DNA of 64,000 nucleotides from Bdellovibrionales bacterium Ga0074139 (GTDB taxonomy: Bacteria > Bdellovibrionota > Bdellovibrionia > Bdellovibrionales > Bdellovibrionaceae), in the NCBI GenBank assembly GCA_001464795.1, contig LNEB01000011.1:124001-188000 (forward strand), read 5' to 3'. Shown here piece after piece: positions 1-64,000 of this stretch; the stretch's first letter is position 1; each line of letters begins with the position of its first letter. The notes under the pieces are model-generated. The model ran no database searches, was not told the origin of the DNA, and saw only the letters and a program-made list of their open reading frames with translations. The position numbers were made by a program, and so were the translations under genes.

Positions 1-509
1 AAGTTTTTAAAATGTCTAAAGGTAAGCAAATTTTAAACCTGTTTAGTTATACGGGATCTGTCAGCGTTGCTGCTGCCCTGGGTGGTGGACAGGTTACAAG
101 TGTTGATTTATCCAATACCTATCTAGATTGGTCGAAAAGAAATTTTGAATCCAATTCGATAGCTCTTAGTAAACACGATTTTTTGCACTCAGATGTTTTG
201 CAATATCTAGAAGAATCCGATGAAAATGAACGCTTTGACCTTATATTTTTAGATCCACCGACCTTTTCCAACTCCAAAAGAATGAAAAATGTACTCGATA
301 CGCAAAAAGATCATGTCTTCATGATTCAAAATTGTATGCGCCTACTGAAGCCAAAAGGTCTTTTAATTTTCTCTACGAACAAGAGGAAATTCAGACTAGA
401 GCCAGAACTCAAGAATGAGTTTAAAATAATTGAAACAACTTCACAGACGATTCCTCAAGATTTTCATGACCAACAAATTCACACAAGTTTCGAAATTCGA
501 AAAATATAA
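1..509 (+). CDS. rlmK: RlmK-type 23S rRNA methyltransferase domain, 5'-truncated by the window edge
   Basis: This is a class I SAM-dependent methyltransferase matching the RlmK half of RlmKL, which makes m7G2069 in 23S rRNA. The SAM-binding motif LNLFSYTG, the acidic loop VDLSNTYL, the catalytic-region motif LDPPTFSNSKRM and the late motif FSTNKRKFRL are all typical of that family. The frame is open to the first base of the window (codons GTT TTT AAA before the first ATG at 12). The real gene therefore starts upstream, and the ATG at 12 is internal. Whether the full protein also carries the RlmL half cannot be seen. It ends 35 bp before the SpeD-SpeE gene. Confidence 0.85.
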   Translation, partial: VFKMSKGKQILNLFSYTGSVSVAAALGGGQVTSVDLSNTYLDWSKRNFESNSIALSKHDFLHSDVLQYLEESDENERFDLIFLDPPTFSNSKRMKNVLDTQKDHVFMIQNCMRLLKPKGLLIFSTNKRKFRLEPELKNEFKIIETTSQTIPQDFHDQQIHTSFEIRKI

Positions 510-544
510 TTGATCCTTAAGACAAATGGCCCTAAAAGGGGTCT

Positions 545-1828
545 ATGAATTCATTAGGACGACATATATTAGTAGAATTTACTGACTGTAACTCTGACAT
601 TCTGAACGACGTCGAGACAGTTGAAAAAGCAATGGTTGAAGCGGCTAAAACGGCAGGTGCCACTGTTATCAACTCAACCTTTCACCATTTTTCTCCTTGG
701 GGGATATCTGGTGTTGTCGTCATTCAAGAAAGCCACTTGGCGATCCATACTTGGCCCGAATATCGCTATGCTGCAGTTGATTTGTTTACTTGCGGTGAAA
801 CCGTTGACCCTTGGGTGTCTTTTGAATTTTTGAAAAAAGCATTTCAATCTAATAAATACTCAGCTTTGGAAATGAATCGTGGATCTCTACACGTTATGAA
901 ACGTGAAGATTTTCATCCCAAAAAACGTAATGATACAGCTCCCATTGCACCCAATGCAGCTCACAAAATCGCCCGTAATGTTTGGTTCACTGACAAAGAC
1001 GAGCACCAAGCTCTAAGCCTCCGTTACAATGAAGTTCTTTTTAATGAAACCAATGAATTCCAACAGGTTCGTATTTTTGATACCCCTGCATTTGGAAAAA
1101 TGCTTAGCATTAACAACATGGTCATGTGCACCGAGCGTGATGAAGCTCATTACCATGAAATGATCGTTCATCCGGCCATGCAGCTTTTAGAAAAAGCAGA
1201 AAATATTTTAGTTATTGGTGGTGGTGATGGCGGAACCGCTCGGGAACTTTTGAAGTATCCATCCATTAAAAAAGTAACTTTGGTCGAAATCGACGAAGCT
1301 GTTGTACGCGCAAGCCGAGCCCATTTACCTACTATGGCCAGTGCCTTTGATAACCCCAAGCTCGAGTTAATCATTGGTGATGGCATCGAATTCGTAAAAA
1401 AAGCAGCAGAAGCTTCTTACGACCTCGTCATTATCGATGGCTCTGACCCTGTTGGGCCAGCTGAAGGGCTTTTTACAGCTGAATTTTATAAAAACTGTGC
1501 AAGATCTTTAAAATCCCATGGAATGCTAGTTTCACAGGGTGAATCACCCTTATTTCATCAAAAGACCTTCGTTGATCTTCACCGCTGTTTAAAAGGTGTT
1601 TTCGGCTCACAAAATGTGAACACACTACTTTTTTATGCCTCTTCTTATCCAACTGGCATGTGGAGTTTTCAAGTGGCATCGAAGAAAGCAATGAATCCAG
1701 TCAAAGATTTGAATACCGAAAAGGCTGCACAGTTCAGCGCCGGTAATAAACTTCATTATTACAATGAAGGAATTCATGCAGGCGCATTTGCCGTTCCTAA
1801 CTTTGTTAAAAAGATGTTGGAGCTGTAA
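545..1828 (+). CDS. S-adenosylmethionine decarboxylase fused to spermidine synthase
   Basis: This is a two-domain enzyme for spermidine synthesis. Residues 1-125 are a bacterial/archaeal type AdoMet decarboxylase. Ser63 in QESH is the expected self-cleavage and pyruvoyl site, with His68 and Cys83, the same numbering as the characterised Thermotoga maritima enzyme. Residues 145-380 are spermidine synthase, with the GGGDGG nucleotide loop (225-230) and the DGSDPVGPA motif (Asp298 and Asp301) that positions putrescine. A linker of about 20 residues joins them. The fusion would feed decarboxylated AdoMet directly to aminopropyl transfer. An AAGGGG ribosome site precedes the ATG. Its 3' end overlaps the opposing protease gene by 23 bp. 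Activity of both halves is inferred from intact motifs. Confidence 0.93.
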
Positions 1829-2852
1829 ATCCCCATACGCCAGAAGTCACTTTCTGTAGATCATAGGGGCTGAAAACAGCTGAACCATTAGCCCCAAAAT
1901 CAGAACCCCAAGTGTTTTTCATTTTTATAGATACCACTTGGCCTTTAGAATCATACTCGTAACCTTCGGCCACCAATACATGGTAACTTTGCCCCCACTT
2001 AAGCGAAAACATCGTGGGCATTCCCCGGTCCAAGGAATCAATAACGTAGGACCAAATTCTTTTCCAACTTGTTTGGCCATGGCGAAATTGTCCGTTAAAA
2101 GTACTGACTAGATTAAGCAAAGTTCTTCTGAGATCCCAAGGATCACCCATATCCCAGCGACCAGCAGGATATAAATAATGAATAAATGAGTTTCTTTTAA
2201 TTCCCACGCGGTTCTCAAAAGTTTGCGGGGTTATCCATTTGGAATCGTAACTAAAGCGATCTGGAACTACTCCTGCATCCTGGTAAAGGCGTAATTTAAG
2301 CCTTAGCATCGCTTGTTGATAAAGTTGAGCAAACTCTTGTTGGTTGTTGGCCCTGGCCACACTGATTTTCTCTTCGCGGACAATTTGCCTTACTTCTTTG
2401 TACAAAAGTTCCGTATTCCAAAATTCAAGAGGCCTAATGGGCTTAAAGACTTTTTGTGGGTAAAGGCCCCGATCCACACTGAGCTTCATGGCGTGGTGAA
2501 CATCACCGCCACGCTCAAAGTAAAATCCCTGATCAAGAGGTAATTGAAAAGTCCAAACATCATGAGCCCACTGCTCGAGTTTATTAAGAAATAGAATTTC
2601 ACTGGAAATAAGAGATTCACCCGCACGATTCCAGCCATTTTGGTTGGCCAATTCGATAGAGGATACAAAAGCGAATAAGTAGCACTCTTCGGTAGAGCCC
2701 TGATTGGTGGCACGAACTGGATTTAAAAAGACTGCAGGGTTCGAGCTTTGATAGCGAGTTGTTTCGTATTTTCCAATTTTAGCCGCTGCTGAAACCCAGG
2801 CCTGAGCCGTTAGACTTAGAAAAATGCTAAAAATAATTGTAATTAAAGCCAT
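1806..2852 (-). CDS. Secreted papain-like (C1 family) cysteine protease
   Basis: This is a predicted exported cysteine protease of 348 residues from the chosen ATG at 2852. That start gives a clean signal peptide ([18 protein letters not shown]). An upstream ATG at 2942 would add 30 charged residues before the signal and run into the opposing gene. The papain-fold residues are all present: oxyanion Gln51 in TNQGS, nucleophile Cys57 in EECYLFAF, His291 in [10 protein letters not shown] and Asn313 in KNTWGSDFG. The protein lacks a classical propeptide inhibitor domain that I can recognise. It is divergently transcribed from the radical SAM gene. Extracellular or periplasmic proteolysis is the likely role; the substrate is unknown. 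Confidence 0.82.
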
Positions 2853-2877
2853 CTCTATAAGGCCTAACACGCATTTC

Positions 2878-2907
2878 TTGGCATTTTCCAACTTTTTTGT
2901 ATATGAC
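2878..2907 (+). promoter_or_regulatory. Candidate sigma70-type promoter for the radical SAM gene
   Basis: TTGGCA at 2878-2883 is followed after 16-18 bases by TATATG or TATGAC (2900-2907), in the 61-bp divergent gap. A start about 7 bases downstream would put transcription almost on the GTG at 2914, implying a leaderless message, which agrees with the absence of a ribosome site there. This is pattern matching only. Confidence 0.3.
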
Positions 2908-2913
2908 GATAGC

Positions 2914-4455
2914 GTGTCTAAAATCTTGCTCTCCACTCTCAACTCTACGTATCAACACACTTCATTTGGATTGAGGTACCTCAAAGCCAATTTAAAGGAA
3001 CTAGAAAGCTTTTGTGAGATTCGTGAGTTCACAATTTCTCAAAAGCCCGAAGATATCGTGGAAAAAATCCTCAGCGAAAATCCTGTGATCCTAGGCTTTG
3101 GAGTTTACATTTGGAATACTCAGCCCACATTTGAAGTCATTAACTTAATCAAAAAAATCGCCCCCGAAATCATCATTGTTCTGGGGGGACCGGAAGTTTC
3201 TTTCGAAACTGAAGACCAGCCCATCGTTCAAATTTCAGATTTCGTTATTAAAGGGGAAGCTGATTTTCAATTTTATGAACTTTGTAGTCAGTTATTAGCA
3301 GAAGTTAAGCCTGAGCAAAAAATTTGGAAAGCTGTCTTGCCTGCCATTGATCAAGTTAAAACTCCCTACCATCTTTTTTCAGAAAACGATTTATCAACAC
3401 GAATTTTATACGTAGAAGCTTCTAGAGGTTGTCCTTATAAGTGCGAATACTGCCTTTCATCATTGGATGTTTCCGTTAGAAACTTCCCACTCGAACCATT
3501 TCTTAAAGATTTAGAATCTCTTATCCAAAAAGGGGCCAGGACTTTTAAATTTGTAGACCGCACCTTCAACTTAAGCCCTAAGATCAGCACTCAAATTTTA
3601 CAGTTTTTTTTAAACCACTCAGATAAACAACTCTTCCTGCATTTTGAGATGGTGCCTGATCGACTTCCCATTGAACTTAAAAGTCTAATTGAACAATTTC
3701 CAGCTGGAACATTGCAATTTGAAATTGGGATTCAAACTTGGAATCCAAAAGTGGCAGCTCATGTCAGTCGCAGGCAAGATTACAACAAGATCATTGAAAA
3801 TCTAAATTACTTAAAAGAAAAAACAAAGGTTCACAGTCATGTGGACTTAATTGTGGGTTTACCTGGGGAAAACTTAGAATGCTTTGCCAACGGTTTTAAT
3901 CAGTTGGTCAGTCATAATCCTGATGAAATTCAAGTGGGAATTTTAAAACGCCTAAAAGGTGCACCCATATCAAGACATGATCAGGAATTTGAAATGCTTT
4001 ATGCGACTCACTCTCCATTTCAAATTTTAAAAACCAAAGATATCAGTTACTTTGAAATTCAAAAGATGAACCGTTTTGCAAAATATTGGGATCAAATCGC
4101 CAATAGTGGACACTTTAAAACCTTTATAAGTGAATTAAAAATGAAGTGTGCAAATCAAAACTCTTCATTTTTTCACGTCTTTTTATCTTTAACAGATTTT
4201 TTATATGAAAAACACGGTCAAGCCCATGCTATTTCTTTACTCAGCCTCACAGAGTCTTTGTGGAATTTTTTGACCAATCATGAAAAATGGAGCCATCAGG
4301 ATGCCGCTAACATATTGATTCATGATTATTCCATCAGGGGCAGACGTGATATTCCAAACTTCTTAAAAGACTTCAGTCCTATTACAAAAAAAATCATTCC
4401 ACCCAGTAAAACCTCAGTTACACCTAAACGCCAACAGCGACATCTGGAACACTAG
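2914..4455 (+). CDS. B12-binding-type radical SAM protein with DUF4080 C-terminus
   Basis: The layout is an N-terminal cobalamin-binding-like Rossmann domain (motif LGGPEVSFE), then a radical SAM core with the [4Fe-4S] cysteines in GCPYKCEYC, then a roughly 200-residue C-terminal region like DUF4080. The reaction is unknown. Relatives with this layout are annotated only as B12-binding radical SAM proteins. I chose GTG at 2914 because the product then begins SKILLSTLNSTYQH, the usual family start. An ATG at 2824 lies inside the divergent protease gene and would add 30 unrelated residues. The stop abuts the stop of the opposing M48 gene with no gap. Confidence 0.85.
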   Translation: MSKILLSTLNSTYQHTSFGLRYLKANLKELESFCEIREFTISQKPEDIVEKILSENPVILGFGVYIWNTQPTFEVINLIKKIAPEIIIVLGGPEVSFETEDQPIVQISDFVIKGEADFQFYELCSQLLAEVKPEQKIWKAVLPAIDQVKTPYHLFSENDLSTRILYVEASRGCPYKCEYCLSSLDVSVRNFPLEPFLKDLESLIQKGARTFKFVDRTFNLSPKISTQILQFFLNHSDKQLFLHFEMVPDRLPIELKSLIEQFPAGTLQFEIGIQTWNPKVAAHVSRRQDYNKIIENLNYLKEKTKVHSHVDLIVGLPGENLECFANGFNQLVSHNPDEIQVGILKRLKGAPISRHDQEFEMLYATHSPFQILKTKDISYFEIQKMNRFAKYWDQIANSGHFKTFISELKMKCANQNSSFFHVFLSLTDFLYEKHGQAHAISLLSLTESLWNFLTNHEKWSHQDAANILIHDYSIRGRRDIPNFLKDFSPITKKIIPPSKTSVTPKRQQRHLEH

Positions 4456-5274
4456 CTACAGGCAGTTTTCTTTTTTCGCCCACTGTTCATAATAGAATTC
4501 TGGCAATGGTACAGTCGAAGAGACACTGGTGTTTGCTTTTTTAATCTGGTCAGCTCGGTCTTGCGATGGTGGATGAGTGCTTGTGATTCTTGATATTGAT
4601 TTTTCAAGCTGAGTTTCATTTTTTGCTAAAATGAGAAACAGCTCATCTGCACCGGTGGTATGTCCGTAAATTTTATTTAAAATTTCTAATCCGTATTGAT
4701 CGGCACTGACTTCCTGTTTTCTATCATAAGATCTTGCAAACAAATGCTGTACACTGGCCAGGCTTGTGACTCCTTCGAAGCCCATTAATGAAGATCCTAA
4801 GCCAAAAATAATTTGTCGACCTAAACCACGAATGTGATCTCGGTTAACAAAGTGGCCAATTTCATGACCGATAACAAAAACAAGTCCATTTTCAGTTTTT
4901 AATTCTTTGAGCAACCCACTGGTTAAAAGTATTTTCCCACCAGGAAAAGCTAACGCATTCGGAGCCGTATCACATAGGATTCCAATTTGAATGGGAAAAT
5001 CAATATGCTTGGCTATTTGCTTTTCGATTTCTAATATTATATCTGGTTTATTTTCAGATAGCTTCGATGAATTCCAAATTTTTCCAACATAGTGAATTTC
5101 ATTTTTAAGACTGATTCGAGTTAGAATAAAATCACTTAAATAAATGACAATAAAGTATAAACAAAACACAATAGACATAAACCCAATAAGCAAGATAAGG
5201 CTGTCTTTAACCGGAGACTCGTCGGATGGTGAGTTGATGCCTTCGGCATCAGGTTTTGGAATATAGTCGCTCAT
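4456..5274 (-). CDS. Membrane-anchored M48 family metalloprotease
   Basis: This zinc protease of the Ste24/HtpX/BepA superfamily has 272 residues. A single N-terminal membrane segment (about residues 25-52) anchors a catalytic domain. The zinc site is HEIGH at 137-141, with the third ligand Glu188 in EVSADQYG, and the C-terminal STHPPSQDR motif is typical of the family. It probably acts in the periplasm on misfolded or outer-membrane proteins. It is the last gene of a three-gene operon with two YbjQ-type proteins; its ATG overlaps the upstream stop by 4 bp, implying translational coupling. Confidence 0.9.
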   Translation of the reverse strand: MSDYIPKPDAEGINSPSDESPVKDSLILLIGFMSIVFCLYFIVIYLSDFILTRISLKNEIHYVGKIWNSSKLSENKPDIILEIEKQIAKHIDFPIQIGILCDTAPNALAFPGGKILLTSGLLKELKTENGLVFVIGHEIGHFVNRDHIRGLGRQIIFGLGSSLMGFEGVTSLASVQHLFARSYDRKQEVSADQYGLEILNKIYGHTTGADELFLILAKNETQLEKSISRITSTHPPSQDRADQIKKANTSVSSTVPLPEFYYEQWAKKENCL

Positions 5275-5693
5275 TCTTTAATGGCAGTCGCGTAGGCAGA
5301 AACCTCAACCCCTTTTTGATCTAGGTATGAAGTTTCGATGTGTAAATCAACCACTTCAGTCGCACCACGGCTAAGTGCACTTTCCCTTAACCGGCAAACC
5401 GCTTCTCTTCGAGCTCGGTCGATCAAAGCTTCTTGAGGTCCCATCCGGCCACCAAAAAAACTTTTTAGGTTTCCTACAAATTCTTTAAAGTGGTCAGAGG
5501 CCACAACAACATTTCCTGTGACTAGAAAAACTTGACCAGAAGTTATTTTTTTTCCCGCGGTAGCCCTTGTCGGAAGCTTCATAAGCAAAGCTTTTTCACG
5601 TATGATTAATTCCGCAAAATGTTTTTTTTCGCGGGCTCCACCGACAAAAAAGCCAAGTGTTATAAGTCCTGCTGTGACAACAAGTTCAACCAT
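5271..5693 (-). CDS. YbjQ-like (UPF0145) domain protein, divergent copy with N-terminal membrane segment
   Basis: This 140-residue protein has a hydrophobic N-terminus (VELVVTAGLITLGFFVGG) followed by a YbjQ/UPF0145 fold, recognisable from VFLVTGNVVVAS, the helix with RAR.EAVCRLRE, and GATEVVDLHIETSYL ending in SAYATAIKE. UPF0145 proteins form pentameric rings of unknown function and have been described as putative heavy-metal-binding. This copy is much more diverged than its upstream neighbour, so the pair looks like an old tandem duplication in which one copy gained a membrane anchor. It is coupled to the M48 gene by a 4-bp overlap. Confidence 0.75.
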   Translation of the reverse strand: MVELVVTAGLITLGFFVGGAREKKHFAELIIREKALLMKLPTRATAGKKITSGQVFLVTGNVVVASDHFKEFVGNLKSFFGGRMGPQEALIDRARREAVCRLRESALSRGATEVVDLHIETSYLDQKGVEVSAYATAIKE

Positions 5694-5695
5694 AT

Positions 5696-6010
5696 CTACT
5701 TCAACTTCACGGCTGTACCATAGGCAAAAACTTCAGCTGCACCGGCCGCCACATCACTGGTTCCAAAGCGCAAGCCTACGACTGCATCAGCCCCCTTGGC
5801 TTTGGCCATTTGAACCAGTCGATCTGTTGCTTCATTACGAGTTTCTTCCATGAGCTCTGTGTAAGCTTTTAATTCTCCACCAATAATATTTTTGAAGCCT
5901 GCAAAAAAATCTTTTCCGAAGTGCTTAGACCTAACAGTACTTCCATTGACAACACCGTAGTGTTCTAAGATTTCACGGTTGGGCACATACTCGAGGGTAG
6001 TTAAAATCAT
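5696..6010 (-). CDS. YbjQ family (UPF0145) protein
   Basis: This 104-residue protein is a canonical UPF0145/YbjQ member: NREILEHYGVVNGSTVRSKH, the loop with IGGELKAYTELMEETRNEA, GADAVVGLRFGTSD and the closing FAYGTAVKL all match the family. Its function is unknown; a putative metal-binding role is only an old annotation. It is the first gene of the operon with the membrane-tethered YbjQ-like protein (2-bp gap) and the M48 protease, so a shared role in envelope protein quality control is a reasonable guess. Confidence 0.88.
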   Translation of the reverse strand: MILTTLEYVPNREILEHYGVVNGSTVRSKHFGKDFFAGFKNIIGGELKAYTELMEETRNEATDRLVQMAKAKGADAVVGLRFGTSDVAAGAAEVFAYGTAVKLK

Positions 6011-6024
6011 AGAAGCTCCTTAAA

Positions 6025-6747
6025 TTAATTTCGTGGAATAATGGCAGTGATTTGTTGGTTTTTAATAGCTTCAAGAAATTGGTTTTTAAATGGTTCAGAA
6101 ACACTTTTTAGCTCGACTCCCAAGCCTGTGGCCTGCTGATTCGATTCAGTAGCTCGGGTCCACCTGATAATACCAATCCCGAACGTATTGGGTTCACTTA
6201 ACTCGACACAAACTTCAGTTCCTATTCTGTAACCTGAGGGATTTATTTTAATAAAAATCCCACTTTGACCACAGCTGATGAGATTACTTTTAATAGCTTC
6301 TGCCACAGTCGTGGCATTAATGCTAATTTTCAATGGAGGCTTAATACTAGTTACGTTTTTCCATTTGTTTTGCTGATCTTGAAGATGGGCTTTCACTTTT
6401 TCCATAACCTCAACTGGATTGAAAGGCTTCGTCAAAATGGCCACTGCACCCTCTGCATAGGCTTCTTCGGCCGTCACATCTGAATACCCGCTCATGAGGA
6501 TAACAATTGGGTTGATAGGATTCAGCTCACGAATGGATTTCAGTAAAAAACGACCATCACCTTCAGGCATTCTAATATCTGATAAAACCACATCAAATTG
6601 ATCTTTTTTTAAAACTTCTAGAGCACTCATTCCACCGTCAGAGTCGGCGACTTTGAATCCCTCTAGTTCAAAAAAATCTTTGAGACTTTCTCGAATACCA
6701 GATTCATCATCAACAATTAGTAATTTGCATGCATCAGAATTTTGCAT
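6025..6747 (-). CDS. Response regulator: receiver domain plus PilZ-like domain
   Basis: Residues 8-120 are a receiver domain with the acid pocket DD (13-14), phosphoacceptor Asp57 in LSDIRMP, the switch Ser86 and Lys107. Residues 130-235 look like a PilZ-type beta-barrel (RWTR, GLGVEL). The usual c-di-GMP ligands RxxxR and [DN]xSxxG are not intact: the loop reads SCGQSG. It may therefore bind a partner protein rather than c-di-GMP. No histidine kinase lies next to it. It is transcribed divergently from the desaturase, 14 bp upstream of the YbjQ operon, and may be co-transcribed with it. Confidence 0.85.
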   Translation of the reverse strand: MQNSDACKLLIVDDESGIRESLKDFFELEGFKVADSDGGMSALEVLKKDQFDVVLSDIRMPEGDGRFLLKSIRELNPINPIVILMSGYSDVTAEEAYAEGAVAILTKPFNPVEVMEKVKAHLQDQQNKWKNVTSIKPPLKISINATTVAEAIKSNLISCGQSGIFIKINPSGYRIGTEVCVELSEPNTFGIGIIRWTRATESNQQATGLGVELKSVSEPFKNQFLEAIKNQQITAIIPRN

Positions 6748-6797
6748 TGTGACATTTTCCCATTAGTTACTTCAGATTTTATTATTAATCTTATTTA

Positions 6798-6828
6798 ATG
6801 GTAAGAATAGTCCAATCTGTTTTACCAT
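6798..6828. promoter_or_regulatory. Inverted repeat in the regulator/desaturase divergent gap
   Basis: ATGGTAA at 6798-6804 and TTACCAT at 6822-6828 form a perfect 7-bp inverted repeat with a 17-bp spacer, 25 bp upstream of the desaturase start. Its position fits an operator for the desaturase, but no known regulator motif is recognised. Confidence 0.35.
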
Positions 6829-6853
6829 ACGGACCTTGGTCAGGAGTTTTTAC

Positions 6854-7942
6854 GTGAAAATATTAAAAAAAGAAATTTATTGGCCCACGGCCCTATTTTT
6901 AACAGCATTGCCACTCATCACAGTCCTATTAGTTCCTGTTTATATATATAGTCACGGCTTACCAATTGGAATTCTAATCTTTTCTGTTGTGTTTGCTTTT
7001 TTAACTAATCTTAGTATTACGGCTGGCTATCACCGTTTATTTTCTCACAGAAGTTATGAAGCCCATTCCATTGCAAAGGCTCTCTTTCTACTGATCGGTG
7101 CTTCGGCCTGGCAGGGTTCGGCACTCAAATGGAGCTCTGATCACAGACGTCACCATTCTAAGGTGGATAGTGACGAGGATCCTTATTCAATTACGAAGGG
7201 CTTTTGGTACGCTCATATGGGCTGGTTGTTTTATAAGGAATCTGTGAATCAAACCATCTCAGCACCTGATTTAAAAAAAGATCCTCTGGTTGACTATCAA
7301 GATCGTTATTACTATCTCATCGCAATTTTAATGAGCTTTGGATTTCCTACACTCGTTGGTTACTGGATGGATGTTCCGCTAGCAGGTTTTCTATTTGGTG
7401 GTTGCTTAAGAGTTGTTTTAACCCAGCAAAGTACTTTTCTAGTCAACTCCCTCACTCATACTTTAGGAAAACAAACCTACTCGGACAAAGTCAGTGCCCG
7501 AGACAGTTTACTTGTGGCATTCCTAACTCATGGTGAAGGCTACCACAATTTCCATCATACATTTCAAATTGATTACCGAAACGGAATTCGATGGTATCAG
7601 TGGGATCCTACGAAGTGGACGATTCGCCTGCTTTGGCTAGCTGGCCTTGCCAAAAAATTAAGAAAAATTCCAGACACTGAAATATTAAAGGCCAGGCTGC
7701 AAATGGAGTCCATGAAAATCAGAGCTAAAGGTTACTCTGATGACAAAGTGGAACACCTAAAAGAAAATATAATTTCTGCTCAATTAAAATATAAAAAACT
7801 AAAAGCTGATTATACTTTAGTTAAAAATCAATTCCAGGATCGATCACAAATTCAAATTGATTTGTTTAAGATTGAAATTGAAAAGGCCAAGTTTGAATTC
7901 CAACTTGGCCTTAAAGAGTGGAAGCTTATTTTAAATACTTAG
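6854..7942 (+). CDS. Membrane acyl-CoA/acyl-lipid desaturase with C-terminal helical extension
   Basis: This delta-9-type fatty acid desaturase has 362 residues. The three histidine clusters that hold the di-iron centre are present: HRLFSH, HRRHH and HNFHH, spaced as in the family, with paired membrane helices between them. After about residue 280 there is a lysine/glutamate-rich stretch of about 80 residues predicted as long helix or coiled coil, which ordinary bacterial desaturases lack. GTG at 6854 was chosen because CAGGAG lies 7 bases upstream; the TTG at 6836 has no ribosome site. The stop overlaps the S1 gene's stop by TTAG. Confidence 0.88.
   Translation: MKILKKEIYWPTALFLTALPLITVLLVPVYIYSHGLPIGILIFSVVFAFLTNLSITAGYHRLFSHRSYEAHSIAKALFLLIGASAWQGSALKWSSDHRRHHSKVDSDEDPYSITKGFWYAHMGWLFYKESVNQTISAPDLKKDPLVDYQDRYYYLIAILMSFGFPTLVGYWMDVPLAGFLFGGCLRVVLTQQSTFLVNSLTHTLGKQTYSDKVSARDSLLVAFLTHGEGYHNFHHTFQIDYRNGIRWYQWDPTKWTIRLLWLAGLAKKLRKIPDTEILKARLQMESMKIRAKGYSDDKVEHLKENIISAQLKYKKLKADYTLVKNQFQDRSQIQIDLFKIEIEKAKFEFQLGLKEWKLILNT
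7883..7912 (-). terminator. Candidate terminator of the S1-domain gene, inside the desaturase coding region
   Basis: On the minus strand, 27 bp past the S1-domain stop, an 11-bp perfect stem (AAGGCCAAGTT pairing with AACTTGGCCTT, 8-base loop) is followed by TTTTCAATTT. The stem is strong but the U-tract is short. It overlaps codons of the opposing desaturase. Confidence 0.5.
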
Positions 7943-9132
7943 CCCTTTTTGGCTTTATTAAAGGCAGCAGCTAAAGATCCCATATTTCCTGTACTTTGGC
8001 TGGATACCAATCTCCAGCTTTCATCGTCACCTTCAATGGGAAGTCCTAAACTGATTTTTCTTTCTTCGAAAAGAACCTGATCAATTTTTACTTTCACTTG
8101 ATCACCTTTCTTTTTATTTTCAAAAGAACTGCCTTCGGCCGCATCTCTCCATTTTGATTTTGGTAGCAAGCCATTAATTCCAGGAGCTAATTGAACAAAA
8201 AGTCCGAAGTTTTCTTTTTTATCAACTGTACCTTCCACGATGGCCCCGACAGGAAATAAAGTAGGAACCTGCATCCATGGATCACCCACACCACCGGCTT
8301 GTTTGATAGAAAGGGAGATTTTTAAGCGGCCATCCAATTCATCCATTTTGATAATCTTAACCTGAACTTTTTCACCAAGCTTAAGTCCTTCTGATGCGTG
8401 CTTAAGCCTGATAAAGCCAATTTCAGAGACATGAACCAATCCCTCAACTCCATCAGAGAACCTAACAAAAGCTCCGTAAGCTTCAAGACGTGTGACTTCA
8501 CCCGCTAGAATATCACCGACTTTGTTTTTTTCTAACCAAACACCCTCATTTTCAGCTTTTTGCAAATCTAATAGTTTTCTTCTAGATACAACTATGTTTC
8601 TTCCCGCCTCATCCAATTGGGTAATAATAAACTCATATTTTTTATCAACGAAATTTGAACCCTCTTGAACAAATGATGAGTCGATTTGGCTGATAGGACA
8701 GAAAGCTTTTCGCCCTTGAATATCCACGCGAAATCCACCTTTAACGACCTCAAGAACTCGTCCTTCCACTGGAAGCTCCATATCAAAGGCATCTTGCAAA
8801 CTATCGATGTCTGCTGCCACCTTTTTTGAACCTTTTCGAGTCACTCGAATTTCACCTTCACGAGCACGCAGAACAGTGACTTCTATAATATCACCTACTT
8901 TATATTTTAATTTTTTTTCATCATCTAAAAGATCAACTCTTAGCATGACGGCATCTTGTGGTGTCCCCGTGGAAACAAAAGCCTCTTCTTGGCCAATGGA
9001 TAAAATTTCTGCTTTAAATGTTTGTCCGACTGAAACTTGACCAGAAGCTCGGTCCAAGGATTTTTCAAATAAACTTTCAAAATCATTGGCTTCATTTTGT
9101 ACGTCATCACCAAAAAGATCTTTTTTAGACAT
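7939..9132 (-). CDS. S1 RNA-binding domain protein (ribosomal protein S1-like, four repeats)
   Basis: This 397-residue protein has four S1 (OB-fold) repeats, at about residues 35-100, 120-185, 203-275 and 290-365. The third carries the strongest signature (VGDILAGEVTRLEAYGAFVRF, then GLVHVSEIG). Full-length ribosomal S1 has six repeats, so this shorter form is likely an S1 paralogue acting in translation initiation or RNA handling rather than rpsA itself. The N-terminus is acidic. AAGGAAG lies upstream of the ATG. It follows the glycosyltransferase gene by 39 bp on the same strand. Confidence 0.85.
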   Translation of the reverse strand: MSKKDLFGDDVQNEANDFESLFEKSLDRASGQVSVGQTFKAEILSIGQEEAFVSTGTPQDAVMLRVDLLDDEKKLKYKVGDIIEVTVLRAREGEIRVTRKGSKKVAADIDSLQDAFDMELPVEGRVLEVVKGGFRVDIQGRKAFCPISQIDSSFVQEGSNFVDKKYEFIITQLDEAGRNIVVSRRKLLDLQKAENEGVWLEKNKVGDILAGEVTRLEAYGAFVRFSDGVEGLVHVSEIGFIRLKHASEGLKLGEKVQVKIIKMDELDGRLKISLSIKQAGGVGDPWMQVPTLFPVGAIVEGTVDKKENFGLFVQLAPGINGLLPKSKWRDAAEGSSFENKKKGDQVKVKIDQVLFEERKISLGLPIEGDDESWRLVSSQSTGNMGSLAAAFNKAKKG

Positions 9133-9171
9133 AAATACTTCCTTTATTAAAAGAGGCCTAGATTGACATGC

Positions 9172-10275
9172 CTAAAAGGTTTTGGTCAAAGTTTTATAAA
9201 TTTCGAAGTTACCCATCACCATAGATTCTAGGCTAAAATCACTTAAAACATGCTTTCTAGCATTTTGGCTTAATTGCTTTAACTTTTCAGGGTTCTGCAT
9301 CAATTCGTTTAATGATAAAGCCAACTTTTCATGGTCACCAACTTCGACTAACAGTCCTGTTTTTTGATCCAAAATGATTTCTGGAATGCCCCCGACTCGA
9401 CTTCCCACCGGACAACATCCGGCCAAAATTGCATCCAGGATAACCGTTCCTAAGCCTTCATTGTTGGAGGGAATCGCAAGAATATCTAAACTTGATAAGA
9501 ATTCAGGAACATTTTTAAGAAAACCTAAGAAGAGAACATGTGAGTGAAGATCTAATGTGTGAACCAGTTGTTCAAGGTTTGATTTTTCAGATCCTTCACC
9601 AGCTATTAATATTCGAAAGTTGGGATTTAAAGCTTTAAGCCTAGCGGCTGCACGGATTAAAGTGGGATAACCTTTTTGATTCGACAGTGCTGAAGCATTT
9701 CCAATAATAAAAAAGTGTTGGGGAATATTGAATTTTAGACGCATCTTCTTTTGTAAATCATTGCGGTCGAGGGAGTTATAAATCTCAGCATCGACAGCAC
9801 TTTTTACGACTGATATTTTTTCTTGAGGCACACCATAAGCAATTAAAATGTCTGCGATCGCTGATGAAATAGCTACGAAATGATCAACACCTGAACTTAA
9901 ATACTTTTTTCGCGTAAGAAATTTGTCCTTGGGTCTATTATCAACCCGCCTGTGAACGACGACTTTTATGTTTGGACAAAAAGACTTCACATACAAAGCC
10001 AATGTGTGAGCCTTTGCAGAGTGCGCATCGATGATTTGAATTTTGTTGTACTTAACTTCTTTGACGAGTTTAAAAATATTTCTTGGATCATAAGGATTAC
10101 CACTGGAAAGTGCCAACAGCTCACAGTCCCATCTTTTTTCTTGAATTGCGATACTATCAACAGGAGCAGCTGCCCATTGCTTTTCAACTTTTCCAATAAG
10201 GCCATGAATCAAAGCTTTCACCTGATTCTCTCCGCCTCGCCAAGTTTTTTCCGTATCTAAATGAAGTACTCGCAT
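9172..10275 (-). CDS. Glycosyltransferase family 4-like (GT-B fold)
   Basis: This retaining GT-B sugar transferase has 367 residues. The N-terminal acceptor domain starts MRVLHLDTEKTWRGGENQ, with the GG-EN loop usual in the family. The C-terminal donor domain has ILIAGEGSEKSNLE and the loop PSNNEGLGTVILDAILAG followed by VGGIPEII. The usual EX7E donor motif reads EX7D here, a conservative change. It probably adds a sugar to lipopolysaccharide, capsule or another glycolipid; donor and acceptor cannot be told. No other polysaccharide genes lie nearby. An AGGAGG precedes the ATG. Confidence 0.85.
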   Translation of the reverse strand: MRVLHLDTEKTWRGGENQVKALIHGLIGKVEKQWAAAPVDSIAIQEKRWDCELLALSSGNPYDPRNIFKLVKEVKYNKIQIIDAHSAKAHTLALYVKSFCPNIKVVVHRRVDNRPKDKFLTRKKYLSSGVDHFVAISSAIADILIAYGVPQEKISVVKSAVDAEIYNSLDRNDLQKKMRLKFNIPQHFFIIGNASALSNQKGYPTLIRAAARLKALNPNFRILIAGEGSEKSNLEQLVHTLDLHSHVLFLGFLKNVPEFLSSLDILAIPSNNEGLGTVILDAILAGCCPVGSRVGGIPEIILDQKTGLLVEVGDHEKLALSLNELMQNPEKLKQLSQNARKHVLSDFSLESMVMGNFEIYKTLTKTF

Positions 10276-10445
10276 ATAGACCTAAGGCCTCCTGAATCTC
10301 TACTTTTCTCATATTCATTATGAATTCACAAACCGAAGTCTTGCGATTTTAAGCTAGGTTTTATGAACCGGACTACCTTCATCATAAAAAACCGCAATGC
10401 TAGTAAATGGACCAATCAATCGACATTAGCCAAGAGGGGGATTCA

Positions 10446-11207
10446 ATGTCAAAATCACTAATCACTGCACTTTCAGTTTTAGCTCTGTCTTTAACTGTAC
10501 AGGCGGCAAAACCAATTCAATCTTTTATCGTGGGCGGAGAAAACGCTCTTGTAGGAGAATTTCCATACATCGTTTCATTACAAAGTGGGTCTCACTTTTG
10601 TGGCGGGTCTTTAATTTCTGAAAGTTGGGTTCTTACCGCAGCTCATTGCGTTGGTGGATCTAATATTAAGGTCGTAACAGGTCTTTATAATCAGAAAGTT
10701 CTAACAGGAACAGAAACATTTCGTGCTGCACGAGTTATTACGCATCCAAGTTATAACCGCTCGTCGATGGATTATGACTTTGCTTTGATTCAGTTGGACG
10801 GAAAATCAAGCTCAACACCTATTGCAATCAATGAAAATGAAATTTCAATTACCGATGGCAATGTGATCGAATCGACAACAGCTGGTTGGGGTTACACTCG
10901 TGAAGGAGCTTGGAGACTTTCCGATATACTACAAAAAGTCACAGTTCCACTGGTGCCCGCTGATGTTTGCTTAAAAAGTTACGCGGATGTGACAGAGCAA
11001 ATGCTTTGTGCGGGTTTACCGCAGGGCGGAAAAGATTCTTGTCAGGGTGACAGTGGAGGCCCACTTGTTGTTTTTGATTACGTGAAGAACATGACTGTCC
11101 TAGCTGGTGTCGTCAGTTGGGGAGAAGGTTGCGCTAGACCTAATAAATACGGTGTTTATGCAAAAGTAAATTCAGTGACTGACTGGATAAAAGACACAGC
11201 CAAATAA
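10446..11207 (+). CDS. Secreted trypsin-like serine protease (S1A), first of a tandem pair
   Basis: This 253-residue chymotrypsin-fold protease has a signal peptide (MSKSLITALSVLALSLTVQA). The triad is His67 (TAAHC), Asp111 (DFALI) and Ser203 (GDSGGP). Asp197 sits at the Asp189 position of trypsin, predicting cleavage after Lys/Arg. The mature N-terminus would be IVGG at residue 28, but the residue before it is Phe, not Arg or Lys, so a trypsin-type enzyme would not activate it. ATG at 10446 follows GAGGGGG and starts the signal peptide; the upstream ATG at 10407 is unlikely. A terminator follows at 11242. Confidence 0.93.
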   Translation: MSKSLITALSVLALSLTVQAAKPIQSFIVGGENALVGEFPYIVSLQSGSHFCGGSLISESWVLTAAHCVGGSNIKVVTGLYNQKVLTGTETFRAARVITHPSYNRSSMDYDFALIQLDGKSSSTPIAINENEISITDGNVIESTTAGWGYTREGAWRLSDILQKVTVPLVPADVCLKSYADVTEQMLCAGLPQGGKDSCQGDSGGPLVVFDYVKNMTVLAGVVSWGEGCARPNKYGVYAKVNSVTDWIKDTAK

Positions 11208-11241
11208 TTTACACGTTGGTTCATTTTTTAATGACATAAGA

Positions 11242-11270
11242 AAGGCTGATCTCTGGATCAGCCTTTTTTT
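11242..11270 (+). terminator. Intrinsic terminator after the first trypsin gene
   Basis: AAGGCTGATC and GATCAGCCTT form a perfect 10-bp stem with a TCTG loop, followed by a run of T to 11270. It separates the two tandem protease genes into independent transcripts. Confidence 0.9.
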
Positions 11271-11350
11271 ATGACGCAGTACCAAAATCCCGTCTTAGGT
11301 CTTGCAAGTCCTTGGTCCTGACTGAAAACTTATTGACCAGGGGGACATGG

Positions 11351-12121
11351 ATGAAAAAATTAACGTTACTAATAGCTTTTGCTATTTCGTGCACAGGATG
11401 GGCTCAAAATTCACCGCGGATTGTGGGAGGGGAACTCGCAAATGCTGGAGATGTACCTTTTATGGTATCGCTTCAATCAGGTGGAAGACATTTTTGTGGC
11501 GCATCACTGATACAAAGAAACTGGATACTAACGGCCGCTCATTGTGTTCGTGGTCAATCAACACGTGGTTTAACAGCTCTTGTTGGTGCTTATAACCTAG
11601 GCCAAAGAAACCAAGGCGAGCGCTTTCAAGTCGAAAAAATTGTAGTACATCCTAATTATGGAAGTGGTGTTGGCTACGATTTCGCACTTATCAAAATTAG
11701 CTCTCAAGCAAGAACACAAACCGTTGAACTCAGCCGAGGCCAAATTGGTGTTCCTGATCAAGCTCAGCAAAAAATCATTGCAACAGCTGCTGGTTTTGGG
11801 GTTTCAAGACAAGGTGGATGGTCAACAGAATCAATTCTAAGAAAAGTCAATTTACCATTGGTTTCTCAGCAAGAATGTAACCGCGCTTACGGCGGCAGAA
11901 TTACAGATCAGATGATTTGTGCTGGTGTTCCTCAAGGTGGAATCGATTCTTGCCAAGGTGATAGCGGCGGTCCTTTGTATTTACAAAGACCTAATGGCTC
12001 GCCCGTATTAATTGGCGTGGTTAGTTGGGGTGAGGGCTGTGCAAGACCTAATAAGTATGGTGTTTATGCACGTGTAAGCTCTGTTATTCCATGGATCGAT
12101 CAGACAGTTCAAACTCGCTAA
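11351..12121 (+). CDS. Secreted trypsin-like serine protease (S1A), second of the tandem pair
   Basis: This 256-residue paralogue of the preceding gene shares the C-terminal GVVSWGEGCARPNKYGVYA block. The signal peptide is MKKLTLLIAFAISCTGWAQ. The triad is His64, Asp110 and Ser206; Asp199 occupies the trypsin Asp189 position. Unlike its neighbour, activation would occur after Arg23 (SPR|IVGG), so it can be cut by itself or another trypsin. ATG at 11351 follows CAGGGGG; an earlier in-frame start at 11312 would precede the signal peptide. The stop abuts the stop of the opposing mipA-like gene. Confidence 0.93.
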   Translation: MKKLTLLIAFAISCTGWAQNSPRIVGGELANAGDVPFMVSLQSGGRHFCGASLIQRNWILTAAHCVRGQSTRGLTALVGAYNLGQRNQGERFQVEKIVVHPNYGSGVGYDFALIKISSQARTQTVELSRGQIGVPDQAQQKIIATAAGFGVSRQGGWSTESILRKVNLPLVSQQECNRAYGGRITDQMICAGVPQGGIDSCQGDSGGPLYLQRPNGSPVLIGVVSWGEGCARPNKYGVYARVSSVIPWIDQTVQTR

Positions 12122-12919
12122 TTAGTTTTTTGATTCTTTTAGAATATAATTAACACCAATAAAAAAAGTAAAAGCCTGCTCTGTTAAAAAGAGTGGGCTT
12201 TTTTTATTGGCGGAATCTGAGTAATCTGTATAAGCCCAACCAACATAAGTATTCCAACGCAGTTTTTGAAACTGCAAAAGATATCCTAGCTCCTGACTCA
12301 AAAGACCTGATCGACTTCTAAATTGAGTTCTTGTCGCTGTTGCATCTTGATTTTCTACATCATAATAAAGAGCTTGTAATTTTCTAGATCCAAATCTTGA
12401 TGTAAAAAAAAGACGATTGAAAATTTTTGTCTCACTTAAAATTTCTGATTTCCATTCATGGTTCAATACAGCTCTCATTTGTAATGCCGAACCAGATGCT
12501 TTTTGATTATCGACAGCTAAACTTAAACTTTCATAATAACCTAAAATGAGTTCTAACCAATCCACAGGTTTATAAAGTAGCTGGGGACCCAGCGCAAGCA
12601 ATGCAGGAAGATCCTCCATTCCCTTTCGTGCCGAATTTTCGGAAGAATCCAGAGGGGGATAACCAAAACCTGAAATTTCAAGTTTCAATTTTTCAGATCT
12701 AAATAAAAAAATCTGAGCTCCGTCTCGGTCATCGGCATATAAAATATCACCCCGATATTCAAATGTGGGAATAGGTAGTGCCAGCTGAGTGTACTGATCA
12801 GAGGCCGGATATTGTTCAAAACGAACGCCTCCAAAGCCGATTCCAAAATCCCACTTCGGTTGGGATTCCTCTGCAGCATATAATGTTGTTCCAAGCAAAA
12901 TAAAAAATAAAACTTTCAT
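12122..12919 (-). CDS. MipA/OmpV family outer-membrane protein
   Basis: This 265-residue outer-membrane beta-barrel of the MipA/OmpV family has a short signal peptide (MKVLFFILLGTTLYA). Family features are PIPTFEYRGDILYADDRDGAQIFLF near the N-terminus, read in two pieces, then alternating amphipathic strands, GPQLLYKP and a final hydrophobic strand region. E. coli MipA is a scaffold for murein synthesis enzymes, while OmpV relatives are general porin-like proteins; which applies here is open. Its ATG overlaps the upstream GST stop by 4 bp, so the two form an operon. Confidence 0.8.
   Translation of the reverse strand: MKVLFFILLGTTLYAAEESQPKWDFGIGFGGVRFEQYPASDQYTQLALPIPTFEYRGDILYADDRDGAQIFLFRSEKLKLEISGFGYPPLDSSENSARKGMEDLPALLALGPQLLYKPVDWLELILGYYESLSLAVDNQKASGSALQMRAVLNHEWKSEILSETKIFNRLFFTSRFGSRKLQALYYDVENQDATATRTQFRSRSGLLSQELGYLLQFQKLRWNTYVGWAYTDYSDSANKKSPLFLTEQAFTFFIGVNYILKESKN
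12172..12205 (+). terminator. Intrinsic terminator of the second trypsin gene, inside the opposing mipA-like gene
   Basis: AAGCCTGCTCT (12172-12182) pairs with AGAGTGGGCTT (12190-12200) through 11 positions, two of them G-U in RNA, with a 7-base loop, followed directly by T to 12205. It lies 51 bp past the protease stop and antisense to codons near the end of the MipA-like gene. Confidence 0.8.
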
Positions 12920-13584
12920 TCAAAATCGACCGGGCCACCTTTTTCGATGGCTTTTTTGTAAGCGGGGCGATTTTGTATAGTTTTTAAAAAATTTTGAAGT
13001 TTGGGATAAGCTTTGTTATCTTTCAAGTTTGTCAGTGCACCAAGAATAGCAAAGCTGATTTGAATATCAGCAGCCGAAAATTCTGAACCTGCAAACCATT
13101 TGTTTTTTTCTAACTCGGATTCTAGAAATTTGAGGTTCAAATGAATCTGTGGATTTATATATAGCTTGTGAATATTTCTAGAAATTTCTTTCATCACTGG
13201 CTTAATAAAAAACGGCATGGGTTGTTTTGGGATCATATTAAAAATAAGACTTAGCACCAAGGGGGGCATCAGCGACCCTTCTGTGTAATGCATAAAATAT
13301 TGATACTTGAGATATTGATCAGAACCAACATCAGGTCGAAGGCGACCTTTGCCATAGCGATCAATCAAATATTCAATGATTGCGCCTGACTCTGCAATTG
13401 TGTGATCACCATCTGTAATGACTGGTGATTTACCCAATGGATGAACTTTAAATAACTCAGGGGGTGCCGTTTGAGCTTTTGGATGTCTTTGATAAGTCTT
13501 AATCGTGTAAGGTATTTCAAGCTCCTCAAGAAGCCATAAAATTCGATGGGACCGAGAGCGAGTCAGATGATGAACGATAATCAT
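12916..13584 (-). CDS. Glutathione S-transferase family protein
   Basis: This 222-residue protein has a thioredoxin-like N-terminal domain (IIVHHLTRSRSHRILWLLEE, then the GKSPVITDGDHTIAESGAI glutathione-binding region with the conserved Ser/Glu) and an all-helical C-terminal domain (WFAGSEFSAADIQISF). These are cytosolic GST hallmarks. Ser10 or Ser12 is a candidate for the catalytic residue. It may detoxify electrophiles or have another glutathione-dependent role. It is divergent from the DCC-family redox gene and leads a two-gene operon with the MipA-like gene. Confidence 0.9.
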   Translation of the reverse strand: MIIVHHLTRSRSHRILWLLEELEIPYTIKTYQRHPKAQTAPPELFKVHPLGKSPVITDGDHTIAESGAIIEYLIDRYGKGRLRPDVGSDQYLKYQYFMHYTEGSLMPPLVLSLIFNMIPKQPMPFFIKPVMKEISRNIHKLYINPQIHLNLKFLESELEKNKWFAGSEFSAADIQISFAILGALTNLKDNKAYPKLQNFLKTIQNRPAYKKAIEKGGPVDFE

Positions 13585-13677
13585 ATTAATACCACCTTTT
13601 GAGCTGTGCCTAAGTCTACGAAACTATTAGCAATTTTTCCACAAGACTTTTAGTTTAAGATATTGTAAACTATCCAA

Positions 13678-14097
13678 ATGGAAAATCACAAGCTTCAAGT
13701 CTTTTATGATGGCCAATGCGTTGTATGCTCAATGGAAATTGATTTCTACCGCCGCAAACCGAGGCAGGAATTAATTGAATGGGTGGACATTTCCAACCCC
13801 AACTTCAAAGCCGAAGCCCATGGTTTAGACCCTGACCGTGTGCATGCCCGTTTTCATGCCATTGAAGCTGGAAAAATTTATGAAGGTGTTGAGGCCTTTC
13901 AGAAAATCTGGAATGTCTTAGGAATATGGAAAGCTCTTAATTGGTCTGCTGAAAATAAAGCACTTAGGCCAATTTTTAATTTAGGCTATGATCTGTTTGT
14001 TAAAGCCAGACCCTATTTGCCACGAAAAAATAATGTCGTATGTGACGATAATTCTTGCACCCCTGTTGAGAGTAAAACTAAAGGAAAATCATTATGA
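13678..14097 (+). CDS. DCC family (DUF393) thiol-disulfide oxidoreductase-like protein
   Basis: This 139-residue member of DUF393 is named for its DxxCxxC motif, here VFYDGQCVVCSMEIDFY near the N-terminus, with the two cysteines at 14 and 17. A partner reaction is not established for the family. Two more cysteines near the C-terminus (CDDNSC) could bind metal or form a disulfide. It starts a five-gene operon (DCC, OsmC, TIGR03643, DUF2256/DUF3253, DUF3750) in which neighbouring genes overlap or nearly touch; the 3' end overlaps the OsmC start by 4 bp. Confidence 0.85.
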   Translation: MENHKLQVFYDGQCVVCSMEIDFYRRKPRQELIEWVDISNPNFKAEAHGLDPDRVHARFHAIEAGKIYEGVEAFQKIWNVLGIWKALNWSAENKALRPIFNLGYDLFVKARPYLPRKNNVVCDDNSCTPVESKTKGKSL

Positions 14098-14525
14098 TTC
14101 AATACCCCATGTCTTTTTCTGCTGAATCCCAATCGCCATCTGGAATTGCAACCCTGTGGTCCACTGAAACTTCCAATGGAAAAGTCAGTGCTGCCATTCC
14201 TCCAGAATTTGAAGGTCCTGGAAATGGTTTCAGTCCTGAAGACTTTTATGTTTTAGCTTTAACAAATTGTTTTATTGCTACATTTAAAGTTTTTGCCGAA
14301 AAATCAAAACTGAACTACCAAGACATTACCGCAAAGGGACACCTTACTTTGGATCGAGATGAAAAAGGTGTTCCTTGGATGAAAACATTCTTACTTAAAG
14401 TGCATTTATCTGGATGCATCGAGGAAGAAAAAGCTCAAAGAATTTTAAACAAAGTCAGCCAATCGTGTATGGTTTTGAATTCAGTCAAAACTGAAAAAGC
14501 ATTTGAATTCAGTGTGAGTGCTTAG
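14094..14525 (+). CDS. OsmC/Ohr family protein
   Basis: This 143-residue OsmC-fold protein has two conserved redox cysteines in LTNCFIATF and SQSCMVLNSVK. These are the peroxidatic and resolving pair of OsmC/Ohr hydroperoxide reductases. The central helix region (FSPEDFYVLALTNC) is typical. It probably reduces organic hydroperoxides in the cytoplasm, which suits its partner DCC-family redox protein upstream. It is coupled by a 4-bp overlap upstream and abuts the TIGR03643 gene downstream. Confidence 0.9.
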   Translation: MIQYPMSFSAESQSPSGIATLWSTETSNGKVSAAIPPEFEGPGNGFSPEDFYVLALTNCFIATFKVFAEKSKLNYQDITAKGHLTLDRDEKGVPWMKTFLLKVHLSGCIEEEKAQRILNKVSQSCMVLNSVKTEKAFEFSVSA

Positions 14526-14831
14526 ATGGCTATTTCATCGAAGAAAAAAGAAAAGTGGCAACAACTTAGCCTTGAGGATCAAGATCGCCTTGTTCGCATG
14601 GGATGGGAAGACCGCTCGACTTTTGACTCCATTGAATACCAGTTTGGTTTAACTCCCAATGAATTTGTTCAATTCATGAGAACTCAATTGGACCGCAAGT
14701 CCTACGAGCGTTGGCGAAAAAGGGCCAACGAACAAGGTCACTTAAAGCATGAAAAAACTCGCGGGGTTAAGATCGATCGATTTCGCTGCTCTCGGCAAAG
14801 ATCTGATGGTTCCACCAAGGGTTGGAAGTGA
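14526..14831 (+). CDS. TIGR03643 family protein
   Basis: This 101-residue protein matches the small uncharacterised TIGR03643 family (DRLVRMGWEDRSTFDSIEYQ, then FGLTPNEFVQFMRTQL and YERWRKRA). It is basic and mostly helical and may bind nucleic acid, but no function is known. Members are often found beside DUF2256 genes, and that is the arrangement here: its TGA overlaps the GTG of the next gene. Confidence 0.88.
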   Translation: MAISSKKKEKWQQLSLEDQDRLVRMGWEDRSTFDSIEYQFGLTPNEFVQFMRTQLDRKSYERWRKRANEQGHLKHEKTRGVKIDRFRCSRQRSDGSTKGWK

Positions 14832-15196
14832 GCCAGTTAGAAAAAAACTGTGAAGTTTGTGGAAGAAAAATGGAATGGAGAAAATCCTGGGAAAAAAACT
14901 GGGACTCCATAAAGTATTGCAGTGATGCTTGTCGAAAAAATAAATCAAAAAATAAATCAACACTAGAAGAACAAATTTTACTCAAACTCCAATCCCGAAG
15001 TCGAGATTCTTCAATTTGTCCTAGTGAAGTTTTACCCGCCGATGACAAACAGGATAAAGTAAAAATGGAAGAAGTAAGGCAAGCCGCTAGACGGCTGGTT
15101 CATCAGGGTCTTATTGAAATCACACAAAAAGGACAGGTCGTGGACCCCTCAAAGTTTAAAGGTCCCATTCGCTTACGAATTAAGAAAGTGACATAA
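14828..15196 (+). CDS. DUF2256 plus DUF3253 two-domain protein
   Basis: This 122-residue protein starts at GTG 14828, overlapping the TGA of the previous gene (GTGA). The N-terminal DUF2256 zinc-binding module reads CEVCGRKMEWRKSW, then YCSDACRK, with four cysteines. The C-terminal part matches DUF3253, a small winged-helix-like domain (VRQAARRLVHQGLIEITQKG). The combination suggests a nucleic-acid-binding protein. It is not characterised. A TTG at 14822 is a possible alternative start adding two residues. Confidence 0.8.
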   Translation: MSQLEKNCEVCGRKMEWRKSWEKNWDSIKYCSDACRKNKSKNKSTLEEQILLKLQSRSRDSSICPSEVLPADDKQDKVKMEEVRQAARRLVHQGLIEITQKGQVVDPSKFKGPIRLRIKKVT

Positions 15197-15197
15197 A

Positions 15198-15923
15198 TTG
15201 AAAAACTTATTTTTAATTTTTATCACTTTTTTTTCAGTTAGTTGCACGACATCAAAAAATTGGCAAACAGCTTCGCGGGAAAGTGCAGGCCTAGCTCCCA
15301 AACCTGAAGAGCTGAAAGAAGCGATTTATCAAATTTATACAGCACGTGCTTTTTCATGGCGTGGATATTTGGGCATTCACCCATGGATTTCATGGAAAGA
15401 AAACTCAGCTTCAAGCTACACAGTGGCCGAAGTTACAAGTTGGGGACTTCGTCGTGCAGGCTCGAGTTTATCTGTCAAAGAAGATCTACCCGATCGATTT
15501 TGGTATGATCACGAACCCACCGTTATTTTTGAAGTTCGTGGACAGCAAGCCGAAGTCTTAATTGCAAAAACGAAAGCCCTTATCCAGACTTATCCCTACA
15601 GCGATCGATACACCGTTTGGCCAGGACCCAATAGTAATACCTTTGTCGATTATGTAATAAGAAATACGCCCGAGCTTACAGTTGAACTTCCGCCCGAAGC
15701 CATTGGAAAAGACTATTTAGCTAATAACAATTTTTTTGAAAAAAGTCCGGGAGGATATGGTTATCAATTTTCTGTTTATGGACTTTTTGGAATAACAGTC
15801 GGCCTCACTGAAGGACTTGAGATCAATTTACTGGGAATGACATTCGGAGTGGATTTCTATTCGCCCGCTTTAAAGCTTCCCTTTATTGGCCGATTAGGAT
15901 TTAAAGATCAGCCTTTGAATTAA
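15198..15923 (+). CDS. DUF3750 family lipoprotein
   Basis: This 241-residue protein starts at TTG directly after the previous stop. It has a lipoprotein signal (LFLIFITFFSVSC, lipidated Cys at about residue 16). The body matches DUF3750, whose hallmark WRGYLGIHPWISWK and the WPGPNSNTFVDYVIRN segment resemble a papain/NlpC-like fold, though I see no complete catalytic set and claim no activity. It is last in the five-gene operon. The stop overlaps the opposing M23 gene's stop by TTAA. Confidence 0.8.
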   Translation: MKNLFLIFITFFSVSCTTSKNWQTASRESAGLAPKPEELKEAIYQIYTARAFSWRGYLGIHPWISWKENSASSYTVAEVTSWGLRRAGSSLSVKEDLPDRFWYDHEPTVIFEVRGQQAEVLIAKTKALIQTYPYSDRYTVWPGPNSNTFVDYVIRNTPELTVELPPEAIGKDYLANNNFFEKSPGGYGYQFSVYGLFGITVGLTEGLEINLLGMTFGVDFYSPALKLPFIGRLGFKDQPLN

Positions 15924-17167
15924 TATTTGATGATTGATTCCCAAGAAGGCAAAAGACTCATTTTATAAGGTACATTTCCCGAAAAATTAGACATCAAATT
16001 AGGTGGAACGGGATCTGCTGATGGAAATTTTTTTCCTACAGGATCCACAAATCTTCCCGCTTGAAAAAATTCAAAATGCAAATGTGGGGCTGTTGATAAT
16101 CCTGTGCTTCCAACATAGCCAATCACTTGGCCCTGCTTAACCATTGTGCCTTTTCTAATGTTTTTACCGTATCGACTGAGGTGCTTGTAAGCCGTTTCAT
16201 AGATGGAGTTATGACGAATCTTAACGACGTTACCACCACCACCACTCCAGCCAGAAAATACCACTCGGCCGTCACCTACAGCTTTCACAGGCGTTCCCGT
16301 CGGAGCCGCATAATCAACACCCATGTGAGGTCGATTGACTTTTAAAATAGGATGAAATCTTTTCCGTGAAAATCCTGAAGTGATGCGACCAAAACTAATG
16401 GGACTTTTTAAAAACATTCGCTTCAAACTAGAACCATCAGGAGCAAAATATCCTAGGTCTTCACCGTCCACTCGAAATAATATTCCAACAAAAGATTGAC
16501 CTGCATTTTCATATTCAGCTGATAAAATGGATCCCCACCCTGCTGGTTGGCCTCGGACAAATTTTTGCTCGACGGAAAGTCTCCAACGATCACCTACTCG
16601 AACTTCCCTAGCAAAATCCACTTGCCAAGCGAAGATCTCTGCAAGCTCAGCGATTAGTAATCCATCCATATTTGCTTTTGAAGCTGATTCCCATAGACTT
16701 GTTTCAACTGTGCCAAAAAAAGTGGCCGTTTTCAGTTCTACCTTTTCAATTTTTTGCTCTGCCACCCAGGTCGATTCCAGTTTTTTTACGACAAGACTTT
16801 CAAGCCCAGAGAAACGAAAAGAAATGGATTTAAGCTGAGGGTCAGGGCTTTCATCAAATTCAAGTGAATAGCGAATTCCAGGTCGAATTTTTGCTAGATC
16901 ATAAAATGGTTTTGCAGCAGCTACTATTTGTTGAATTTCTGAGCCTGTCACATCTTGTGCTTTTAAAACATTATACAAAGTGGAATTTTTGGGAAAATCG
17001 TAAGGAAAAGCCTCTTCCATGGAAATATAGGTTTCACTGACTTCTTGAGGTGCTGTTGAAGCCACTGGTTTCACTGATTCAAAAATTTTCTGAGAAGCAA
17101 AAAATCCAATAAAAAATAAAGCAATGAAACTAACTGTAAAAACAGTGAAACGTTTATTCATTTTCAT
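15920..17167 (-). CDS. M23 family (LytM/MepM-type) murein endopeptidase, membrane-anchored
   Basis: This 415-residue protein has an N-terminal membrane segment (about residues 8-25), a middle OapA/LysM-like region, and a C-terminal LytM metallopeptidase domain. The zinc ligands are visible: His and Asp in RPHMGVDYAAP and the HLHFEFF motif. The domain order is that of MepM/YebA-type enzymes that cut peptidoglycan cross-links in the periplasm. It overlaps the upstream rlmN-like gene by 4 bp on the same strand, in an apparent operon of yheU, doxX, rlmN and this gene. Confidence 0.9.
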   Translation of the reverse strand: MKMNKRFTVFTVSFIALFFIGFFASQKIFESVKPVASTAPQEVSETYISMEEAFPYDFPKNSTLYNVLKAQDVTGSEIQQIVAAAKPFYDLAKIRPGIRYSLEFDESPDPQLKSISFRFSGLESLVVKKLESTWVAEQKIEKVELKTATFFGTVETSLWESASKANMDGLLIAELAEIFAWQVDFAREVRVGDRWRLSVEQKFVRGQPAGWGSILSAEYENAGQSFVGILFRVDGEDLGYFAPDGSSLKRMFLKSPISFGRITSGFSRKRFHPILKVNRPHMGVDYAAPTGTPVKAVGDGRVVFSGWSGGGGNVVKIRHNSIYETAYKHLSRYGKNIRKGTMVKQGQVIGYVGSTGLSTAPHLHFEFFQAGRFVDPVGKKFPSADPVPPNLMSNFSGNVPYKMSLLPSWESIIKY

Positions 17168-18216
17168 CCTTTAAGTTTAAGATGATTTGTATTGAGTTGT
17201 CCACAAGCAGCTAAAATTTGATCACCTTTAGTTGTTCTCAGCGTTACTGGAATTCTGTGGGATTGAATTATTCTATAAAAAGCTTCTATTTTTTCTTTTG
17301 TTGGTCTTTTGAACTCACTGCCTGGAAAGGGATTAAAAGGTATCAAATTAACAAATGCCTTTGTATTTGTTAACATTTGAGCCGTCGCTAAAGCATCTTC
17401 TTCAGAATCATTAAATCCTTCAATTAGTAAATATTCGTAAGTGACAAAGCGCTTTTTGCCCTCAGGGATTGATTCGATAATTGGGATAATTTCTGACAAA
17501 GGATACTTTGTATTAATGGGAATCAGACGACTTCTTTTTTCATCAAATACTGAATGCAGGGACAGAGCTATATTCACTGATGGCATTTCTGCTTTCCATC
17601 TTTTTAATCCAGGCAAATAACCAGAAGTTGAAACAGTAATTTTATGGTCAGCTAAACTTAATCCGTATTGAGAAATGAAAATTTCCAAGGCTTCTTTCAC
17701 AGAGTCAAAATTGTGCAAAGGTTCGCCTTGTCCCATGAACACAATATTTAAAATAATATCATCTAATGGCCTATTTTTCGTTAACCACGTTTGAACTTCT
17801 AAAAACTGTCCCACAATTTCATCAGTTTCTAAATGCCGACTAAGCCCCTGTGTGCCAGTGAAACAAAAAGCACACTTCATTGCACATCCAACTTGAGACG
17901 ATAAACAAACCGTGTATTTTTTGTTGAATGGAATCAATACTGTTTCTACTGTTTTTTGATCCTTTAAAGAAAATAAAAACTTAACAGTGCCATCATCAGA
18001 CTCTTTAATTTCTATAATTTCAGGTCTTTTAAAGTGAAATCCTGAACTAATATAGTTTTTGGCCTTGTCAGATAAGCCAAACAAAGAACAAGGATCTGTT
18101 TGATTTTTTTTGTAATGCCAATTATAAAGTAGACGAGCTTGATCAGGATTAATATCCTGATCAGCTAGTAAATTTTGTAACTTTTTGAAGGAATACTTAT
18201 AAAAAGATGTTTCCAA
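17164..18216 (-). CDS. rlmN: Dual-specificity RNA methyltransferase RlmN
   Basis: This radical SAM enzyme makes m2A2503 in 23S rRNA (and m2A37 in tRNA). The iron-sulfur cysteines are in GCAMKCAFCFTG. FMGQGEPLHNFDSV, SLHSVFDEKRSRLIPIN, EYLLIEGFNDSEEDA and the late cysteine in QILAACGQL are all family signatures. The frame is open upstream to 18285, inside doxX. I take the TTG at 18216, 2 bp after the doxX stop, which gives a normal 350-residue protein; no strong ribosome site is visible, so the start is the weak point. Confidence 0.9.
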   Translation of the reverse strand: METSFYKYSFKKLQNLLADQDINPDQARLLYNWHYKKNQTDPCSLFGLSDKAKNYISSGFHFKRPEIIEIKESDDGTVKFLFSLKDQKTVETVLIPFNKKYTVCLSSQVGCAMKCAFCFTGTQGLSRHLETDEIVGQFLEVQTWLTKNRPLDDIILNIVFMGQGEPLHNFDSVKEALEIFISQYGLSLADHKITVSTSGYLPGLKRWKAEMPSVNIALSLHSVFDEKRSRLIPINTKYPLSEIIPIIESIPEGKKRFVTYEYLLIEGFNDSEEDALATAQMLTNTKAFVNLIPFNPFPGSEFKRPTKEKIEAFYRIIQSHRIPVTLRTTKGDQILAACGQLNTNHLKLKG

Positions 18217-18218
18217 AT

Positions 18219-18614
18219 TTATTTTTTTCGAAAAATGCGGTCCAACGAAAAGCGTCCAGCACCTTGAAAGCATAATAAAACACAAGCCACTAAGTACAAT
18301 AGTGCCATTTCTTTTCTCTCAAAAGGGTCAGCTGCGTGTGCAACAAAAGCAGCAATAGCCATAGTAACACCAAGGGATAAAGCAGCAGGTCGAGTGAATA
18401 ATCCAACAGCAATTAAAAGGCCGCCTAAAAGTTCTGATAAACCTGCACCCCATGCAAAAAGAGTGGGTAGAGGAAAACCCATGCCAGCGACTCCATCAAT
18501 AAACATCGAAGACGGTGGAACTTTGCTAAGTCCATGTGCGAATGCCATAGAGAGGCCAATAAATAATCGAAATACAAGAAGGCCCAGGTCCGGGCTATTA
18601 ATAAATTTGTTCAT
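18219..18614 (-). CDS. DoxX family membrane protein
   Basis: This 131-residue protein has four predicted membrane helices. The family signature is the GLLVFRLFIGLSMAFAHG start, the WGAGLSELLGGLLIAVGLFTR middle (in two pieces) and the FVAHAADPFERKEMALLYL loop. DoxX proteins act in respiratory or redox membrane complexes in some species and are otherwise uncharacterised. AGGAG precedes the ATG. The stop lies just before the TTG proposed for rlmN. Confidence 0.88.
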   Translation of the reverse strand: MNKFINSPDLGLLVFRLFIGLSMAFAHGLSKVPPSSMFIDGVAGMGFPLPTLFAWGAGLSELLGGLLIAVGLFTRPAALSLGVTMAIAAFVAHAADPFERKEMALLYLVACVLLCFQGAGRFSLDRIFRKK

Positions 18615-18631
18615 ATAAAATCTCCTGGTTT

Positions 18632-18886
18632 CTAGGTTAAACGTCTAAAATCCTGAGCTGTGATTAAACTCACAGTCTCTGTTGTTTGATCAAAAACAAT
18701 TTTCACCTCATTTTTATCAATGAGTCTACGAACTTGCAGCATTTTTTTCTCTAAAATCACTTCATGCAGCCCATAATCAGTGCCTTCACGAAGTATATAG
18801 CTCTCAATCAAGCTGTTCAGTGCCTCCTCAGAAAGCTGATCAGCAGCGATTTCTAAAGGTTTTTCTTTATTTTGGTCTGTACTCAT
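18632..18886 (-). CDS. yheU: YheU family (UPF0270) protein
   Basis: This 84-residue protein aligns well with E. coli YheU, including LSEEALNSLIESYILREGTDYG (in two pieces), the following HEVILEKK helix and the closing VSLITAQDFR. The family's function is unknown. It has an N-terminal extension of about 12 polar residues relative to E. coli. It is the first gene of the strand, divergent from hflX across 59 bp. Confidence 0.85.
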   Translation of the reverse strand: MSTDQNKEKPLEIAADQLSEEALNSLIESYILREGTDYGLHEVILEKKMLQVRRLIDKNEVKIVFDQTTETVSLITAQDFRRLT

Positions 18887-18945
18887 AAGTTTGATACTAG
18901 GAAAACATTCCCTTCAATGCAAATAAATGAGAAGATACCCCTCAA

Positions 18946-20376
18946 ATGACTATGGATTCTAATATAAAAAAAAATGCTGTTCTGATCGGAATACAACTTC
19001 CAAAAGTTTCACCAGCCGAACTTGAAGGTTCGCTGCAAGAGCTCACTCGTTTAGTGACGACTTTGGGATACAATGTCGTGGGCCAAGTCACTCAAAAAAG
19101 AAGTTCTGATCGATCGGCTTCAGTTTTAGGTGAAGGCAAGCTTAAGGAAATGGCTGAATGGACCGGTGGAACAGGAGTGATTTCTGCCATGGTCGAACAC
19201 AAACTCAGTAAAGCCGCTTTAAAATGGGCTGAAAATGCTAAACCCACTGAAGAAGATGATGCTGATGAATCAATCGATACTGAATCCGATGATTCTGAAT
19301 CAATAAAAGATGATAAAAAAGGTTCTGCACAAATCGTGATCGTCGACACCGAGCTTTCTCCTTCACAGCTTAGAAATTTAGAAAGTGCAGCCGGAGTGCC
19401 CGTTCTTGATCGAACAGGTGTCATCATTGAAATTTTCAGTCGCCATGCACGTACCAAAGCCGCTCGGCTGCAGGTGGAAATCGCGAGGCTCACCTATGTG
19501 GCCCCACGTATTCGTGAAACTGGTGGCGGTGAAGATCGTCAAGGCGGTGGTGTCGGTGGCAAAGGGGCCGGGGAAAGTAAGCTCGAACTTGATAAGCGAA
19601 AAATTCGTGACCGAATAAAAGAATTAAAAAATGAACTCGCTTCAATTGGAAATGAACACCAAGTCAGACGAGCTCAAAGAGACCAAGAAATTAGTGTGGC
19701 CCTTGTCGGCTATACCAATGCCGGTAAATCTTCCCTCATGAGAGCCATGACTGGAAGTGAAGTTCTAGTGGCCGACAAATTGTTTGCCACACTTGATACT
19801 ACAATCAGGCCACTTTATCCAGAATCCCGCCCTAAAGTTTTAATGTCCGATACCGTGGGCTTTATTAAAAAGCTACCTCATGACCTTGTAGCCTCTTTTA
19901 AATCCACTCTTGATGAGGCCTTACACGCCTCATTGCTTCTATTTGTTGTGGACTCATCAGATCCAGCTTTTAGATCTCAATTGGATGTCACACAAAAAGT
20001 GCTGGCTGAAGTGGGTGCTAATGAAAGTCCCAGTCTGCTTGTTTTAAATAAAAGAGACAATTTAAGTGAAGAACAGTTCAAAGCTTTAAAGACCGAGTTT
20101 CCTGAAGCTGTTTTTATATCAACGCGAAATCCTGAAGATTTAAAAATGCTTCGTGAAAAAATACTCAGTTATTTTGAAACCAGTATGGTTGATGAGGATT
20201 TATTTATTCCCTATTTATCTAAGGGAATCATTGGTGACATTCGTGCACGCATGCGAGTTCTTGATGAAACCTACAATGAAACGGGCGTTATTCTTAAAGT
20301 TCGTGCTAATCAGGATCACATTGAGCAAATTAAAAAGAAGATCGATTTATCAAATAAAAAAAGCCAACCTTTTTAG
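18946..20376 (+). CDS. hflX: GTPase HflX
   Basis: This 476-residue ribosome-associated GTPase splits stalled ribosomes under heat or antibiotic stress. Visible are the HflX N-domain, the glycine-rich GGGEDRQGGGVGGKGAGE loop at about 193-210, the helical linker, Walker A GYTNAGKSS (255-263), the switch TLDTTIRP, G3 DTVGFIKKLP and G4 NKRD. Residues 98-126 are an acidic insertion (rich in Asp, Glu and Ser) not usual in the family. The stop codon lies in the loop of the terminator at 20362. Confidence 0.95.
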   Translation: MTMDSNIKKNAVLIGIQLPKVSPAELEGSLQELTRLVTTLGYNVVGQVTQKRSSDRSASVLGEGKLKEMAEWTGGTGVISAMVEHKLSKAALKWAENAKPTEEDDADESIDTESDDSESIKDDKKGSAQIVIVDTELSPSQLRNLESAAGVPVLDRTGVIIEIFSRHARTKAARLQVEIARLTYVAPRIRETGGGEDRQGGGVGGKGAGESKLELDKRKIRDRIKELKNELASIGNEHQVRRAQRDQEISVALVGYTNAGKSSLMRAMTGSEVLVADKLFATLDTTIRPLYPESRPKVLMSDTVGFIKKLPHDLVASFKSTLDEALHASLLLFVVDSSDPAFRSQLDVTQKVLAEVGANESPSLLVLNKRDNLSEEQFKALKTEFPEAVFISTRNPEDLKMLREKILSYFETSMVDEDLFIPYLSKGIIGDIRARMRVLDETYNETGVILKVRANQDHIEQIKKKIDLSNKKSQPF

Positions 20377-20388
20377 GGTTGGCTTTTA
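20362..20388. terminator. Bidirectional intrinsic terminator between hflX and the RRM gene
   Basis: AGCCAACC (20362-20369) and GGTTGGCT (20377-20384) make an 8-bp stem with A-rich flank on the left and T-rich flank on the right, so it can end both converging transcripts. The hflX TAG is in the loop. Confidence 0.85.
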
Positions 20389-20409
20389 AAAACTAAATTT
20401 AATTAAAAA

Positions 20410-20703
20410 TTAGTAACGGCTACCGAAACCACCACCGCGATTGTTATCACGTGGAGCTTGTGGCTTAGCTTCAGATACATTCATTGCACGACCATCAAGT
20501 TGTGCACCGTGAAAACGGCTGATTGCATTTGTAGCTTCTACATCTGTTGACATCTCAACAAATCCGAAACCTTTAGAACGACCTGAATCGCGATCCATGA
20601 TCACTTTTGCAGATTGAACAGAACCACACTCTGAAAATGTATCAGCTAATGACTGATCAGTTGCAGAATATGACAGATTACCAACGTATAATTTTTTACT
20701 CAT
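20410..20703 (-). CDS. RRM RNA-binding protein with Gly/Arg tail
   Basis: This 97-residue protein is one RNA-recognition motif: RNP2 KLYVGNLSY and RNP1 RSKGFGFVEM, ending in a short GGGFGSRY tail. Bacterial RRM proteins of this type are often cold-induced RNA chaperones, best studied in cyanobacteria. The gene has an unusually long and structured 174-bp upstream region with a possible Shine-Dalgarno-masking hairpin (20708-20739) and an 11-bp inverted repeat (20788-20837), suggesting post-transcriptional control. GGAGG lies 4 bases before the ATG. Confidence 0.93.
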   Translation of the reverse strand: MSKKLYVGNLSYSATDQSLADTFSECGSVQSAKVIMDRDSGRSKGFGFVEMSTDVEATNAISRFHGAQLDGRAMNVSEAKPQAPRDNNRGGGFGSRY

Positions 20704-20707
20704 AAAA

Positions 20708-20739
20708 CCTCCTATAGGCTGTGAGCGCTACTCCGGAGG
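20708..20739 (-). promoter_or_regulatory. Possible Shine-Dalgarno-sequestering hairpin before the RRM gene
   Basis: In the mRNA, CCTCC (complement of 20735-20739) can pair with the ribosome site GGAGG (complement of 20708-20712), enclosing 22 bases in which TAG and CTA can extend the stem. This would hide the ribosome site unless opened by temperature, protein or another fold. Confidence 0.4.
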
Positions 20740-20787
20740 ACATGAACACTATGAACACAAACTCGTCGAAAGAAGCAATAACTAGAA

Positions 20788-20837
20788 CCACAGATTAACA
20801 GGTCATCCTGGAAAATGCTAACCTTATTAATCTGTGG
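20788..20837. repeat. Perfect 11-bp inverted repeat in the RRM leader region
   Basis: CCACAGATTAA (20788-20798) and TTAATCTGTGG (20827-20837) are perfect inverted copies 28 bases apart; AGGT and ACCT just inside can add four pairs. It lies 41 bp after the redoxin stop and 85 bp before the RRM start. No U-tract follows on either strand, so a plain intrinsic terminator is unlikely. Confidence 0.7.
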
Positions 20838-20877
20838 GCCCTGGCCAAGTAACGGATAAGCGACTTGGTAAAAAAAA

Positions 20878-21477
20878 CTAGTACTTTACGCTACAGCCGT
20901 ATGGCTTGGTGGATTCTTTAGCAATTTTCTCGCCTTTTAGTAGACTGTTTGTGGCAGCTAAAATGTAGTTGTCGGCCTTTTCAATCGTGGCAGAACTGGC
21001 TGAGCTGTTGCTATCAATGGCTCCGTTGTATCGAAGAATTCCCTTATCATCGATCAAATACATATGCGGAGTTGTTTTAGCACCGTAAGCTCGGCCCATT
21101 TTTCCAAGATCATCGATTAAAATAGCAGAGGGTGCTGCACCTGCTGTTTGAGCATTCGCTAAAGCTTCTTTTTGATCGAGATACCCTTGCTTACCTTTGG
21201 CAGAAGAAATAACAGTTAACCAAACAAAACCTTTTTCAGTCGTTTCTTTTTGGATCTTTTGCATATTTCCAACACTGTAGTGCTTAACAACGTAAGGGCA
21301 GTCTTTGTTGTACCATTCAAGAACAACATTCTTACCTTTGTAGTCTGATAGCTTTTGCACTTTGCCAGTTGCATCCATCACTTCAAATGCTGGTGCTGGT
21401 GAACCCACTTTTGCTTCTGAAAATCCAAAGCTTGAAATTAACATTGTTGTTAGTAATCCCACTAAAAACTTATTCAC
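20878..21477 (-). CDS. Exported redoxin (AhpC/TSA-thioredoxin-like)
   Basis: This 199-residue protein has a signal peptide (about residues 1-22) and a peroxiredoxin/TlpA-like fold: VGSPAPAFEVMDATG, VVLEWYNKDCPYVVKHY with a single active-site-region Cys, GAAPSAILIDDLGKMGRAYG and TPHMYLIDDKG. One more cysteine sits near the C-terminus (YGCSVKY). GTG at 21477 follows AGGAGG. It directly follows the dsbD-like gene on the same strand and, if the TAG in dsbD were sense, would overlap it by 8 bp. It is probably a periplasmic thiol partner of DsbD. Confidence 0.85.
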   Translation of the reverse strand: MNKFLVGLLTTMLISSFGFSEAKVGSPAPAFEVMDATGKVQKLSDYKGKNVVLEWYNKDCPYVVKHYSVGNMQKIQKETTEKGFVWLTVISSAKGKQGYLDQKEALANAQTAGAAPSAILIDDLGKMGRAYGAKTTPHMYLIDDKGILRYNGAIDSNSSASSATIEKADNYILAATNSLLKGEKIAKESTKPYGCSVKY

Positions 21478-21589
21478 GACTATCCTCCTGTTGATTGTTG
21501 AATAGATTTTTTATCATACTTTTCGTTAATAATTCAGGCAAAATAATAGCTTGGTCAGATCCTGCTTGATAAAAAACATAAAGAGGCAG
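21470..21589 (-). other. Conserved DsbD C-terminal sequence beyond an in-frame TAG
   Basis: Directly after the TAG at 21590-21592 the same frame continues for 39 sense codons to a TAA, and the product contains LPLYVFY and ILPELLT, which are the expected last strands of the DsbD thioredoxin domain. It overlaps the redoxin start by 8 bp. The region carries the redoxin's ribosome site. Confidence 0.75.
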
Positions 21590-23419
21590 CTAGTTACGAC
21601 CAAAGTCTGCCAGTGCTTTTGTGATCACAGGATCTCTGTGGGTCCAATCCGCTTTATAAATAGAAACTCGATTATCAATAAATAGCTTTTGAATTTCTTC
21701 TGTTTCAAGCACAGCTTTTTTATTCACCTGGCAAGTGATGCACCAGGCAGCTGTGAAATCAATAAATACAGATTGCTTATTTTGCAGATCCAATTTTATT
21801 TTTTCAGGTGAAAAATTTTGCCACACTGATGCGATTGACTCGTTTTCATTTTCAATTTTACTAAATGGGGTATTAAAAACTAATAAAACTGAGATAATAA
21901 ATCCCACAATTAAAAGTCGTTGCTGCCATCTTTCGCTTTTTACTCTTCTTGCCAACCAAATCCAAAAGCCAACAAATAAAAAGACAAGAATTAGGACTAA
22001 TAAATTATCTGTTTGGACCTGTTGAGACAAAACCCACAACAGCCAAATCACAGTGACAAACATAGGAAAGGCCAAAAATTCTTTTAAGGTGACCATCCAC
22101 TGTCCAGGCCGAGGTAGAAACTTGAGGGCCGCAGGCATATAGGCTAAAAATAAAAAAGGAATGGCCATTCCTAGTCCCAACCCCAAAAATACCAGCATGG
22201 TTTGAAGACTTGGCAATGCTAAAGAGGCCCCAAGGGCTGCTCCCATAAAAGGAGCTGTACAAGGTGTTGCGACGACTGTGGCTAGAACACCGGTTAAAAA
22301 TGCCCCACTTTTATTTTGTGAACCAACACCTGCTAATGTTTGCCCCACTTCAAAAGTGCCTAGGAAATTAAATCCAACCCAAAGAAAAATTAAAGCAAGA
22401 CTGGCTGCTATGACAGGCGATTGAAGTTGAAAGCCCCATCCGATTTGCTCACCACCTGCACGTAGGATTAATAATGATCCACCAATAGTTAAAAAGGAAA
22501 CTAGAACTCCAATAGTGTAAAGCCAACCTGAAATTTTTAATTCTTTTGAAGATTGGCTATGCTGAACAAAGCTTAAAATTTTGATTGATAAAACTGGAAG
22601 CACACAGGGCATCAAATTAAGAATCAATCCACCAAAAAAAGCCCACATTAAGATAATAAATAAATGAACTTCTTTTTTTTCAAGATTGACCTCAAAAGAT
22701 TGATTGTCGACCACAACCAAAAACCGCGAGCCAGTCAGATCTTTCTTAGAGTTACTTTGCAAATCTAAAATAACAGAAATTAAATCACCTTCAGGATTAA
22801 GCTTTGGAGTTGTTGCTTTGAAAGACTGACCATCTTCAGGAAAGACTTCTAGATTTTTTGCTTGAAATGGCAATTTTAAGTTTGCGACCAGTTCTTCTTC
22901 ATTTTGAGAAGAGATCACAAATTGTAAACCTACTGGTGAAGGATCTAATACATAATTGAAATTACTTTTTAGTTTTTCAAACCGAGCATCTTGATCTTTT
23001 ATAGAAAAACTTTTTGTGAGCTTAGTGAAATAAGGAATGCATTCCACCCTACACACAAGAAACTCAAGATCCAGCTCAGCACTGACCTGTCCATTAGCAT
23101 TTAAATGAAACAAAAACAGACTTTCATTGGAATAACCAATGTTAACCAAACCTGCCACTGGAATTCTTTGTGGAGAAGGCCATAGCTCTTTTGTTATTTC
23201 TGCACCGATCAACTTCCAATTCCAAATAGGAGCTGCACCTGAATCACCAGAATTTTTCCAGTAGATATGCCATTCAGGTTTCAGTTGAAAGTAAAGTCCC
23301 AAGGTTTTTTCAGATTGAAGAAGTTGAAGCTCACCTTGAGGAAAATTAAATTTTGAATTATCAAAAGACCAGGCCTGTGAAGATAAAAGCACTATTAATG
23401 AAACAAAAACATTCTTCAT
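21590..23419 (-). CDS. dsbD: DsbD-family thiol:disulfide interchange protein, cut short by an in-frame TAG
   Basis: This inner-membrane protein passes electrons from cytoplasmic thioredoxin to periplasmic thiols. Order: signal peptide, N-terminal DsbD/ScsB-type periplasmic domain (PEWHIYWKNSGDSG), eight-helix membrane core with cysteines in NLMPCVLPV and VVATPCTAPF, then a thioredoxin domain with CITC at 560-563. The annotated frame stops after DFGRN at a TAG, about 39 codons short of the usual end, yet the same frame continues with family-like sequence. The gene is therefore a nonsense-truncated allele, a read-through case or a sequencing error. Its start overlaps the M24 gene by 4 bp. Confidence 0.88.
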   Translation of the reverse strand: MKNVFVSLIVLLSSQAWSFDNSKFNFPQGELQLLQSEKTLGLYFQLKPEWHIYWKNSGDSGAAPIWNWKLIGAEITKELWPSPQRIPVAGLVNIGYSNESLFLFHLNANGQVSAELDLEFLVCRVECIPYFTKLTKSFSIKDQDARFEKLKSNFNYVLDPSPVGLQFVISSQNEEELVANLKLPFQAKNLEVFPEDGQSFKATTPKLNPEGDLISVILDLQSNSKKDLTGSRFLVVVDNQSFEVNLEKKEVHLFIILMWAFFGGLILNLMPCVLPVLSIKILSFVQHSQSSKELKISGWLYTIGVLVSFLTIGGSLLILRAGGEQIGWGFQLQSPVIAASLALIFLWVGFNFLGTFEVGQTLAGVGSQNKSGAFLTGVLATVVATPCTAPFMGAALGASLALPSLQTMLVFLGLGLGMAIPFLFLAYMPAALKFLPRPGQWMVTLKEFLAFPMFVTVIWLLWVLSQQVQTDNLLVLILVFLFVGFWIWLARRVKSERWQQRLLIVGFIISVLLVFNTPFSKIENENESIASVWQNFSPEKIKLDLQNKQSVFIDFTAAWCITCQVNKKAVLETEEIQKLFIDNRVSIYKADWTHRDPVITKALADFGRN

Positions 23420-24075
23420 TTCATTAATATATCTTCAAAAAAGGCTCCTCGGCTATTGTTGATGTCGATTAAATGGATTTCCAATACCCACAAAAGGTCT
23501 GATGGTACTGCGTCGAGTTCAAAAAGTTTCTGCGATGAATAAATTTTGTGTGGAAAATCACCAACCCTATGACCAGCCATATTGGAATTGAGCTGATAAC
23601 CGTAGGACTGAGCTAATTTTTGAGCAAACTCAAAAAGTTCTATTCCAGTTAGGCCCGTTGTTTTCCAAGCCTGTGCTGTTTTCTCAAAAATTTCATGGGA
23701 AGCTATAATTAATGGATTCTTTTTATCAGAGCCAACTGTAAATGTTCGTCCGTAGTCAGCTTCGTGATCCATAATAATTGGACCCAGATCAACAAAACAA
23801 ATATCACCAGCTACACATTTAAGTTCTGGGTCTGAAGTTTCACGAAAGTTTTTGATTGTATCGGATGAGATGCGAACTTGAGTTGGATGCCAGAAGTGAG
23901 TGATTCCAACTTCTAAGAAAGACTGTTTGAAGAGGTCTTGGATTTGTCTTTCAGTAAACCCGGGTTGAATCATCGATATAACAGATTCAACCGTTTTCAT
24001 ACAGAGCTCCCGAGCTTGAAAAAACAGATCTAAATTAAATTTATCACCCGTTTTTTCTAAGCTCGAAAGATTCAT
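23416..24075 (-). CDS. M24 family metallopeptidase (Xaa-Pro aminopeptidase-like), compact form
   Basis: This 219-residue pita-bread-fold protein is shorter than typical Xaa-Pro peptidases because it lacks the N-terminal creatinase-like domain. The five metal ligands are visible in order: Asp in FVDLGP, Asp in EADYGRTF, His in MAGHRVGDFPH, Glu in VLEIHL and Glu in GAFFEDILM. It could be an aminopeptidase or a related non-peptidase. It is coupled to dsbD by a 4-bp overlap and follows the small hypothetical gene by 5 bp. Confidence 0.85.
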   Translation of the reverse strand: MNLSSLEKTGDKFNLDLFFQARELCMKTVESVISMIQPGFTERQIQDLFKQSFLEVGITHFWHPTQVRISSDTIKNFRETSDPELKCVAGDICFVDLGPIIMDHEADYGRTFTVGSDKKNPLIIASHEIFEKTAQAWKTTGLTGIELFEFAQKLAQSYGYQLNSNMAGHRVGDFPHKIYSSQKLFELDAVPSDLLWVLEIHLIDINNSRGAFFEDILMK

Positions 24076-24080
24076 TTTGA

Positions 24081-24512
24081 TTAAGCCTTAGCTGGTCCTT
24101 TTTTCTTGGCTGCTTCTTCTTCAGGAGACAAACCCCAAGGTGAACTTTTCGGTCCGCCTTTGCCTTTGCCACCTTTACGACCACCCTTGCCATCTTTACC
24201 ATCTGCAGGTTTTGCAGAAGCCATAACTAAAAACTCGGGTAAGTAATAGTGCTCTTCAACTTTAATAGCCTTTGCAGGTGCCACTTCATTTTCAGCAAGT
24301 CCAACAACAAGTACTCGGCGTAGGTTTGTTGTGTTTTGGGCTGCCACATCTAAAGCTGCTAGAAAATATTTTAACTTTTCGGCTTCATACTTAAATGATT
24401 CACCAATGCTTTGCTGAATTTCTTCAGGAGATTTTCCTTCTGCGGCTAATGTATTTTTAGCGGCAAGGCCTTTAGTTAAAGTAACGTTTGGAAATTCAGT
24501 AACTGCTTTCAT
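24081..24512 (-). CDS. Hypothetical protein with Gly/Lys-rich low-complexity tail
   Basis: I do not recognise this 143-residue protein. The first 100 residues are probably helical with a central LRRVLVVGLAENEVAPAKAI strand-like segment. The last 40 are rich in Gly, Lys and Pro (repeats like GKGGRKGGKGKGG) and likely disordered and nucleic-acid-binding. There is no signal peptide. It sits between the M24 gene (5 bp) and the DEAD-box helicase (54 bp) on the same strand. A role with RNA is only a guess from the basic tail and the helicase neighbour. Confidence 0.7.
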   Translation of the reverse strand: MKAVTEFPNVTLTKGLAAKNTLAAEGKSPEEIQQSIGESFKYEAEKLKYFLAALDVAAQNTTNLRRVLVVGLAENEVAPAKAIKVEEHYYLPEFLVMASAKPADGKDGKGGRKGGKGKGGPKSSPWGLSPEEEAAKKKGPAKA

Positions 24513-24566
24513 TTTTTAGTCCTCTCAATTTTGAGTTTTGATATTGTAAGATAAGACCCCGAAAGG

Positions 24567-25667
24567 TCAAGTTTTAAGCCTTTGGATCAATGAGCTATCT
24601 CTCTCGGTGACTAGATTTATAACCGTGCCTTTACGGCCTGCTCGAGCTGTTCGACCAGCTCTGTGCAAATAGTTTTCCATCTCTTTGGGTAAGTGATAGT
24701 TAATAACTCGACCCACATGGTCAACATCCAGGCCTCTAGCAGCTAAGTCAGTGGAAACCAAGAGGTCAGCTTTTCCATCACGGAAGGCTTTAAGATTGGA
24801 CCGTCTTTCCACTTTGTCCATTTCTCCTCGGTAGATAAGACACTTATAACCCTTTTGATGGAGCTCTTCGGCCAACTTATCACATTGTTCACGGGTGTTA
24901 GTAAAAATCAAAGTCCCACCAGTCACTGGCTGAGCTAAAATCTTTTCTAGTACAGGCATTCTTTTGCCATCGACAACAGTTTGATTAACTGTTTTCAAAG
25001 TAGAAACAACTTTGTGGCTGCCCTCAGTTTTCAAAATTTCAGCTCCAGAAAAAAGCTCAGTCATTAACTTTTGCATACCTAGTGAAATCGTTGCAGAGAA
25101 AAGTGCCATTTGTTTATCTTCAGAACAAGCTGAAGCAATTTTTTTAGCTTCAGACAAAAATCCTGGATCAAGCATTTGATCGGCTTCATCAAAAACTAGA
25201 ACTCTGACATCATCTAAATTAATCAAGTCTCGCTCCCAAAGCTGGACAAGTCTTCCTGGGGTCGCAATCAAAATCTCAAAGGTTCCACTAATATTTTTCT
25301 TTGCCACCTCAAGTGTCGTGCCACCCAATAAAGTTCGTACTCGTAGTCTTGTGTTGTGAGTGAAAAGTTTTAATACTTTAGAGACTTGTTCACCAAGATC
25401 ACGACTGGGAACAATAATCGCAGCTCGAGGCTTTGCATTTTCTTGGATATCATCACCGGCCAATTCCAACGATTTAATCATGTGAAGGATGGGAAGCGAA
25501 AAAGCAAGAGTCTTACCACTACCCGTCTGTGAGATTCCCACCACTGATTTATTCTGTAGCATCAATGGTATGGCACGACTTTGAATCTCTGTTGGAACTT
25601 TTAGTTTTTTTTCAGCAAGAGATTCGAGTAAAGTAGGTAATAATTGGAAATCAGAAAATGAGCTCAC
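24567..25667 (-). CDS. DEAD-box RNA helicase
   Basis: This 366-residue helicase is reduced to the two RecA domains without a long C-terminal tail. The motifs are in order: Q motif (FSDFQLL...PTEIQSRAIP), I SQTGSGKT, Ia PSRDLGEQV, GG, Ib ATPGRL, II DEAD, III SAT, IV TLIFTNT, V STDLAARGLD and VI HRAGRTARAG. It is most like the RhlE/SrmB group. GTG start with AAGGA upstream. It is divergent from the small terminase-like gene. Confidence 0.92.
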   Translation of the reverse strand: MSSFSDFQLLPTLLESLAEKKLKVPTEIQSRAIPLMLQNKSVVGISQTGSGKTLAFSLPILHMIKSLELAGDDIQENAKPRAAIIVPSRDLGEQVSKVLKLFTHNTRLRVRTLLGGTTLEVAKKNISGTFEILIATPGRLVQLWERDLINLDDVRVLVFDEADQMLDPGFLSEAKKIASACSEDKQMALFSATISLGMQKLMTELFSGAEILKTEGSHKVVSTLKTVNQTVVDGKRMPVLEKILAQPVTGGTLIFTNTREQCDKLAEELHQKGYKCLIYRGEMDKVERRSNLKAFRDGKADLLVSTDLAARGLDVDHVGRVINYHLPKEMENYLHRAGRTARAGRKGTVINLVTERDSSLIQRLKT

Positions 25668-25718
25668 GAGAAATGTCCTTTTTAAGTGAGTTCACTTAGC
25701 ATAAATCAGAGGTTTAGG

Positions 25719-26027
25719 ATGCGAATTCGACAAATGGGATTTTCCTCAAGGCTCAAAGCTCATAAAAACGTTCTGACCCTGGAAACATTGAAATTTCTAT
25801 CCGAATTTCTTGTCGACGGGAACGCCAGGCAAGCGGCTATCAGGGCTGGGATTCCGGAAACCTATGCAGCCAGGCAAGGGGCATGGCTTAAAAAACATCC
25901 CATTGTGAAAGCGGCACTGGAACAAGATATCGATGAAAAAGACTTAAAAAAAATCCATCAGCATATTCATGAAATTCATGCACTAATGGAAATCTGCAAA
26001 AGTTTACTAGGACTAGAGGATTTTTAA
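25719..26027 (+). CDS. Orphan terminase small subunit-like DNA-binding protein
   Basis: This 102-residue protein starts at ATG 25719 after CAGAGG. Its middle (TLETLKFLSEFLVDGNARQ, then AAIRAGIPETYAARQGAWL and HPIVKAALE) matches the helix-turn-helix domain of phage terminase small subunits (Terminase_2 type). No large terminase subunit, portal or other phage gene is nearby, so this is a domesticated or stand-alone DNA-binding protein rather than prophage. The 3' end overlaps the opposing HTTM-like gene by 15 bp. Confidence 0.75.
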   Translation: MRIRQMGFSSRLKAHKNVLTLETLKFLSEFLVDGNARQAAIRAGIPETYAARQGAWLKKHPIVKAALEQDIDEKDLKKIHQHIHEIHALMEICKSLLGLEDF

Positions 26028-26795
26028 ATAAAATAAAGCCGGCCAGCCACACAGCCAAATCCAAAAGAATCGATTGAGTCCAAAAAATACATAGTTCGTG
26101 AAATGAAAAACCATGGCTAATGCAAAATACAGCGGAGTCAGTTGCGGCTGAAAAATAAGAACAACTATTCCAAGCTCAAAAACTATGACCAACCAAGAAA
26201 AAGTCTGACTTAATAAGGGATATTGCAAAAGAAATTCTGATAACCTTTTTGCTTTTAAAAAAAGACTTCGACTTAGAAATGAAGGAATCGCCATTCCTGT
26301 TCGCCAATCTTGTATCATCAACTTTGACCAGCCTGCCTTAAAATAGGAAAGAAACATATGAATTGCGACATAATAGAGCCCTAACTTTTGAATCATCGGA
26401 TTCTCATTAATAGTTAGAAATAAAGCTCCTGTTAAAATAACAAATTTCATCATGTCGCTTCCACCGTTGAATGTGCCGCGAAAGCGAATACAGATGATCA
26501 AATGTGTAATAAGCAAAAATAGCACGAAAACCCATTGGGAATAAAAAAATAGCAAGGTGGCTGAAATCAATTGTAAAGTGACTAGATACTTAAAATGAGA
26601 ATCACTAAAAATCATACTGATCCAAGAAGGTGGAAGAGGCAGGCCTGATTCAAGCTCGCTTCTCAAATTGTCAAAACTCCATATCATCATAAAGCTTTTG
26701 TTGGACTTCAAAATTAAGAACTCTAAGCCACTCAATATAAATGTTATTGAAGTCAATTTAAGCGTCAAAAAAATTGTCCATTCAAGATCAATCAA
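26013..26795 (-). CDS. HTTM-like (vitamin K-dependent carboxylase-related) multi-pass membrane protein
   Basis: This 260-residue protein has about seven hydrophobic helices. The FRGTFNGGSDMMKFVIL loop and the HFTNYVFFGLNRFFWIW ending resemble HTTM-domain membrane proteins related to gamma-glutamyl carboxylase. The catalytic lysine cannot be assigned, and enzymatic function is unproven in bacteria. The TTG start overlaps the upstream gene's TGA (TTGA), so the two are coupled. The match is by gestalt of motifs, not a full alignment. Confidence 0.55.
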   Translation of the reverse strand: MIDLEWTIFLTLKLTSITFILSGLEFLILKSNKSFMMIWSFDNLRSELESGLPLPPSWISMIFSDSHFKYLVTLQLISATLLFFYSQWVFVLFLLITHLIICIRFRGTFNGGSDMMKFVILTGALFLTINENPMIQKLGLYYVAIHMFLSYFKAGWSKLMIQDWRTGMAIPSFLSRSLFLKAKRLSEFLLQYPLLSQTFSWLVIVFELGIVVLIFQPQLTPLYFALAMVFHFTNYVFFGLNRFFWIWLCGWPALFYLKIL

Positions 26796-27268
26796 AGAGA
26801 TTCACCCACATCAACCCAATCAGAAATATAAATGTCTTTTATTTCATTTAAGTTGGTTGCCACAATCTTGAATTGTATTGTTGAGTGTGCAATCTGATAG
26901 TTTTTTAATTGAATTCTGAGTACAGATTTTAATAACTTAAAACTTGTCAGTCTTTGGACGTCCTTGAAGCGAATTTTAGGGTCTTTAAAAATAAGATCCT
27001 GAATATCGTAGGCAAAATGCTCGATGATATTGACCTGAGCCATATCCATATTAATTTCAGGATTTATCAAAAGGCCAAAGAGGTCATTTTTTCTTTGAAA
27101 AGTTACATTTTCCCATTTTTCTGAACCTGAAACTTTGAATTCCAGGCCAAATTGGTAGTTCACATGATCAAAAAAGTTCCAACTTGGAATTAAAGCTCGA
27201 ATTAAATAAATGAACAATTGGGGCCTAAATACAGAGCCAATCTTCTGAACCATCTTGTTCAAAATCAT
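26792..27268 (-). CDS. Hypothetical protein coupled to the HTTM-like gene
   Basis: This 158-residue protein is not recognised with certainty. The N-terminal LIRALIPSWNFFDHV resembles a motif seen in small proteins encoded beside HTTM genes. The rest is mixed alpha/beta with no signal peptide and no clear catalytic motif. It overlaps the HTTM-like gene by 4 bp and is divergent from the ABC-F gene. A joint role with the membrane protein is inferred only from coupling. Confidence 0.6.
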   Translation of the reverse strand: MILNKMVQKIGSVFRPQLFIYLIRALIPSWNFFDHVNYQFGLEFKVSGSEKWENVTFQRKNDLFGLLINPEINMDMAQVNIIEHFAYDIQDLIFKDPKIRFKDVQRLTSFKLLKSVLRIQLKNYQIAHSTIQFKIVATNLNEIKDIYISDWVDVGESL

Positions 27269-27359
27269 GGCATTAGATACCCCAATTGGGTAGGTATTTA
27301 ATTCATAGGACTTGAATCAGAACTCGAATTTGTAAATGATTTCAGTTATACAGCTGACC

Positions 27360-28955
27360 ATGATTATTACAAATGACGTCAGTTTACGCTTTGGTGGAAA
27401 AAAACTTTTTGAAGATGTAAATGTTAAGTTTACACCCTCTAATTGCTACGGCCTGATTGGTGCCAACGGAGCAGGGAAATCAACTTTTCTTAAAGTTCTA
27501 TCTGGTGAAATCGAACCCAATACTGGTGAAGTTAACATCCCATCTAATTTACGTCTTTCAACTTTGAAACAAGATCATTATGCCTATGATGAAACAACTG
27601 TTTTGGACACGGTTCTAATGGGTAACGAAAAGCTTTACAAAGTCATGGAAGCTAAGAATGCGCTTTACGCTAAACCTGATTTTAATGATGAAGACGGAAT
27701 TCGGGCATCAGAACTTGAAACTGAATTTGCTGAGCTCAATGGCTGGGAAGCGGAATCAGAAGCAGCCGTTATGTTAGCAGGTCTTGCTATCCCTGAAAAG
27801 TTACATCAAATGAAGATGAAAGAACTCACAGGCGGAGAAAAAGTAAAAGTTCTGCTAGCTCAAGCCTTGTTTGGTAAACCTGATATTTTACTTCTCGATG
27901 AGCCAACAAATCATCTAGATATATTTGCTATTCAGTGGCTAGAGGACTTTTTACTGAATTTTGAAAATACAGTGATAGTTGTTTCCCATGATAGACATTT
28001 CCTCAATAAAGTTTGTACCCATATTGCTGACATTGATTATGGAAAAGTCACAGTTTACTCTGGCAATTATACTTTTTGGCAGCAGGCCAGTGAACTTAGT
28101 CAAAGACTCATGGCTGATCAGAACAAGAAAAGCTCTGATAAAGCCGAAGAGCTGAAAGCCTTTATTGCCCGCTTTAGTGCTAACGCTTCTAAATCTCGGC
28201 AGGCTTCATCAAGACAAAAGACATTAGAAAAACTGGAATTTCATGATTTACCAGCATCAAGCCGCAAGCAGCCCTTTATTGGCTTTGATATAGCTAAAGA
28301 ACTTGGCAAGGACGTTCTGACGGTTGAAAAATTGAATCAGAGTTTTGAAGGCAAAAGGATCTTAAAAGACATAAGCTTTAATCTTAAAACAGGTGATAAA
28401 GTCATTCTTATCGGAAAAAATGACCTCGCTAAAACATTACTACTTGATATTTTGGCTGGTGAAACCCGTCCAGAATCAGGCCAGGCCACCTGGGGAATTA
28501 CCGTTTCAAAAAATTACTTCCCATCAGATAATTCTAAATACTTCCAAACCGAAGACTCTTCACTCGTTGACTGGCTTAGGCCTTATTCGAAAGAAAAGGA
28601 CGAATCCTTCATTCGAGGTTTTTTAGGAAAAATGCTTTTCAGTGGTAATGATGCTTTAAAAAAACCTTCCGTCTTGTCGGGTGGTGAAAAAGCCAGATGC
28701 ATGTATTCAAAAATGATGCTTTCGGGGGCTAATGTATTATTGATTGATGGACCCACAAATCATTTAGACTTAGAAAGCATTTCAGCTGTTAACGAAGGGC
28801 TTAAAAAATACAAAGGCTCAATTCTATTTACTTCTCATGATCATGAGCTCATCCAGACAGTTGCGAATCGTGTGATCGAAATCGATGAAACAATAGTCTA
28901 TGATAATCACTGCACTTATGAAGAATATCTAGAATACAAAAGATCTAAGAATTAG
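27360..28955 (+). CDS. ABC-F family ATPase (YbiT-like) with atypical second ATP site
   Basis: This 531-residue soluble protein has two ABC domains and no membrane segments, as in ribosome-binding ABC-F factors. Domain 1 is intact: GANGAGKST, LTGGEK, LLLDEPTNHLD. In domain 2 the P-loop reads GKNDLAKT and Walker B LLIDGPTNHLD, so the glycine before the lysine and the catalytic glutamate are both altered, while LSGGEKARC and SHDHE remain. The site may bind ATP without hydrolysing it. ATG at 27360 gives the family start MIITNDVSLRFGGKKLFEDV; a start at 27336 would add eight residues. The stop overlaps the opposing gene by TTAG. Confidence 0.88.
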   Translation: MIITNDVSLRFGGKKLFEDVNVKFTPSNCYGLIGANGAGKSTFLKVLSGEIEPNTGEVNIPSNLRLSTLKQDHYAYDETTVLDTVLMGNEKLYKVMEAKNALYAKPDFNDEDGIRASELETEFAELNGWEAESEAAVMLAGLAIPEKLHQMKMKELTGGEKVKVLLAQALFGKPDILLLDEPTNHLDIFAIQWLEDFLLNFENTVIVVSHDRHFLNKVCTHIADIDYGKVTVYSGNYTFWQQASELSQRLMADQNKKSSDKAEELKAFIARFSANASKSRQASSRQKTLEKLEFHDLPASSRKQPFIGFDIAKELGKDVLTVEKLNQSFEGKRILKDISFNLKTGDKVILIGKNDLAKTLLLDILAGETRPESGQATWGITVSKNYFPSDNSKYFQTEDSSLVDWLRPYSKEKDESFIRGFLGKMLFSGNDALKKPSVLSGGEKARCMYSKMMLSGANVLLIDGPTNHLDLESISAVNEGLKKYKGSILFTSHDHELIQTVANRVIEIDETIVYDNHCTYEEYLEYKRSKN

Positions 28956-29308
28956 CGAAATTTTTTAAGCTCACCTGTTGAAGTATTAAAAGAATACTCT
29001 TCAGTTTGAGATTGAAAGTAAAAAGTCTGCGAATCCTGTTCCCAAGTGGCATCACTAAAATTGATTCTTTGGTTTTTATCTGACTTAATTACTATATGCC
29101 CGTCATAAAATTTCCACATGGGTGAAATCTGACTTGTTAGCATTTTTTCAGATTCTAATCTGTAACAGACATTTTTTGAATTACAGGAACTAATATTAAG
29201 TTTTTTTCCGCTGGCAAAACCTGAAGCATTAACAAAAAATGGAAAGAGCAGGCTTATTGCTAAGCCTGCTCGTAAATGAAACTTCAAGAGTTTCAAAATT
29301 AAATTCAT
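28952..29308 (-). CDS. Small secreted hypothetical protein
   Basis: I do not recognise this 118-residue protein. It has an N-terminal hydrophobic segment (about residues 11-28) ending NASG that looks like a signal peptide, and two cysteines (SSCNSKNVC) that could form a disulfide in the periplasm. The rest is beta-rich (HIVIKSD, FYFQSQ, EEYSFNT). It follows the lipoprotein gene by 2 bp, so they are one operon and may act at the same envelope site. Confidence 0.65.
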   Translation of the reverse strand: MNLILKLLKFHLRAGLAISLLFPFFVNASGFASGKKLNISSCNSKNVCYRLESEKMLTSQISPMWKFYDGHIVIKSDKNQRINFSDATWEQDSQTFYFQSQTEEYSFNTSTGELKKFR

Positions 29309-29310
29309 AT

Positions 29311-30636
29311 TTAGTAAAGTTCACTTTCAGCACAGTTTGAATCATGACTTGATTTAAGTAGCATGTTCAACTCTCCACCAGGAAAAACACCGTTGAGAGT
29401 AGGATCTGTGATTGATGTAATACCCTCAATGTAAGAGTCATTGCTACAAGTCTCAAAGGTTGGCTTCAAAGCTTTGATGTCTTTAACTGGATTTGTGAAA
29501 AGAAGTACGGGCTTCACCATAATACCAGTCGAATCACCGTTATCATCTTTTATTGGAATGGCTCCACCATTTAAAACAAGCTCAATTAAAGCGAGTTCTT
29601 TTGAAGCTTCCTGTGGATTTTCGATGTCCATGCATAAACCTTTATTGAACAAAAATCCTGGTCTATTTTTTACGGACTCATAACCCTTTTTACACAACGT
29701 ACTTTGCATTGTGAAAGCCCACTTGGCAGCACGTGTAAAATCTAGTCCCATTTCAGCAATTTTATCCAATTGAGAACTGGCTCGGTAAACTCCAAAATCT
29801 TTAAACTGAGAAAGAAAGTTGAAAGTCTCTTTTGATGTCATACTTTCACGCTTATCTTCAGGCAATTGGCTTAAAGCTTGAACACCAGAAAGATCGTAAG
29901 CATTTAACAAGCTGAAGTAGAATTGCATTCCACCGTACATATGTTGAAGCGCTTCCATATCAGCTGCATTCATTTTAATTTCGCCTGCTTTTTTCAATGG
30001 GCATTGAACTTCTTCAATTTGGCCATCAAAAGTATAATCAACTCCACACTCTTCGTTAGCGCGAGCAAGAAAGCCTGTCCATGACCAATCATTAGCATTT
30101 AATGTGATTTCGATGTTTTTGTTATTTTTAAGGAAAACACGCATGTCGTTCATGGCTGTGATGTAAAGGTCTAAAAACACTTGCATGTCTTTTTCAGAGC
30201 GAATGTCTTCTTTACCGTCTAGTAAAAATGTTTTTAAAGCTGAATCAGGAAAGTTATCGATTTGCTTTTGAAGTTCTGCCTTTTGAACGAGGTCTAATTG
30301 AGGCTGTACGCGAGTCACGAGGCCCTTTAAATTCATCATGGGAGCAGCTGCTTTTTTGTAGAACAAAGCTTTTGCATTATTAGGATCTAAGGACAAAGCC
30401 ATATCAGCAAGCTCTACTGAGTGCATGAAATTTGTTAAAGTAAACAGCTGCTCGGCAATCGCAGCTAGCTTTTCAGCTTTTGTTGCGTTCGAAAGTTGAG
30501 CATTTGACATAATTCCAGAAACATTCGAAGTGCTAACTTTCTTAGTTTCTTCTTTTTTGCTTCCTGTACACGCTGTTAATGCAACAGCAGTGGTAACAAG
30601 TAAAGCTGGCTTCACAATATTATTAACAAATTTCAT
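29311..30636 (-). CDS. Hypothetical lipoprotein with TPR-like N-terminal region
   Basis: This 441-residue protein has a lipoprotein signal peptide (TAVALTAC, Cys at about 23) followed by a polar lysine-rich linker. Residues 60-110 read like a tetratricopeptide repeat (LADMALSLDPNNAKALFYKK). The remaining helical region carries scattered cysteines and no known domain I can name. It is probably attached to the outer or inner membrane on the periplasmic side. A GTATC-rich AT-rich leader of 180 bp separates it from the divergent DUF6172 gene. Confidence 0.7.
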   Translation of the reverse strand: MKFVNNIVKPALLVTTAVALTACTGSKKEETKKVSTSNVSGIMSNAQLSNATKAEKLAAIAEQLFTLTNFMHSVELADMALSLDPNNAKALFYKKAAAPMMNLKGLVTRVQPQLDLVQKAELQKQIDNFPDSALKTFLLDGKEDIRSEKDMQVFLDLYITAMNDMRVFLKNNKNIEITLNANDWSWTGFLARANEECGVDYTFDGQIEEVQCPLKKAGEIKMNAADMEALQHMYGGMQFYFSLLNAYDLSGVQALSQLPEDKRESMTSKETFNFLSQFKDFGVYRASSQLDKIAEMGLDFTRAAKWAFTMQSTLCKKGYESVKNRPGFLFNKGLCMDIENPQEASKELALIELVLNGGAIPIKDDNGDSTGIMVKPVLLFTNPVKDIKALKPTFETCSNDSYIEGITSITDPTLNGVFPGGELNMLLKSSHDSNCAESELY

Positions 30637-30780
30637 AGATACCCCTTTTGATTAGTGATGGGGCCTTATAACAAATATAATCTTTTGATATGAGAGAAAT
30701 TTATAAACGATGAAATCAATCCTCAAACGTCAAAAAGTTAGACAACTGATCGATTGAAAAAAACACAATAATAAACAAAA

Positions 30781-30815
30781 TTGACCTAATATAACGAATT
30801 TAATGTAAAATTCGT
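30781..30815 (+). promoter_or_regulatory. Candidate promoter with overlapping inverted repeat
   Basis: TTGACC (30781-30786) and TGTAAA (30804-30809) are spaced 17 bp. ACGAATTT (30794-30801) and AAATTCGT (30808-30815) form a perfect 8-bp inverted repeat over the -10 region, ending 2 bp before the ATG. The next gene has no ribosome site, so transcription could start near the ATG and a bound repressor would block it. Confidence 0.4.
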
Positions 30816-30817
30816 CT

Positions 30818-31105
30818 ATGAAAAAGTTATTTCAAGTCAATGTACCCAATAAGAAACCGGATCGACAAGTCGAAGCCATTCGTTACGAAATTAACAAATA
30901 TTTAGCACGCGAAAGACGTAAAACACTTCCAGAAGCAGCAGACTTTTGGGATTTCGATTGTCGCTTTGGTGAAACTGAAAACTTAGCTAGTTCCATCACT
31001 GTATTACAAATTAAAGATAAAATTACAGAAATAGTAGCAACTCAAAAAGTTTCATTCTACGTTGAAATTTTAGCCAAACCTGGTTTCAAACCAAAGATAC
31101 AATAA
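30818..31105 (+). CDS. DUF6172 family protein
   Basis: This 95-residue protein matches the small DUF6172 family: KKLFQVNVPNKKPDRQVEAI, KYLARERRKTLPEAADFWDF and the ending FYVEILAKPG. The family's function is unknown. The protein is basic in the first half. It lies 8 bp upstream of the zinc-ribbon gene, in a likely two-gene operon whose message may be leaderless. Confidence 0.8.
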   Translation: MKKLFQVNVPNKKPDRQVEAIRYEINKYLARERRKTLPEAADFWDFDCRFGETENLASSITVLQIKDKITEIVATQKVSFYVEILAKPGFKPKIQ

Positions 31106-31113
31106 ATCAATAT

Positions 31114-31602
31114 ATGGAAAAATTAGTTTGTCATTCATGTGATAAAAATAAGACAGAATTATTATGTGGCCACTGTCATATGGCGACCTGTAAAACCTGT
31201 GCCACTTTTGTAGATGAAGACAGCTTCGATTTTTTTAATTTTATACCTGAAGCTTTGCAAAATAAGGCTTTTTGTCATAGCTGCAATCTAAGCTATGCCT
31301 CTAAGGAAATCGACCGATTGCAAGAAACTCTTAAAAAAGCCAAACAGGTCAACATTTACAGAAAAGAACAGGGAACTGAAACCCGATTTATAAGAAGAAT
31401 GCAAAAGCCCATTACTGTTTCAGACTGCCAAGATGAAAATGAAACTTTGTTGCGCTTGGCTTTTATGGCTGTTCAAATCGGATTTTCCACTTTAGTCGAT
31501 GTTCAAATCAATTCAAAAAAAATTGGTGAAGGTCGCTACAAGAAGTATGTATTTGATGGCTTTGCCGTTCCCGTAGATTCCAAAATTCATAAATCATTTT
31601 AA
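31114..31602 (+). CDS. Zinc-ribbon hypothetical protein
   Basis: This 162-residue protein has a cysteine/histidine-rich N-terminus (CHSCDKNKTELLCGHCHMAT, then CKTC and later FCHSC) that should bind one or two zinc ions. A helical linker follows (about residues 68-100). The C-terminal third (LLRLAFMAVQIGFSTLVDVQ...FDGFAVPVD) has the pattern of a YbjQ/UPF0145-like fold, though weakly. It probably pairs with the DUF6172 protein encoded 8 bp upstream. Its function is not known. Confidence 0.65.
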   Translation: MEKLVCHSCDKNKTELLCGHCHMATCKTCATFVDEDSFDFFNFIPEALQNKAFCHSCNLSYASKEIDRLQETLKKAKQVNIYRKEQGTETRFIRRMQKPITVSDCQDENETLLRLAFMAVQIGFSTLVDVQINSKKIGEGRYKKYVFDGFAVPVDSKIHKSF

Positions 31603-31622
31603 TGTTTGATTCTACTTCGCAT

Positions 31623-32732
31623 CTAAGAATTTGGTTTTTCAACTCGACCATCAGGAAACTTAGCAAACCTTTCAAGCTTATCTCCGTGTACCATTTCAGC
31701 CACTGGCCATGGCCAACCACCAAATTGATTTTTTTGATAATCTTGAATGGTCTGAATTATTTCTTCTTTTGAGTTCATAACAAATGGACCATGCTGAACA
31801 ATGGGTTCACCAAGTGGCTTGGCTTGTAACATCAAAAATTCAATATCAGAGTAGTCCGCTTTAATGGAGGCTGAAAATTGACTATCAAGCTCAAGACCTG
31901 ATTTAGAATTTATTTTGATATTATTTAAGTTTAGAGCATCCCCATCAAAGAAATACAAAGTTCTAGAAGCCGCCTGCCGAGTTTCAGGGATAGTAAATTC
32001 TGATCCTTTTTTCATTTTTACTAACCAAACGGCAATTTCGCTATCTTCATGACTTGCCCAACTATCAGGTGGCGGAGGCAGAGCCTGAACATCTTGCCAT
32101 GATCCAGCAATAAGTGAAAGCTGAACTGTTTTGTTGTTGAGACTGATCAGAGGAATCTTTTCACTCCAAAACATAGTGAAGTGTGGCTTAGTCATTTTTG
32201 ATTTCTTAGGTAAGTTCAACCATATTTGAAAAAGCTCAAGGCGATTATTTGCATCCTTTTTAATCAAAGGAAACATTTCTGAGTGTTGCACACCTGAGCC
32301 TGCTGTCATCCACTGAACATCACCTTCACCGTACCGACCGGCAGCACCCATAGAATCGGAATGGTCAACAAATCCCTTTCTAACTATTGTGATGGTTTCA
32401 AAACCTCGGTGAGGATGCACTGGAAACCCCGGAACCACTTCTCCGTGGTACATGCGAAAACCATCTTTGATTTGAAAATCTTGCCCCATATCTCGTCCCG
32501 TGTGATGAGCTTTATCTGGTCCGAAATCACTAGTACCCATTGGATAGTGATCATCGTGATGAACACAAAATAAAAATGGCTCCTGAGTTTTCCACTGAAA
32601 ATCCAATGCAAACTGTTTTTTAATCATATTTTTATTACCTTGATTGAGTTTGAAATAAGATAAAATTCCGACACTTCCCAGAAGTCCTATTAGACCTTTA
32701 ATAATACTTCGGCGACTGATTTTTAAATTCAT
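31623..32732 (-). CDS. Pirin family protein with Tat-like N-terminal signal
   Basis: This 369-residue bicupin pirin has metal ligands in FPVHPHRGFETIT and in GSGVQHSEMFP (His, His, His, Glu pattern), with a second cupin at the C-terminus. Before the usual pirin start (about residue 35) there is a Tat-type signal, SRRSIIKGLIGLLGSVGIL, suggesting folding with metal in the cytoplasm followed by export or membrane anchoring. Most pirins are cytoplasmic. Known activities are quercetinase or regulatory; neither is shown here. Its start is 24 bp downstream of the acyltransferase-PilZ gene's end. Confidence 0.85.
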   Translation of the reverse strand: MNLKISRRSIIKGLIGLLGSVGILSYFKLNQGNKNMIKKQFALDFQWKTQEPFLFCVHHDDHYPMGTSDFGPDKAHHTGRDMGQDFQIKDGFRMYHGEVVPGFPVHPHRGFETITIVRKGFVDHSDSMGAAGRYGEGDVQWMTAGSGVQHSEMFPLIKKDANNRLELFQIWLNLPKKSKMTKPHFTMFWSEKIPLISLNNKTVQLSLIAGSWQDVQALPPPPDSWASHEDSEIAVWLVKMKKGSEFTIPETRQAASRTLYFFDGDALNLNNIKINSKSGLELDSQFSASIKADYSDIEFLMLQAKPLGEPIVQHGPFVMNSKEEIIQTIQDYQKNQFGGWPWPVAEMVHGDKLERFAKFPDGRVEKPNS

Positions 32733-32756
32733 AAATTAAGATTAAAGATTCAACAA

Positions 32757-33983
32757 TTAATTGGCAAGCTTATGCAGCCGTGTCGACCAGGTTTTAACCT
32801 CTTCATTGATTTGCAACAAGGGATTATCAAATCGAACTCCATAACCTTCTCTGTACCTGACATTTTGAGCTTTGTTTTGCCAAATGGTTTGACCATGGAC
32901 ACTGAGCTCAAGATCACCAATTTTGAATGTCAGAAAAATTTTTTGATCATGAATAGAAAAATTTCTTGGTAGCTCAAAATAGCAACCCGTAGTAGATAGA
33001 TCACGAATAGTTCCAAAAAAATAATCGTTACCAGATCTGACAGAGACATGTGTTTGTATCGGAAGACGAAACTCTTTGATATGCACTTCAGATTCAATAT
33101 TTAAAAAAGACTTCATTAATTCAAAGCCATAAAATTGAATGTAAATTTCTAAAAAAACCTGTCTTTCTCGCAAATTAAGTTCAGCGTAAAGCTGGGTCTT
33201 TTCGATGCAAAAATATTCTAACATCTCAGGCGTCATAACAGGGTAAATAATTTGTCCTAATGGCAAAACAGGATACTCAAATCTTTTGTCTCTTTTCGAA
33301 ATGAAGAGCGAAACATTTTCAGATACCTTTTTGCTAGGAGTAAGTTTTTTTAAGTTTCTATATTCATGGTTTGATAAATTAAGCTGCATAAGAACAAGTT
33401 TTGATTGCGGCATCGATGTAGGTTGAATCAATTGTCCTACCTTATGAAAATTCCACTTATCAAACAAATAGGATTCTAAAACAGGTGGAACAGATATTAA
33501 AATAGAATTCAGATGAAGTTGCTTTCGAGTGTAATTGATAGCAAATTTCATTATTAGATGTAATATTGCTAATGATGACTTTTTAAATCCTGCATCAATA
33601 GCAAGATAGGAAATTTCAACCTGCTGTTGCCTAGATTGTTTACGTAAATTTTGGATTTCTTTTCCATAATATTTTTCACAGAAAAACCCTAGTTTTGTAT
33701 CTTGGACTAAAGTGGCTGTTGCAATTATAGTATTCTTATATTTTACAATGATTGTGGCAGACTGTGGTAAAAACATAAGAAGAGGATGTCTGACTTGGTG
33801 ATTTGACTTAGCAATTGAATCTTCATTTAATAACCCGATGGCCTGATCAAAATCTTCTTTGGTGGAAGCTAATTGAATTCTAAAGTTACTATCAAATGTC
33901 AATTCTGGTATAATAAATAAACTTCTATCTAAATAGAATTTTATATAAGATTTCATTTTTTTAAACCAAAATGATATATTCAT
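32757..33983 (-). CDS. N-acyl amino acid synthase-like (GNAT/FeeM) domain fused to PilZ domain
   Basis: This 408-residue two-domain protein carries, at residues 35-215, a GNAT-type acyltransferase like FeeM/N-acyl amino acid synthases (FRIQLASTKEDFDQAIGLLNE near the start, in two pieces; VEISYLAIDAGFKKSSLAI core). Residues 300-405 are a PilZ domain with the c-di-GMP loop RDLSTTGCYFEL and GYGVRF; the upstream RxxxR motif is not perfect. This predicts c-di-GMP-controlled synthesis of an acylated small molecule or lipid. It ends 3 bp after the kinase gene on the same strand, implying co-expression. Confidence 0.75.
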   Translation of the reverse strand: MNISFWFKKMKSYIKFYLDRSLFIIPELTFDSNFRIQLASTKEDFDQAIGLLNEDSIAKSNHQVRHPLLMFLPQSATIIVKYKNTIIATATLVQDTKLGFFCEKYYGKEIQNLRKQSRQQQVEISYLAIDAGFKKSSLAILHLIMKFAINYTRKQLHLNSILISVPPVLESYLFDKWNFHKVGQLIQPTSMPQSKLVLMQLNLSNHEYRNLKKLTPSKKVSENVSLFISKRDKRFEYPVLPLGQIIYPVMTPEMLEYFCIEKTQLYAELNLRERQVFLEIYIQFYGFELMKSFLNIESEVHIKEFRLPIQTHVSVRSGNDYFFGTIRDLSTTGCYFELPRNFSIHDQKIFLTFKIGDLELSVHGQTIWQNKAQNVRYREGYGVRFDNPLLQINEEVKTWSTRLHKLAN

Positions 33984-33985
33984 AA

Positions 33986-35038
33986 TTAACCTTGAATGAC
34001 TTTAAATGATTGTTTAATTCTAACTAGATGAGTAGGACCATATCTTGAATCAATTAATTGGGTTTTGTCCTGCTCGATATTATTCTTCTGATATTTTTTT
34101 TCAAATAATGACCATTCCGGTAAACTTTTAAGAATAAAGTAAGATAATTCGTCACTTGAAAGATCTGGATTTCTTAAGTTTAAGTAGTGATTAAGATCTG
34201 AATATAGTTTTTTTGTTGATAGAAATCGATAAGAGACCTCTTTACGTAAAAGCTGTCTAAGTATTTCTAAAATTTCTTTATCAATTTTAGGATTAATTAT
34301 GCACGGATCCGGCATCGTAAAATCTCTAAGCTGTTCAAAGTAAAGATCTTGTTTTTGAGAATTAAATAGCCTTTGGCAAGTCAAAAGTTCCCACATTATA
34401 ATGCCTAAAGAGAACTGATCCGATCTATAATCAACTGGCTTGTAAAGAACTTGCTCGGGACTCAAATAGCCAAGCTTTCCTTTGATAGTTCCGTAATGAG
34501 TTTTATTTTCACTTAGGTCAGATTTTGCCACTCCGAAATCAATAATTTTAACACTGCCATCATAACCAATTAAAATATTATGAGGACTCAAATCACGATG
34601 AATAAGATTAAGATTTTTTCCAGTCTGAAGATCCTTAAAATTATGAGCGTAGTTTAATGCCCCAGCCACTTCTTTTATAATGTAAAGACTATATTCTAAT
34701 GGAAATGCAATTTGCTTATTAAAAAGCTCTTGCCTTAATTGTGCCAAAGTTTTTCCTGGAACATATTCCATGACAAGATAATATTGACCGTTTTCGATTC
34801 CAAAATCGTAGGCCGACACAATATTAGGATGCCTTAGCTGAATAGAAACTTGAGCTTCATCTTTGAACATTCCAGCTAATTCAGGGCTATCCTTGTATTG
34901 TGATAGTACTCTTTTTATGGCCACATACTTATTGACGTGACTGGCACCTTGAGATTGGGCCAGATAGACTTCTGCCATACCGCCTTCAGCAATTTTTTCT
35001 AGCACTCGGTAAGTGTTAATTTTTGCTGGTAATGACAT
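33986..35038 (-). CDS. Hanks-type Ser/Thr protein kinase
   Basis: This 350-residue cytoplasmic kinase has the glycine loop IAEGGMAEVYLAQ, the ATP lysine in VAIKRV, the catalytic loop HRDLSPHNIL, DFGVAK and the activation-segment end GTIKGKLGYLSPEQ. All catalytic residues are intact. There is no membrane segment or PASTA domain, so it probably senses an intracellular partner. The HRDLSPHN variant is common in myxobacteria-like kinases. The gene is 2 bp from the acyltransferase-PilZ gene, making that protein a natural substrate candidate. Confidence 0.93.
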   Translation of the reverse strand: MSLPAKINTYRVLEKIAEGGMAEVYLAQSQGASHVNKYVAIKRVLSQYKDSPELAGMFKDEAQVSIQLRHPNIVSAYDFGIENGQYYLVMEYVPGKTLAQLRQELFNKQIAFPLEYSLYIIKEVAGALNYAHNFKDLQTGKNLNLIHRDLSPHNILIGYDGSVKIIDFGVAKSDLSENKTHYGTIKGKLGYLSPEQVLYKPVDYRSDQFSLGIIMWELLTCQRLFNSQKQDLYFEQLRDFTMPDPCIINPKIDKEILEILRQLLRKEVSYRFLSTKKLYSDLNHYLNLRNPDLSSDELSYFILKSLPEWSLFEKKYQKNNIEQDKTQLIDSRYGPTHLVRIKQSFKVIQG

Positions 35039-35139
35039 ATTCTAAGTATAAACCAAAATCTTACAATTTGCTGACTTGGGTTCGCTTCACGAATCAAATA
35101 TAGATTGTTGAAAATAATGAAAAGAATATTGACAGTATT

Positions 35140-36453
35140 TTATAAATTAATTGTTAAGTCTTTCAGTTGAGATTTCTGATAACTTGCCACTTTCCCATTG
35201 TACAAGCACTTGAGCAGTGGATCGTCTATCATATCTTCGAATTGTGATCCATTAATTCTAACATAGATAGAGGTCAAAGATTCAGCATTTTCTAAAGCAC
35301 TATAAAGTTTAAATATTGGTATTTCTGTTGTCCAATCATATTGGCTTGCCTTTGAAATAAGCGAAATTTGATGGTTTTGTATCTGGTAGATAAATTCAGT
35401 TTTTTCACCTAAATTGTCCCATAAAATCAAACACCAAGTAAGATCCGAATTAAAATAGCTATCTTCACTTTTTTCTAATGTATTGAATAAGTTCAAAATT
35501 TCAATTCGACAGAAATTCAGAACTTTTAACTTTTGATCTGGTTGAAGATCGGGGAAATTTTTTGCTATGGATTTCGTGTCAGGGATAATCGCATGTGGTT
35601 TATATTGGTAATCAAGATTCTGATCCCCAATAGGATCAATCCAGTCTGAAGCTTTTGAATTTACAAAATCAGATCCATTCCAATTTATACTTTGCCCTGG
35701 ATTCAATTTGATAATCTTGGTTTGTGGCAAAATTTTTAAAATATCATGCTGAAATTTTTCATAGCTGATCGGGAAAAAAGCATTATTATACCAAGAGCCC
35801 TCTTCCATCTTAAATTGACACGAACTTGGAATTATAGATTGTGGCTGAAGAATCTTAATCTGTGCAATCCATTCATCAGGAAGTTCAGACGCTTGTAAAG
35901 GAAATCGGTCCGGCGCCAGAACTTCTAGTTCTTGCATTTTTTGAAAAGGCCAAAGAATAAGGTTCCAAGGCTTTAAATCTTCTAGTTTTTTTAAAGTGTC
36001 ATCATCGATCCAAGAATCGACCACATTTAATATATTTAAATTTTCAATTTCGATTTGAAATAAGCTATCCACTGCTGCATCCAGAGCTTTTCTAGACGTA
36101 ATTGCAAAAGAAGAAATTGTGACCTTTTCATTGACTCCTATTTGATAAACTTTTTTAAATCCTAGTTGCTGAATTAAATTAATAATCTCTTCAAAAATAC
36201 AATATATGTAAATAGGCGTATCACGATGAATTAAATTTAAACTTTTTAAAGAAAAGTGATCATCATGATAATGAGAAATAAAAACTGCATCAAATCGTAG
36301 TTTTTTGATTTTATCGTAATCGAATTTGATATTAGGAAATGCGTAGCAGTTTTGACTAAACGGATTTTCAAAAATTGGATCAAAAACAATATTTGTTTGA
36401 CCATAAGTGAAAATATATCCTGCATGAAGAATTCGTGAAATTTTTAAAGACAT
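35140..36453 (-). CDS. Metallo-beta-lactamase-fold hydrolase (UlaG/NAPE-PLD-like group)
   Basis: This 437-residue protein has an N-terminal metallo-beta-lactamase fold: FISHYHDDHFS is the HxHxDH metal motif, with earlier strand ILHAGYIFTYGQTNIVFDP. Later ligands are less clear: the usual downstream His positions read Arg/Asp or PSSC, so the site may hold one metal. The C-terminal 180 residues match nothing I recognise. It resembles the group that includes UlaG and NAPE-hydrolysing phospholipase D. It precedes the kinase gene by 101 bp on the same strand. Confidence 0.7.
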   Translation of the reverse strand: MSLKISRILHAGYIFTYGQTNIVFDPIFENPFSQNCYAFPNIKFDYDKIKKLRFDAVFISHYHDDHFSLKSLNLIHRDTPIYIYCIFEEIINLIQQLGFKKVYQIGVNEKVTISSFAITSRKALDAAVDSLFQIEIENLNILNVVDSWIDDDTLKKLEDLKPWNLILWPFQKMQELEVLAPDRFPLQASELPDEWIAQIKILQPQSIIPSSCQFKMEEGSWYNNAFFPISYEKFQHDILKILPQTKIIKLNPGQSINWNGSDFVNSKASDWIDPIGDQNLDYQYKPHAIIPDTKSIAKNFPDLQPDQKLKVLNFCRIEILNLFNTLEKSEDSYFNSDLTWCLILWDNLGEKTEFIYQIQNHQISLISKASQYDWTTEIPIFKLYSALENAESLTSIYVRINGSQFEDMIDDPLLKCLYNGKVASYQKSQLKDLTINL

Positions 36454-36494
36454 TTATAGATTATTGTAGTTGGGTATCCAAGAAAGGTAAATCT

Positions 36495-37799
36495 ATGAAT
36501 ACCCAAGGAACCACACAGCTTCAACGCACCATTGGACTTTCAGCACTCGTTTTGTTTGGAGTTGGTGATATATTAGGAGCTGGAATCTACGGTTTGGTTG
36601 GCAAAGCTGCGGGTGAAATGGGTAATGCCATTTGGTTGGCTTTTTTTGCCAGCATGATTGCTGCAGGCCTTACAGGACTTTCTTACGCTTCATTAGGCTC
36701 TAGATATCCTGTCGCAAGTGGGGCTTCTTTTATTACTCAAAAAGCCTATCAGCGGATTTGGCTTTCCTACGGTGTAGGACTTGCCATTTTAGCCTCAGGC
36801 CTAACCTCTATGGCCACAGCTACTCGGGTATTTTCTGGATATTTTCAAGGTCTGTTTGTTTTTGAAATTCCACTGCCCGTTGTCATTATTGGATTTTCTT
36901 TAGCTCTTGCCTTTATTGTTTTTTGGGGAATCAAAGAATCGATGTGGGCCAATGCTGTCTGTACCGTTATAGAATTAGCAGGTCTAGCAATTATCATTTT
37001 TGTGGGACTGAAATTTGTGGGATCAGTTGATTATCTGGATGCCAAGACCATTTCTAATCCTAATGGTGATATTAGTTTCTCAATTATTTTAACAGGTGCT
37101 GTGTTAACTTTTTATTCTTTTATTGGCTTTGAAGACATGCTCAATATTGCTGAAGAAGTCAAAAGTCCGAAAATCAATCTACCTTTGGGGCTTTTACTAT
37201 CGGTATCAATTGCTTCTTTGATTTATATGCTTATCAGTATAATTGCAGTCTCAGTTGTTCCATCAGCAGAGCTAGCTAACTCAAAGCAGCCATTAGTTGA
37301 TGTCATGAAAGTTGCCGCTCCTTGGTTCCCATCTTCAGCTTATTCGGTCATTGCCATGTTTGCAGTGGCTAACACGGCTTTACTTAACTTTGTCATGGGT
37401 TCGCGACTTATGTACGGAATGGCTAAGCAAAAGCTACTTCCCATGAATCTTGCAAAAGTTCATTCGACTCGACAAACACCTTATATTGCGACTCTTACTA
37501 TACTCATAATTCTATTAACCCTTGCACTATCTGGAAACATAACTTCTCTGGCTAAGTCGACAAGCTTACTTTTGCTTATTTGTTTTTTTCTGGTCAATGT
37601 GGCTTTAATCATTCTTAAAACAAGGAAAAATGAACCAAAAGGATCCTTTGAAGTCCCCACAATTATACCTCTATTAGGAGCTTCTGCCTGCGCAGGGATG
37701 CTATTTTTTGTTCAAGGACCCGAGATTAAGACGGCTGCAGTAATTCTAAGTTCCATAGCTGTGCTCTATTTTGTTTTAAAACCTAAAATAAGTGCGTAA
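36495..37799 (+). CDS. APC family amino acid permease
   Basis: This 434-residue transporter has about 12 membrane helices. The APC signature is at the start (ALVLFGVGDILGAGIYGLVG, with the GAG unwound helix that binds the substrate) and in FYSFIGFEDMLNIAEEVKSP. It is a proton-coupled amino acid or amine importer/antiporter of the inner membrane; substrate not assignable. ATG at 36495 follows AAAGGT and gives a normal short N-terminus; the frame extends to 36435 inside the opposing MBL gene, which is unlikely. Confidence 0.9.
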   Translation: MNTQGTTQLQRTIGLSALVLFGVGDILGAGIYGLVGKAAGEMGNAIWLAFFASMIAAGLTGLSYASLGSRYPVASGASFITQKAYQRIWLSYGVGLAILASGLTSMATATRVFSGYFQGLFVFEIPLPVVIIGFSLALAFIVFWGIKESMWANAVCTVIELAGLAIIIFVGLKFVGSVDYLDAKTISNPNGDISFSIILTGAVLTFYSFIGFEDMLNIAEEVKSPKINLPLGLLLSVSIASLIYMLISIIAVSVVPSAELANSKQPLVDVMKVAAPWFPSSAYSVIAMFAVANTALLNFVMGSRLMYGMAKQKLLPMNLAKVHSTRQTPYIATLTILIILLTLALSGNITSLAKSTSLLLLICFFLVNVALIILKTRKNEPKGSFEVPTIIPLLGASACAGMLFFVQGPEIKTAAVILSSIAVLYFVLKPKISA

Positions 37800-37862
37800 G
37801 AACTCCAGAGATAACAATAGGACTTGCCGTTTTTTCAAGAGCGTGGCTTATTTCCAACCTGT

Positions 37863-38492
37863 ATGAATATTGCTCTTTATCGCCTTATTGCAGGCTTCAA
37901 ACGCTTCCGTGAAAAGTACTCATTATCTAATGAAAGACTGGCCACAAGTGGTCAAACACCCAAAACACTTCTTATTGGTTGTAGTGACTCCCGAGTTGAT
38001 CCTGCCATCATGACCGGAGCCTCTCCCGGAGAGCTCTTTGTCGTTAGAAATGTGGCCAATTTAATCCCCCCCTGCGAACCCTCAGCAGTTGGATTTCATG
38101 GAACCAGTTCTGCATTAGAATTTGCTGTTGTGAATTTGAAAGTTGAAAATATAATTATTCTTGGACACCGCCAGTGTGGGGGTATTCGAGCCTTGATGAA
38201 TGGGATTACTACTGATCCGAATAGTTTTATCGGTCAGTGGATGAAAATAGCGGCTGAAGTTCCAGCAAAAGTTATTTCTGAAAACCCCCATCTAGATAAA
38301 GAGCACCACTATAGAATCGCCGAAATGGAAGCTTTAAAAATTTCATATAAAAATCTGCAAACTTTTCCATTTATAAAAGCGGCTGTAGAAAATAGACATA
38401 TGAATGTGATTGCTGTTTATTATGATCTAGAACAAGGACTTTTATGGGAACTTGATTCTTTGACTCAACAATTTAAACAAATTGAAATCTAA
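37863..38492 (+). CDS. Beta-class carbonic anhydrase
   Basis: This 209-residue enzyme interconverts CO2 and bicarbonate. The zinc ligands Cys40, His102 and Cys105 lie in GCSDSR and GHRQCGG, with the Asp42/Arg44 dyad. I place the start at ATG 37863 (MNIALYRLIAGFKRF), the usual family start; a TTG at 37824 would add 13 residues and has an AGGA upstream. It lies between the permease and the radical SAM/SPASM gene on the same strand. Confidence 0.92.
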   Translation: MNIALYRLIAGFKRFREKYSLSNERLATSGQTPKTLLIGCSDSRVDPAIMTGASPGELFVVRNVANLIPPCEPSAVGFHGTSSALEFAVVNLKVENIIILGHRQCGGIRALMNGITTDPNSFIGQWMKIAAEVPAKVISENPHLDKEHHYRIAEMEALKISYKNLQTFPFIKAAVENRHMNVIAVYYDLEQGLLWELDSLTQQFKQIEI

Positions 38493-38498
38493 CCCAAA

Positions 38499-39380
38499 AT
38501 GGAAAAGAAAAGATTCTCAAAAATTAACATTGAGATAAGTAACATCTGTAATCTTCAATGCAGTTTTTGCCCGGAAGTTATTCGTGAAAAAAAAATAATG
38601 GATCTTAAGGTGTTTGAATCTATTATTCAGCAAGTTGCACCTTTGACTGAACAAGTCTGTTTACACCTTATGGGTGATCCACTTGTTCATCCCAAATTAG
38701 AAGAAATTATTCAAATTTGTGATCAATACCAAACTCCTATTTTCTTTGTTACCAATGCCGTATTGCTAAAGGACAGGCAGTCTGAATTACTTCTTCACCC
38801 AATTATTCGCCAAGTGAATTTTTCGCTCCATAGTTTTTTTGATAACTTTCCCAATCGAGATTCGAGTGAATACCTCAGTCGAATATTTAGATTCACTAAA
38901 AATGCATTTGAAAGAAGACCTGATTTGTATATCAACTACAGACTTTGGAACTTGGAAAATACAAACCATGTCTCTGAAAAAAATATTAAAATGCTAGATA
39001 GCATTTGTGATCATTTTCAATTTTCAAAACAAATAGTATTGAATATTAAAAAGCAAAAAAGCATTAAAATACTTAATCGACTTTATTTACACTTTGATAC
39101 TGAATTTATTTGGCCCTCACTTGATCTTCCCAGCCTTGGCACGGAAGGAACTTGTTACGGCCTAAAATCTCATTTTGGAATTCATGCCGATGGAACAGTT
39201 GTTCCCTGCTGCCTGGACAAAGAAGCCTCAATTCCCCTTGGAAATGTTAATTTAACTTCAATTTCTGAAATCATTAACAGCCCCAAAGCCCGTTCGATAC
39301 TTCAAGGATTTCGCGAAAGAAAATTAATTCAAGAGCTTTGTCAAAAGTGTCAATATATTGAGAGGTTTCAGCAACTATGA
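38499..39380 (+). CDS. Radical SAM/SPASM protein
   Basis: This 293-residue protein has iron-sulfur cysteines in CNLQCSFC at the N-terminus and a C-terminal SPASM-like cysteine set (GIHADGTVVPCCLD, later ELCQKCQ) for extra clusters. This is the layout of peptide- or cofactor-maturing radical SAM enzymes. No precursor peptide is visible next to it, so the substrate is unknown. It overlaps the flavoprotein gene by 4 bp. Confidence 0.88.
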   Translation: MEKKRFSKINIEISNICNLQCSFCPEVIREKKIMDLKVFESIIQQVAPLTEQVCLHLMGDPLVHPKLEEIIQICDQYQTPIFFVTNAVLLKDRQSELLLHPIIRQVNFSLHSFFDNFPNRDSSEYLSRIFRFTKNAFERRPDLYINYRLWNLENTNHVSEKNIKMLDSICDHFQFSKQIVLNIKKQKSIKILNRLYLHFDTEFIWPSLDLPSLGTEGTCYGLKSHFGIHADGTVVPCCLDKEASIPLGNVNLTSISEIINSPKARSILQGFRERKLIQELCQKCQYIERFQQL

Positions 39381-40606
39381 AAAATATTGTGATCATAGGT
39401 GGTGGTGCAGCTGGTTTTTTTGCAGCTATTAATACTGCTGAAAAAGCTAAAATTAATAACCAGAAAGTCAATGTTACAATCTTAGAAGCAGGCCCACTGG
39501 TGCTAAAGAAAGTTCGAATTTCAGGTGGGGGTCGATGCAACGTAACTCATAATTTATTTGAAGTGCGCGCATTCACCGAAAAATACCCTAGAGGATCAAA
39601 AGAGCTTCTTTCACCACTTCATACATTTCAAGCTAAGGATACTGTTGATTGGTTTAAATCCAGAGGAGTAGAGCTGGTTCCAGAGGCAGATGGAAGAATG
39701 TTTCCTACGACTAACACTTCTGAAACTATAATTGAATGCTTTATGAATGCAGCAGAAAACCTGAACGTAGATGTAAGATTAAATCATAAAGTAGATAAAA
39801 TTGAAAAACTTGAGTCCGGTCAATTCTTACTTTACATTCGCAATCTTGAATCCATAGCTACAGACTCGGTCATGATAGCCACTGGCAGTAGTCAATTTGG
39901 GTATAATCTGGCTAAGGATCTTGGGCATACGATTACAGAACTCGCCCCGTCTTTATTCAGTTTTAAAATTGAAGATAGTCTAATTAGTGATTTACCAGGC
40001 TTAAGCTTTGAAAAAGCTGAGGTTCAGCTGCTGATCGAAAATCAGAAACCTTTTAAAGAAAAAGGTCCCATGCTGATCACTCACTGGGGCTTAAGTGGAC
40101 CTGCAGTATTGAAAATTTCGGCTTGGGCAGCCAGAGAAATGCTGCATGCAGATTACAAAGCTCTATTAAAAGTGAATTGGCTGGGATTAGATAAAGTTGA
40201 CACTGCAGTTCTGTATTTAAAAAGAATTAAAGAAGCTGGTTTAAAATCACAAGTCCAAAATATTTATCCAGAAGAGCTAGCTAAAAGATTTTGGCTCAAG
40301 GTTCTAGAAAAATCACAAATTGCACTTGAAAAAAGATGGGCTGATGTTTCGAATAAAGAGTTGCAATCATTAGCAGAAATACTTTTTTCAACAGAGTTTA
40401 AAGTGCTTGGAAAAAATCGCTACAAGGATGAATTTGTTGAATGTGGTGGAGTCGATTTAAAAGAAATTAATTTTAAAAAAATGGAAAGTAAAATTTGTCC
40501 TAATTTGTTTTTTGCAGGCGAAGTCTTAGACATCGATGGAATTACTGGTGGGTTTAACTTTCAAAATGCTTGGACTGGTGCTTGGATTGCATCTCAAAAC
40601 ATTTAA
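39377..40606 (+). CDS. NAD(P)/FAD-dependent oxidoreductase, YhiN/HI0933 family
   Basis: This 409-residue flavoprotein has the FAD-binding start IVIIGGGAAGFFAAI, the family motif KKVRISGGGRCNVTH, and the C-terminal FAD motif LFFAGEVLDIDGITGGFNFQ (in two pieces). The family (also called BaiN/HI0933-like) has unknown physiological substrates. It is coupled to the radical SAM/SPASM gene by a 4-bp overlap, so the two may modify one substrate in sequence. The stop overlaps the opposing gene by TTAA. Confidence 0.92.
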   Translation: MKNIVIIGGGAAGFFAAINTAEKAKINNQKVNVTILEAGPLVLKKVRISGGGRCNVTHNLFEVRAFTEKYPRGSKELLSPLHTFQAKDTVDWFKSRGVELVPEADGRMFPTTNTSETIIECFMNAAENLNVDVRLNHKVDKIEKLESGQFLLYIRNLESIATDSVMIATGSSQFGYNLAKDLGHTITELAPSLFSFKIEDSLISDLPGLSFEKAEVQLLIENQKPFKEKGPMLITHWGLSGPAVLKISAWAAREMLHADYKALLKVNWLGLDKVDTAVLYLKRIKEAGLKSQVQNIYPEELAKRFWLKVLEKSQIALEKRWADVSNKELQSLAEILFSTEFKVLGKNRYKDEFVECGGVDLKEINFKKMESKICPNLFFAGEVLDIDGITGGFNFQNAWTGAWIASQNI

Positions 40607-41109
40607 TTTTTAAGTTCTAAATTTATGACGTCTTCCAAGGATTGGTGATGAAATTTAATAGCCATTTCACCAAAATTAATTTCTAGCTCTTGATTATAAT
40701 TTTTATTTAAACCTGTCATATCAAACTGGATATGCGGGTGCTGTTTAATAATGAGCTCAAAAGGCACGTCACAAACAACTTCTGCATGTTCAAAGCCTTC
40801 TTTGACTATTTTGCTTTTCTTTGGTGCAGGTAGTTCTATCAAGTCAACTTTATACTTTTCAAATTGTAGAGGCTTAAATAGCTTGAAGGTTGATATCATT
40901 CTTCCATTGACCTCACTTTCTATTAAGCACTCACCTATATTTAAAAATTGATACTTTCTGCTTTCATACTGCTCGAGTGTTTCCACGCGGAAGCATAAGT
41001 GATCAATGGTCCAGTGATCAGCCAATTGTATTCGATTAGAGGCTAGTTTTGAAAATAGACTTCCCAGGAACTGATGGGCTTGGTTCTGAATCGATAAATC
41101 AAAATTCAT
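40603..41109 (-). CDS. YecM family (VOC-like metalloprotein)
   Basis: This 168-residue protein has motifs of the YecM family: WTIDHLCFRVETLEQYESRK, GRMISTFKLFKPL, IELPAPK and GFEHAEVV. The fold is related to glyoxalase/VOC metal enzymes, with His in IDHL and Glu in GFEHAE as likely metal ligands. The activity is unknown. I use ATG 41109; the TTG at 41127 would add six residues. It is divergent from pldA across 46 bp. Confidence 0.85.
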   Translation of the reverse strand: MNFDLSIQNQAHQFLGSLFSKLASNRIQLADHWTIDHLCFRVETLEQYESRKYQFLNIGECLIESEVNGRMISTFKLFKPLQFEKYKVDLIELPAPKKSKIVKEGFEHAEVVCDVPFELIIKQHPHIQFDMTGLNKNYNQELEINFGEMAIKFHHQSLEDVINLELKN

Positions 41110-41155
41110 AAATGATCCATAGAACAAAATAGAACCCTATGGCAAGGTAGAACCT

Positions 41156-42007
41156 ATGAAAAGTCTTATTTTATTGATTCTATTCTGTATACCCCTTTAT
41201 GCAGAAGATTCTCTGGTCCCCTATCATGAATTACTTGAAACCCAATATTCACTTTTTGCACATAAACGCACTTATTTAATTCCCGTTTCTTACATTACAA
41301 ATCCAAACGAATCTTTGTATGAAAAACCTAAAGAAGCTGATCCTGGAAACACTCAGGATTTTTATCAAAATATAGAAGCTGAATTTCAAATCAGTTTCTT
41401 TTTCCCTATTAATCGAAAAGTAGCAAAATCGAAATGGGACTTACTATTTGCTTATAACCATCATGCTTGGTGGCAAATCTACAATTCTGCTTGGTCAAAA
41501 CCCTTCAGAGAAACCAATTACACCCCTGAACTTTTTTTTCGTCATGTTTCAAAAAAAAATCCAAGGGAAATTTTAGGAATGAAAGTTCTAGGTTATGATA
41601 TAGGCTATATTCATCAATCGAATGGTCAAGTTGAGGCTTTATCAAGAAGCTGGGATAGGCTTTTTGCACGCACTCATTTACTAGGAACAGATTACAGTTT
41701 GATTCTTTCCGCTTGGGTTCGTTTACCTGAAAATAGAAGGCAAGATGATAATTCTGATATATTTGATTATATGGGAACCGGAGAAATTCACTTACAAAGA
41801 TTTGCTGGAATTCATACTTATGAAGTTATTTTGCCACTGGCCATTAAGCCAGGTGTAGAGTTTCGCTACTCTTATCCTTGGCAGGACAGTCTTCGATGGT
41901 TTTTTAATTTGCGTTTTGGATATGGGCACTCTTTAATTGAATATGACCAAGACACGAACAGAATTGGACTAGGAATCACATTAGAGAATTTTTTAGATAA
42001 ACGCTAG
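41156..42007 (+). CDS. pldA: Outer-membrane phospholipase A1 (OMPLA)
   Basis: This 283-residue outer-membrane phospholipase has a signal peptide (MKSLILLILFCIPLYA). Family landmarks are WWQIYNSAWSKPFRETNY, and the active site GYIHQSNGQ with His153 and Ser155 (E. coli His142 and Ser144). The position of catalytic Asn156 in E. coli is Asp167 here (SRSWDRLF), which would make a classical Ser-His-Asp triad. The enzyme degrades outer-membrane phospholipids when the membrane is disturbed. The following small lipoprotein gene is 8 bp downstream. Confidence 0.92.
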   Translation: MKSLILLILFCIPLYAEDSLVPYHELLETQYSLFAHKRTYLIPVSYITNPNESLYEKPKEADPGNTQDFYQNIEAEFQISFFFPINRKVAKSKWDLLFAYNHHAWWQIYNSAWSKPFRETNYTPELFFRHVSKKNPREILGMKVLGYDIGYIHQSNGQVEALSRSWDRLFARTHLLGTDYSLILSAWVRLPENRRQDDNSDIFDYMGTGEIHLQRFAGIHTYEVILPLAIKPGVEFRYSYPWQDSLRWFFNLRFGYGHSLIEYDQDTNRIGLGITLENFLDKR

Positions 42008-42015
42008 GGGTAAAC

Positions 42016-42231
42016 ATGAAATATTTAGGTCTTCTATTTTTAATTCAGTCTTTCTTTTTTATTGGTTGTGCCAGCAAAAGCAAATTGAACGATGCGATGT
42101 TAGAAAAGTATCGTCATTGCTACCATCAAAATGTAAAACTGATGAATGCTTGCTTCGAAAAAAATGAAAAGGGTGAAAATATCACAGCCATGCAAATGGA
42201 AAACTCAGCTTATCCTGGACAATATAAATAA
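42016..42231 (+). CDS. Small lipoprotein
   Basis: This 71-residue protein has a signal peptide ending in FFFIGC, so lipidation at about Cys18. The mature part is short and charged with two more cysteines (HCYHQ and NACF). I do not recognise a family. It sits 8 bp after pldA and is probably co-transcribed; a role beside the phospholipase in the outer membrane is inference. Confidence 0.65.
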   Translation: MKYLGLLFLIQSFFFIGCASKSKLNDAMLEKYRHCYHQNVKLMNACFEKNEKGENITAMQMENSAYPGQYK

Positions 42232-42329
42232 TTGACTCATCTTGCCATCATCAAACCCGGCACCGTTTAGCTTACATTAATATATAAAAAGAAAGTGTAA
42301 GTTCTAGATTTTCTTGTCACTTGTTAAAA

Positions 42330-42344
42330 GTTGCAATCTGCAAC
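42330..42344. repeat. Short perfect inverted repeat upstream of the Spy-like gene
   Basis: GTTGCA and TGCAAC flank ATC, 20 bp before the ATG at 42365 and just upstream of AAGGAG. It may be an operator in the promoter region (TTGTTA at 42321, TATTTA at 42346), or chance. Confidence 0.3.
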
Positions 42345-42364
42345 CTATTTAATAAGGAGTCATT

Positions 42365-42823
42365 ATGTTCATGCGTTTATTTATGGCCGCTGTAGTTTTA
42401 ATCTCTTTTGGTTGCAGTCATCATGACAAAATGAAGCAGCATCATCAAACTCATTCGGGTCAGCCATCAGCTATTACAGCGGATGCCTTTGCCAATTCAA
42501 AAGATCTTACGACTCAGCAAAAATCAGAACTTAAAGCTATTTACGGTCGGACCTTTTCGCAGTCCCGGGCCTATAGAGCCGAATTAGCAGATAAAAAATC
42601 TCAGCTGTTTGAAACACTTTCAAGCCGTGATTATAAATCTAAGGATATTAGTAAGTTGAAAACTGAAATTATTGAAATTGATCAAAAAAGGCTGAATTTA
42701 ATGTTTGCAGCCTTAGCCGAAGTACAGGGCATAGTGGGTTACGGAAAAGATAAAGAAAACATTTATAAGCAACTTCGTGATTATGACATGTCCCAAACAA
42801 ATGCTGATTATAATATTAGATAA
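42365..42823 (+). CDS. Small lipoprotein, Spy/CpxP/heavy-metal-resistance-like
   Basis: This 152-residue lipoprotein (SFGC box, Cys at about 17) has a histidine-rich N-terminus (HHDKMKQHHQTH) that could bind metal, and helices with an LTxQQ-type motif (DLTTQQKSELKAIYG) as in Spy/CpxP and CnrX-like periplasmic stress proteins. A periplasmic metal or stress sensor or chaperone role is plausible; the match is by motif only. It is alone, preceded by AAGGAG and an inverted repeat. Confidence 0.65.
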   Translation: MFMRLFMAAVVLISFGCSHHDKMKQHHQTHSGQPSAITADAFANSKDLTTQQKSELKAIYGRTFSQSRAYRAELADKKSQLFETLSSRDYKSKDISKLKTEIIEIDQKRLNLMFAALAEVQGIVGYGKDKENIYKQLRDYDMSQTNADYNIR

Positions 42824-42872
42824 TCGGGATAAGTTGTTATTTCAAATTTAAAAAGCTAATCTTGATTTGAAT

Positions 42873-43331
42873 ATGACAAAAATTTTTATCGATGCAGACG
42901 GCTGCCCTGTAAAAGACGAAGTTTACAAGGTGGCTGAACGTTACAAACTTCTTGTAGATGTGGTCGCCAATCAATCACTTCATATCCCTACTCATCATTT
43001 ATTTAAAATGATTGTGGTCAGTGGAAACTTTGATGCAGCAGACGATTGGATTGTGGATAATTGCAAACCTGGTGATGTGGTTATTACTGGGGATATTTTA
43101 CTTGCAGATCGCTGTGTTAAAAAATCGGCTAAAGTATTAGGTCATAAGGGTGTTGAGTTCACAGAAGATAACATTGGCACTGCTGTGGCTAATCGTGAAC
43201 TTATGCAGAATTTGCGGCATATGGGCGAAATAAAAGGTGGTCCAGCACCCATGGACAAGAAAGCAAAATCACAATTTCTAGGAACACTTGACCGAATACT
43301 GCAGTCTTTGAAAAAAGAAGGCTATTTGTGA
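42873..43331 (+). CDS. YaiI/YqxD family (UPF0178) protein
   Basis: This 152-residue PIN-like fold protein of UPF0178 matches through [27 protein letters not shown]-like (here [12 protein letters not shown]), GHKG and the [14 protein letters not shown] ending. PIN-related folds suggest a nuclease, but none has been shown. ATG 42873 is used; a TTG at 42867 adds two residues. The gene overlaps radD by 4 bp, linking it to DNA or RNA processing. Confidence 0.9.
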
Positions 43332-45067
43332 CCTATAAACTTCGAGACTACCAACAAGATGCTGTTAACAAGACTTTGCAGTACTTTAGAAAAAAAAGAG
43401 ACCCAGCTGTTATCGTTTTACCAACTGGTGCTGGGAAAAGTTTAGTTATCGCAGAGCTTGCACGCATTGCTCGAGGCCGTGTGTTAGTCTTAGCTCACGT
43501 CAAAGAGCTCGTTGAACAAAACTATGAAAAGTATAAAAGCTATGGATTATCAGCAGGAATTTTTTCTGCAAGCCTTGGAAAAAAAGACAGGGAACAAAAA
43601 GCGATTTTCGGTAGCGTACAATCAGTAGCCCGAGCTTCAGATGACTTCTTCGAAGATTTTTCATTACTTGTCATTGATGAGTGTCACCGAGTGGCAGAAG
43701 AAGGCTCGACTCAGTATCAAGACGTGATTAATAAATTGCGACTCAAAAATCCTGAACTTTGTGTACTAGGACTTACAGCTACACCCTACCGTATGGGTCT
43801 TGGCTGGATTTATGAGTACTCCCACGAAGGTGAAATTAAATCAGAACAAAATCGTTTTTTTAAACGTTGTGTGTTTGAGCTTCCTTTGGCGTACATGATT
43901 AAAAATAAATTTTTAACGACACCAGTAAAAGTTGATATTCCCGTCACTTGCTATGATTTTTCTGAACTTATTGAAAAAGGTTCTGCATTTACCGTAGCCG
44001 ATGTGGAAGAGATCTTAAAAAGTCAAAAAAGACTTACACCATTAATCATAAAAAATATCATTGATATAACAGATCGATTTAATCGAAAAGGTGTCATGAT
44101 TTTTAGTAGTTCCGTTAAACATGCAGAAGAAATTATGACTTACCTGCCGGCTCATGACTCAAGAATTGTACTAGGCGATACCGAAATTCAAAAAAGAGAT
44201 GAAATCGTAGAAGATTTCAAAAATAAAAAATTTAAATATTTAGTGAATGTTTCTGTTCTAACCACTGGATTTGATGCACCTCATGTGGATGTGATTGCTA
44301 TTCTAAGGCCAACAGAATCCAACAGCTTGTATCAGCAAATCATTGGTCGCGGTTTACGCTTATCGGAAGGAAAAAAAGATTGTTACGTTCTGGATTACAC
44401 GGGAATGGGTCACGATCTGTATGCTCCTGAAATTAACGACAAGCGTCCCAGAAAAGATACTGTACCTGTTATTGTGACCTGTCCTGTTTGTGCATTTGAT
44501 AATAATTTTTGGGGCTACGCTGATGATGACGGAGTCGTGTATGAACATTTTGGTCGGAAATGTAAGGGTGCCGCTCAAGACCCTGATACTTTTGAATTTC
44601 GCCCCTGTGGTTATCGCTTTCGTTCGAAAATATGTCATTCCTGTGGCTGTGAAAATGATATCACAGCAAGAGAATGTGAAAACTGTAAAGCAACTCTTAT
44701 CGATGCTGATGCTAAGCTTAAGCAGGCCAGGCTTTCTAAAAACGCCCACGTTTTAACTCCAGATCGAATTACATTTGAAGAACGACAGGATAAAAATTCT
44801 AATTCCTATTTAGAAATTCGCTACTACGATCTAGATGCTCAGTATGTCAGTGAGGCTCATTTTTTTAATAATCCTTCTGCCATCAAGAAATTTAATATTA
44901 ATTTTTTAAGGTCTCACCTTCGCCGCCCTGAATTGGCAGTGGAATTTCAAAGCCCCAGTGATGTCGTAAAATATCAAGTTCTGTTCAGGCTTCCTTCTTT
45001 TGTTATTGCTCGTAAGCAGGACAAATATTGGAAAATAACAGAAAAAGTTTTTGCCGAGGAGTTATAA
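43328..45067 (+). CDS. radD: RadD-like superfamily II DNA helicase
   Basis: This 579-residue helicase has Walker [13 protein letters not shown] box [26 protein letters not shown] and the [10 protein letters not shown] motif VI. The C-terminal part has cysteine-rich zinc-binding segments ([23 protein letters not shown]), as in E. coli RadD/YejH, which helps recombination and double-strand break repair. GTG start, overlapping the YaiI-like gene by 4 bp. The Kef gene starts 3 bp after its stop. Confidence 0.88.
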
Positions 45068-45070
45068 ATT

Positions 45071-46882
45071 ATGGCTATCGAACAAAGTTCCAGTGACCTG
45101 GTACAAGTTGTTGCATTACTTGCCGCTGCTGTTGTCGCAGTTCCTTTATTTCGAAGATTAGGATTGGGCTCGGTATTAGGTTATTTAGCTGCGGGCCTGG
45201 TGATTGGACCCTTTGGATTTAAACTTTTTAGTAATCCTCATTCTGTGCTTCACTTAGCAGAGCTGGGCGTTGTTATGTTCTTATTTGTAATAGGTTTAGA
45301 GATGCGACCCACACATCTTTGGTCACTAAGAAAAGAAATTTTTGGATTAGGATCATTACAAATAGTAGTTTGCACGATTGTTTTAACTTTAATTGGAACT
45401 GCTTTTGGACTGACCCCTACAGTTGCCTTTATTGGTGGAATGGGTTTTGTGCTGACCTCCACAGCTATTGTGATGCAACTCCTAGGTGAAAGGGGCGACA
45501 TCGGTCTTCCCCACGGACAAAAAATGGTGTCTATCTTGTTGTTTGAAGATTTATTAATCGTACCACTTTTAACTTTGGTGGCTTTGATGTCCCCCATCGC
45601 TAGTAACGATGGAATTCAATGGCTCACCATTGGCACTGCTATGGGTGCTGTAACAGCAGTTATCGTGGCTGGCATTTGGCTTTTGAATCCCATGTTTCGA
45701 ATTTTAGCATCTTCAAAGGCCAGGGAAGTATTGACAGCAGCAGCTTTGCTGGTGGTATTGGGAACGGCACTTCTGATGCAAGTCAGTGGATTATCCATGG
45801 CCATGGGAGCTTTTTTAGCAGGTGTACTATTATCTGAATCCACATTTCGCCATCAAATCGAAGCTGACATTGAACCCTTTCGAGGAATTTTATTAGGACT
45901 GTTTTTTATTGGTGTCGGTATGACGCTTGATCTTCAAGTGGTACAAAATAATTTCATGCTGATTACAGGTTTAGTCGCAGCACTCATGATTGGAAAAGCC
46001 TTGTGTATTTATTTTGTAGCACGACTAACAAAAACCAACCACCGTCAGGCCCTTGATCGCTCTGTTCTTATGGCACAAGGAGGTGAATTTGCCTTTGTAC
46101 TTTACGCAGCTGCAGCACAAGCCCAGATTATATCTGCAGAAGTGAATGCTAATATGACAGCGGTTGTTGTACTTTCCATGGCACTGACTCCACTTGTTGT
46201 CATTGCTGTTCGCTATTTGCTTCCCCAACAATCAGCTTCTGCTGATGGGCTTCAAGAGGCTCAGGATCTTTCAGGGTGTGCATTGATGATTGGCTTTGGT
46301 CGCTTTGGTCAAGTTGTCAGTCAGCTTCTTTTATCTAGAAATATGGACGTCACGATTATTGATTCTAATCCCGATCGAATCCGCAGCGCTGCTGAGTTCG
46401 GATTTAAAATTTACTACGGCGATGGGACAAGATTAGATGTGTTGCATGCATCAGGGGCTGCCAAGGTTTCCATGATTGCCATTTGTATTGATGATAAAGC
46501 TAAGGCCAACAAAATGGTCGAATTAGTAAAAAGTGAATTTCCACAGGCTAAACTTTTAGTGAGGGCTTATGACCGAACCCACGCCAGAAAACTTGTCGAG
46601 CTGGGTGCAGACTACCAGTTAAGAGAAACTTTTGAATCAGCCATTGTTTTTGGACAAGCAGCACTAAGAACAGTTGAAGTACCAGAGGATGAAATTCTAT
46701 CTATCACTGAAGACATTAGAAAACGCGACCGTGAACGCTTTGAACTAGAACTTGCCAATGCAGATGCAAGATCAGTTCGGGATTTAATTCACGGCAATGT
46801 GTCTCAACCTATTCCTTTCATAGAGCCAAAAAGAACAGCTAAGGTATTAAACCCAGAGGGAGTCAAACAAAGTGCCACTTAG
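45071..46882 (+). CDS. KefB/KefC-type monovalent cation:proton antiporter (CPA2) with NAD-binding domain
   Basis: This 603-residue protein has about 12-13 membrane helices forming the CPA2 Na+/H+ exchanger fold (LGYLAAGLVIGPFGFK, ELGVVMFLFVIGLEM). A cytosolic TrkA-N/RCK domain follows (MIGFGRFGQVV, the GxGxxG nucleotide site, then IDSNPDR). It is a K+ efflux antiporter responding to electrophiles or redox state in E. coli relatives. A glutathione-binding signature is not certain here. The following small gene overlaps it by 11 bp. Confidence 0.9.
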   Translation: MAIEQSSSDLVQVVALLAAAVVAVPLFRRLGLGSVLGYLAAGLVIGPFGFKLFSNPHSVLHLAELGVVMFLFVIGLEMRPTHLWSLRKEIFGLGSLQIVVCTIVLTLIGTAFGLTPTVAFIGGMGFVLTSTAIVMQLLGERGDIGLPHGQKMVSILLFEDLLIVPLLTLVALMSPIASNDGIQWLTIGTAMGAVTAVIVAGIWLLNPMFRILASSKAREVLTAAALLVVLGTALLMQVSGLSMAMGAFLAGVLLSESTFRHQIEADIEPFRGILLGLFFIGVGMTLDLQVVQNNFMLITGLVAALMIGKALCIYFVARLTKTNHRQALDRSVLMAQGGEFAFVLYAAAAQAQIISAEVNANMTAVVVLSMALTPLVVIAVRYLLPQQSASADGLQEAQDLSGCALMIGFGRFGQVVSQLLLSRNMDVTIIDSNPDRIRSAAEFGFKIYYGDGTRLDVLHASGAAKVSMIAICIDDKAKANKMVELVKSEFPQAKLLVRAYDRTHARKLVELGADYQLRETFESAIVFGQAALRTVEVPEDEILSITEDIRKRDRERFELELANADARSVRDLIHGNVSQPIPFIEPKRTAKVLNPEGVKQSAT

Positions 46883-47066
46883 AAACTCTCCAAAAAAGAT
46901 TGAAAAATTATCTGATCTTGAAAATCTAGATCAATTGATCGTGGACAAACGAAATCACAAACGGGCTGATGCTAAGAAAAATAGACGAAACCGGCACTAC
47001 GAAAAGCAATTTATTAAAAACGCATTAAATGTTAAGGATTCTTTAAAAGACGAAGAGGAAGAGTAG
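46872..47066 (+). CDS. Small charged hypothetical protein
   Basis: This 64-residue protein starts at GTG inside the last codons of the antiporter gene (11-bp overlap). It is highly charged with a lysine/arginine-rich middle (VDKRNHKRADAKKNRRNRHY) and an acidic end. There is no signal peptide and no known family I can name. The overlap implies coupled translation with the antiporter. A terminator follows. Confidence 0.55.
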   Translation: MPLRNSPKKIEKLSDLENLDQLIVDKRNHKRADAKKNRRNRHYEKQFIKNALNVKDSLKDEEEE

Positions 47067-47068
47067 TC

Positions 47069-47098
47069 GCCCCCATCTAATGATAGGGGCTTTTAAAA
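47069..47098. terminator. Bidirectional terminator between the antiporter operon and the secreted protein gene
   Basis: GCCCC at 47069-47073 pairs with GGGGC at 47086-47090, with a further AT/AT extension inside past one mismatch. TTTT then A-rich sequence follows, giving a U-tract in both directions. Confidence 0.75.
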
Positions 47099-47100
47099 AA

Positions 47101-47670
47101 TTATTTTTTATAGATGCAAGTGCTGTTAGAAACGTATCGAACAAAATTAGGTTCAGACATTTTTTCACGGATATAAGTTTGTGTAATGATTCTTCCATCA
47201 GCCATTTTCTGCCAAGAAGTTTCACCAACACCAGGCTTTTCGGCATCATCATTATTTTTAACAGTCACATTTACATCATGACCCTTTTCATCAGAGCGAA
47301 CAGTAGTTTGATATTTAAAATTATCAGTAAATGTCTCATCATCAATTGAAGTTGTTGAAGTCCCTTCGGCAGTTACTTTAAATAAATTGTTGCCTAAACT
47401 TGCTGTCGTGAACTTTACTACAGAATTGGTAAATGCGCCATCTGCTTGGTCTTGTGTGTATTCAATGTGGGAATCACCTTGCTTAACAACTTTAACAGAG
47501 CCCGATACAAATCCTGAGAAACGATTCATTTCACCATCAATCGATCTAACATTAACTGTCCAACACTCGTAAGTGTATTGACCCGGATCAAGCTGGAAAG
47601 GCTTACCAGCCGTTTGAGCCATAGATGTTACAGAAAATAATGTGATTGCTAAAGTTATGATTAATTTCAT
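47101..47670 (-). CDS. Secreted hypothetical protein
   Basis: This 189-residue protein has a clear signal peptide (MKLIITLAITLFSVTSMAQ) and is beta-rich, with two cysteines (YECWTV and STCIYKK) likely bridged in the periplasm. No known domain is recognised. It has a single transcript bounded by the shared terminator at 47069; CCCCCC-containing leader upstream includes a GGGGGGATCA ribosome-site region. It may be a periplasmic or secreted binding protein. Confidence 0.7.
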   Translation of the reverse strand: MKLIITLAITLFSVTSMAQTAGKPFQLDPGQYTYECWTVNVRSIDGEMNRFSGFVSGSVKVVKQGDSHIEYTQDQADGAFTNSVVKFTTASLGNNLFKVTAEGTSTTSIDDETFTDNFKYQTTVRSDEKGHDVNVTVKNNDDAEKPGVGETSWQKMADGRIITQTYIREKMSEPNFVRYVSNSTCIYKK

Positions 47671-47834
47671 ATTGATCCCCCCTAAATTGGATTTTATTCA
47701 GGTATCATCAAATCCTATTGAAAGGTAGTCAAAAGTATCAATTGAATTAGAATATAAAGTTAAAGATCGTATTGAACATTGAAGTCGCTTTATCCCTGTA
47801 CTTGTCAGCAATAACTCTTTAGTTTGAAAGATCT

Positions 47835-48719
47835 ATGGAACTATATACAGATGTTAAAAACCGTGTTCTTGAAATTCTCAATTATCCTCTGATCATATTG
47901 GATAAAAGCCAAATTACCCCGTCAATTATTTTACTGACTTTGATTTTAACATGGGGATTTTTTTATATCAGTAGTCTTACAAAAAATTGGTTGATTCGAT
48001 CTGTTTCCAGTAAACCAGGCGTGAATGTTAGCAATTGGCGTGCTGTCATCACTCTTTCCTATTACGTAGTTTTGGTTTTAGGAGTGATCGGAATTTTACA
48101 ATCCACAGGTCTTGATCTTAGTATCCTTACAGTACTAACGGGTGCCATTGGTATTGGTATTGGTTTTGGATTACAAAATATTTTTAGTAATTTTATAAGT
48201 GGAATTATTATTCTACTTGAAAAGCCTTTAAAACTAGGCGACCGAATTGAAGTGGGCTCGATTTCAGGTAATGTAAAAAATATTTCTGTACGTGCCACTA
48301 CAATTTTAACCAACGATAATGTAGCGATCATCGTGCCGAACTCTGATTTTATATCAAAGCAAGTGATCAATTGGAGTCACTCAGGTCAAGATGTGCGCAC
48401 ATTCATATCCGTTAATGTGGCCTATGCTTCAGATCCAGAAGTTGTAAAAAATCTTCTTTTGCAAGTGGCTGATCAAGAACCTGGTGTACTAAAAAACCCA
48501 AAGCCAACTGTTCGGCTTGAAGAGTTCGGAGACAGCGGTCTTAAATTTAGTCTTTTCGTTTGGACTTCTCAGTACAGTGACACTATCGGTGTTCTAAAAA
48601 GTTTACTTAATTTCTCTTTACTCAAGGTGTTCAGAGAAAAAAATATTAATATGCCCTTTCCTCAAAGAGATATTCATATCCTTAATCCTTCCGCTATTTT
48701 AGAGAAGACTGAATTGTGA
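47835..48719 (+). CDS. MscS family mechanosensitive channel
   Basis: This 294-residue small MscS-type channel has membrane helices at about residues 30-55, 75-95 and the pore helix. The TM3 pore helix and the beta domain are signatures: TGAIGIGIGFGLQNIFSNFI (pore), then LLEKPLKLGDRIEVG and the ATTILTNDNVAIIVPNSDFI motif. It releases ions under hypo-osmotic stress. It overlaps the SLC13-type gene by 4 bp. Confidence 0.93.
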   Translation: MELYTDVKNRVLEILNYPLIILDKSQITPSIILLTLILTWGFFYISSLTKNWLIRSVSSKPGVNVSNWRAVITLSYYVVLVLGVIGILQSTGLDLSILTVLTGAIGIGIGFGLQNIFSNFISGIIILLEKPLKLGDRIEVGSISGNVKNISVRATTILTNDNVAIIVPNSDFISKQVINWSHSGQDVRTFISVNVAYASDPEVVKNLLLQVADQEPGVLKNPKPTVRLEEFGDSGLKFSLFVWTSQYSDTIGVLKSLLNFSLLKVFREKNINMPFPQRDIHILNPSAILEKTEL

Positions 48720-50521
48720 TTTTTGGAATGACTTATGATCAGCTGATCTTTTTTACGATCATGATCATTTCGATGATCTTGTTCATGACCGAATATCTTC
48801 GAGTAGATGTTGTTGCTGTTTTAATTATACTGGCACTTTCTATCACAGGTATACTTGATGCTAAGGAAGCCTTTTCTGGTCTATCAAGTGAACCTGCTAT
48901 TATTGTTGCAGCTGTGTTTGTTTTATCTGCAGGACTTTCTTTCACTGGTGTAACAGATCTTATCGGTGAATGGGTGATGCGACTATCAGGCAAAAGTGAG
49001 ATGCGGTCTATTTTTGTAATCATGATCGCAGTCGCAGTCATGTCAGCATTTACCCATCACTTAATGGTGACAGCGATGATGTTACCCATCGTTATGAAAA
49101 TCAGTAAGGCCGAAAAAAGCCTTCATGCTTCAAGACTATTAATACCCATGGCAACTGCGGCTTCACTGGGTACAACATTAACATTGATTGGAGCACCAGC
49201 TCTTTTACTGGCAAATAATATATTAAGTCGCAATGGTGAAGTTCCGTTAGGGTTTTTTACAATTGGCCAAGTGGGATTACCACTTGTGTTCATTGGAATT
49301 TTATTTTGTGTCTTAATGAAATGGCTTCTACCAAAAACATCAGGTGTTGACGACAAAGCTGATGATTTTAGACTAACAGATGTCATCACGGAACTAATCG
49401 TATCTCGTGCTAGTTCATTGATTGATCAAAGCTTCGAGGAGTTTGAAACAAAAACAAGTAAGCAATTTCAAGTCATTGATTGGATCCGAGCTGATGGATC
49501 TCGTGTTGAAAAAGAGCCACAAATAAAAATTGCAGCAGGTGATACGTTTATTGTGAATACGAACCCTGACGAATTAATGTCCTTTGATGGTAATCAAGGA
49601 CTCTTTTTAAAAGCCTTAAGACTTTTCAAAGAGGGTGAAGAATCCATCTTAAGTTTAGCTGGTGAAGAAAAAAGAATTTTAAAAGCTGTTATTGCACCAA
49701 AATCTGAATTTGTTGGCCGTAGCGTAGGGCAAATCAACTTTTATATTAAGTTCGGTGTGGCTGTGGTCGGTATCTGGAGAAAGTCAGGGTGGATATCAGC
49801 CGGAGTGACAGATGCCATTCTTCAAGCTGGTGACATGCTGGTTATTTGGGGTCCCAAAGAAAAACTTGATAATTTAAATCTTCACCGTGGCTTTCTGATG
49901 CTTTTAAGATTTTATGGCACCACAATGAAACGAAGTAAAAGCCTAACTGCTGCCGCTATTATGTTGGGCTCCATTGCACTTTCTGCAAGTGGTCTATTGC
50001 CGGTCTATATTGCTTTTGTGGCAGGTGCTGTGATGATGATACTTTCAAAATGTGTTGATGTTCCTCAGGCCTATGCATCCATTGAAACTCGAATATTTGT
50101 AATGATTGCGGGCGTGATTCCCTTAGGTCTTGCTATGGAAAAAACAAACGTCGATCAACTATTAGCCTCTTTAGTTATAAAACTCACATCAGGTTGGGAG
50201 CCCTTTGCTATGCTTCTTGTATTTTTCTGGATTGCTTCGCTGGTAACTCAGATTTTATCTGATGCTGCCACCACTGTGCTGCTAGCACCTGTGGCCATTG
50301 CCTTTGCAAAAGTGGCTTCCATTTCGCCAACAAGTGCTGTGGTTTGTGTAACCATTGGCTCTGTTGCTTCTTTCTTAACACCTATCGGGCATCACGGAAA
50401 TCTACTTATTCTAAGTCCTGGTGGTTACCGGTTTTCTGATTTTTTAAAAATTGGCCTTCCGCTGACAGTGATACTTTCTCTTGTCACTTGTTATTTAGCT
50501 TTAAAAATTTGGAGTGTTTAG
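48716..50521 (+). CDS. SLC13/DASS-like permease with central RCK-C domains
   Basis: This 601-residue membrane protein of the ion transporter superfamily has N- and C-terminal blocks of helices (LTLIGAPALLLANNI, TAAIMLGSIALSASGLLP) flanking two TrkA-C/RCK-C domains (about residues 205-390, KSEFVGRSVGQINF). Such proteins are annotated as anion (sulfate or dicarboxylate)/Na+ symporters, but the substrate is uncertain. It is coupled to mscS, suggesting osmotic or ion homeostasis. GTG start. The stop overlaps the opposing pirin gene by TTAG. Confidence 0.85.
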   Translation: MIFGMTYDQLIFFTIMIISMILFMTEYLRVDVVAVLIILALSITGILDAKEAFSGLSSEPAIIVAAVFVLSAGLSFTGVTDLIGEWVMRLSGKSEMRSIFVIMIAVAVMSAFTHHLMVTAMMLPIVMKISKAEKSLHASRLLIPMATAASLGTTLTLIGAPALLLANNILSRNGEVPLGFFTIGQVGLPLVFIGILFCVLMKWLLPKTSGVDDKADDFRLTDVITELIVSRASSLIDQSFEEFETKTSKQFQVIDWIRADGSRVEKEPQIKIAAGDTFIVNTNPDELMSFDGNQGLFLKALRLFKEGEESILSLAGEEKRILKAVIAPKSEFVGRSVGQINFYIKFGVAVVGIWRKSGWISAGVTDAILQAGDMLVIWGPKEKLDNLNLHRGFLMLLRFYGTTMKRSKSLTAAAIMLGSIALSASGLLPVYIAFVAGAVMMILSKCVDVPQAYASIETRIFVMIAGVIPLGLAMEKTNVDQLLASLVIKLTSGWEPFAMLLVFFWIASLVTQILSDAATTVLLAPVAIAFAKVASISPTSAVVCVTIGSVASFLTPIGHHGNLLILSPGGYRFSDFLKIGLPLTVILSLVTCYLALKIWSV

Positions 50522-51384
50522 TTAACTCTCACTGGTGCTGGTAGAGGTTCTGTTTCTTCAATGGGCATGGGAAACAAACCTGATCTCCAGCGATTCTCAG
50601 CTTCACTGATTTTTTCCTTAGAGCTGGAAACAAAATTCCACCAAATATGTTTTTCAGTGTAAAGCTTTTCTCCACCAAATACTATGGCCTGACATCCAGA
50701 TTGAAGCTTCAGCTGATGACCTTTTGAAAAGTCAATAACCAGTAACTGACCGGACCGTGCTTTACTATCGCCATGAATGACTTCACCTGCCAAAATATAA
50801 ACACCAATCTCAAAATCTTTTAAAGAAGAAAGCTCAAGCACAGATGTTTCTTTTGCTATCACATGCGCCAGTACAAGCGGTGAGGAAGTGATCACCGGTG
50901 ATTTTATACCAATGAATTCCCCTGCCACCGTTGTAATTTTCATTTTGCTATTTTCTAAGGATGGGATCGTTGATTTTTTATAGTTAGCAAAATGGGGCTC
51001 ACAATCCTCAAGTGCATCGGGAAGAGCTACCCAAAATTGAAGACCATGGAAAACTTTTTCTGAATTTAAATCATCGACGTGGGTTCTTTCTGAATGGGAA
51101 ACGCCGTGACCTGCGGTCATCCAATTGACATCACCAGGCTCAATAGTCATTTTTGTACCTAAGCTGTCGCGGTGAACCGAGCGGCCTTCAAGAAGATAAG
51201 TCAGAGTCGATAAACCAATATGAGGATGAGCCCCCACATCAACATTCTGACCTGCTGCTGAGTGATGGGGACCCATATGATCTAAGAACACAAATGGACC
51301 TAGCTGGCGCTTTGATTTTATTGGAAGAACTCGGCTGACTTCAAAACTTCCGCCTAAAAGAATTTTTCGACTATCTATAATCAT
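50518..51384 (-). CDS. Pirin family protein (YhhW-like)
   Basis: This cupin-type pirin has about 288 residues from ATG 51384. Metal ligands are in AHPHIGLSTLTY and GHGVSHSER. The C-terminal cupin includes IGVYILAGEVIHGD. Unlike the Tat-type pirin at 31623 it has no export signal and should be cytoplasmic. ATGs at 51396 and 51429 are alternative starts; 51384 is chosen because the product then begins MIIDSRKILLGG, as family members do. It may be a quercetinase-like dioxygenase or regulator. Confidence 0.85.
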   Translation of the reverse strand: MIIDSRKILLGGSFEVSRVLPIKSKRQLGPFVFLDHMGPHHSAAGQNVDVGAHPHIGLSTLTYLLEGRSVHRDSLGTKMTIEPGDVNWMTAGHGVSHSERTHVDDLNSEKVFHGLQFWVALPDALEDCEPHFANYKKSTIPSLENSKMKITTVAGEFIGIKSPVITSSPLVLAHVIAKETSVLELSSLKDFEIGVYILAGEVIHGDSKARSGQLLVIDFSKGHQLKLQSGCQAIVFGGEKLYTEKHIWWNFVSSSKEKISEAENRWRSGLFPMPIEETEPLPAPVRVN

Positions 51385-51460
51385 TGAACCACCCATATTG
51401 ACAAAATACATTTTTTTGTTTAATTTCATTATTCAACATCACAACACAGGAGGTTCGCAA

Positions 51461-51520
51461 ATGAAAAATCAAATCAAACAAACAGCAACCTTCGTTGTAG
51501 TCCTAATAAAGACTAACTAG
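51461..51520 (+). CDS. Possible 19-residue peptide or leader ORF with strong ribosome site
   Basis: CAGGAGG at 51447-51453 lies 7 bases before ATG 51461 and the ORF ends at TAG 51518. The peptide has a hydrophobic run TFVVVLI. It is too short to be a domain. It could be an attenuator-type leader peptide for the GNAT gene 100 bp downstream, or the remnant signal peptide of a lost secreted protein. A hairpin (bulged AAG-CTTCT/AGAAG-CTT) then a T-rich stretch lies between at about 51563-51591. Confidence 0.4.
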   Translation: MKNQIKQTATFVVVLIKTN

Positions 51521-51619
51521 TCGTCATCAGACAAACATAAAAATATGTTTCTGAAAGCCTTCTTGAAGAAGCTTGCGTAATCCTTTTTTTAACTAACAAT
51601 AAACTTTTTTGGAGAATAT

Positions 51620-52201
51620 TTGAAATTTGAATATAAAACGAGGCGTCTAATTATTAGACCGCTGAACAGTAATGACTATGAACAATGGTTTGATGCTTAC
51701 GTGAATGGATTGCCACAAAAAAATAAATGGGACCATTCACCCCTAAAATCTGAAAAATGCAAAAAAACAGCATTTAATAGAACTAAAAAAAAGCTAAAGG
51801 AGCTTTCTGATCAAGATGATTACTACCGCTACTACATATTCGATAAAAAAACAGGAGCTATCATTGGCAAAATTGATTTTGATATTTACGTTCGAGGTAC
51901 TCATCAATTTGCCAACTTTGGCTACCTTATTTTTAATCGATACTGGAGAAAAGGATTTGGTAAAGAAGCCTCTAGGGCCGGATTAAAAATTGGCTTCAAG
52001 CACTTAAAACTGAATCGCTTAGAGGCTGCCATCAATTTGGATAATAAAGTCTCTATTCGATTAGCAAAATCAATAGGTATGAAAAAAGAAGGAATCAAAA
52101 AGCGTTATTGGTATGAATTTGGAAAATGGACAGACCATATTATTTATGTAGCAAACCCCGAAGATATTGGCATGAAAGCCAAAAAGCCCGTCATCAAGTA
52201 A
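51620..52201 (+). CDS. GNAT acetyltransferase (RimJ/RimL-like)
   Basis: This 193-residue N-acetyltransferase of the RimJ/RimL group begins FEYKTRRLIIRPLNSNDYE. The acetyl-CoA region is NRYWRKGFGKEASRAGLKIGF (in two pieces), and NKVSIRLAKSIGMKKEGIKK closes it. Members acetylate ribosomal proteins, small amines or antibiotics; the substrate here is unknown. TTG start with GGAG 5 bases upstream. The next GNAT gene follows after 11 bp, so they are an operon. Confidence 0.85.
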   Translation: MKFEYKTRRLIIRPLNSNDYEQWFDAYVNGLPQKNKWDHSPLKSEKCKKTAFNRTKKKLKELSDQDDYYRYYIFDKKTGAIIGKIDFDIYVRGTHQFANFGYLIFNRYWRKGFGKEASRAGLKIGFKHLKLNRLEAAINLDNKVSIRLAKSIGMKKEGIKKRYWYEFGKWTDHIIYVANPEDIGMKAKKPVIK

Positions 52202-52212
52202 CAGGAGATAAA

Positions 52213-52677
52213 ATGAAAATAAGATTAAATGAAGATAATAAGTCTGAAATTTGTGAAAAAATTCTGCGCTCTTTACCCATGTGGTTTGGAATTGAATCTG
52301 CCATCATCGAATACATACAAGATGTTGAAACAAGACCTATGATTGTGGCAGAAGTTGATTCTGAGAATATTGGTTTTTTATCCCTCACTTTTCATAATAA
52401 ATGGACAGCTGAAATCCACGTCATGGGGGTTTTGCCACAAAATCATAGAAAAAAAGTAGGCACGAATCTTGTGGCTTTTGCTAAAAGTTATCTTTTGGAT
52501 CACGGTTTTCAGTATCTAACAGTAAAGACTTTAAGTGAATCAAGACCCAACGAAGAATATGACCGAACAAGAAATTTTTACTACTCGGTGGGGTTTGTTC
52601 CTGTTGAAGAATTTAAAACATTATGGGGAGAGGATAATCCATGTCTATTGATGATTATGGACTTAAAACCCAAGTGA
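52213..52677 (+). CDS. GNAT acetyltransferase
   Basis: This 154-residue acetyltransferase uses ATG 52213 preceded by AGGAGA. The acetyl-CoA-binding loop is LPQNHRKKVGTNLVAFA, with a following ARNFYYSVGF-like segment (RNFYYSVGFVPVEEF). It resembles small N-acetyltransferases of unknown substrate. An ORF start at 52126 lies inside the previous gene and is rejected. It is in tandem with the RimJ/RimL-like gene. Confidence 0.85.
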   Translation: MKIRLNEDNKSEICEKILRSLPMWFGIESAIIEYIQDVETRPMIVAEVDSENIGFLSLTFHNKWTAEIHVMGVLPQNHRKKVGTNLVAFAKSYLLDHGFQYLTVKTLSESRPNEEYDRTRNFYYSVGFVPVEEFKTLWGEDNPCLLMIMDLKPK

Positions 52678-52761
52678 TGTCCTTTTTTTCATCGGAAAAA
52701 GAATATTTATCACGCATTCAGTTCTACCTTTGGTGGCTTAAGAATTGCTGACTCTAGTTTC

Positions 52762-53424
52762 ATGAAATCATCCTATAAAAGATTACCAACACATATTGCT
52801 GTCATACCAGATGGCAATCGTCGCTGGGCAGTTTCACAAGGCTTAAAAAAATCAGAAGGTTACCAACAAGGACTCGCACCTGGAATTGATTTTTATGAAC
52901 AGTGTCTAGAGATAGGAATTCCTCAACTTACTTTTTATGGGTTTACAAATGATAATATGAAGCGTCCTGCAGAGGAAACTATAGCATTTCGCGAGGCTTG
53001 TGTTGCTGCTGTTGAAAGCATGAAGGAAAAAGAAGCGTCGATTCTTGTTGTTGGCAATAGTGAATCTCAGGTTTTTCCACCGGAATTAGTAAAATACCGA
53101 ACTCGGCAAAATACAGGAACTAATCGAATGAAAGTTAATTTTTTAGTCAATTATGATTGGCATTGGGATATTAATTCTGCCACTCAAAAATCTGTGGGCG
53201 GTTCTCGTAAAGATTTATTACAATCCATTGCATCAGCTGAAATTCCAAGAATAGATTTAGTTATTCGCTGGGGTGGCAGGCACAGGCTTAGTGGCATGCT
53301 ACCTTTACAAAGCGTTTACTCTGATTTCTTCGTCATTCAAAATAATTGGCCGGACTTAGTTCCACAGGATCTCGAATCAGCTCTTCATTGGTACTCAAGC
53401 CAGGATGTTACACTTGGGGGCTAG
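52762..53424 (+). CDS. Divergent cis-prenyltransferase (UppS family)
   Basis: This 220-residue member of the undecaprenyl diphosphate synthase family keeps the catalytic Asp in VIPDGNRRWA and the closing RL...VYSDFF segment. It departs from consensus: the usual GHxxG reads GYQQG, the SSENW-like loop reads TNDNM, and RTGGEHR reads RWGGRHR. It may therefore make a shorter or different prenyl product rather than undecaprenyl diphosphate. No isoprenoid genes are beside it. It overlaps the opposing AHSA1 gene by 17 bp. Confidence 0.8.
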   Translation: MKSSYKRLPTHIAVIPDGNRRWAVSQGLKKSEGYQQGLAPGIDFYEQCLEIGIPQLTFYGFTNDNMKRPAEETIAFREACVAAVESMKEKEASILVVGNSESQVFPPELVKYRTRQNTGTNRMKVNFLVNYDWHWDINSATQKSVGGSRKDLLQSIASAEIPRIDLVIRWGGRHRLSGMLPLQSVYSDFFVIQNNWPDLVPQDLESALHWYSSQDVTLGG

Positions 53425-54376
53425 TTGAAAATAAATCTAAACTTTTTTCCAACCTATCCAATGAGCCATTCCAACCTTCCATCATACCTTTTCGCTCAGC
53501 AATAAATGCTTCGAGCTCGGCCTTATTAGAGTGATCAATAGTTTCTGATTTTAATGTGATACGAGTTATGCCGGGCTCTTCTTCAACTAAGATCACTGAC
53601 GTTAACCATTTAGCCGGCCATACGGGTGCACCAGGATGGGTAGTATTTTTACCACTTTCATCACAAAATTCTTGAGTAAATGATATAAATTCTGGTGGTT
53701 TAATTTTTTGATAAGTAGACCGCCCATAAAAGTTAAATTCATTATTTCCCATTTTATAAAAAACGCTGCCGCCAACCTCAACTTTTCCCTTCAAAACTTT
53801 CATCGAAAAACCTGTGGGTGGTTGCCATTTTTCGAATTGAACTGGCTGAGTCAACATATCAAACACTAAACCTATTGGGGCTGTAAAAACACGATTTAAA
53901 AGAAACACTTTCTTATGATTTCTTTTTTCTTCAAGGTACTCACCAAGTCGATCCCATGTTGAATTTCCATTCGCCTCTTTTATAAATTGGCTCATATCCT
54001 TTGCTACTTGCGGTGATTCAAAGGTCATAGTCATACGCATGGTGGTTTTTCCATGGCTTTCACTGAAAGTAACGTCCACTTTGAATAATGCTTTCTGATT
54101 TTCATTGGCACCGTGGTCATACTCGAGTCGTTTGTAAGGTTCGACAGTATAGTAAGTTGTCACATTCGGATAATCTGTTCCGTCTGGCCCATGCATAGTG
54201 TATATCCATCTTCCACCAGGGCATAGGTCTTTACTTTTAGTTGTGATACTAAAGCCTCTGGGGCCCCACCACTTTGCAACCTGATCTAAATCAGTCCATG
54301 CCCCCCAAACCATTTTAATGGGGGCATCATATACTCTCGTAATTAAAAGCTCGTTGGAATTATTTTTGGGCTTCAT
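53408..54376 (-). CDS. Tandem AHSA1/SRPBCC domain protein
   Basis: This 322-residue protein has two START-like (SRPBCC) domains of the AHSA1 type in a row. Domain 1 (about 8-150) starts LLITRVYDAPIKMVWGAWTD and has GPRGFSITTKSKDLCPGG (in part); domain 2 (about 158-315) starts VFLLNRVFTAPIGLVFDMLT and has EVGGSVFYKMG. These small hydrophobic-cavity proteins bind lipids or partners; function is unknown. ATG 54376 is used with AAGGA upstream; two TTG codons precede it. Confidence 0.88.
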   Translation of the reverse strand: MKPKNNSNELLITRVYDAPIKMVWGAWTDLDQVAKWWGPRGFSITTKSKDLCPGGRWIYTMHGPDGTDYPNVTTYYTVEPYKRLEYDHGANENQKALFKVDVTFSESHGKTTMRMTMTFESPQVAKDMSQFIKEANGNSTWDRLGEYLEEKRNHKKVFLLNRVFTAPIGLVFDMLTQPVQFEKWQPPTGFSMKVLKGKVEVGGSVFYKMGNNEFNFYGRSTYQKIKPPEFISFTQEFCDESGKNTTHPGAPVWPAKWLTSVILVEEEPGITRITLKSETIDHSNKAELEAFIAERKGMMEGWNGSLDRLEKSLDLFSTSPQV

Positions 54377-54548
54377 CAACAACTTTTTCCTTAGACTTAA
54401 TTCGAGCTAATTAGATCTGGGGCAAAACTCAGGGCTAATAGCCCACCCCAATTTAACAATAAAACTATTTTCAAATTATACTATTCCCTATTAATGATAG
54501 GCATCTCTTTAAATAGAAACAAGATCTAGTTTTCTATTACTCCTAACA

Positions 54549-54670
54549 AACTACTAACAATTGACACTGCGCTTAGTAGTTGTCTGTTTCCATACACACG
54601 TTAAGCTTTTAGTAAGACTTATAAATCGAAAATAAGGTTCGATGTATCTACAGATCACCGTAAATGATCT
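54549..54670. promoter_or_regulatory. Repeat-rich 5' region of the HNH nuclease gene
   Basis: The 308-bp gap (54377-54684) holds three perfect inverted repeats: AACTACTAA/TTAGTAGTT (54549-54557 and 54573-54581) enclosing a TTGACA at 54561; ATCGAA/TTCGAT (54625-54630 and 54638-54643); and AGATCA/TGATCT (54652-54657 and 54665-54670) just before the AAGGAGG. They suggest repressor binding or leader structure. Nothing else is visible in the gap. Confidence 0.5.
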
Positions 54671-54684
54671 ACTAAGGAGGAAGA

Positions 54685-55173
54685 ATGGATTTTTCCCGAC
54701 TGAAGCTTGCTATTGTGTGGATTGTTTTATCAATTTCATCACTTTCGCTTTCTTATCCGTTAGTACCTAATGAAGACTTAACCTACGGCCAACTTTGCAG
54801 CGAAAGAAATGTCGATTTTAAAAACTACCGGTACGCAGAAAGAATTCCCTACTGCGAACGAAATGTGACTCAGGAACAAAGAAGCAGAATCTATAATCAG
54901 TACCGAATACCAACCAATTGCAGAAAGCGGTATACAATTGATCACTTTATTCCACTATCCATTGGTGGAGACAATTCAGATGTGAATCTATGGCCTGAAC
55001 ACAAATTAGTTAAGGCCACAAGACCCAGATTGGAACAAGAACTTTACGAAGCCATTAGCAGAGGTCGCATCACTCAGAAACAAGCTGTTGAACTTATCGT
55101 TCGAGAAAAAACTAAATCACAAAGAAATCTACCGATCATTTCAGCAGATCCATGCGATACGCCTAGTCGGTAG
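54685..55173 (+). CDS. Secreted HNH-type nuclease
   Basis: This 162-residue protein has a signal peptide (about residues 1-22, LAIVWIVLSISSLSLSYP) and a His-Asn-His motif: YTIDHFIPLSIGGDNSDVNL, then WPEHKLVKATRP. The His-me finger fold cuts DNA or RNA with one metal ion. Cysteines (QLC, PYCE, TNCRK) likely form disulfides outside the cytoplasm. A role in digesting nucleic acid in the periplasm or outside the cell is likely. Strong AAGGAGG ribosome site. Confidence 0.88.
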   Translation: MDFSRLKLAIVWIVLSISSLSLSYPLVPNEDLTYGQLCSERNVDFKNYRYAERIPYCERNVTQEQRSRIYNQYRIPTNCRKRYTIDHFIPLSIGGDNSDVNLWPEHKLVKATRPRLEQELYEAISRGRITQKQAVELIVREKTKSQRNLPIISADPCDTPSR

Positions 55174-55180
55174 TCATTTT

Positions 55181-55513
55181 TTAGCTGTATGTAATTTGCG
55201 TAATTAAATACAAAAAAACTAAACCAAATAACAAAGTTGTGGTCATCTTTTTTGAAAAGTAGGCTACAACTGTCGCAAGTAAAAGTATAACCACACGCTC
55301 TTTATTGAAAAGCCAATCCACTGTGCCTGGATGATAAAAAGCCATGGGAGCAGCTAGGGCTGGCAAAACAGCACTGGGTATAAAACTAAAAATTTCTTTC
55401 AGACGATCAGAAATAATAATTTTAGATGAAAACATCAGGATTGAACTTCTAATTAAAAGTGTTCCAACCGCGAGTAAAAATGTATTCAGCCAAAAATACT
55501 CAGCCTGAATCAT
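55181..55513 (-). CDS. azlD: AzlD-type branched-chain amino acid exporter subunit
   Basis: This 110-residue protein has four predicted membrane helices (including YFWLNTFLLAVGTLLIRSS and VAYFSKKMTTTLLFGLVFL). The AzlD family forms a two-part exporter of branched-chain amino acids with AzlC. It overlaps the azlC gene by 4 bp on the same strand. Confidence 0.85.
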   Translation of the reverse strand: MIQAEYFWLNTFLLAVGTLLIRSSILMFSSKIIISDRLKEIFSFIPSAVLPALAAPMAFYHPGTVDWLFNKERVVILLLATVVAYFSKKMTTTLLFGLVFLYLITQITYS

Positions 55514-56217
55514 ATGACTCTCTTTTTTCGTGATAAATAAATTCCAAGTAGAATGGATAAAGTGGCTGTCGTGATAAGTCCTAAATTATAGGGCATGGGC
55601 TTAAGTATAACTGCAGTTACAGCCGAGAATAGTGCAACAGTGACATACTTATTATTTTTTAAAGAAGGTATTAAAAGGCAAACAAAACTAAGAGGGATGG
55701 CATATTCAAGGGCCCAACTTTTGGGAGCAAAGTTACCAAAAATAAATCCTGCTATAACAGATATTTGCCAAACGATAAACATACAAACAGCTGCACCTAA
55801 ATAAAATTGAATTTTTTCATCATTAGAATTGAATCGATGCTCATTGGCAGACATAACGGCATAACTTTGATCGGTTAAAAAGTAGGAATTAAATACCCGT
55901 GATAATAATCTCGATTTTTGCATCACCGGCGAATAAGCTGCACTATAAAGTAGAAATCGTAGATTTATAATCAGTCCTGTGACTAGGACTATAATGACTG
56001 GGGTTTCCATTTTCATTAGATCCACAGCCGCCAACTGAGACGCACCTGCAAATACTAACATATTCATCATGACGGTTTGAAAAAAACTAAGACCCACTTC
56101 CGAACTGACTGAACCCATAACGGCCCCAAAAGGGATGATTCCAGGAATTATGGGAATCATTGACTTAAATCCTTGGATTAAAATTTTCATAGGTCTTTCA
56201 TGTTGGCTTGAATACAT
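55510..56217 (-). CDS. azlC: AzlC-type branched-chain amino acid exporter subunit
   Basis: This 235-residue membrane protein has about seven helices. The family pattern is GFKSMIPIIPGIIPFGAVMG near the N-terminus and VFAGASQLAAVDLM. With AzlD it exports branched-chain amino acids or analogues. ATG 56217 is used; ATG 56190 (MKILIQGFKS) is an alternative start. No regulator lies next to it. Confidence 0.88.
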   Translation of the reverse strand: MYSSQHERPMKILIQGFKSMIPIIPGIIPFGAVMGSVSSEVGLSFFQTVMMNMLVFAGASQLAAVDLMKMETPVIIVLVTGLIINLRFLLYSAAYSPVMQKSRLLSRVFNSYFLTDQSYAVMSANEHRFNSNDEKIQFYLGAAVCMFIVWQISVIAGFIFGNFAPKSWALEYAIPLSFVCLLIPSLKNNKYVTVALFSAVTAVILKPMPYNLGLITTATLSILLGIYLSRKKRVI

Positions 56218-56237
56218 AATAATGTACTAATAATAAA

Positions 56238-56843
56238 ATGTCGAAAAAAGAATTTCTTATCAACCGACCTCATCCCTGGCATGGGATTACAACTGGTGAC
56301 TTATCCCCAAAAGTAGTCACAGCCTATGTGGAAATCACGGCCAATGAAGTGATCAAGTACGAGATTTGTAAAAAAACGGGTTACTTAAAAGTCGACCGGC
56401 CACAAAGATTCTCCTCGGTGCCAGGAACTCTTTATGGGTTTATTCCTCAAACTTATTCAGCTGAAAAAACAGCAGCCCTATCATCACAGGCCACGAAAGG
56501 TGACGGTGATCCCCTAGATATTTGTATTCTGTCCGAGCTACCCATAGAAAAGTCAGACATTATCATGGACGTTCGAATTATTGGAGGAATCAGGCTGATC
56601 GACTCCAATGAAGTCGACGATAAACTGATCGCCGTACTGAATGGTGATCCCTATTTTAAAAACGCTCAGGATATCAAAGATATTAATCCTGTGGTCATTG
56701 ACCGCATGAAGCACTATTTTTTAACTTATAAAACTTTGCCTCATGAGCCTGCGAAAACAAAAATAGAAAATATTTACGGGGCTGAAGAGGCCCACAAAGT
56801 GATCATTGCAGGCCAAGCTGATTACAGGAACCATTTTTTATAA
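56238..56843 (+). CDS. ppa: Inorganic pyrophosphatase, family I
   Basis: This 201-residue soluble enzyme hydrolyses PPi to phosphate, driving biosynthesis. The active-site segments are present: YEICKKTGYLKVDR, SSVPGTLYGFIPQTY and the acidic GDGDPLDICIL (Asp residues hold Mg2+), plus DRMKHYFLTYK. The sequence is closer to the family-I group with an inserted strand than to E. coli Ppa, but the catalytic acids match. It is divergent from azlC by 20 bp. Confidence 0.92.
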   Translation: MSKKEFLINRPHPWHGITTGDLSPKVVTAYVEITANEVIKYEICKKTGYLKVDRPQRFSSVPGTLYGFIPQTYSAEKTAALSSQATKGDGDPLDICILSELPIEKSDIIMDVRIIGGIRLIDSNEVDDKLIAVLNGDPYFKNAQDIKDINPVVIDRMKHYFLTYKTLPHEPAKTKIENIYGAEEAHKVIIAGQADYRNHFL

Positions 56844-56850
56844 TTTTGAT

Positions 56851-57114
56851 TTATTTGCCAAATCCTAAAATATCCACGTAGGTGATCCCTTTTGCGAGGC
56901 CCGAAGACGGATTGGCACGTTGACCTTTGATTAAAATTTTACCCTGACCAAAAAGTTCTTTTAACTGAGACCGACTGACTTCTTTAAGTTTCAAATCTTC
57001 TGATTGTTTTTTAAATTCTTGAAGTAATACAGTATCCAGCCTTTTTTGTGGTTGATGAAGATCGAGTACGATTCTGAAAGAGTTGGCTGGCTTGGGGGGC
57101 ACGAAGTTTTCCAT
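56851..57114 (-). CDS. S4-domain RNA-binding protein
   Basis: This 87-residue protein starts at ATG 57114 after AAGGATA (ATG 57141 is upstream without a better site). The S4 domain is recognisable: QKRLDTVLLQEF, SRSQLKELFGQGKILIKGQR and the GITYVDI ending. S4 proteins bind structured RNA, as in pseudouridine synthases, heat-shock HslR and tRNA synthetases. This one lacks any enzyme domain. It lies 54 bp after the HTH-ATPase gene. Confidence 0.8.
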   Translation of the reverse strand: MENFVPPKPANSFRIVLDLHQPQKRLDTVLLQEFKKQSEDLKLKEVSRSQLKELFGQGKILIKGQRANPSSGLAKGITYVDILGFGK

Positions 57115-57168
57115 GGATATCCTTTGTAAGAGATCCATCACCTATGTGATGGACCAACTTCAGTCAAG

Positions 57169-58287
57169 TTAATCTATGCTTTGAAACTCATACAGGGCTC
57201 TGGCACTTCCGTTTTCCTCAATCAATTTTTGGCAAGAAACTCCTACCAATAAATGATCGGTGCTATGTTTTACAAATTGATTGAAGTTTTGGACAGCCTC
57301 ATTGCAACTTGCACGGTCCATCTGAATGATGACCAAATGACCAGTTGAAGCTGCTTTGTAGGCAGCATTAAAAATTTTTTCCTCTGAACCATGATAGGAT
57401 CCTAAACCAAGACAAATAACATCAGGATCTGAAGAATACACTTTTGCAAAATAATTCTCAAAATTTTCATTCAATGAGCCTTTGACCTCAACTTGGTTTA
57501 TTCCTTCTATCACTAGCTCTGCAGAGTCCTCGATGGTAAAGACAACTCGCCCTTGATTTTTTAACTCCTGAAGAAGTGAATATATGGTCGTTGTCTTACC
57601 TGAGCCATTAGCGCCAGTAACAAAAATTAATCCACTTTTCTTAACTGTCCATTTTTTAAATTGAGCTAATGCTTCTTTGTTACCCGTTATCTTTTCAAGA
57701 GGTAATACATCTTTTTCGGGTTGATAAATTCTTAAAGTTACTCTTGGCCCAGTTACTGTTTCTAATTTTTGATAGCGAACTTGCAAAACATCATCTTCGC
57801 TTCGATGTAAATACATTCTTCGGGAGTGACTTTCGTCTGATAAATTTGAAATTTGATTGAGCGAATGATTCAACTCTTTAAATGTGTCCTCTTGAATCGA
57901 AGTCAAAACCTGCAATCCGACCTGAGTCCGATAGGAGATTTCATAATTTCCCTTTGAAGGATAGATATGAATCAATCTAGATCCATGATCAAAGGCGTCC
58001 CAAATTAATTTCTCTGTGATCGAGTGTGCACTCAATTCCATTTCATGCTCCTTGTTTTTTGATCGCTCTAAAATAAGCTGGCTAAGTTTAAGAAAATCTT
58101 TTTGTGTGTGAATTTGAGAGGCTTTTCCAGAAATGTGAATTTCGAGTTCGTCTTTTAGAAATCTCCACTGACGCCCTAATTTGTGTCCTGGAATCTTACC
58201 CGTTTGAAGCCACTTATAAAGTGTACTCGGAGTCGTTTTTAAAAATTGAACAGCTTCATCGAAATCTAAATATTTTTTGTTATCCAT
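57169..58287 (-). CDS. Excisionase-type HTH fused to a degenerate GspE/PilB/PilT-type ATPase
   Basis: Residues 1-55 are an excisionase/MerR-type DNA-binding domain (YLDFDEAVQFLKTTPSTLYK, then WLQTGKIPGHKLGRQWRF). Residues 85-370 have the fold of secretion/pilus ATPases: N-domain strands, Walker A GANGSGKTT (225-233), Asp box TIEDSAE (251-257) and DPDVICLGLG at the Walker B position. The usual GEIRD glutamate is replaced (GLGSYHG) and the following TLHT-type His segment reads IQMDR. So ATP binding is likely, hydrolysis doubtful. No pilin, PilC or secretin genes are nearby. The upstream region has repeated CCGATA-type sites. Confidence 0.85.
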   Translation of the reverse strand: MDNKKYLDFDEAVQFLKTTPSTLYKWLQTGKIPGHKLGRQWRFLKDELEIHISGKASQIHTQKDFLKLSQLILERSKNKEHEMELSAHSITEKLIWDAFDHGSRLIHIYPSKGNYEISYRTQVGLQVLTSIQEDTFKELNHSLNQISNLSDESHSRRMYLHRSEDDVLQVRYQKLETVTGPRVTLRIYQPEKDVLPLEKITGNKEALAQFKKWTVKKSGLIFVTGANGSGKTTTIYSLLQELKNQGRVVFTIEDSAELVIEGINQVEVKGSLNENFENYFAKVYSSDPDVICLGLGSYHGSEEKIFNAAYKAASTGHLVIIQMDRASCNEAVQNFNQFVKHSTDHLLVGVSCQKLIEENGSARALYEFQSID

Positions 58288-58295
58288 GGACTTAT

Positions 58296-58344
58296 TATCG
58301 GTAATATTTAGAAATAATAAACCTTTATTATCCGATACTATCCG
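58296..58344. promoter_or_regulatory. Repeated CCGATA-type sites upstream of the HTH-ATPase gene
   Basis: TATCGG at 58296-58301 and CCGATA at 58332-58337 are inverted copies. TATCCG occurs at 58329-58334 and again at 58339-58344, exactly 10 bp apart, on one DNA face. TAATA/TATTA arms flank both. The cluster sits in the 108-bp gap directly before the HTH protein's start and fits an autoregulatory operator. Confidence 0.45.
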
Positions 58345-58395
58345 TTGGTATTATTTATTACTCAGGACTTAGGTCCTTATTTTTTATTTCTAAAC

Positions 58396-59187
58396 TCAAT
58401 TTTTTAACTCCATCATCTGTGCAGCGACTTTTTCAATCCACTGATTATGGGCAAAAATTTGTGTATAAATCATATCTACTCGACATTCATAACGAGCGGG
58501 TTTTGATCCTGGAACAATGTTTCGACTGCTCATGCGGCTGGTGATTCCCACAGTTAAAAGTTCATTATCACGCTGTACAAACAAGGGACCACCCGAATCC
58601 CCGCCGCAAGCCCCTTTTACCGAGTTATCCACTAATATTTCAGTATCACCATACTGAGCTTGTAAAATTTTTTGTGCGACAGCTCTTAGCACTCCAGCCC
58701 CACCATCACCGCTATAATTTGAATTTGCTGTTGTGACTCCATAACCAGCCATAATGACTTCTTCACCATCTAGAAGATTGGGATTTTCCATAGCTATGTT
58801 TGCGGGTCGATAGCCCTCTGGAATCGGCTTTTCCAATTTAAGAAGAGCAAGATCTTGCCAATCATAAGGTGGACTATTTTTAGGAATGTCAGCCATACGA
58901 ATTTGTTGAATAACTTTGATACTTAGACCGGGTCTGTTTTTGCTGACACCAAAAAACACTTTTAATTCGGCCCAACCTGGTGCACCCAAACAGTGCCCAG
59001 CCGTCAAAATAAGATTGTTTGAATAAATCACACCCGTACAAGTAAAGGATGCACGCAGAATTTTTCCGTTAATTAAGACCGTACTTTTTGCTATTTCGCT
59101 ATTGGTTTGCACCTCTTCTCCACCAATTATCATTGGAGAATATTGTGCACTTGCTAGCATTGATAAGAAACTAAGCAGTAAGATCAT
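58396..59187 (-). CDS. Secreted S1 serine protease, non-tryptic pocket
   Basis: This 263-residue chymotrypsin-fold protease uses ATG 59187 (AAGGA upstream), giving the signal peptide MILLLSFLSMLASAQ. The triad is His65 (LTAGHC), Asp112 (WQDLALLK) and Ser198 (GGDSGGP). The residue at the Asp189 position is Gly192, so it should not prefer Lys/Arg; the pocket is chymotrypsin- or elastase-like. The mature end would be IIGG after Met19. An earlier in-frame start at 59247 precedes the signal peptide. It follows the beta-barrel protein gene by 76 bp. Confidence 0.88.
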   Translation of the reverse strand: MILLLSFLSMLASAQYSPMIIGGEEVQTNSEIAKSTVLINGKILRASFTCTGVIYSNNLILTAGHCLGAPGWAELKVFFGVSKNRPGLSIKVIQQIRMADIPKNSPPYDWQDLALLKLEKPIPEGYRPANIAMENPNLLDGEEVIMAGYGVTTANSNYSGDGGAGVLRAVAQKILQAQYGDTEILVDNSVKGACGGDSGGPLFVQRDNELLTVGITSRMSSRNIVPGSKPARYECRVDMIYTQIFAHNQWIEKVAAQMMELKN

Positions 59188-59263
59188 TTGTTGAATCCTT
59201 CTGTAACTGGATGGCTTAATTCTTGAGTCCCTAGGATTGAATGGCAAGAATTAATAAAGACAC

Positions 59264-60388
59264 TTAAAAATAATAAGTGATGTTCCCGCCAAAAGCTGAT
59301 GATTTTGTTACTGCGGGATATTCATTGCCTGGGAAAATGATGGTCTCTTCCTCGGTCTTGGCCTCAGATTGAGTATAGAAAGCTGAAAAGCTTAATCCTT
59401 TATCAGCACCATAACCAAAGTTAAATGAAGTTTCTAATCTAGAGTCACTGGCAGATAATTCTGCATAAACTAAATTAGCCATGATTAAGTCATCTAAATC
59501 TGTATAGTTACCCACATTGTTTTTAACACTGGCACCAAGTGATAACTTTCCAAATCTTGCTTCGACAGTAATGCCTGTTCTAGAAGATGCTGTTTGCTGT
59601 TTAATGATCTCTAGTGGATCTTCATCATATTTAAATTTTGGCTTAGATAACTGCTCAGTGCCAATTTCTATTCTGAAATTTTTTGCAGTGTAGCCCAAAC
59701 CGACACCATAACCTGTGGCCTGACTTGTCGCTGGATAAAGTTCTGTTGTTCCTTTATTTCCCGTGGTTGGGTCATAGTAAGTATAAGCTCGGTCTTCATC
59801 AGATTTTTTATCCATACCAAATATCCCAAATGTAAATCCTGAAATTTTAAAAGCTGTTCCCACTTTTAATAAAGAGTAATCAATATTTGTTTTAATATCT
59901 CGAGCTGAAACATTGGGTGGATCACCTATTCGAAATTGATAGTTTGTATTATAACTTGCTGCCGAATAACTAAAGCCTAAGTACTTGAGATCTAATATTC
60001 CACCATAAAAATTCGATTTGGCGTTGTTTTCGATATTTCTTTCACCAGCAGTTGTAGAATTAATCTTTTCTGAACTCTTTCCAGTCGACATATTAGCTAA
60101 AAGCTCGAAGGCAATTGATCCACCTCTGCTTGCATAAAATAGATTACTTTTTTGGATCTCGACTTCACTATTAATGCCACCAACAATTCCACCCGCAGTC
60201 ACATCATGTTTTTTTTCAATATTCTGCTGACTTGCATCCAACGTCGCTAAACCTTGTAAGCGACCGTGAGCAACTCCAGGATTGACAGATCGAACACTTG
60301 AAAAAAAAGAGCTGTCAGCAATTTGTGAAAAAGCCAGTTCACTAAACAGTATTAAGAAAAGAAGAGAGTTTTTTATCAACAGATTCAA
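59264..60388 (-). CDS. Outer-membrane beta-barrel hypothetical protein
   Basis: This 374-residue protein has a signal peptide (LLFLILFSELAFS) and many alternating amphipathic strands (for example GVGLGYTAKNFRIEIGTEQL, ALGASVKNN-like) ending in a terminal aromatic strand (GGNITYYF), the outer-membrane insertion signal. I see no enzyme motif. It may be a porin or transporter barrel. TTG start, with a second TTG nine bases later as an alternative. Confidence 0.75.
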   Translation of the reverse strand: MNLLIKNSLLFLILFSELAFSQIADSSFFSSVRSVNPGVAHGRLQGLATLDASQQNIEKKHDVTAGGIVGGINSEVEIQKSNLFYASRGGSIAFELLANMSTGKSSEKINSTTAGERNIENNAKSNFYGGILDLKYLGFSYSAASYNTNYQFRIGDPPNVSARDIKTNIDYSLLKVGTAFKISGFTFGIFGMDKKSDEDRAYTYYDPTTGNKGTTELYPATSQATGYGVGLGYTAKNFRIEIGTEQLSKPKFKYDEDPLEIIKQQTASSRTGITVEARFGKLSLGASVKNNVGNYTDLDDLIMANLVYAELSASDSRLETSFNFGYGADKGLSFSAFYTQSEAKTEEETIIFPGNEYPAVTKSSAFGGNITYYF

Positions 60389-60553
60389 ATTGTATAGGAA
60401 AAATTGGAAAGATAAAAACTTCTGATGAACTTAAGCGAACAATAGCGAGCAATCAGTACTTTTGGTCAGCTACTGCTCGACACGGTAGAAAGGTAAAGAC
60501 TCTTATTTTTTCAATCAATTGGTTCTTATTTTCTAACAAAAGATCATCATGTC

Positions 60554-61210
60554 TTATACTGACTTTGATCGCTGAAATCCCATTGCAACAGCCTCTTTTA
60601 CTGTAGTAACAAAAAATTCACCTCTATGACGTTCTATTCGAAATTCGTCGTAGTATGGATCAAATGGGAGATAGTAACTTTTATTTCCATTTTCAAAAAC
60701 TTTACACTTTATCATCGGATATGACCGATTAAGTGATTTTGTTTTCAAGCCTACACCTAAAACTTGTGCAGCACTTTTTGCAACCTCACTATATTCAGTA
60801 GTCGTATAAAAAACTGAATTTATAGAGAACCCTATATTTCTTGAAGTAAGTTTATAATGCGTCATTGAGCCGTAAAGTTGAAAAATATGCTTTTCTTGAA
60901 TTCGTTTATTTTTAGACCAACATTTAGTTTGTATGATAAAAATTTTATCATCACACTTTACAATTAGATCTCGTCCTAAATCTGCACCACCATTAAGAGC
61001 ACCGTGATAAATAACCTCACGTCCTTCTATTTCATACAGGTATCCGATGTACCTCTCATAAAATCTTCCGATTTCTTCTGAGGAAAGTGAAGAGTTTAAA
61101 TATTTATCAAGAGCCCTCTGAGCCCTTCTATCGTTGTTGAACCAACGAATTACTAAAAATAGAACTATCGAGATAACTATTAATAAAATAATGATTAATT
61201 CAATCTTCAT
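60554..61210 (-). CDS. Membrane-anchored Mrr-like restriction endonuclease
   Basis: This 218-residue protein begins with one membrane helix (about residues 3-24), then a PD-(D/E)xK-type nuclease domain as in Mrr_cat: FYERYIGYLYEIEGREVIYHG, the catalytic set ADLGRDLIVK and IIQTKCW (D...QxK). The anchor would keep the nuclease at the inner membrane. It could degrade incoming or prey DNA, or act in DNA repair. It is followed by 165 bp without a gene upstream of the beta-barrel gene and is unlinked to any methylase. Confidence 0.82.
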   Translation of the reverse strand: MKIELIIILLIVISIVLFLVIRWFNNDRRAQRALDKYLNSSLSSEEIGRFYERYIGYLYEIEGREVIYHGALNGGADLGRDLIVKCDDKIFIIQTKCWSKNKRIQEKHIFQLYGSMTHYKLTSRNIGFSINSVFYTTTEYSEVAKSAAQVLGVGLKTKSLNRSYPMIKCKVFENGNKSYYLPFDPYYDEFRIERHRGEFFVTTVKEAVAMGFQRSKSV

Positions 61211-61237
61211 AAGTTGTTTTCAGAATTAAATTAGAAT

Positions 61238-61906
61238 TCATAACACGCCAAGTCCGGAAACAGGACCTGGCACCAAATGGGACCTTAGCTCTGATATATC
61301 AGAGTAATAATAATCAGCACCAGCTTCTAATAATTTATCTTTTAAAGCTTGGTTAAAATGCCTGCCACCCATAAAACCAATAACTTTCATTTTCGCACTT
61401 TTAGCAGCCAAAATTCCTGCTCGGCTGTCTTCAATCACAATGCAGTCATCAGCCGAGTAACCCAAAGTTTTTGCTGCATGTAAAAATACATCTGGAGCCG
61501 GCTTGGGACGAGCCACTTGTTTTGCACTAAATACTTTATTCACAAAATGATGACTAAGCCCTGTTAATTTTAAGGCATCGTTTAAATATTGAAATGAGCT
61601 ATTAGATGCTACACACATATCATGCTTTAAATCTTGAAGAAGATCTTTCATTCCAACAACAGGTAGAAGTCTTTTCTTAAGCTCTTCGTCAAATTTTTTA
61701 TCTGCAATTTCCATAGCGTTGGGTGGAAGCTTTGCCAATGTTTGCTTAACAATTTCTGCGTCGTTTGAGGTTCCCACAAAATTCGTTAAAAAATAATCTG
61801 TGGTCATGTTCAGTCCCATTGAAGACCAAACTGCAGGAAAGACTTCACTGGCAATAAATTCACTATCAACTAAGGTTCCATCAAAATCAAAAATGATAAG
61901 CTTCAT
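61238..61906 (-). CDS. HAD family hydrolase (beta-phosphoglucomutase/GPH-like)
   Basis: This 222-residue HAD phosphatase has the nucleophile motif FDFDGTLVDSE, ASNSSFQYL (motif II Ser), the KP lysine in ARPKPAPDVF and IEDSRAGILAA (motif IV). With its cap domain it resembles phosphoglycolate phosphatase or beta-phosphoglucomutase. The substrate is unknown. It is third in the DJ-1-Nudix/HAD/HAD operon, overlapping the previous gene by 4 bp. Confidence 0.88.
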   Translation of the reverse strand: MKLIIFDFDGTLVDSEFIASEVFPAVWSSMGLNMTTDYFLTNFVGTSNDAEIVKQTLAKLPPNAMEIADKKFDEELKKRLLPVVGMKDLLQDLKHDMCVASNSSFQYLNDALKLTGLSHHFVNKVFSAKQVARPKPAPDVFLHAAKTLGYSADDCIVIEDSRAGILAAKSAKMKVIGFMGGRHFNQALKDKLLEAGADYYYSDISELRSHLVPGPVSGLGVL

Positions 61907-62511
61907 TGGATTGCCAAATTTCTAAATTTTTGAAGACCTTCAATTGATTGGTAATGGTGGACTACCATTCCTAATTCTTTTGCCGCATTAACGTGTGATA
62001 ACGAATCATCAATAAAAAGAACTTCTGAAGGCTTGCAGCTTAAAGCTTCAATGACATGCACAAATACCTTTTTATCCGGCTTACAGAATCCTATTTCAGC
62101 CGAGTTAAATATTTTAAAGAATCGATCAGCAATCCCGAGGGCCTTCATGTCTTGAGGTAATCGAGATGTTCCATTGGTTAATATAGCTACGGGTAGACCG
62201 GGAAACATAACTTCAAAACATTCTAAATATTGGTAATCCACTTTTCCGGGAAAGGAACTCCAGTCTTTAACGGCTTGAATCGCCAAATTATGGGGATATG
62301 TTTTTGCAATTACTTCCGTGATTTCGTTACGCCAAAACTCATCCGAGATTTGCCCTGTGATCGCTTGAGTTAGAAGACTCTTTTCAAATGCAGCGCTAAT
62401 AAGCGTACCATCAGAGAGTCCAAATTTTTTCTCAATTTCTTGATCACGTTCAGGAGGAAAATGCCTAATAACACCATCAAGGTCTGACAACAAATATTTG
62501 ATTCCGGTCAT
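61903..62511 (-). CDS. HAD-IA family hydrolase
   Basis: This 202-residue HAD hydrolase has LLSDLDGVIRHFP (nucleophile motif), ILTNGTSRLP (motif II), KPDKKVF (Lys) and FIDDSLSHVNAAKELG (motif IV). It is similar to the YihX/GPH group with phosphate-ester substrates. It is coupled by 4-bp overlaps on both sides to the other HAD and the DJ-1-Nudix gene. Confidence 0.88.
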   Translation of the reverse strand: MTGIKYLLSDLDGVIRHFPPERDQEIEKKFGLSDGTLISAAFEKSLLTQAITGQISDEFWRNEITEVIAKTYPHNLAIQAVKDWSSFPGKVDYQYLECFEVMFPGLPVAILTNGTSRLPQDMKALGIADRFFKIFNSAEIGFCKPDKKVFVHVIEALSCKPSEVLFIDDSLSHVNAAKELGMVVHHYQSIEGLQKFRNLAIQ

Positions 62512-63503
62512 TTCAGCACTTTTTCAATCCCAGAAGGATAAAGCTTTGCACCTTCAGTCTGAATCTCTTCAACGGTTCGCCAAACAGCCTGGCTTATGAC
62601 CTTTCCGCTTTCAACAATATCAATCTCAGTTCGATCATAGTTTTTTAAATCTTGGAATTCAGTTTCAAAAAGCATGACGATCTCGTGGCCTGGCCGACCC
62701 TCATAAAAAAAGATGTTCTCAAATACCTCGACTAAATTGTGAACTTTTACTTTTAGGCCTAACTCTTCGTCAATCTCACGCTCAATTGCTATTTTTCCGG
62801 ACTCATGAAATTCAATTCCACCGCCTAGTGGTCGGTAGAAGGTTTCCTTTTTCGAAGTGTCATAAGCTTTATGCAGAAGCATTTGTCCTTTTTTATTTTT
62901 TAATAGGGCTAAAGCAAGGGTTCTAATTTTTCTGCCGAGAGTTCCACGGTAGTACTCCTTCAAGCGGCCAGATTTGCTTGCATCAACGGCACCAAGTCGA
63001 CATCCAATTTCGACAGCAAAATCAATATGGGCTTCGGGCTTCGCTGTTATAAAATTTTCATCAATGACAACTTGATCATTAGTCAGAACAACTTCAGAAA
63101 AAATTTCTTTTAAAAATTCAAGTTGTTCAGATCCATAACCATGGGCAATCTTTTTACCTTTAAGAATTCCTGCTTTAGCCAATACCGAAGGTCCTGCACA
63201 TATCGCGGCAATCAATAAATTTTGATCTCGTGCTTGAATAAGGATCCGATCAATTTCTTTATTATCAATGAGAACTTGAGGATTTCCACCAGGTACTAGA
63301 ATCGCCTTACAGTTGTCTAAATTAACTTCTGAGTAGCTTAATTGAGTTCGTAATGAAAGGCCCGTTGTCTGAGCAGGTAAATCACGACCATCGGGTGTTG
63401 CATTTAACACTTCATATTTTTCCGACAGAAGTTCAGCAGCCAGTGCTACCTCGTAACTTATGCAGCCAGGATACAAAAGAACAATGATATTTTCTTTAAT
63501 CAA
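62508..63503 (-). CDS. DJ-1/PfpI domain fused to Nudix hydrolase
   Basis: This 331-residue fusion has, at residues 1-185, a DJ-1/PfpI (class I GATase-like) fold with the reactive-cysteine elbow LIAAICAGPSVL and ILVPGGNPQVL. Residues 190-325 are a Nudix hydrolase with a full Nudix box, GGGIEFHESGKIAIE then REIDEELGL. Both sites look intact. It could remove or hydrolyse damaged nucleotides or glycated metabolites, with the two HAD phosphatases downstream taking phosphate from products. It is the first gene of the three-gene operon. Confidence 0.88.
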   Translation of the reverse strand: MIKENIIVLLYPGCISYEVALAAELLSEKYEVLNATPDGRDLPAQTTGLSLRTQLSYSEVNLDNCKAILVPGGNPQVLIDNKEIDRILIQARDQNLLIAAICAGPSVLAKAGILKGKKIAHGYGSEQLEFLKEIFSEVVLTNDQVVIDENFITAKPEAHIDFAVEIGCRLGAVDASKSGRLKEYYRGTLGRKIRTLALALLKNKKGQMLLHKAYDTSKKETFYRPLGGGIEFHESGKIAIEREIDEELGLKVKVHNLVEVFENIFFYEGRPGHEIVMLFETEFQDLKNYDRTEIDIVESGKVISQAVWRTVEEIQTEGAKLYPSGIEKVLK

Positions 63504-63567
63504 TGTTTTCGCTCCTTATGCCAACTCACTTCAGTTATGATTTCACAAGCTTTTTTACTGGTCTTAA

Positions 63568-64000
63568 TTATAAAGAGCTCACAATTTCCATCAACTGATC
63601 CACACGACCGGGAAACACCTTGTCTGGAGCAATAGCTAAAAATGGTGTTCCACCAATTTTCATTTTCGAAGCCAAATCTCGCACATGAGAAATTTCTGCA
63701 GAAACAACTTCGCCGTTAAGATCTTTCTCCCATTTGCTCACATCAAGACCCACTTTTTTTGCAATCGCTTTCAGTGACTCAGGATTTTTCTCTCGAGTCT
63801 TATAAGTCTCTTCGTAGAACTCCTTAAATTTGTTTTGTAAGTGAGCTGCCATTGCACCTCGAGCTGCTAGTTCTGAAGAAGGGCCAAGCACGGGTAAGTT
63901 TTTATAAACAACTTCGACATTTTTATTCTTCTCAAGAACGGCTTTGATTGTTTCACTCTGGCGAGCACAATGTCCGCAGTTAAAGTCGAAGAAATAGGCA
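63568..64000 (-). CDS. DsbA-like periplasmic thiol oxidoreductase, 5' end beyond the window
   Basis: The frame runs off the right edge, so the gene is partial at its start. Visible are FFDFNCGHC (CxxC redox motif, Cys-Gly-His-Cys) about 35 codons before the first internal start, the helical insert typical of DsbA-like proteins and GGTPFLAI with the cis-proline after the last helix. This is a disulfide oxidoreductase or isomerase of the thioredoxin superfamily. A signal peptide is expected upstream but cannot be seen. The internal GTG at 63891 is not the start. Confidence 0.88.
   Translation of the reverse strand, partial: AYFFDFNCGHCARQSETIKAVLEKNKNVEVVYKNLPVLGPSSELAARGAMAAHLQNKFKEFYEETYKTREKNPESLKAIAKKVGLDVSKWEKDLNGEVVSAEISHVRDLASKMKIGGTPFLAIAPDKVFPGRVDQLMEIVSSL

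Follow-up and report, generated by a model that had tools for sequence, protein, structure and literature searches.

The window (the 64,000-nucleotide stretch of Bdellovibrionales bacterium Ga0074139 DNA analysed here) carries a minus-strand ORF at 57169-58287 encoding a 372 aa protein in which a helix-turn-helix (HTH) domain is fused to a GspE/PilB core. The first-pass annotation had extended this feature to 58344; the coding sequence reaches no further than 58287, and the first operator repeat described below begins at 58344. It had also read the product as an excisionase-type HTH joined to a degenerate pilus/secretion ATPase, and domain searches agree: HTH_17 (PF12728) matches residues 6-49 (E 1.2e-12) and T2SSE (PF00437) residues 90-357 (E 9e-35). 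The HTH_17/BldC-like winged HTH (residues 6-50, 58138-58272) is followed by a predicted linker helix (residues 56-77, 58057-58122), an N2D-like domain (residues 90-190, 57718-58020) and a P-loop ATPase core (residues 196-368, 57184-57702), all on the minus strand. The neighbouring genes in the window encode a trypsin-like protease and a pyrophosphatase. A terminator-like hairpin, AGGACTTAGGTCCT, with a T tail lies on the plus strand (58364-58377) between the fusion gene and the trypsin-like gene. Elsewhere in the window, one minus-strand ORF (53408-54382) apparently contains two similar AHSA1/SRPBCC-like halves, as read from its translation only.

Domains and residues of the fusion protein

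Top matches of the 372 aa sequence in the PDB are PilB and PilF. An AlphaFold model of the protein (mean pLDDT 81.5) superimposes on the GspE and PilB structures with a Z of 23 over about 280 residues. It shares with them the N2D and P-loop core fold, Walker A and the arginine fingers. However, it lacks the tetra-cysteine zinc part and the C-terminal helices of PilB/GspE, and carries the HTH at its N-terminus instead of an N1/MshEN domain.

The catalytic Glu of PilB comes after Walker B, and Mg is bound by E357 of the Asp box; two arginines are contributed by the adjacent subunit, and H420 touches the gamma-phosphate (PMC5424180). A Walker B Glu mutant of Myxococcus xanthus PilB has normal ATP affinity but no ATPase activity (PMC5544727). 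In the window protein, Walker A (GANGSGKTT, residues 225-233, 57589-57615) is present, as are the Asp box (TIEDSAE, residues 251-257, 57517-57537) with E257, which matches PilB E357, and both arginine-finger equivalents, R171 and R187, in the N2D-like domain. The protein has neither the catalytic Glu nor an equivalent of H420. The Walker B loop is degenerate, GLGSYHG replacing GEIRD (residues 294-300, 57388-57408), and so is the HIS box, IQMDR (57313-57327), with D324 where PilB has H420. The first-pass annotation had pointed to each of these four motifs, and all were found as described.

The same residues were compared across ten full-length fusions. The catalytic Walker B Glu is missing from every one of them. 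The Walker A lysine is present in nine, the tenth (L049) having a broken motif, GNGMTT. Within the Asp box, E253 is kept in all ten and E257 in six; the four homologues without this Mg ligand include several Myxococcota members. The His equivalent to PilB H420 is retained in 2/10 and lost in 8/10, and each arginine finger is retained in 8/10. Read at the level of the sequences, this pattern is one of nucleotide binding and subunit packing kept and hydrolysis lost. Nucleotide binding may not be general, or may not be needed, across the whole family, because the Walker A of L049 is broken and the Mg ligand has gone in several Myxococcota members. In every domain pN is well under a saturated pS, and lowest in the HTH; the fusion protein is therefore under purifying selection.

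The HTH is also the most conserved part of the protein, with a mean pairwise identity among homologues of 0.71 versus 0.37 for the ATPase core. Modelled alone (78 residues), it folds as a winged HTH whose best PDB match by Foldseek and VIA-align is the BldC-DNA complex 6ama (Foldseek E only 0.01; Z 7.1 at 1.9 A over 55 residues); excisionases score equally. With 55 residues to align, a modest Z of about 7 is to be expected. The excisionases matched include RdfS (8dgl) and Pukovnik Xis (4j2n), and the domain also matches excisionase PHROGs. The recognition region differs between groups: TTPSTLYKWLQ in the Bdellovibrionota/alphaproteobacterial group versus TPHSTLYRWLR-like in the Myxococcota. 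A search of a defence-system library gave weak, domain-level matches to MADS proteins (mad1 HTH, mad8 P-loop).

Distribution and genomic context of the family

The ten full-length homologues come from Bdellovibrionota, Myxococcota and one alphaproteobacterial order. They form a single clade (support 100/100), separate from the ordinary GspE/PilB proteins of the same genomes. The gap is also visible in the scores within each genome, where full-length members have E below 1e-156 and ordinary motors 1e-38 or worse. In all nine members checked, both HTH_17 and T2SSE were matched, and the two-domain order noted in the first-pass annotation is kept. Four loci (L054-L057) that match through the HTH alone were set aside. 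Scanning genome contigs with a single sequence returned no relative, and the relatives were found with an alignment-based scan.

Among 369 Bdellovibrionota genomes, at least six have matches, at least five of them with an intact gene and one with a broken copy. The broken copy, in a Bdellovibrio MAG (G069, loci L045 and L053), has its frame interrupted by a frameshift and stops, its Walker A is damaged, and GGATAATAA is still present upstream. The genome collection adds fusions in Myxococcales, Lujinxingiaceae and 'Alphaproteobacteria' MAGs, and one further fusion gene lies on a 5.8 Mb contig. The rates are at least 5/377 in the phylum of the Lujinxingiaceae MAG, at least 2/142 in the alphaproteobacterial order and at least 1/398 among the genomes sampled in that phylum. 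All of these counts are lower bounds, since in each genome the large family searches covered only the top few candidates. The plasmid matches listed include no close relative and were either GspE/PulE-type or weak and unannotated. The host groups include predators, and most of their members do not carry the fusion gene; a link to predation is suggested by the host groups alone.

No neighbour is shared across 12 loci, and the fusion gene is therefore solitary. Nine T2SSE matches were obtained in the genome of the window; they include ordinary motors that retain GEIRD, and no such motor is near the fusion gene, in agreement with the earlier remark that no pilus genes are close by. The only fusion locus seen with a motor gene at short distance is L051 of the Lujinxingiaceae MAG, where a divergent, intact GspE/PilB-like ATPase gene with GEIRD (L051:6586-8523, minus strand) lies about 0.7 kb away. 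This gene stands alone, and at the loci other than L051 no pilus genes adjoin the fusion gene; nor was any homologue found within a pilus operon.

The 10-bp direct repeats upstream of the gene

Upstream of the window gene, on the minus strand, repeat 1 (CGGATAGTAT, 58335-58344) is followed exactly 10 bp further by repeat 2 (CGGATAATAA, 58325-58334) and, in register, by a weak repeat 3 (AGGTTTATTA, 58315-58324). An extra repeat-like copy (CCGATAATAA, 58292-58301), located 33 bp from repeat 2, does not keep the 10-bp register. The two copies of TATCCG (CGGATA on the minus strand) that the first-pass annotation had placed exactly 10 bp apart are indeed present at 58325-58344 and belong to this array. 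In the window alone, they are only weakly beyond chance, in the top 1.3% of AT-matched stretches.

A 10-bp direct repeat, in register, is found upstream of every homologue tested (n=11). Within the 70 nt before the start codon, the best lag is 10 in 10/11 homologues (one of them tied with 17) and 20 in the eleventh. Against dinucleotide shuffles, in a set that included the broken G069 copy and left out L075, the Stouffer z reaches 10.2 at lag 10, followed by 5.9 (lag 20) and 3.3 (lag 7). With AT-matched stretches of the same loci as control, each homologue falls in the top 0.2-2.4% (Fisher p 8e-13); such combined p-values overstate independence because the homologues are related. The upstream sites are thus conserved in relatives as a 10-bp direct repeat and not as inverted sites, and the inverted CCGATA pair described earlier is not conserved in the homologues.

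In the Bdellovibrionota/alphaproteobacterial group the repeat resembles (T/C)GGATAATAA, and GATAAT occurs 15 times versus 0.5 expected; in the Myxococcota group it resembles CATTRGTGTT, and GATAAT is absent. Such a change of sequence at constant spacing is predicted if the protein reads one repeat for each turn of DNA. The repeat sequence and the HTH recognition region differ along the same clade split. In 6/11 upstream regions (versus 0.66 expected), TTGAC is located ahead of the array, and in four of them it begins at -36 from the start codon. If the transcript were leaderless, this position would suit a -35 element, and the array would separate it from the start. No sigma-70-like match was found in the window's own promoter region.

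In three genomes (G000, which is that of the window, G014 and G056) the two-copy operator pattern occurs only before the fusion gene. Regulon searches with two- and three-copy patterns, in five and seven genomes, returned the gene's own promoter in most genomes and otherwise approximately what a reversed-pattern control gave; the three-copy pattern, which is the looser one, added few sites. The array of G083 escaped both the two- and the three-copy patterns. From these searches, autoregulation is the only supported target. GGATAAT-like 10-bp repeats, partly palindromic, also precede a bactofilin-like ORF in G373 (L095:1491-1526, loci L095/L097), and may represent a possible second target. The window genome further contains a dispersed repeat of three near-identical 26-mers, TGACAAT(T/C)CTAGAAAATAGAAGATAA, at C3:113667, C14:47177 and C14:117030.

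A putative autoregulator with a motor-derived core

An HTH, a motor ATPase that lacks the hydrolysis residue and 10-base repeats before its own gene in every copy examined point to a self-regulating, nucleotide-binding gene switch. We consider it probable (about 0.65) that the protein is an autoregulatory one-component regulator, in which a BldC-like HTH acts on 10-bp repeats and the motor core, no longer able to hydrolyse ATP efficiently, works as a switch of oligomerisation or nucleotide state. Multimers of BldC assemble head to tail on direct repeats (PMC5859096), and on a long BldC site one DNA turn separates the bound subunits (PMC11963761). By analogy, the winged HTHs of successive fusion protomers would occupy the 10-bp direct repeats in head-to-tail order, each protomer taking up one DNA turn on the same face of the helix. 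HTHs aligned on the array would occlude the promoter and repress the gene itself. The regulator thus most likely represses its own promoter, a preference over activation that follows solely from the position of the array. The PilB/GspE core would retain nucleotide binding and subunit packing, efficient ATP hydrolysis having gone, and its oligomerisation or nucleotide state would set the cooperativity of HTH assembly on the operator. For the fusion protein we infer DNA binding, repression, nucleotide binding, the oligomeric state and the signal. Both checks set out in the first-pass annotation, one on homologues and one on the upstream sites, favour its interpretation, which is supported in part. 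The nucleotide sensing and ring formation that it proposed are hypothetical, and for the direct repeats head-to-tail binding of the BldC type would be no worse an explanation than a ring on DNA, and perhaps a better one.

Several known systems resemble parts of this arrangement. The fusion shares with Streptomyces BldC (PDB 6ama/6amk) an HTH_17/MerR-like winged HTH and direct repeats approximately one DNA turn apart in variable number, binding to them being predicted for the fusion. However, BldC is a stand-alone protein of 68 residues acting on 9-bp repeats, while the fusion has 372 aa, 10-bp repeats and an attached motor core. Judged from its sequence, it is outside the definition of BldC by its size and its extra T2SSE domain. 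The core has the GspE/PilB fold, yet fails the defining catalytic features (no catalytic Glu and mostly no H420-type His) as well as the operon context, as the gene lies outside a pilus operon and no linked pilin, platform protein or secretin genes were found. M. xanthus PilB (PMC5544727) is a precedent for a PilB core serving in signalling via its nucleotide state, but it is an active motor with no DNA-binding domain. Excisionases (RdfS, Pukovnik Xis and lambda Xis) have the same winged HTH fold and bind cooperatively along DNA; in contrast, the fusion has no linked integrase in view, an attached ATPase core and repeats at its own promoter. MerR regulators bind an inverted repeat as a symmetric dimer at a promoter with a long spacer; the conserved sites of the fusion are direct and not inverted repeats.

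The losses in the core could also be explained by a DNA-binding autoregulator in which the motor part is an inert dimer or hexamer scaffold and nucleotide plays no regulatory role. The degenerate Walker A of L049, the Asp-box Glu lost in four homologues and the lower conservation of the core than of the HTH all suggest this. Nevertheless, the Walker A lysine (9/10) and both arginine fingers (8/10) persist across three phyla despite the loss of the catalytic Glu in all members, and we regard an inert scaffold as unlikely, though less so than the other alternatives. Retention of the arginine fingers and of the N2D region would also be expected if the core joined or titrated a PilB/GspE ring, or touched the platform protein, so linking motor state to transcription. 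The signalling role described for M. xanthus PilB itself (PMC5544727), the normal PilB/GspE genes of the window genome and the GspE-like gene near the L051 fusion are in line with such coupling. However, no other locus has adjoining pilus genes and PilB-bearing relatives mostly lack the fusion gene, which makes it rather improbable.

The likeness of the HTH to excisionases, both in structure and in PHROG matches, and the patchy distribution raise a further idea, namely an excision/recombination accessory (RDF) of a mobile element to which an ATPase was added. This is very improbable, since no recombinase was noticed among the ORFs beside the window gene, the 12 loci have no neighbour in common and have so far shown neither a linked recombinase nor an att-like site, the plasmid matches listed include no close relative and the repeat array is always at the fusion gene's own promoter. 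Lost catalytic residues and one visibly broken copy (G069/L045) might finally recall a decaying PilB-like pseudogene. Ten intact frames, pN far below pS, a fully supported clade and the conservation of HTH and repeats leave almost no probability to it, and for the family as a whole conservation rules it out.

We rate the fusion as a probable one-component regulator whose sensor scaffold is unusual. More tentatively, at slightly under even odds, it may define a new one-component family, thinly spread over three phyla, in which an ATP-locked, hydrolysis-dead secretion-motor core switches the oligomerisation of a BldC-type HTH filament, and operator sequence and HTH have evolved together around a constant 10-bp spacing. 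No paper on an HTH-GspE fusion was found in the literature searched, and it may have been described elsewhere. Motor function is what secretion and pilus ATPases are known for. If the proposed reading is true, a motor fold would have been converted to a transcription sensor by keeping nucleotide binding and packing, dropping the residue for hydrolysis and adding a DNA-binding domain. Since the 10-bp register is fixed across differing repeat sequences, how the protein assembles on DNA can be tested directly.
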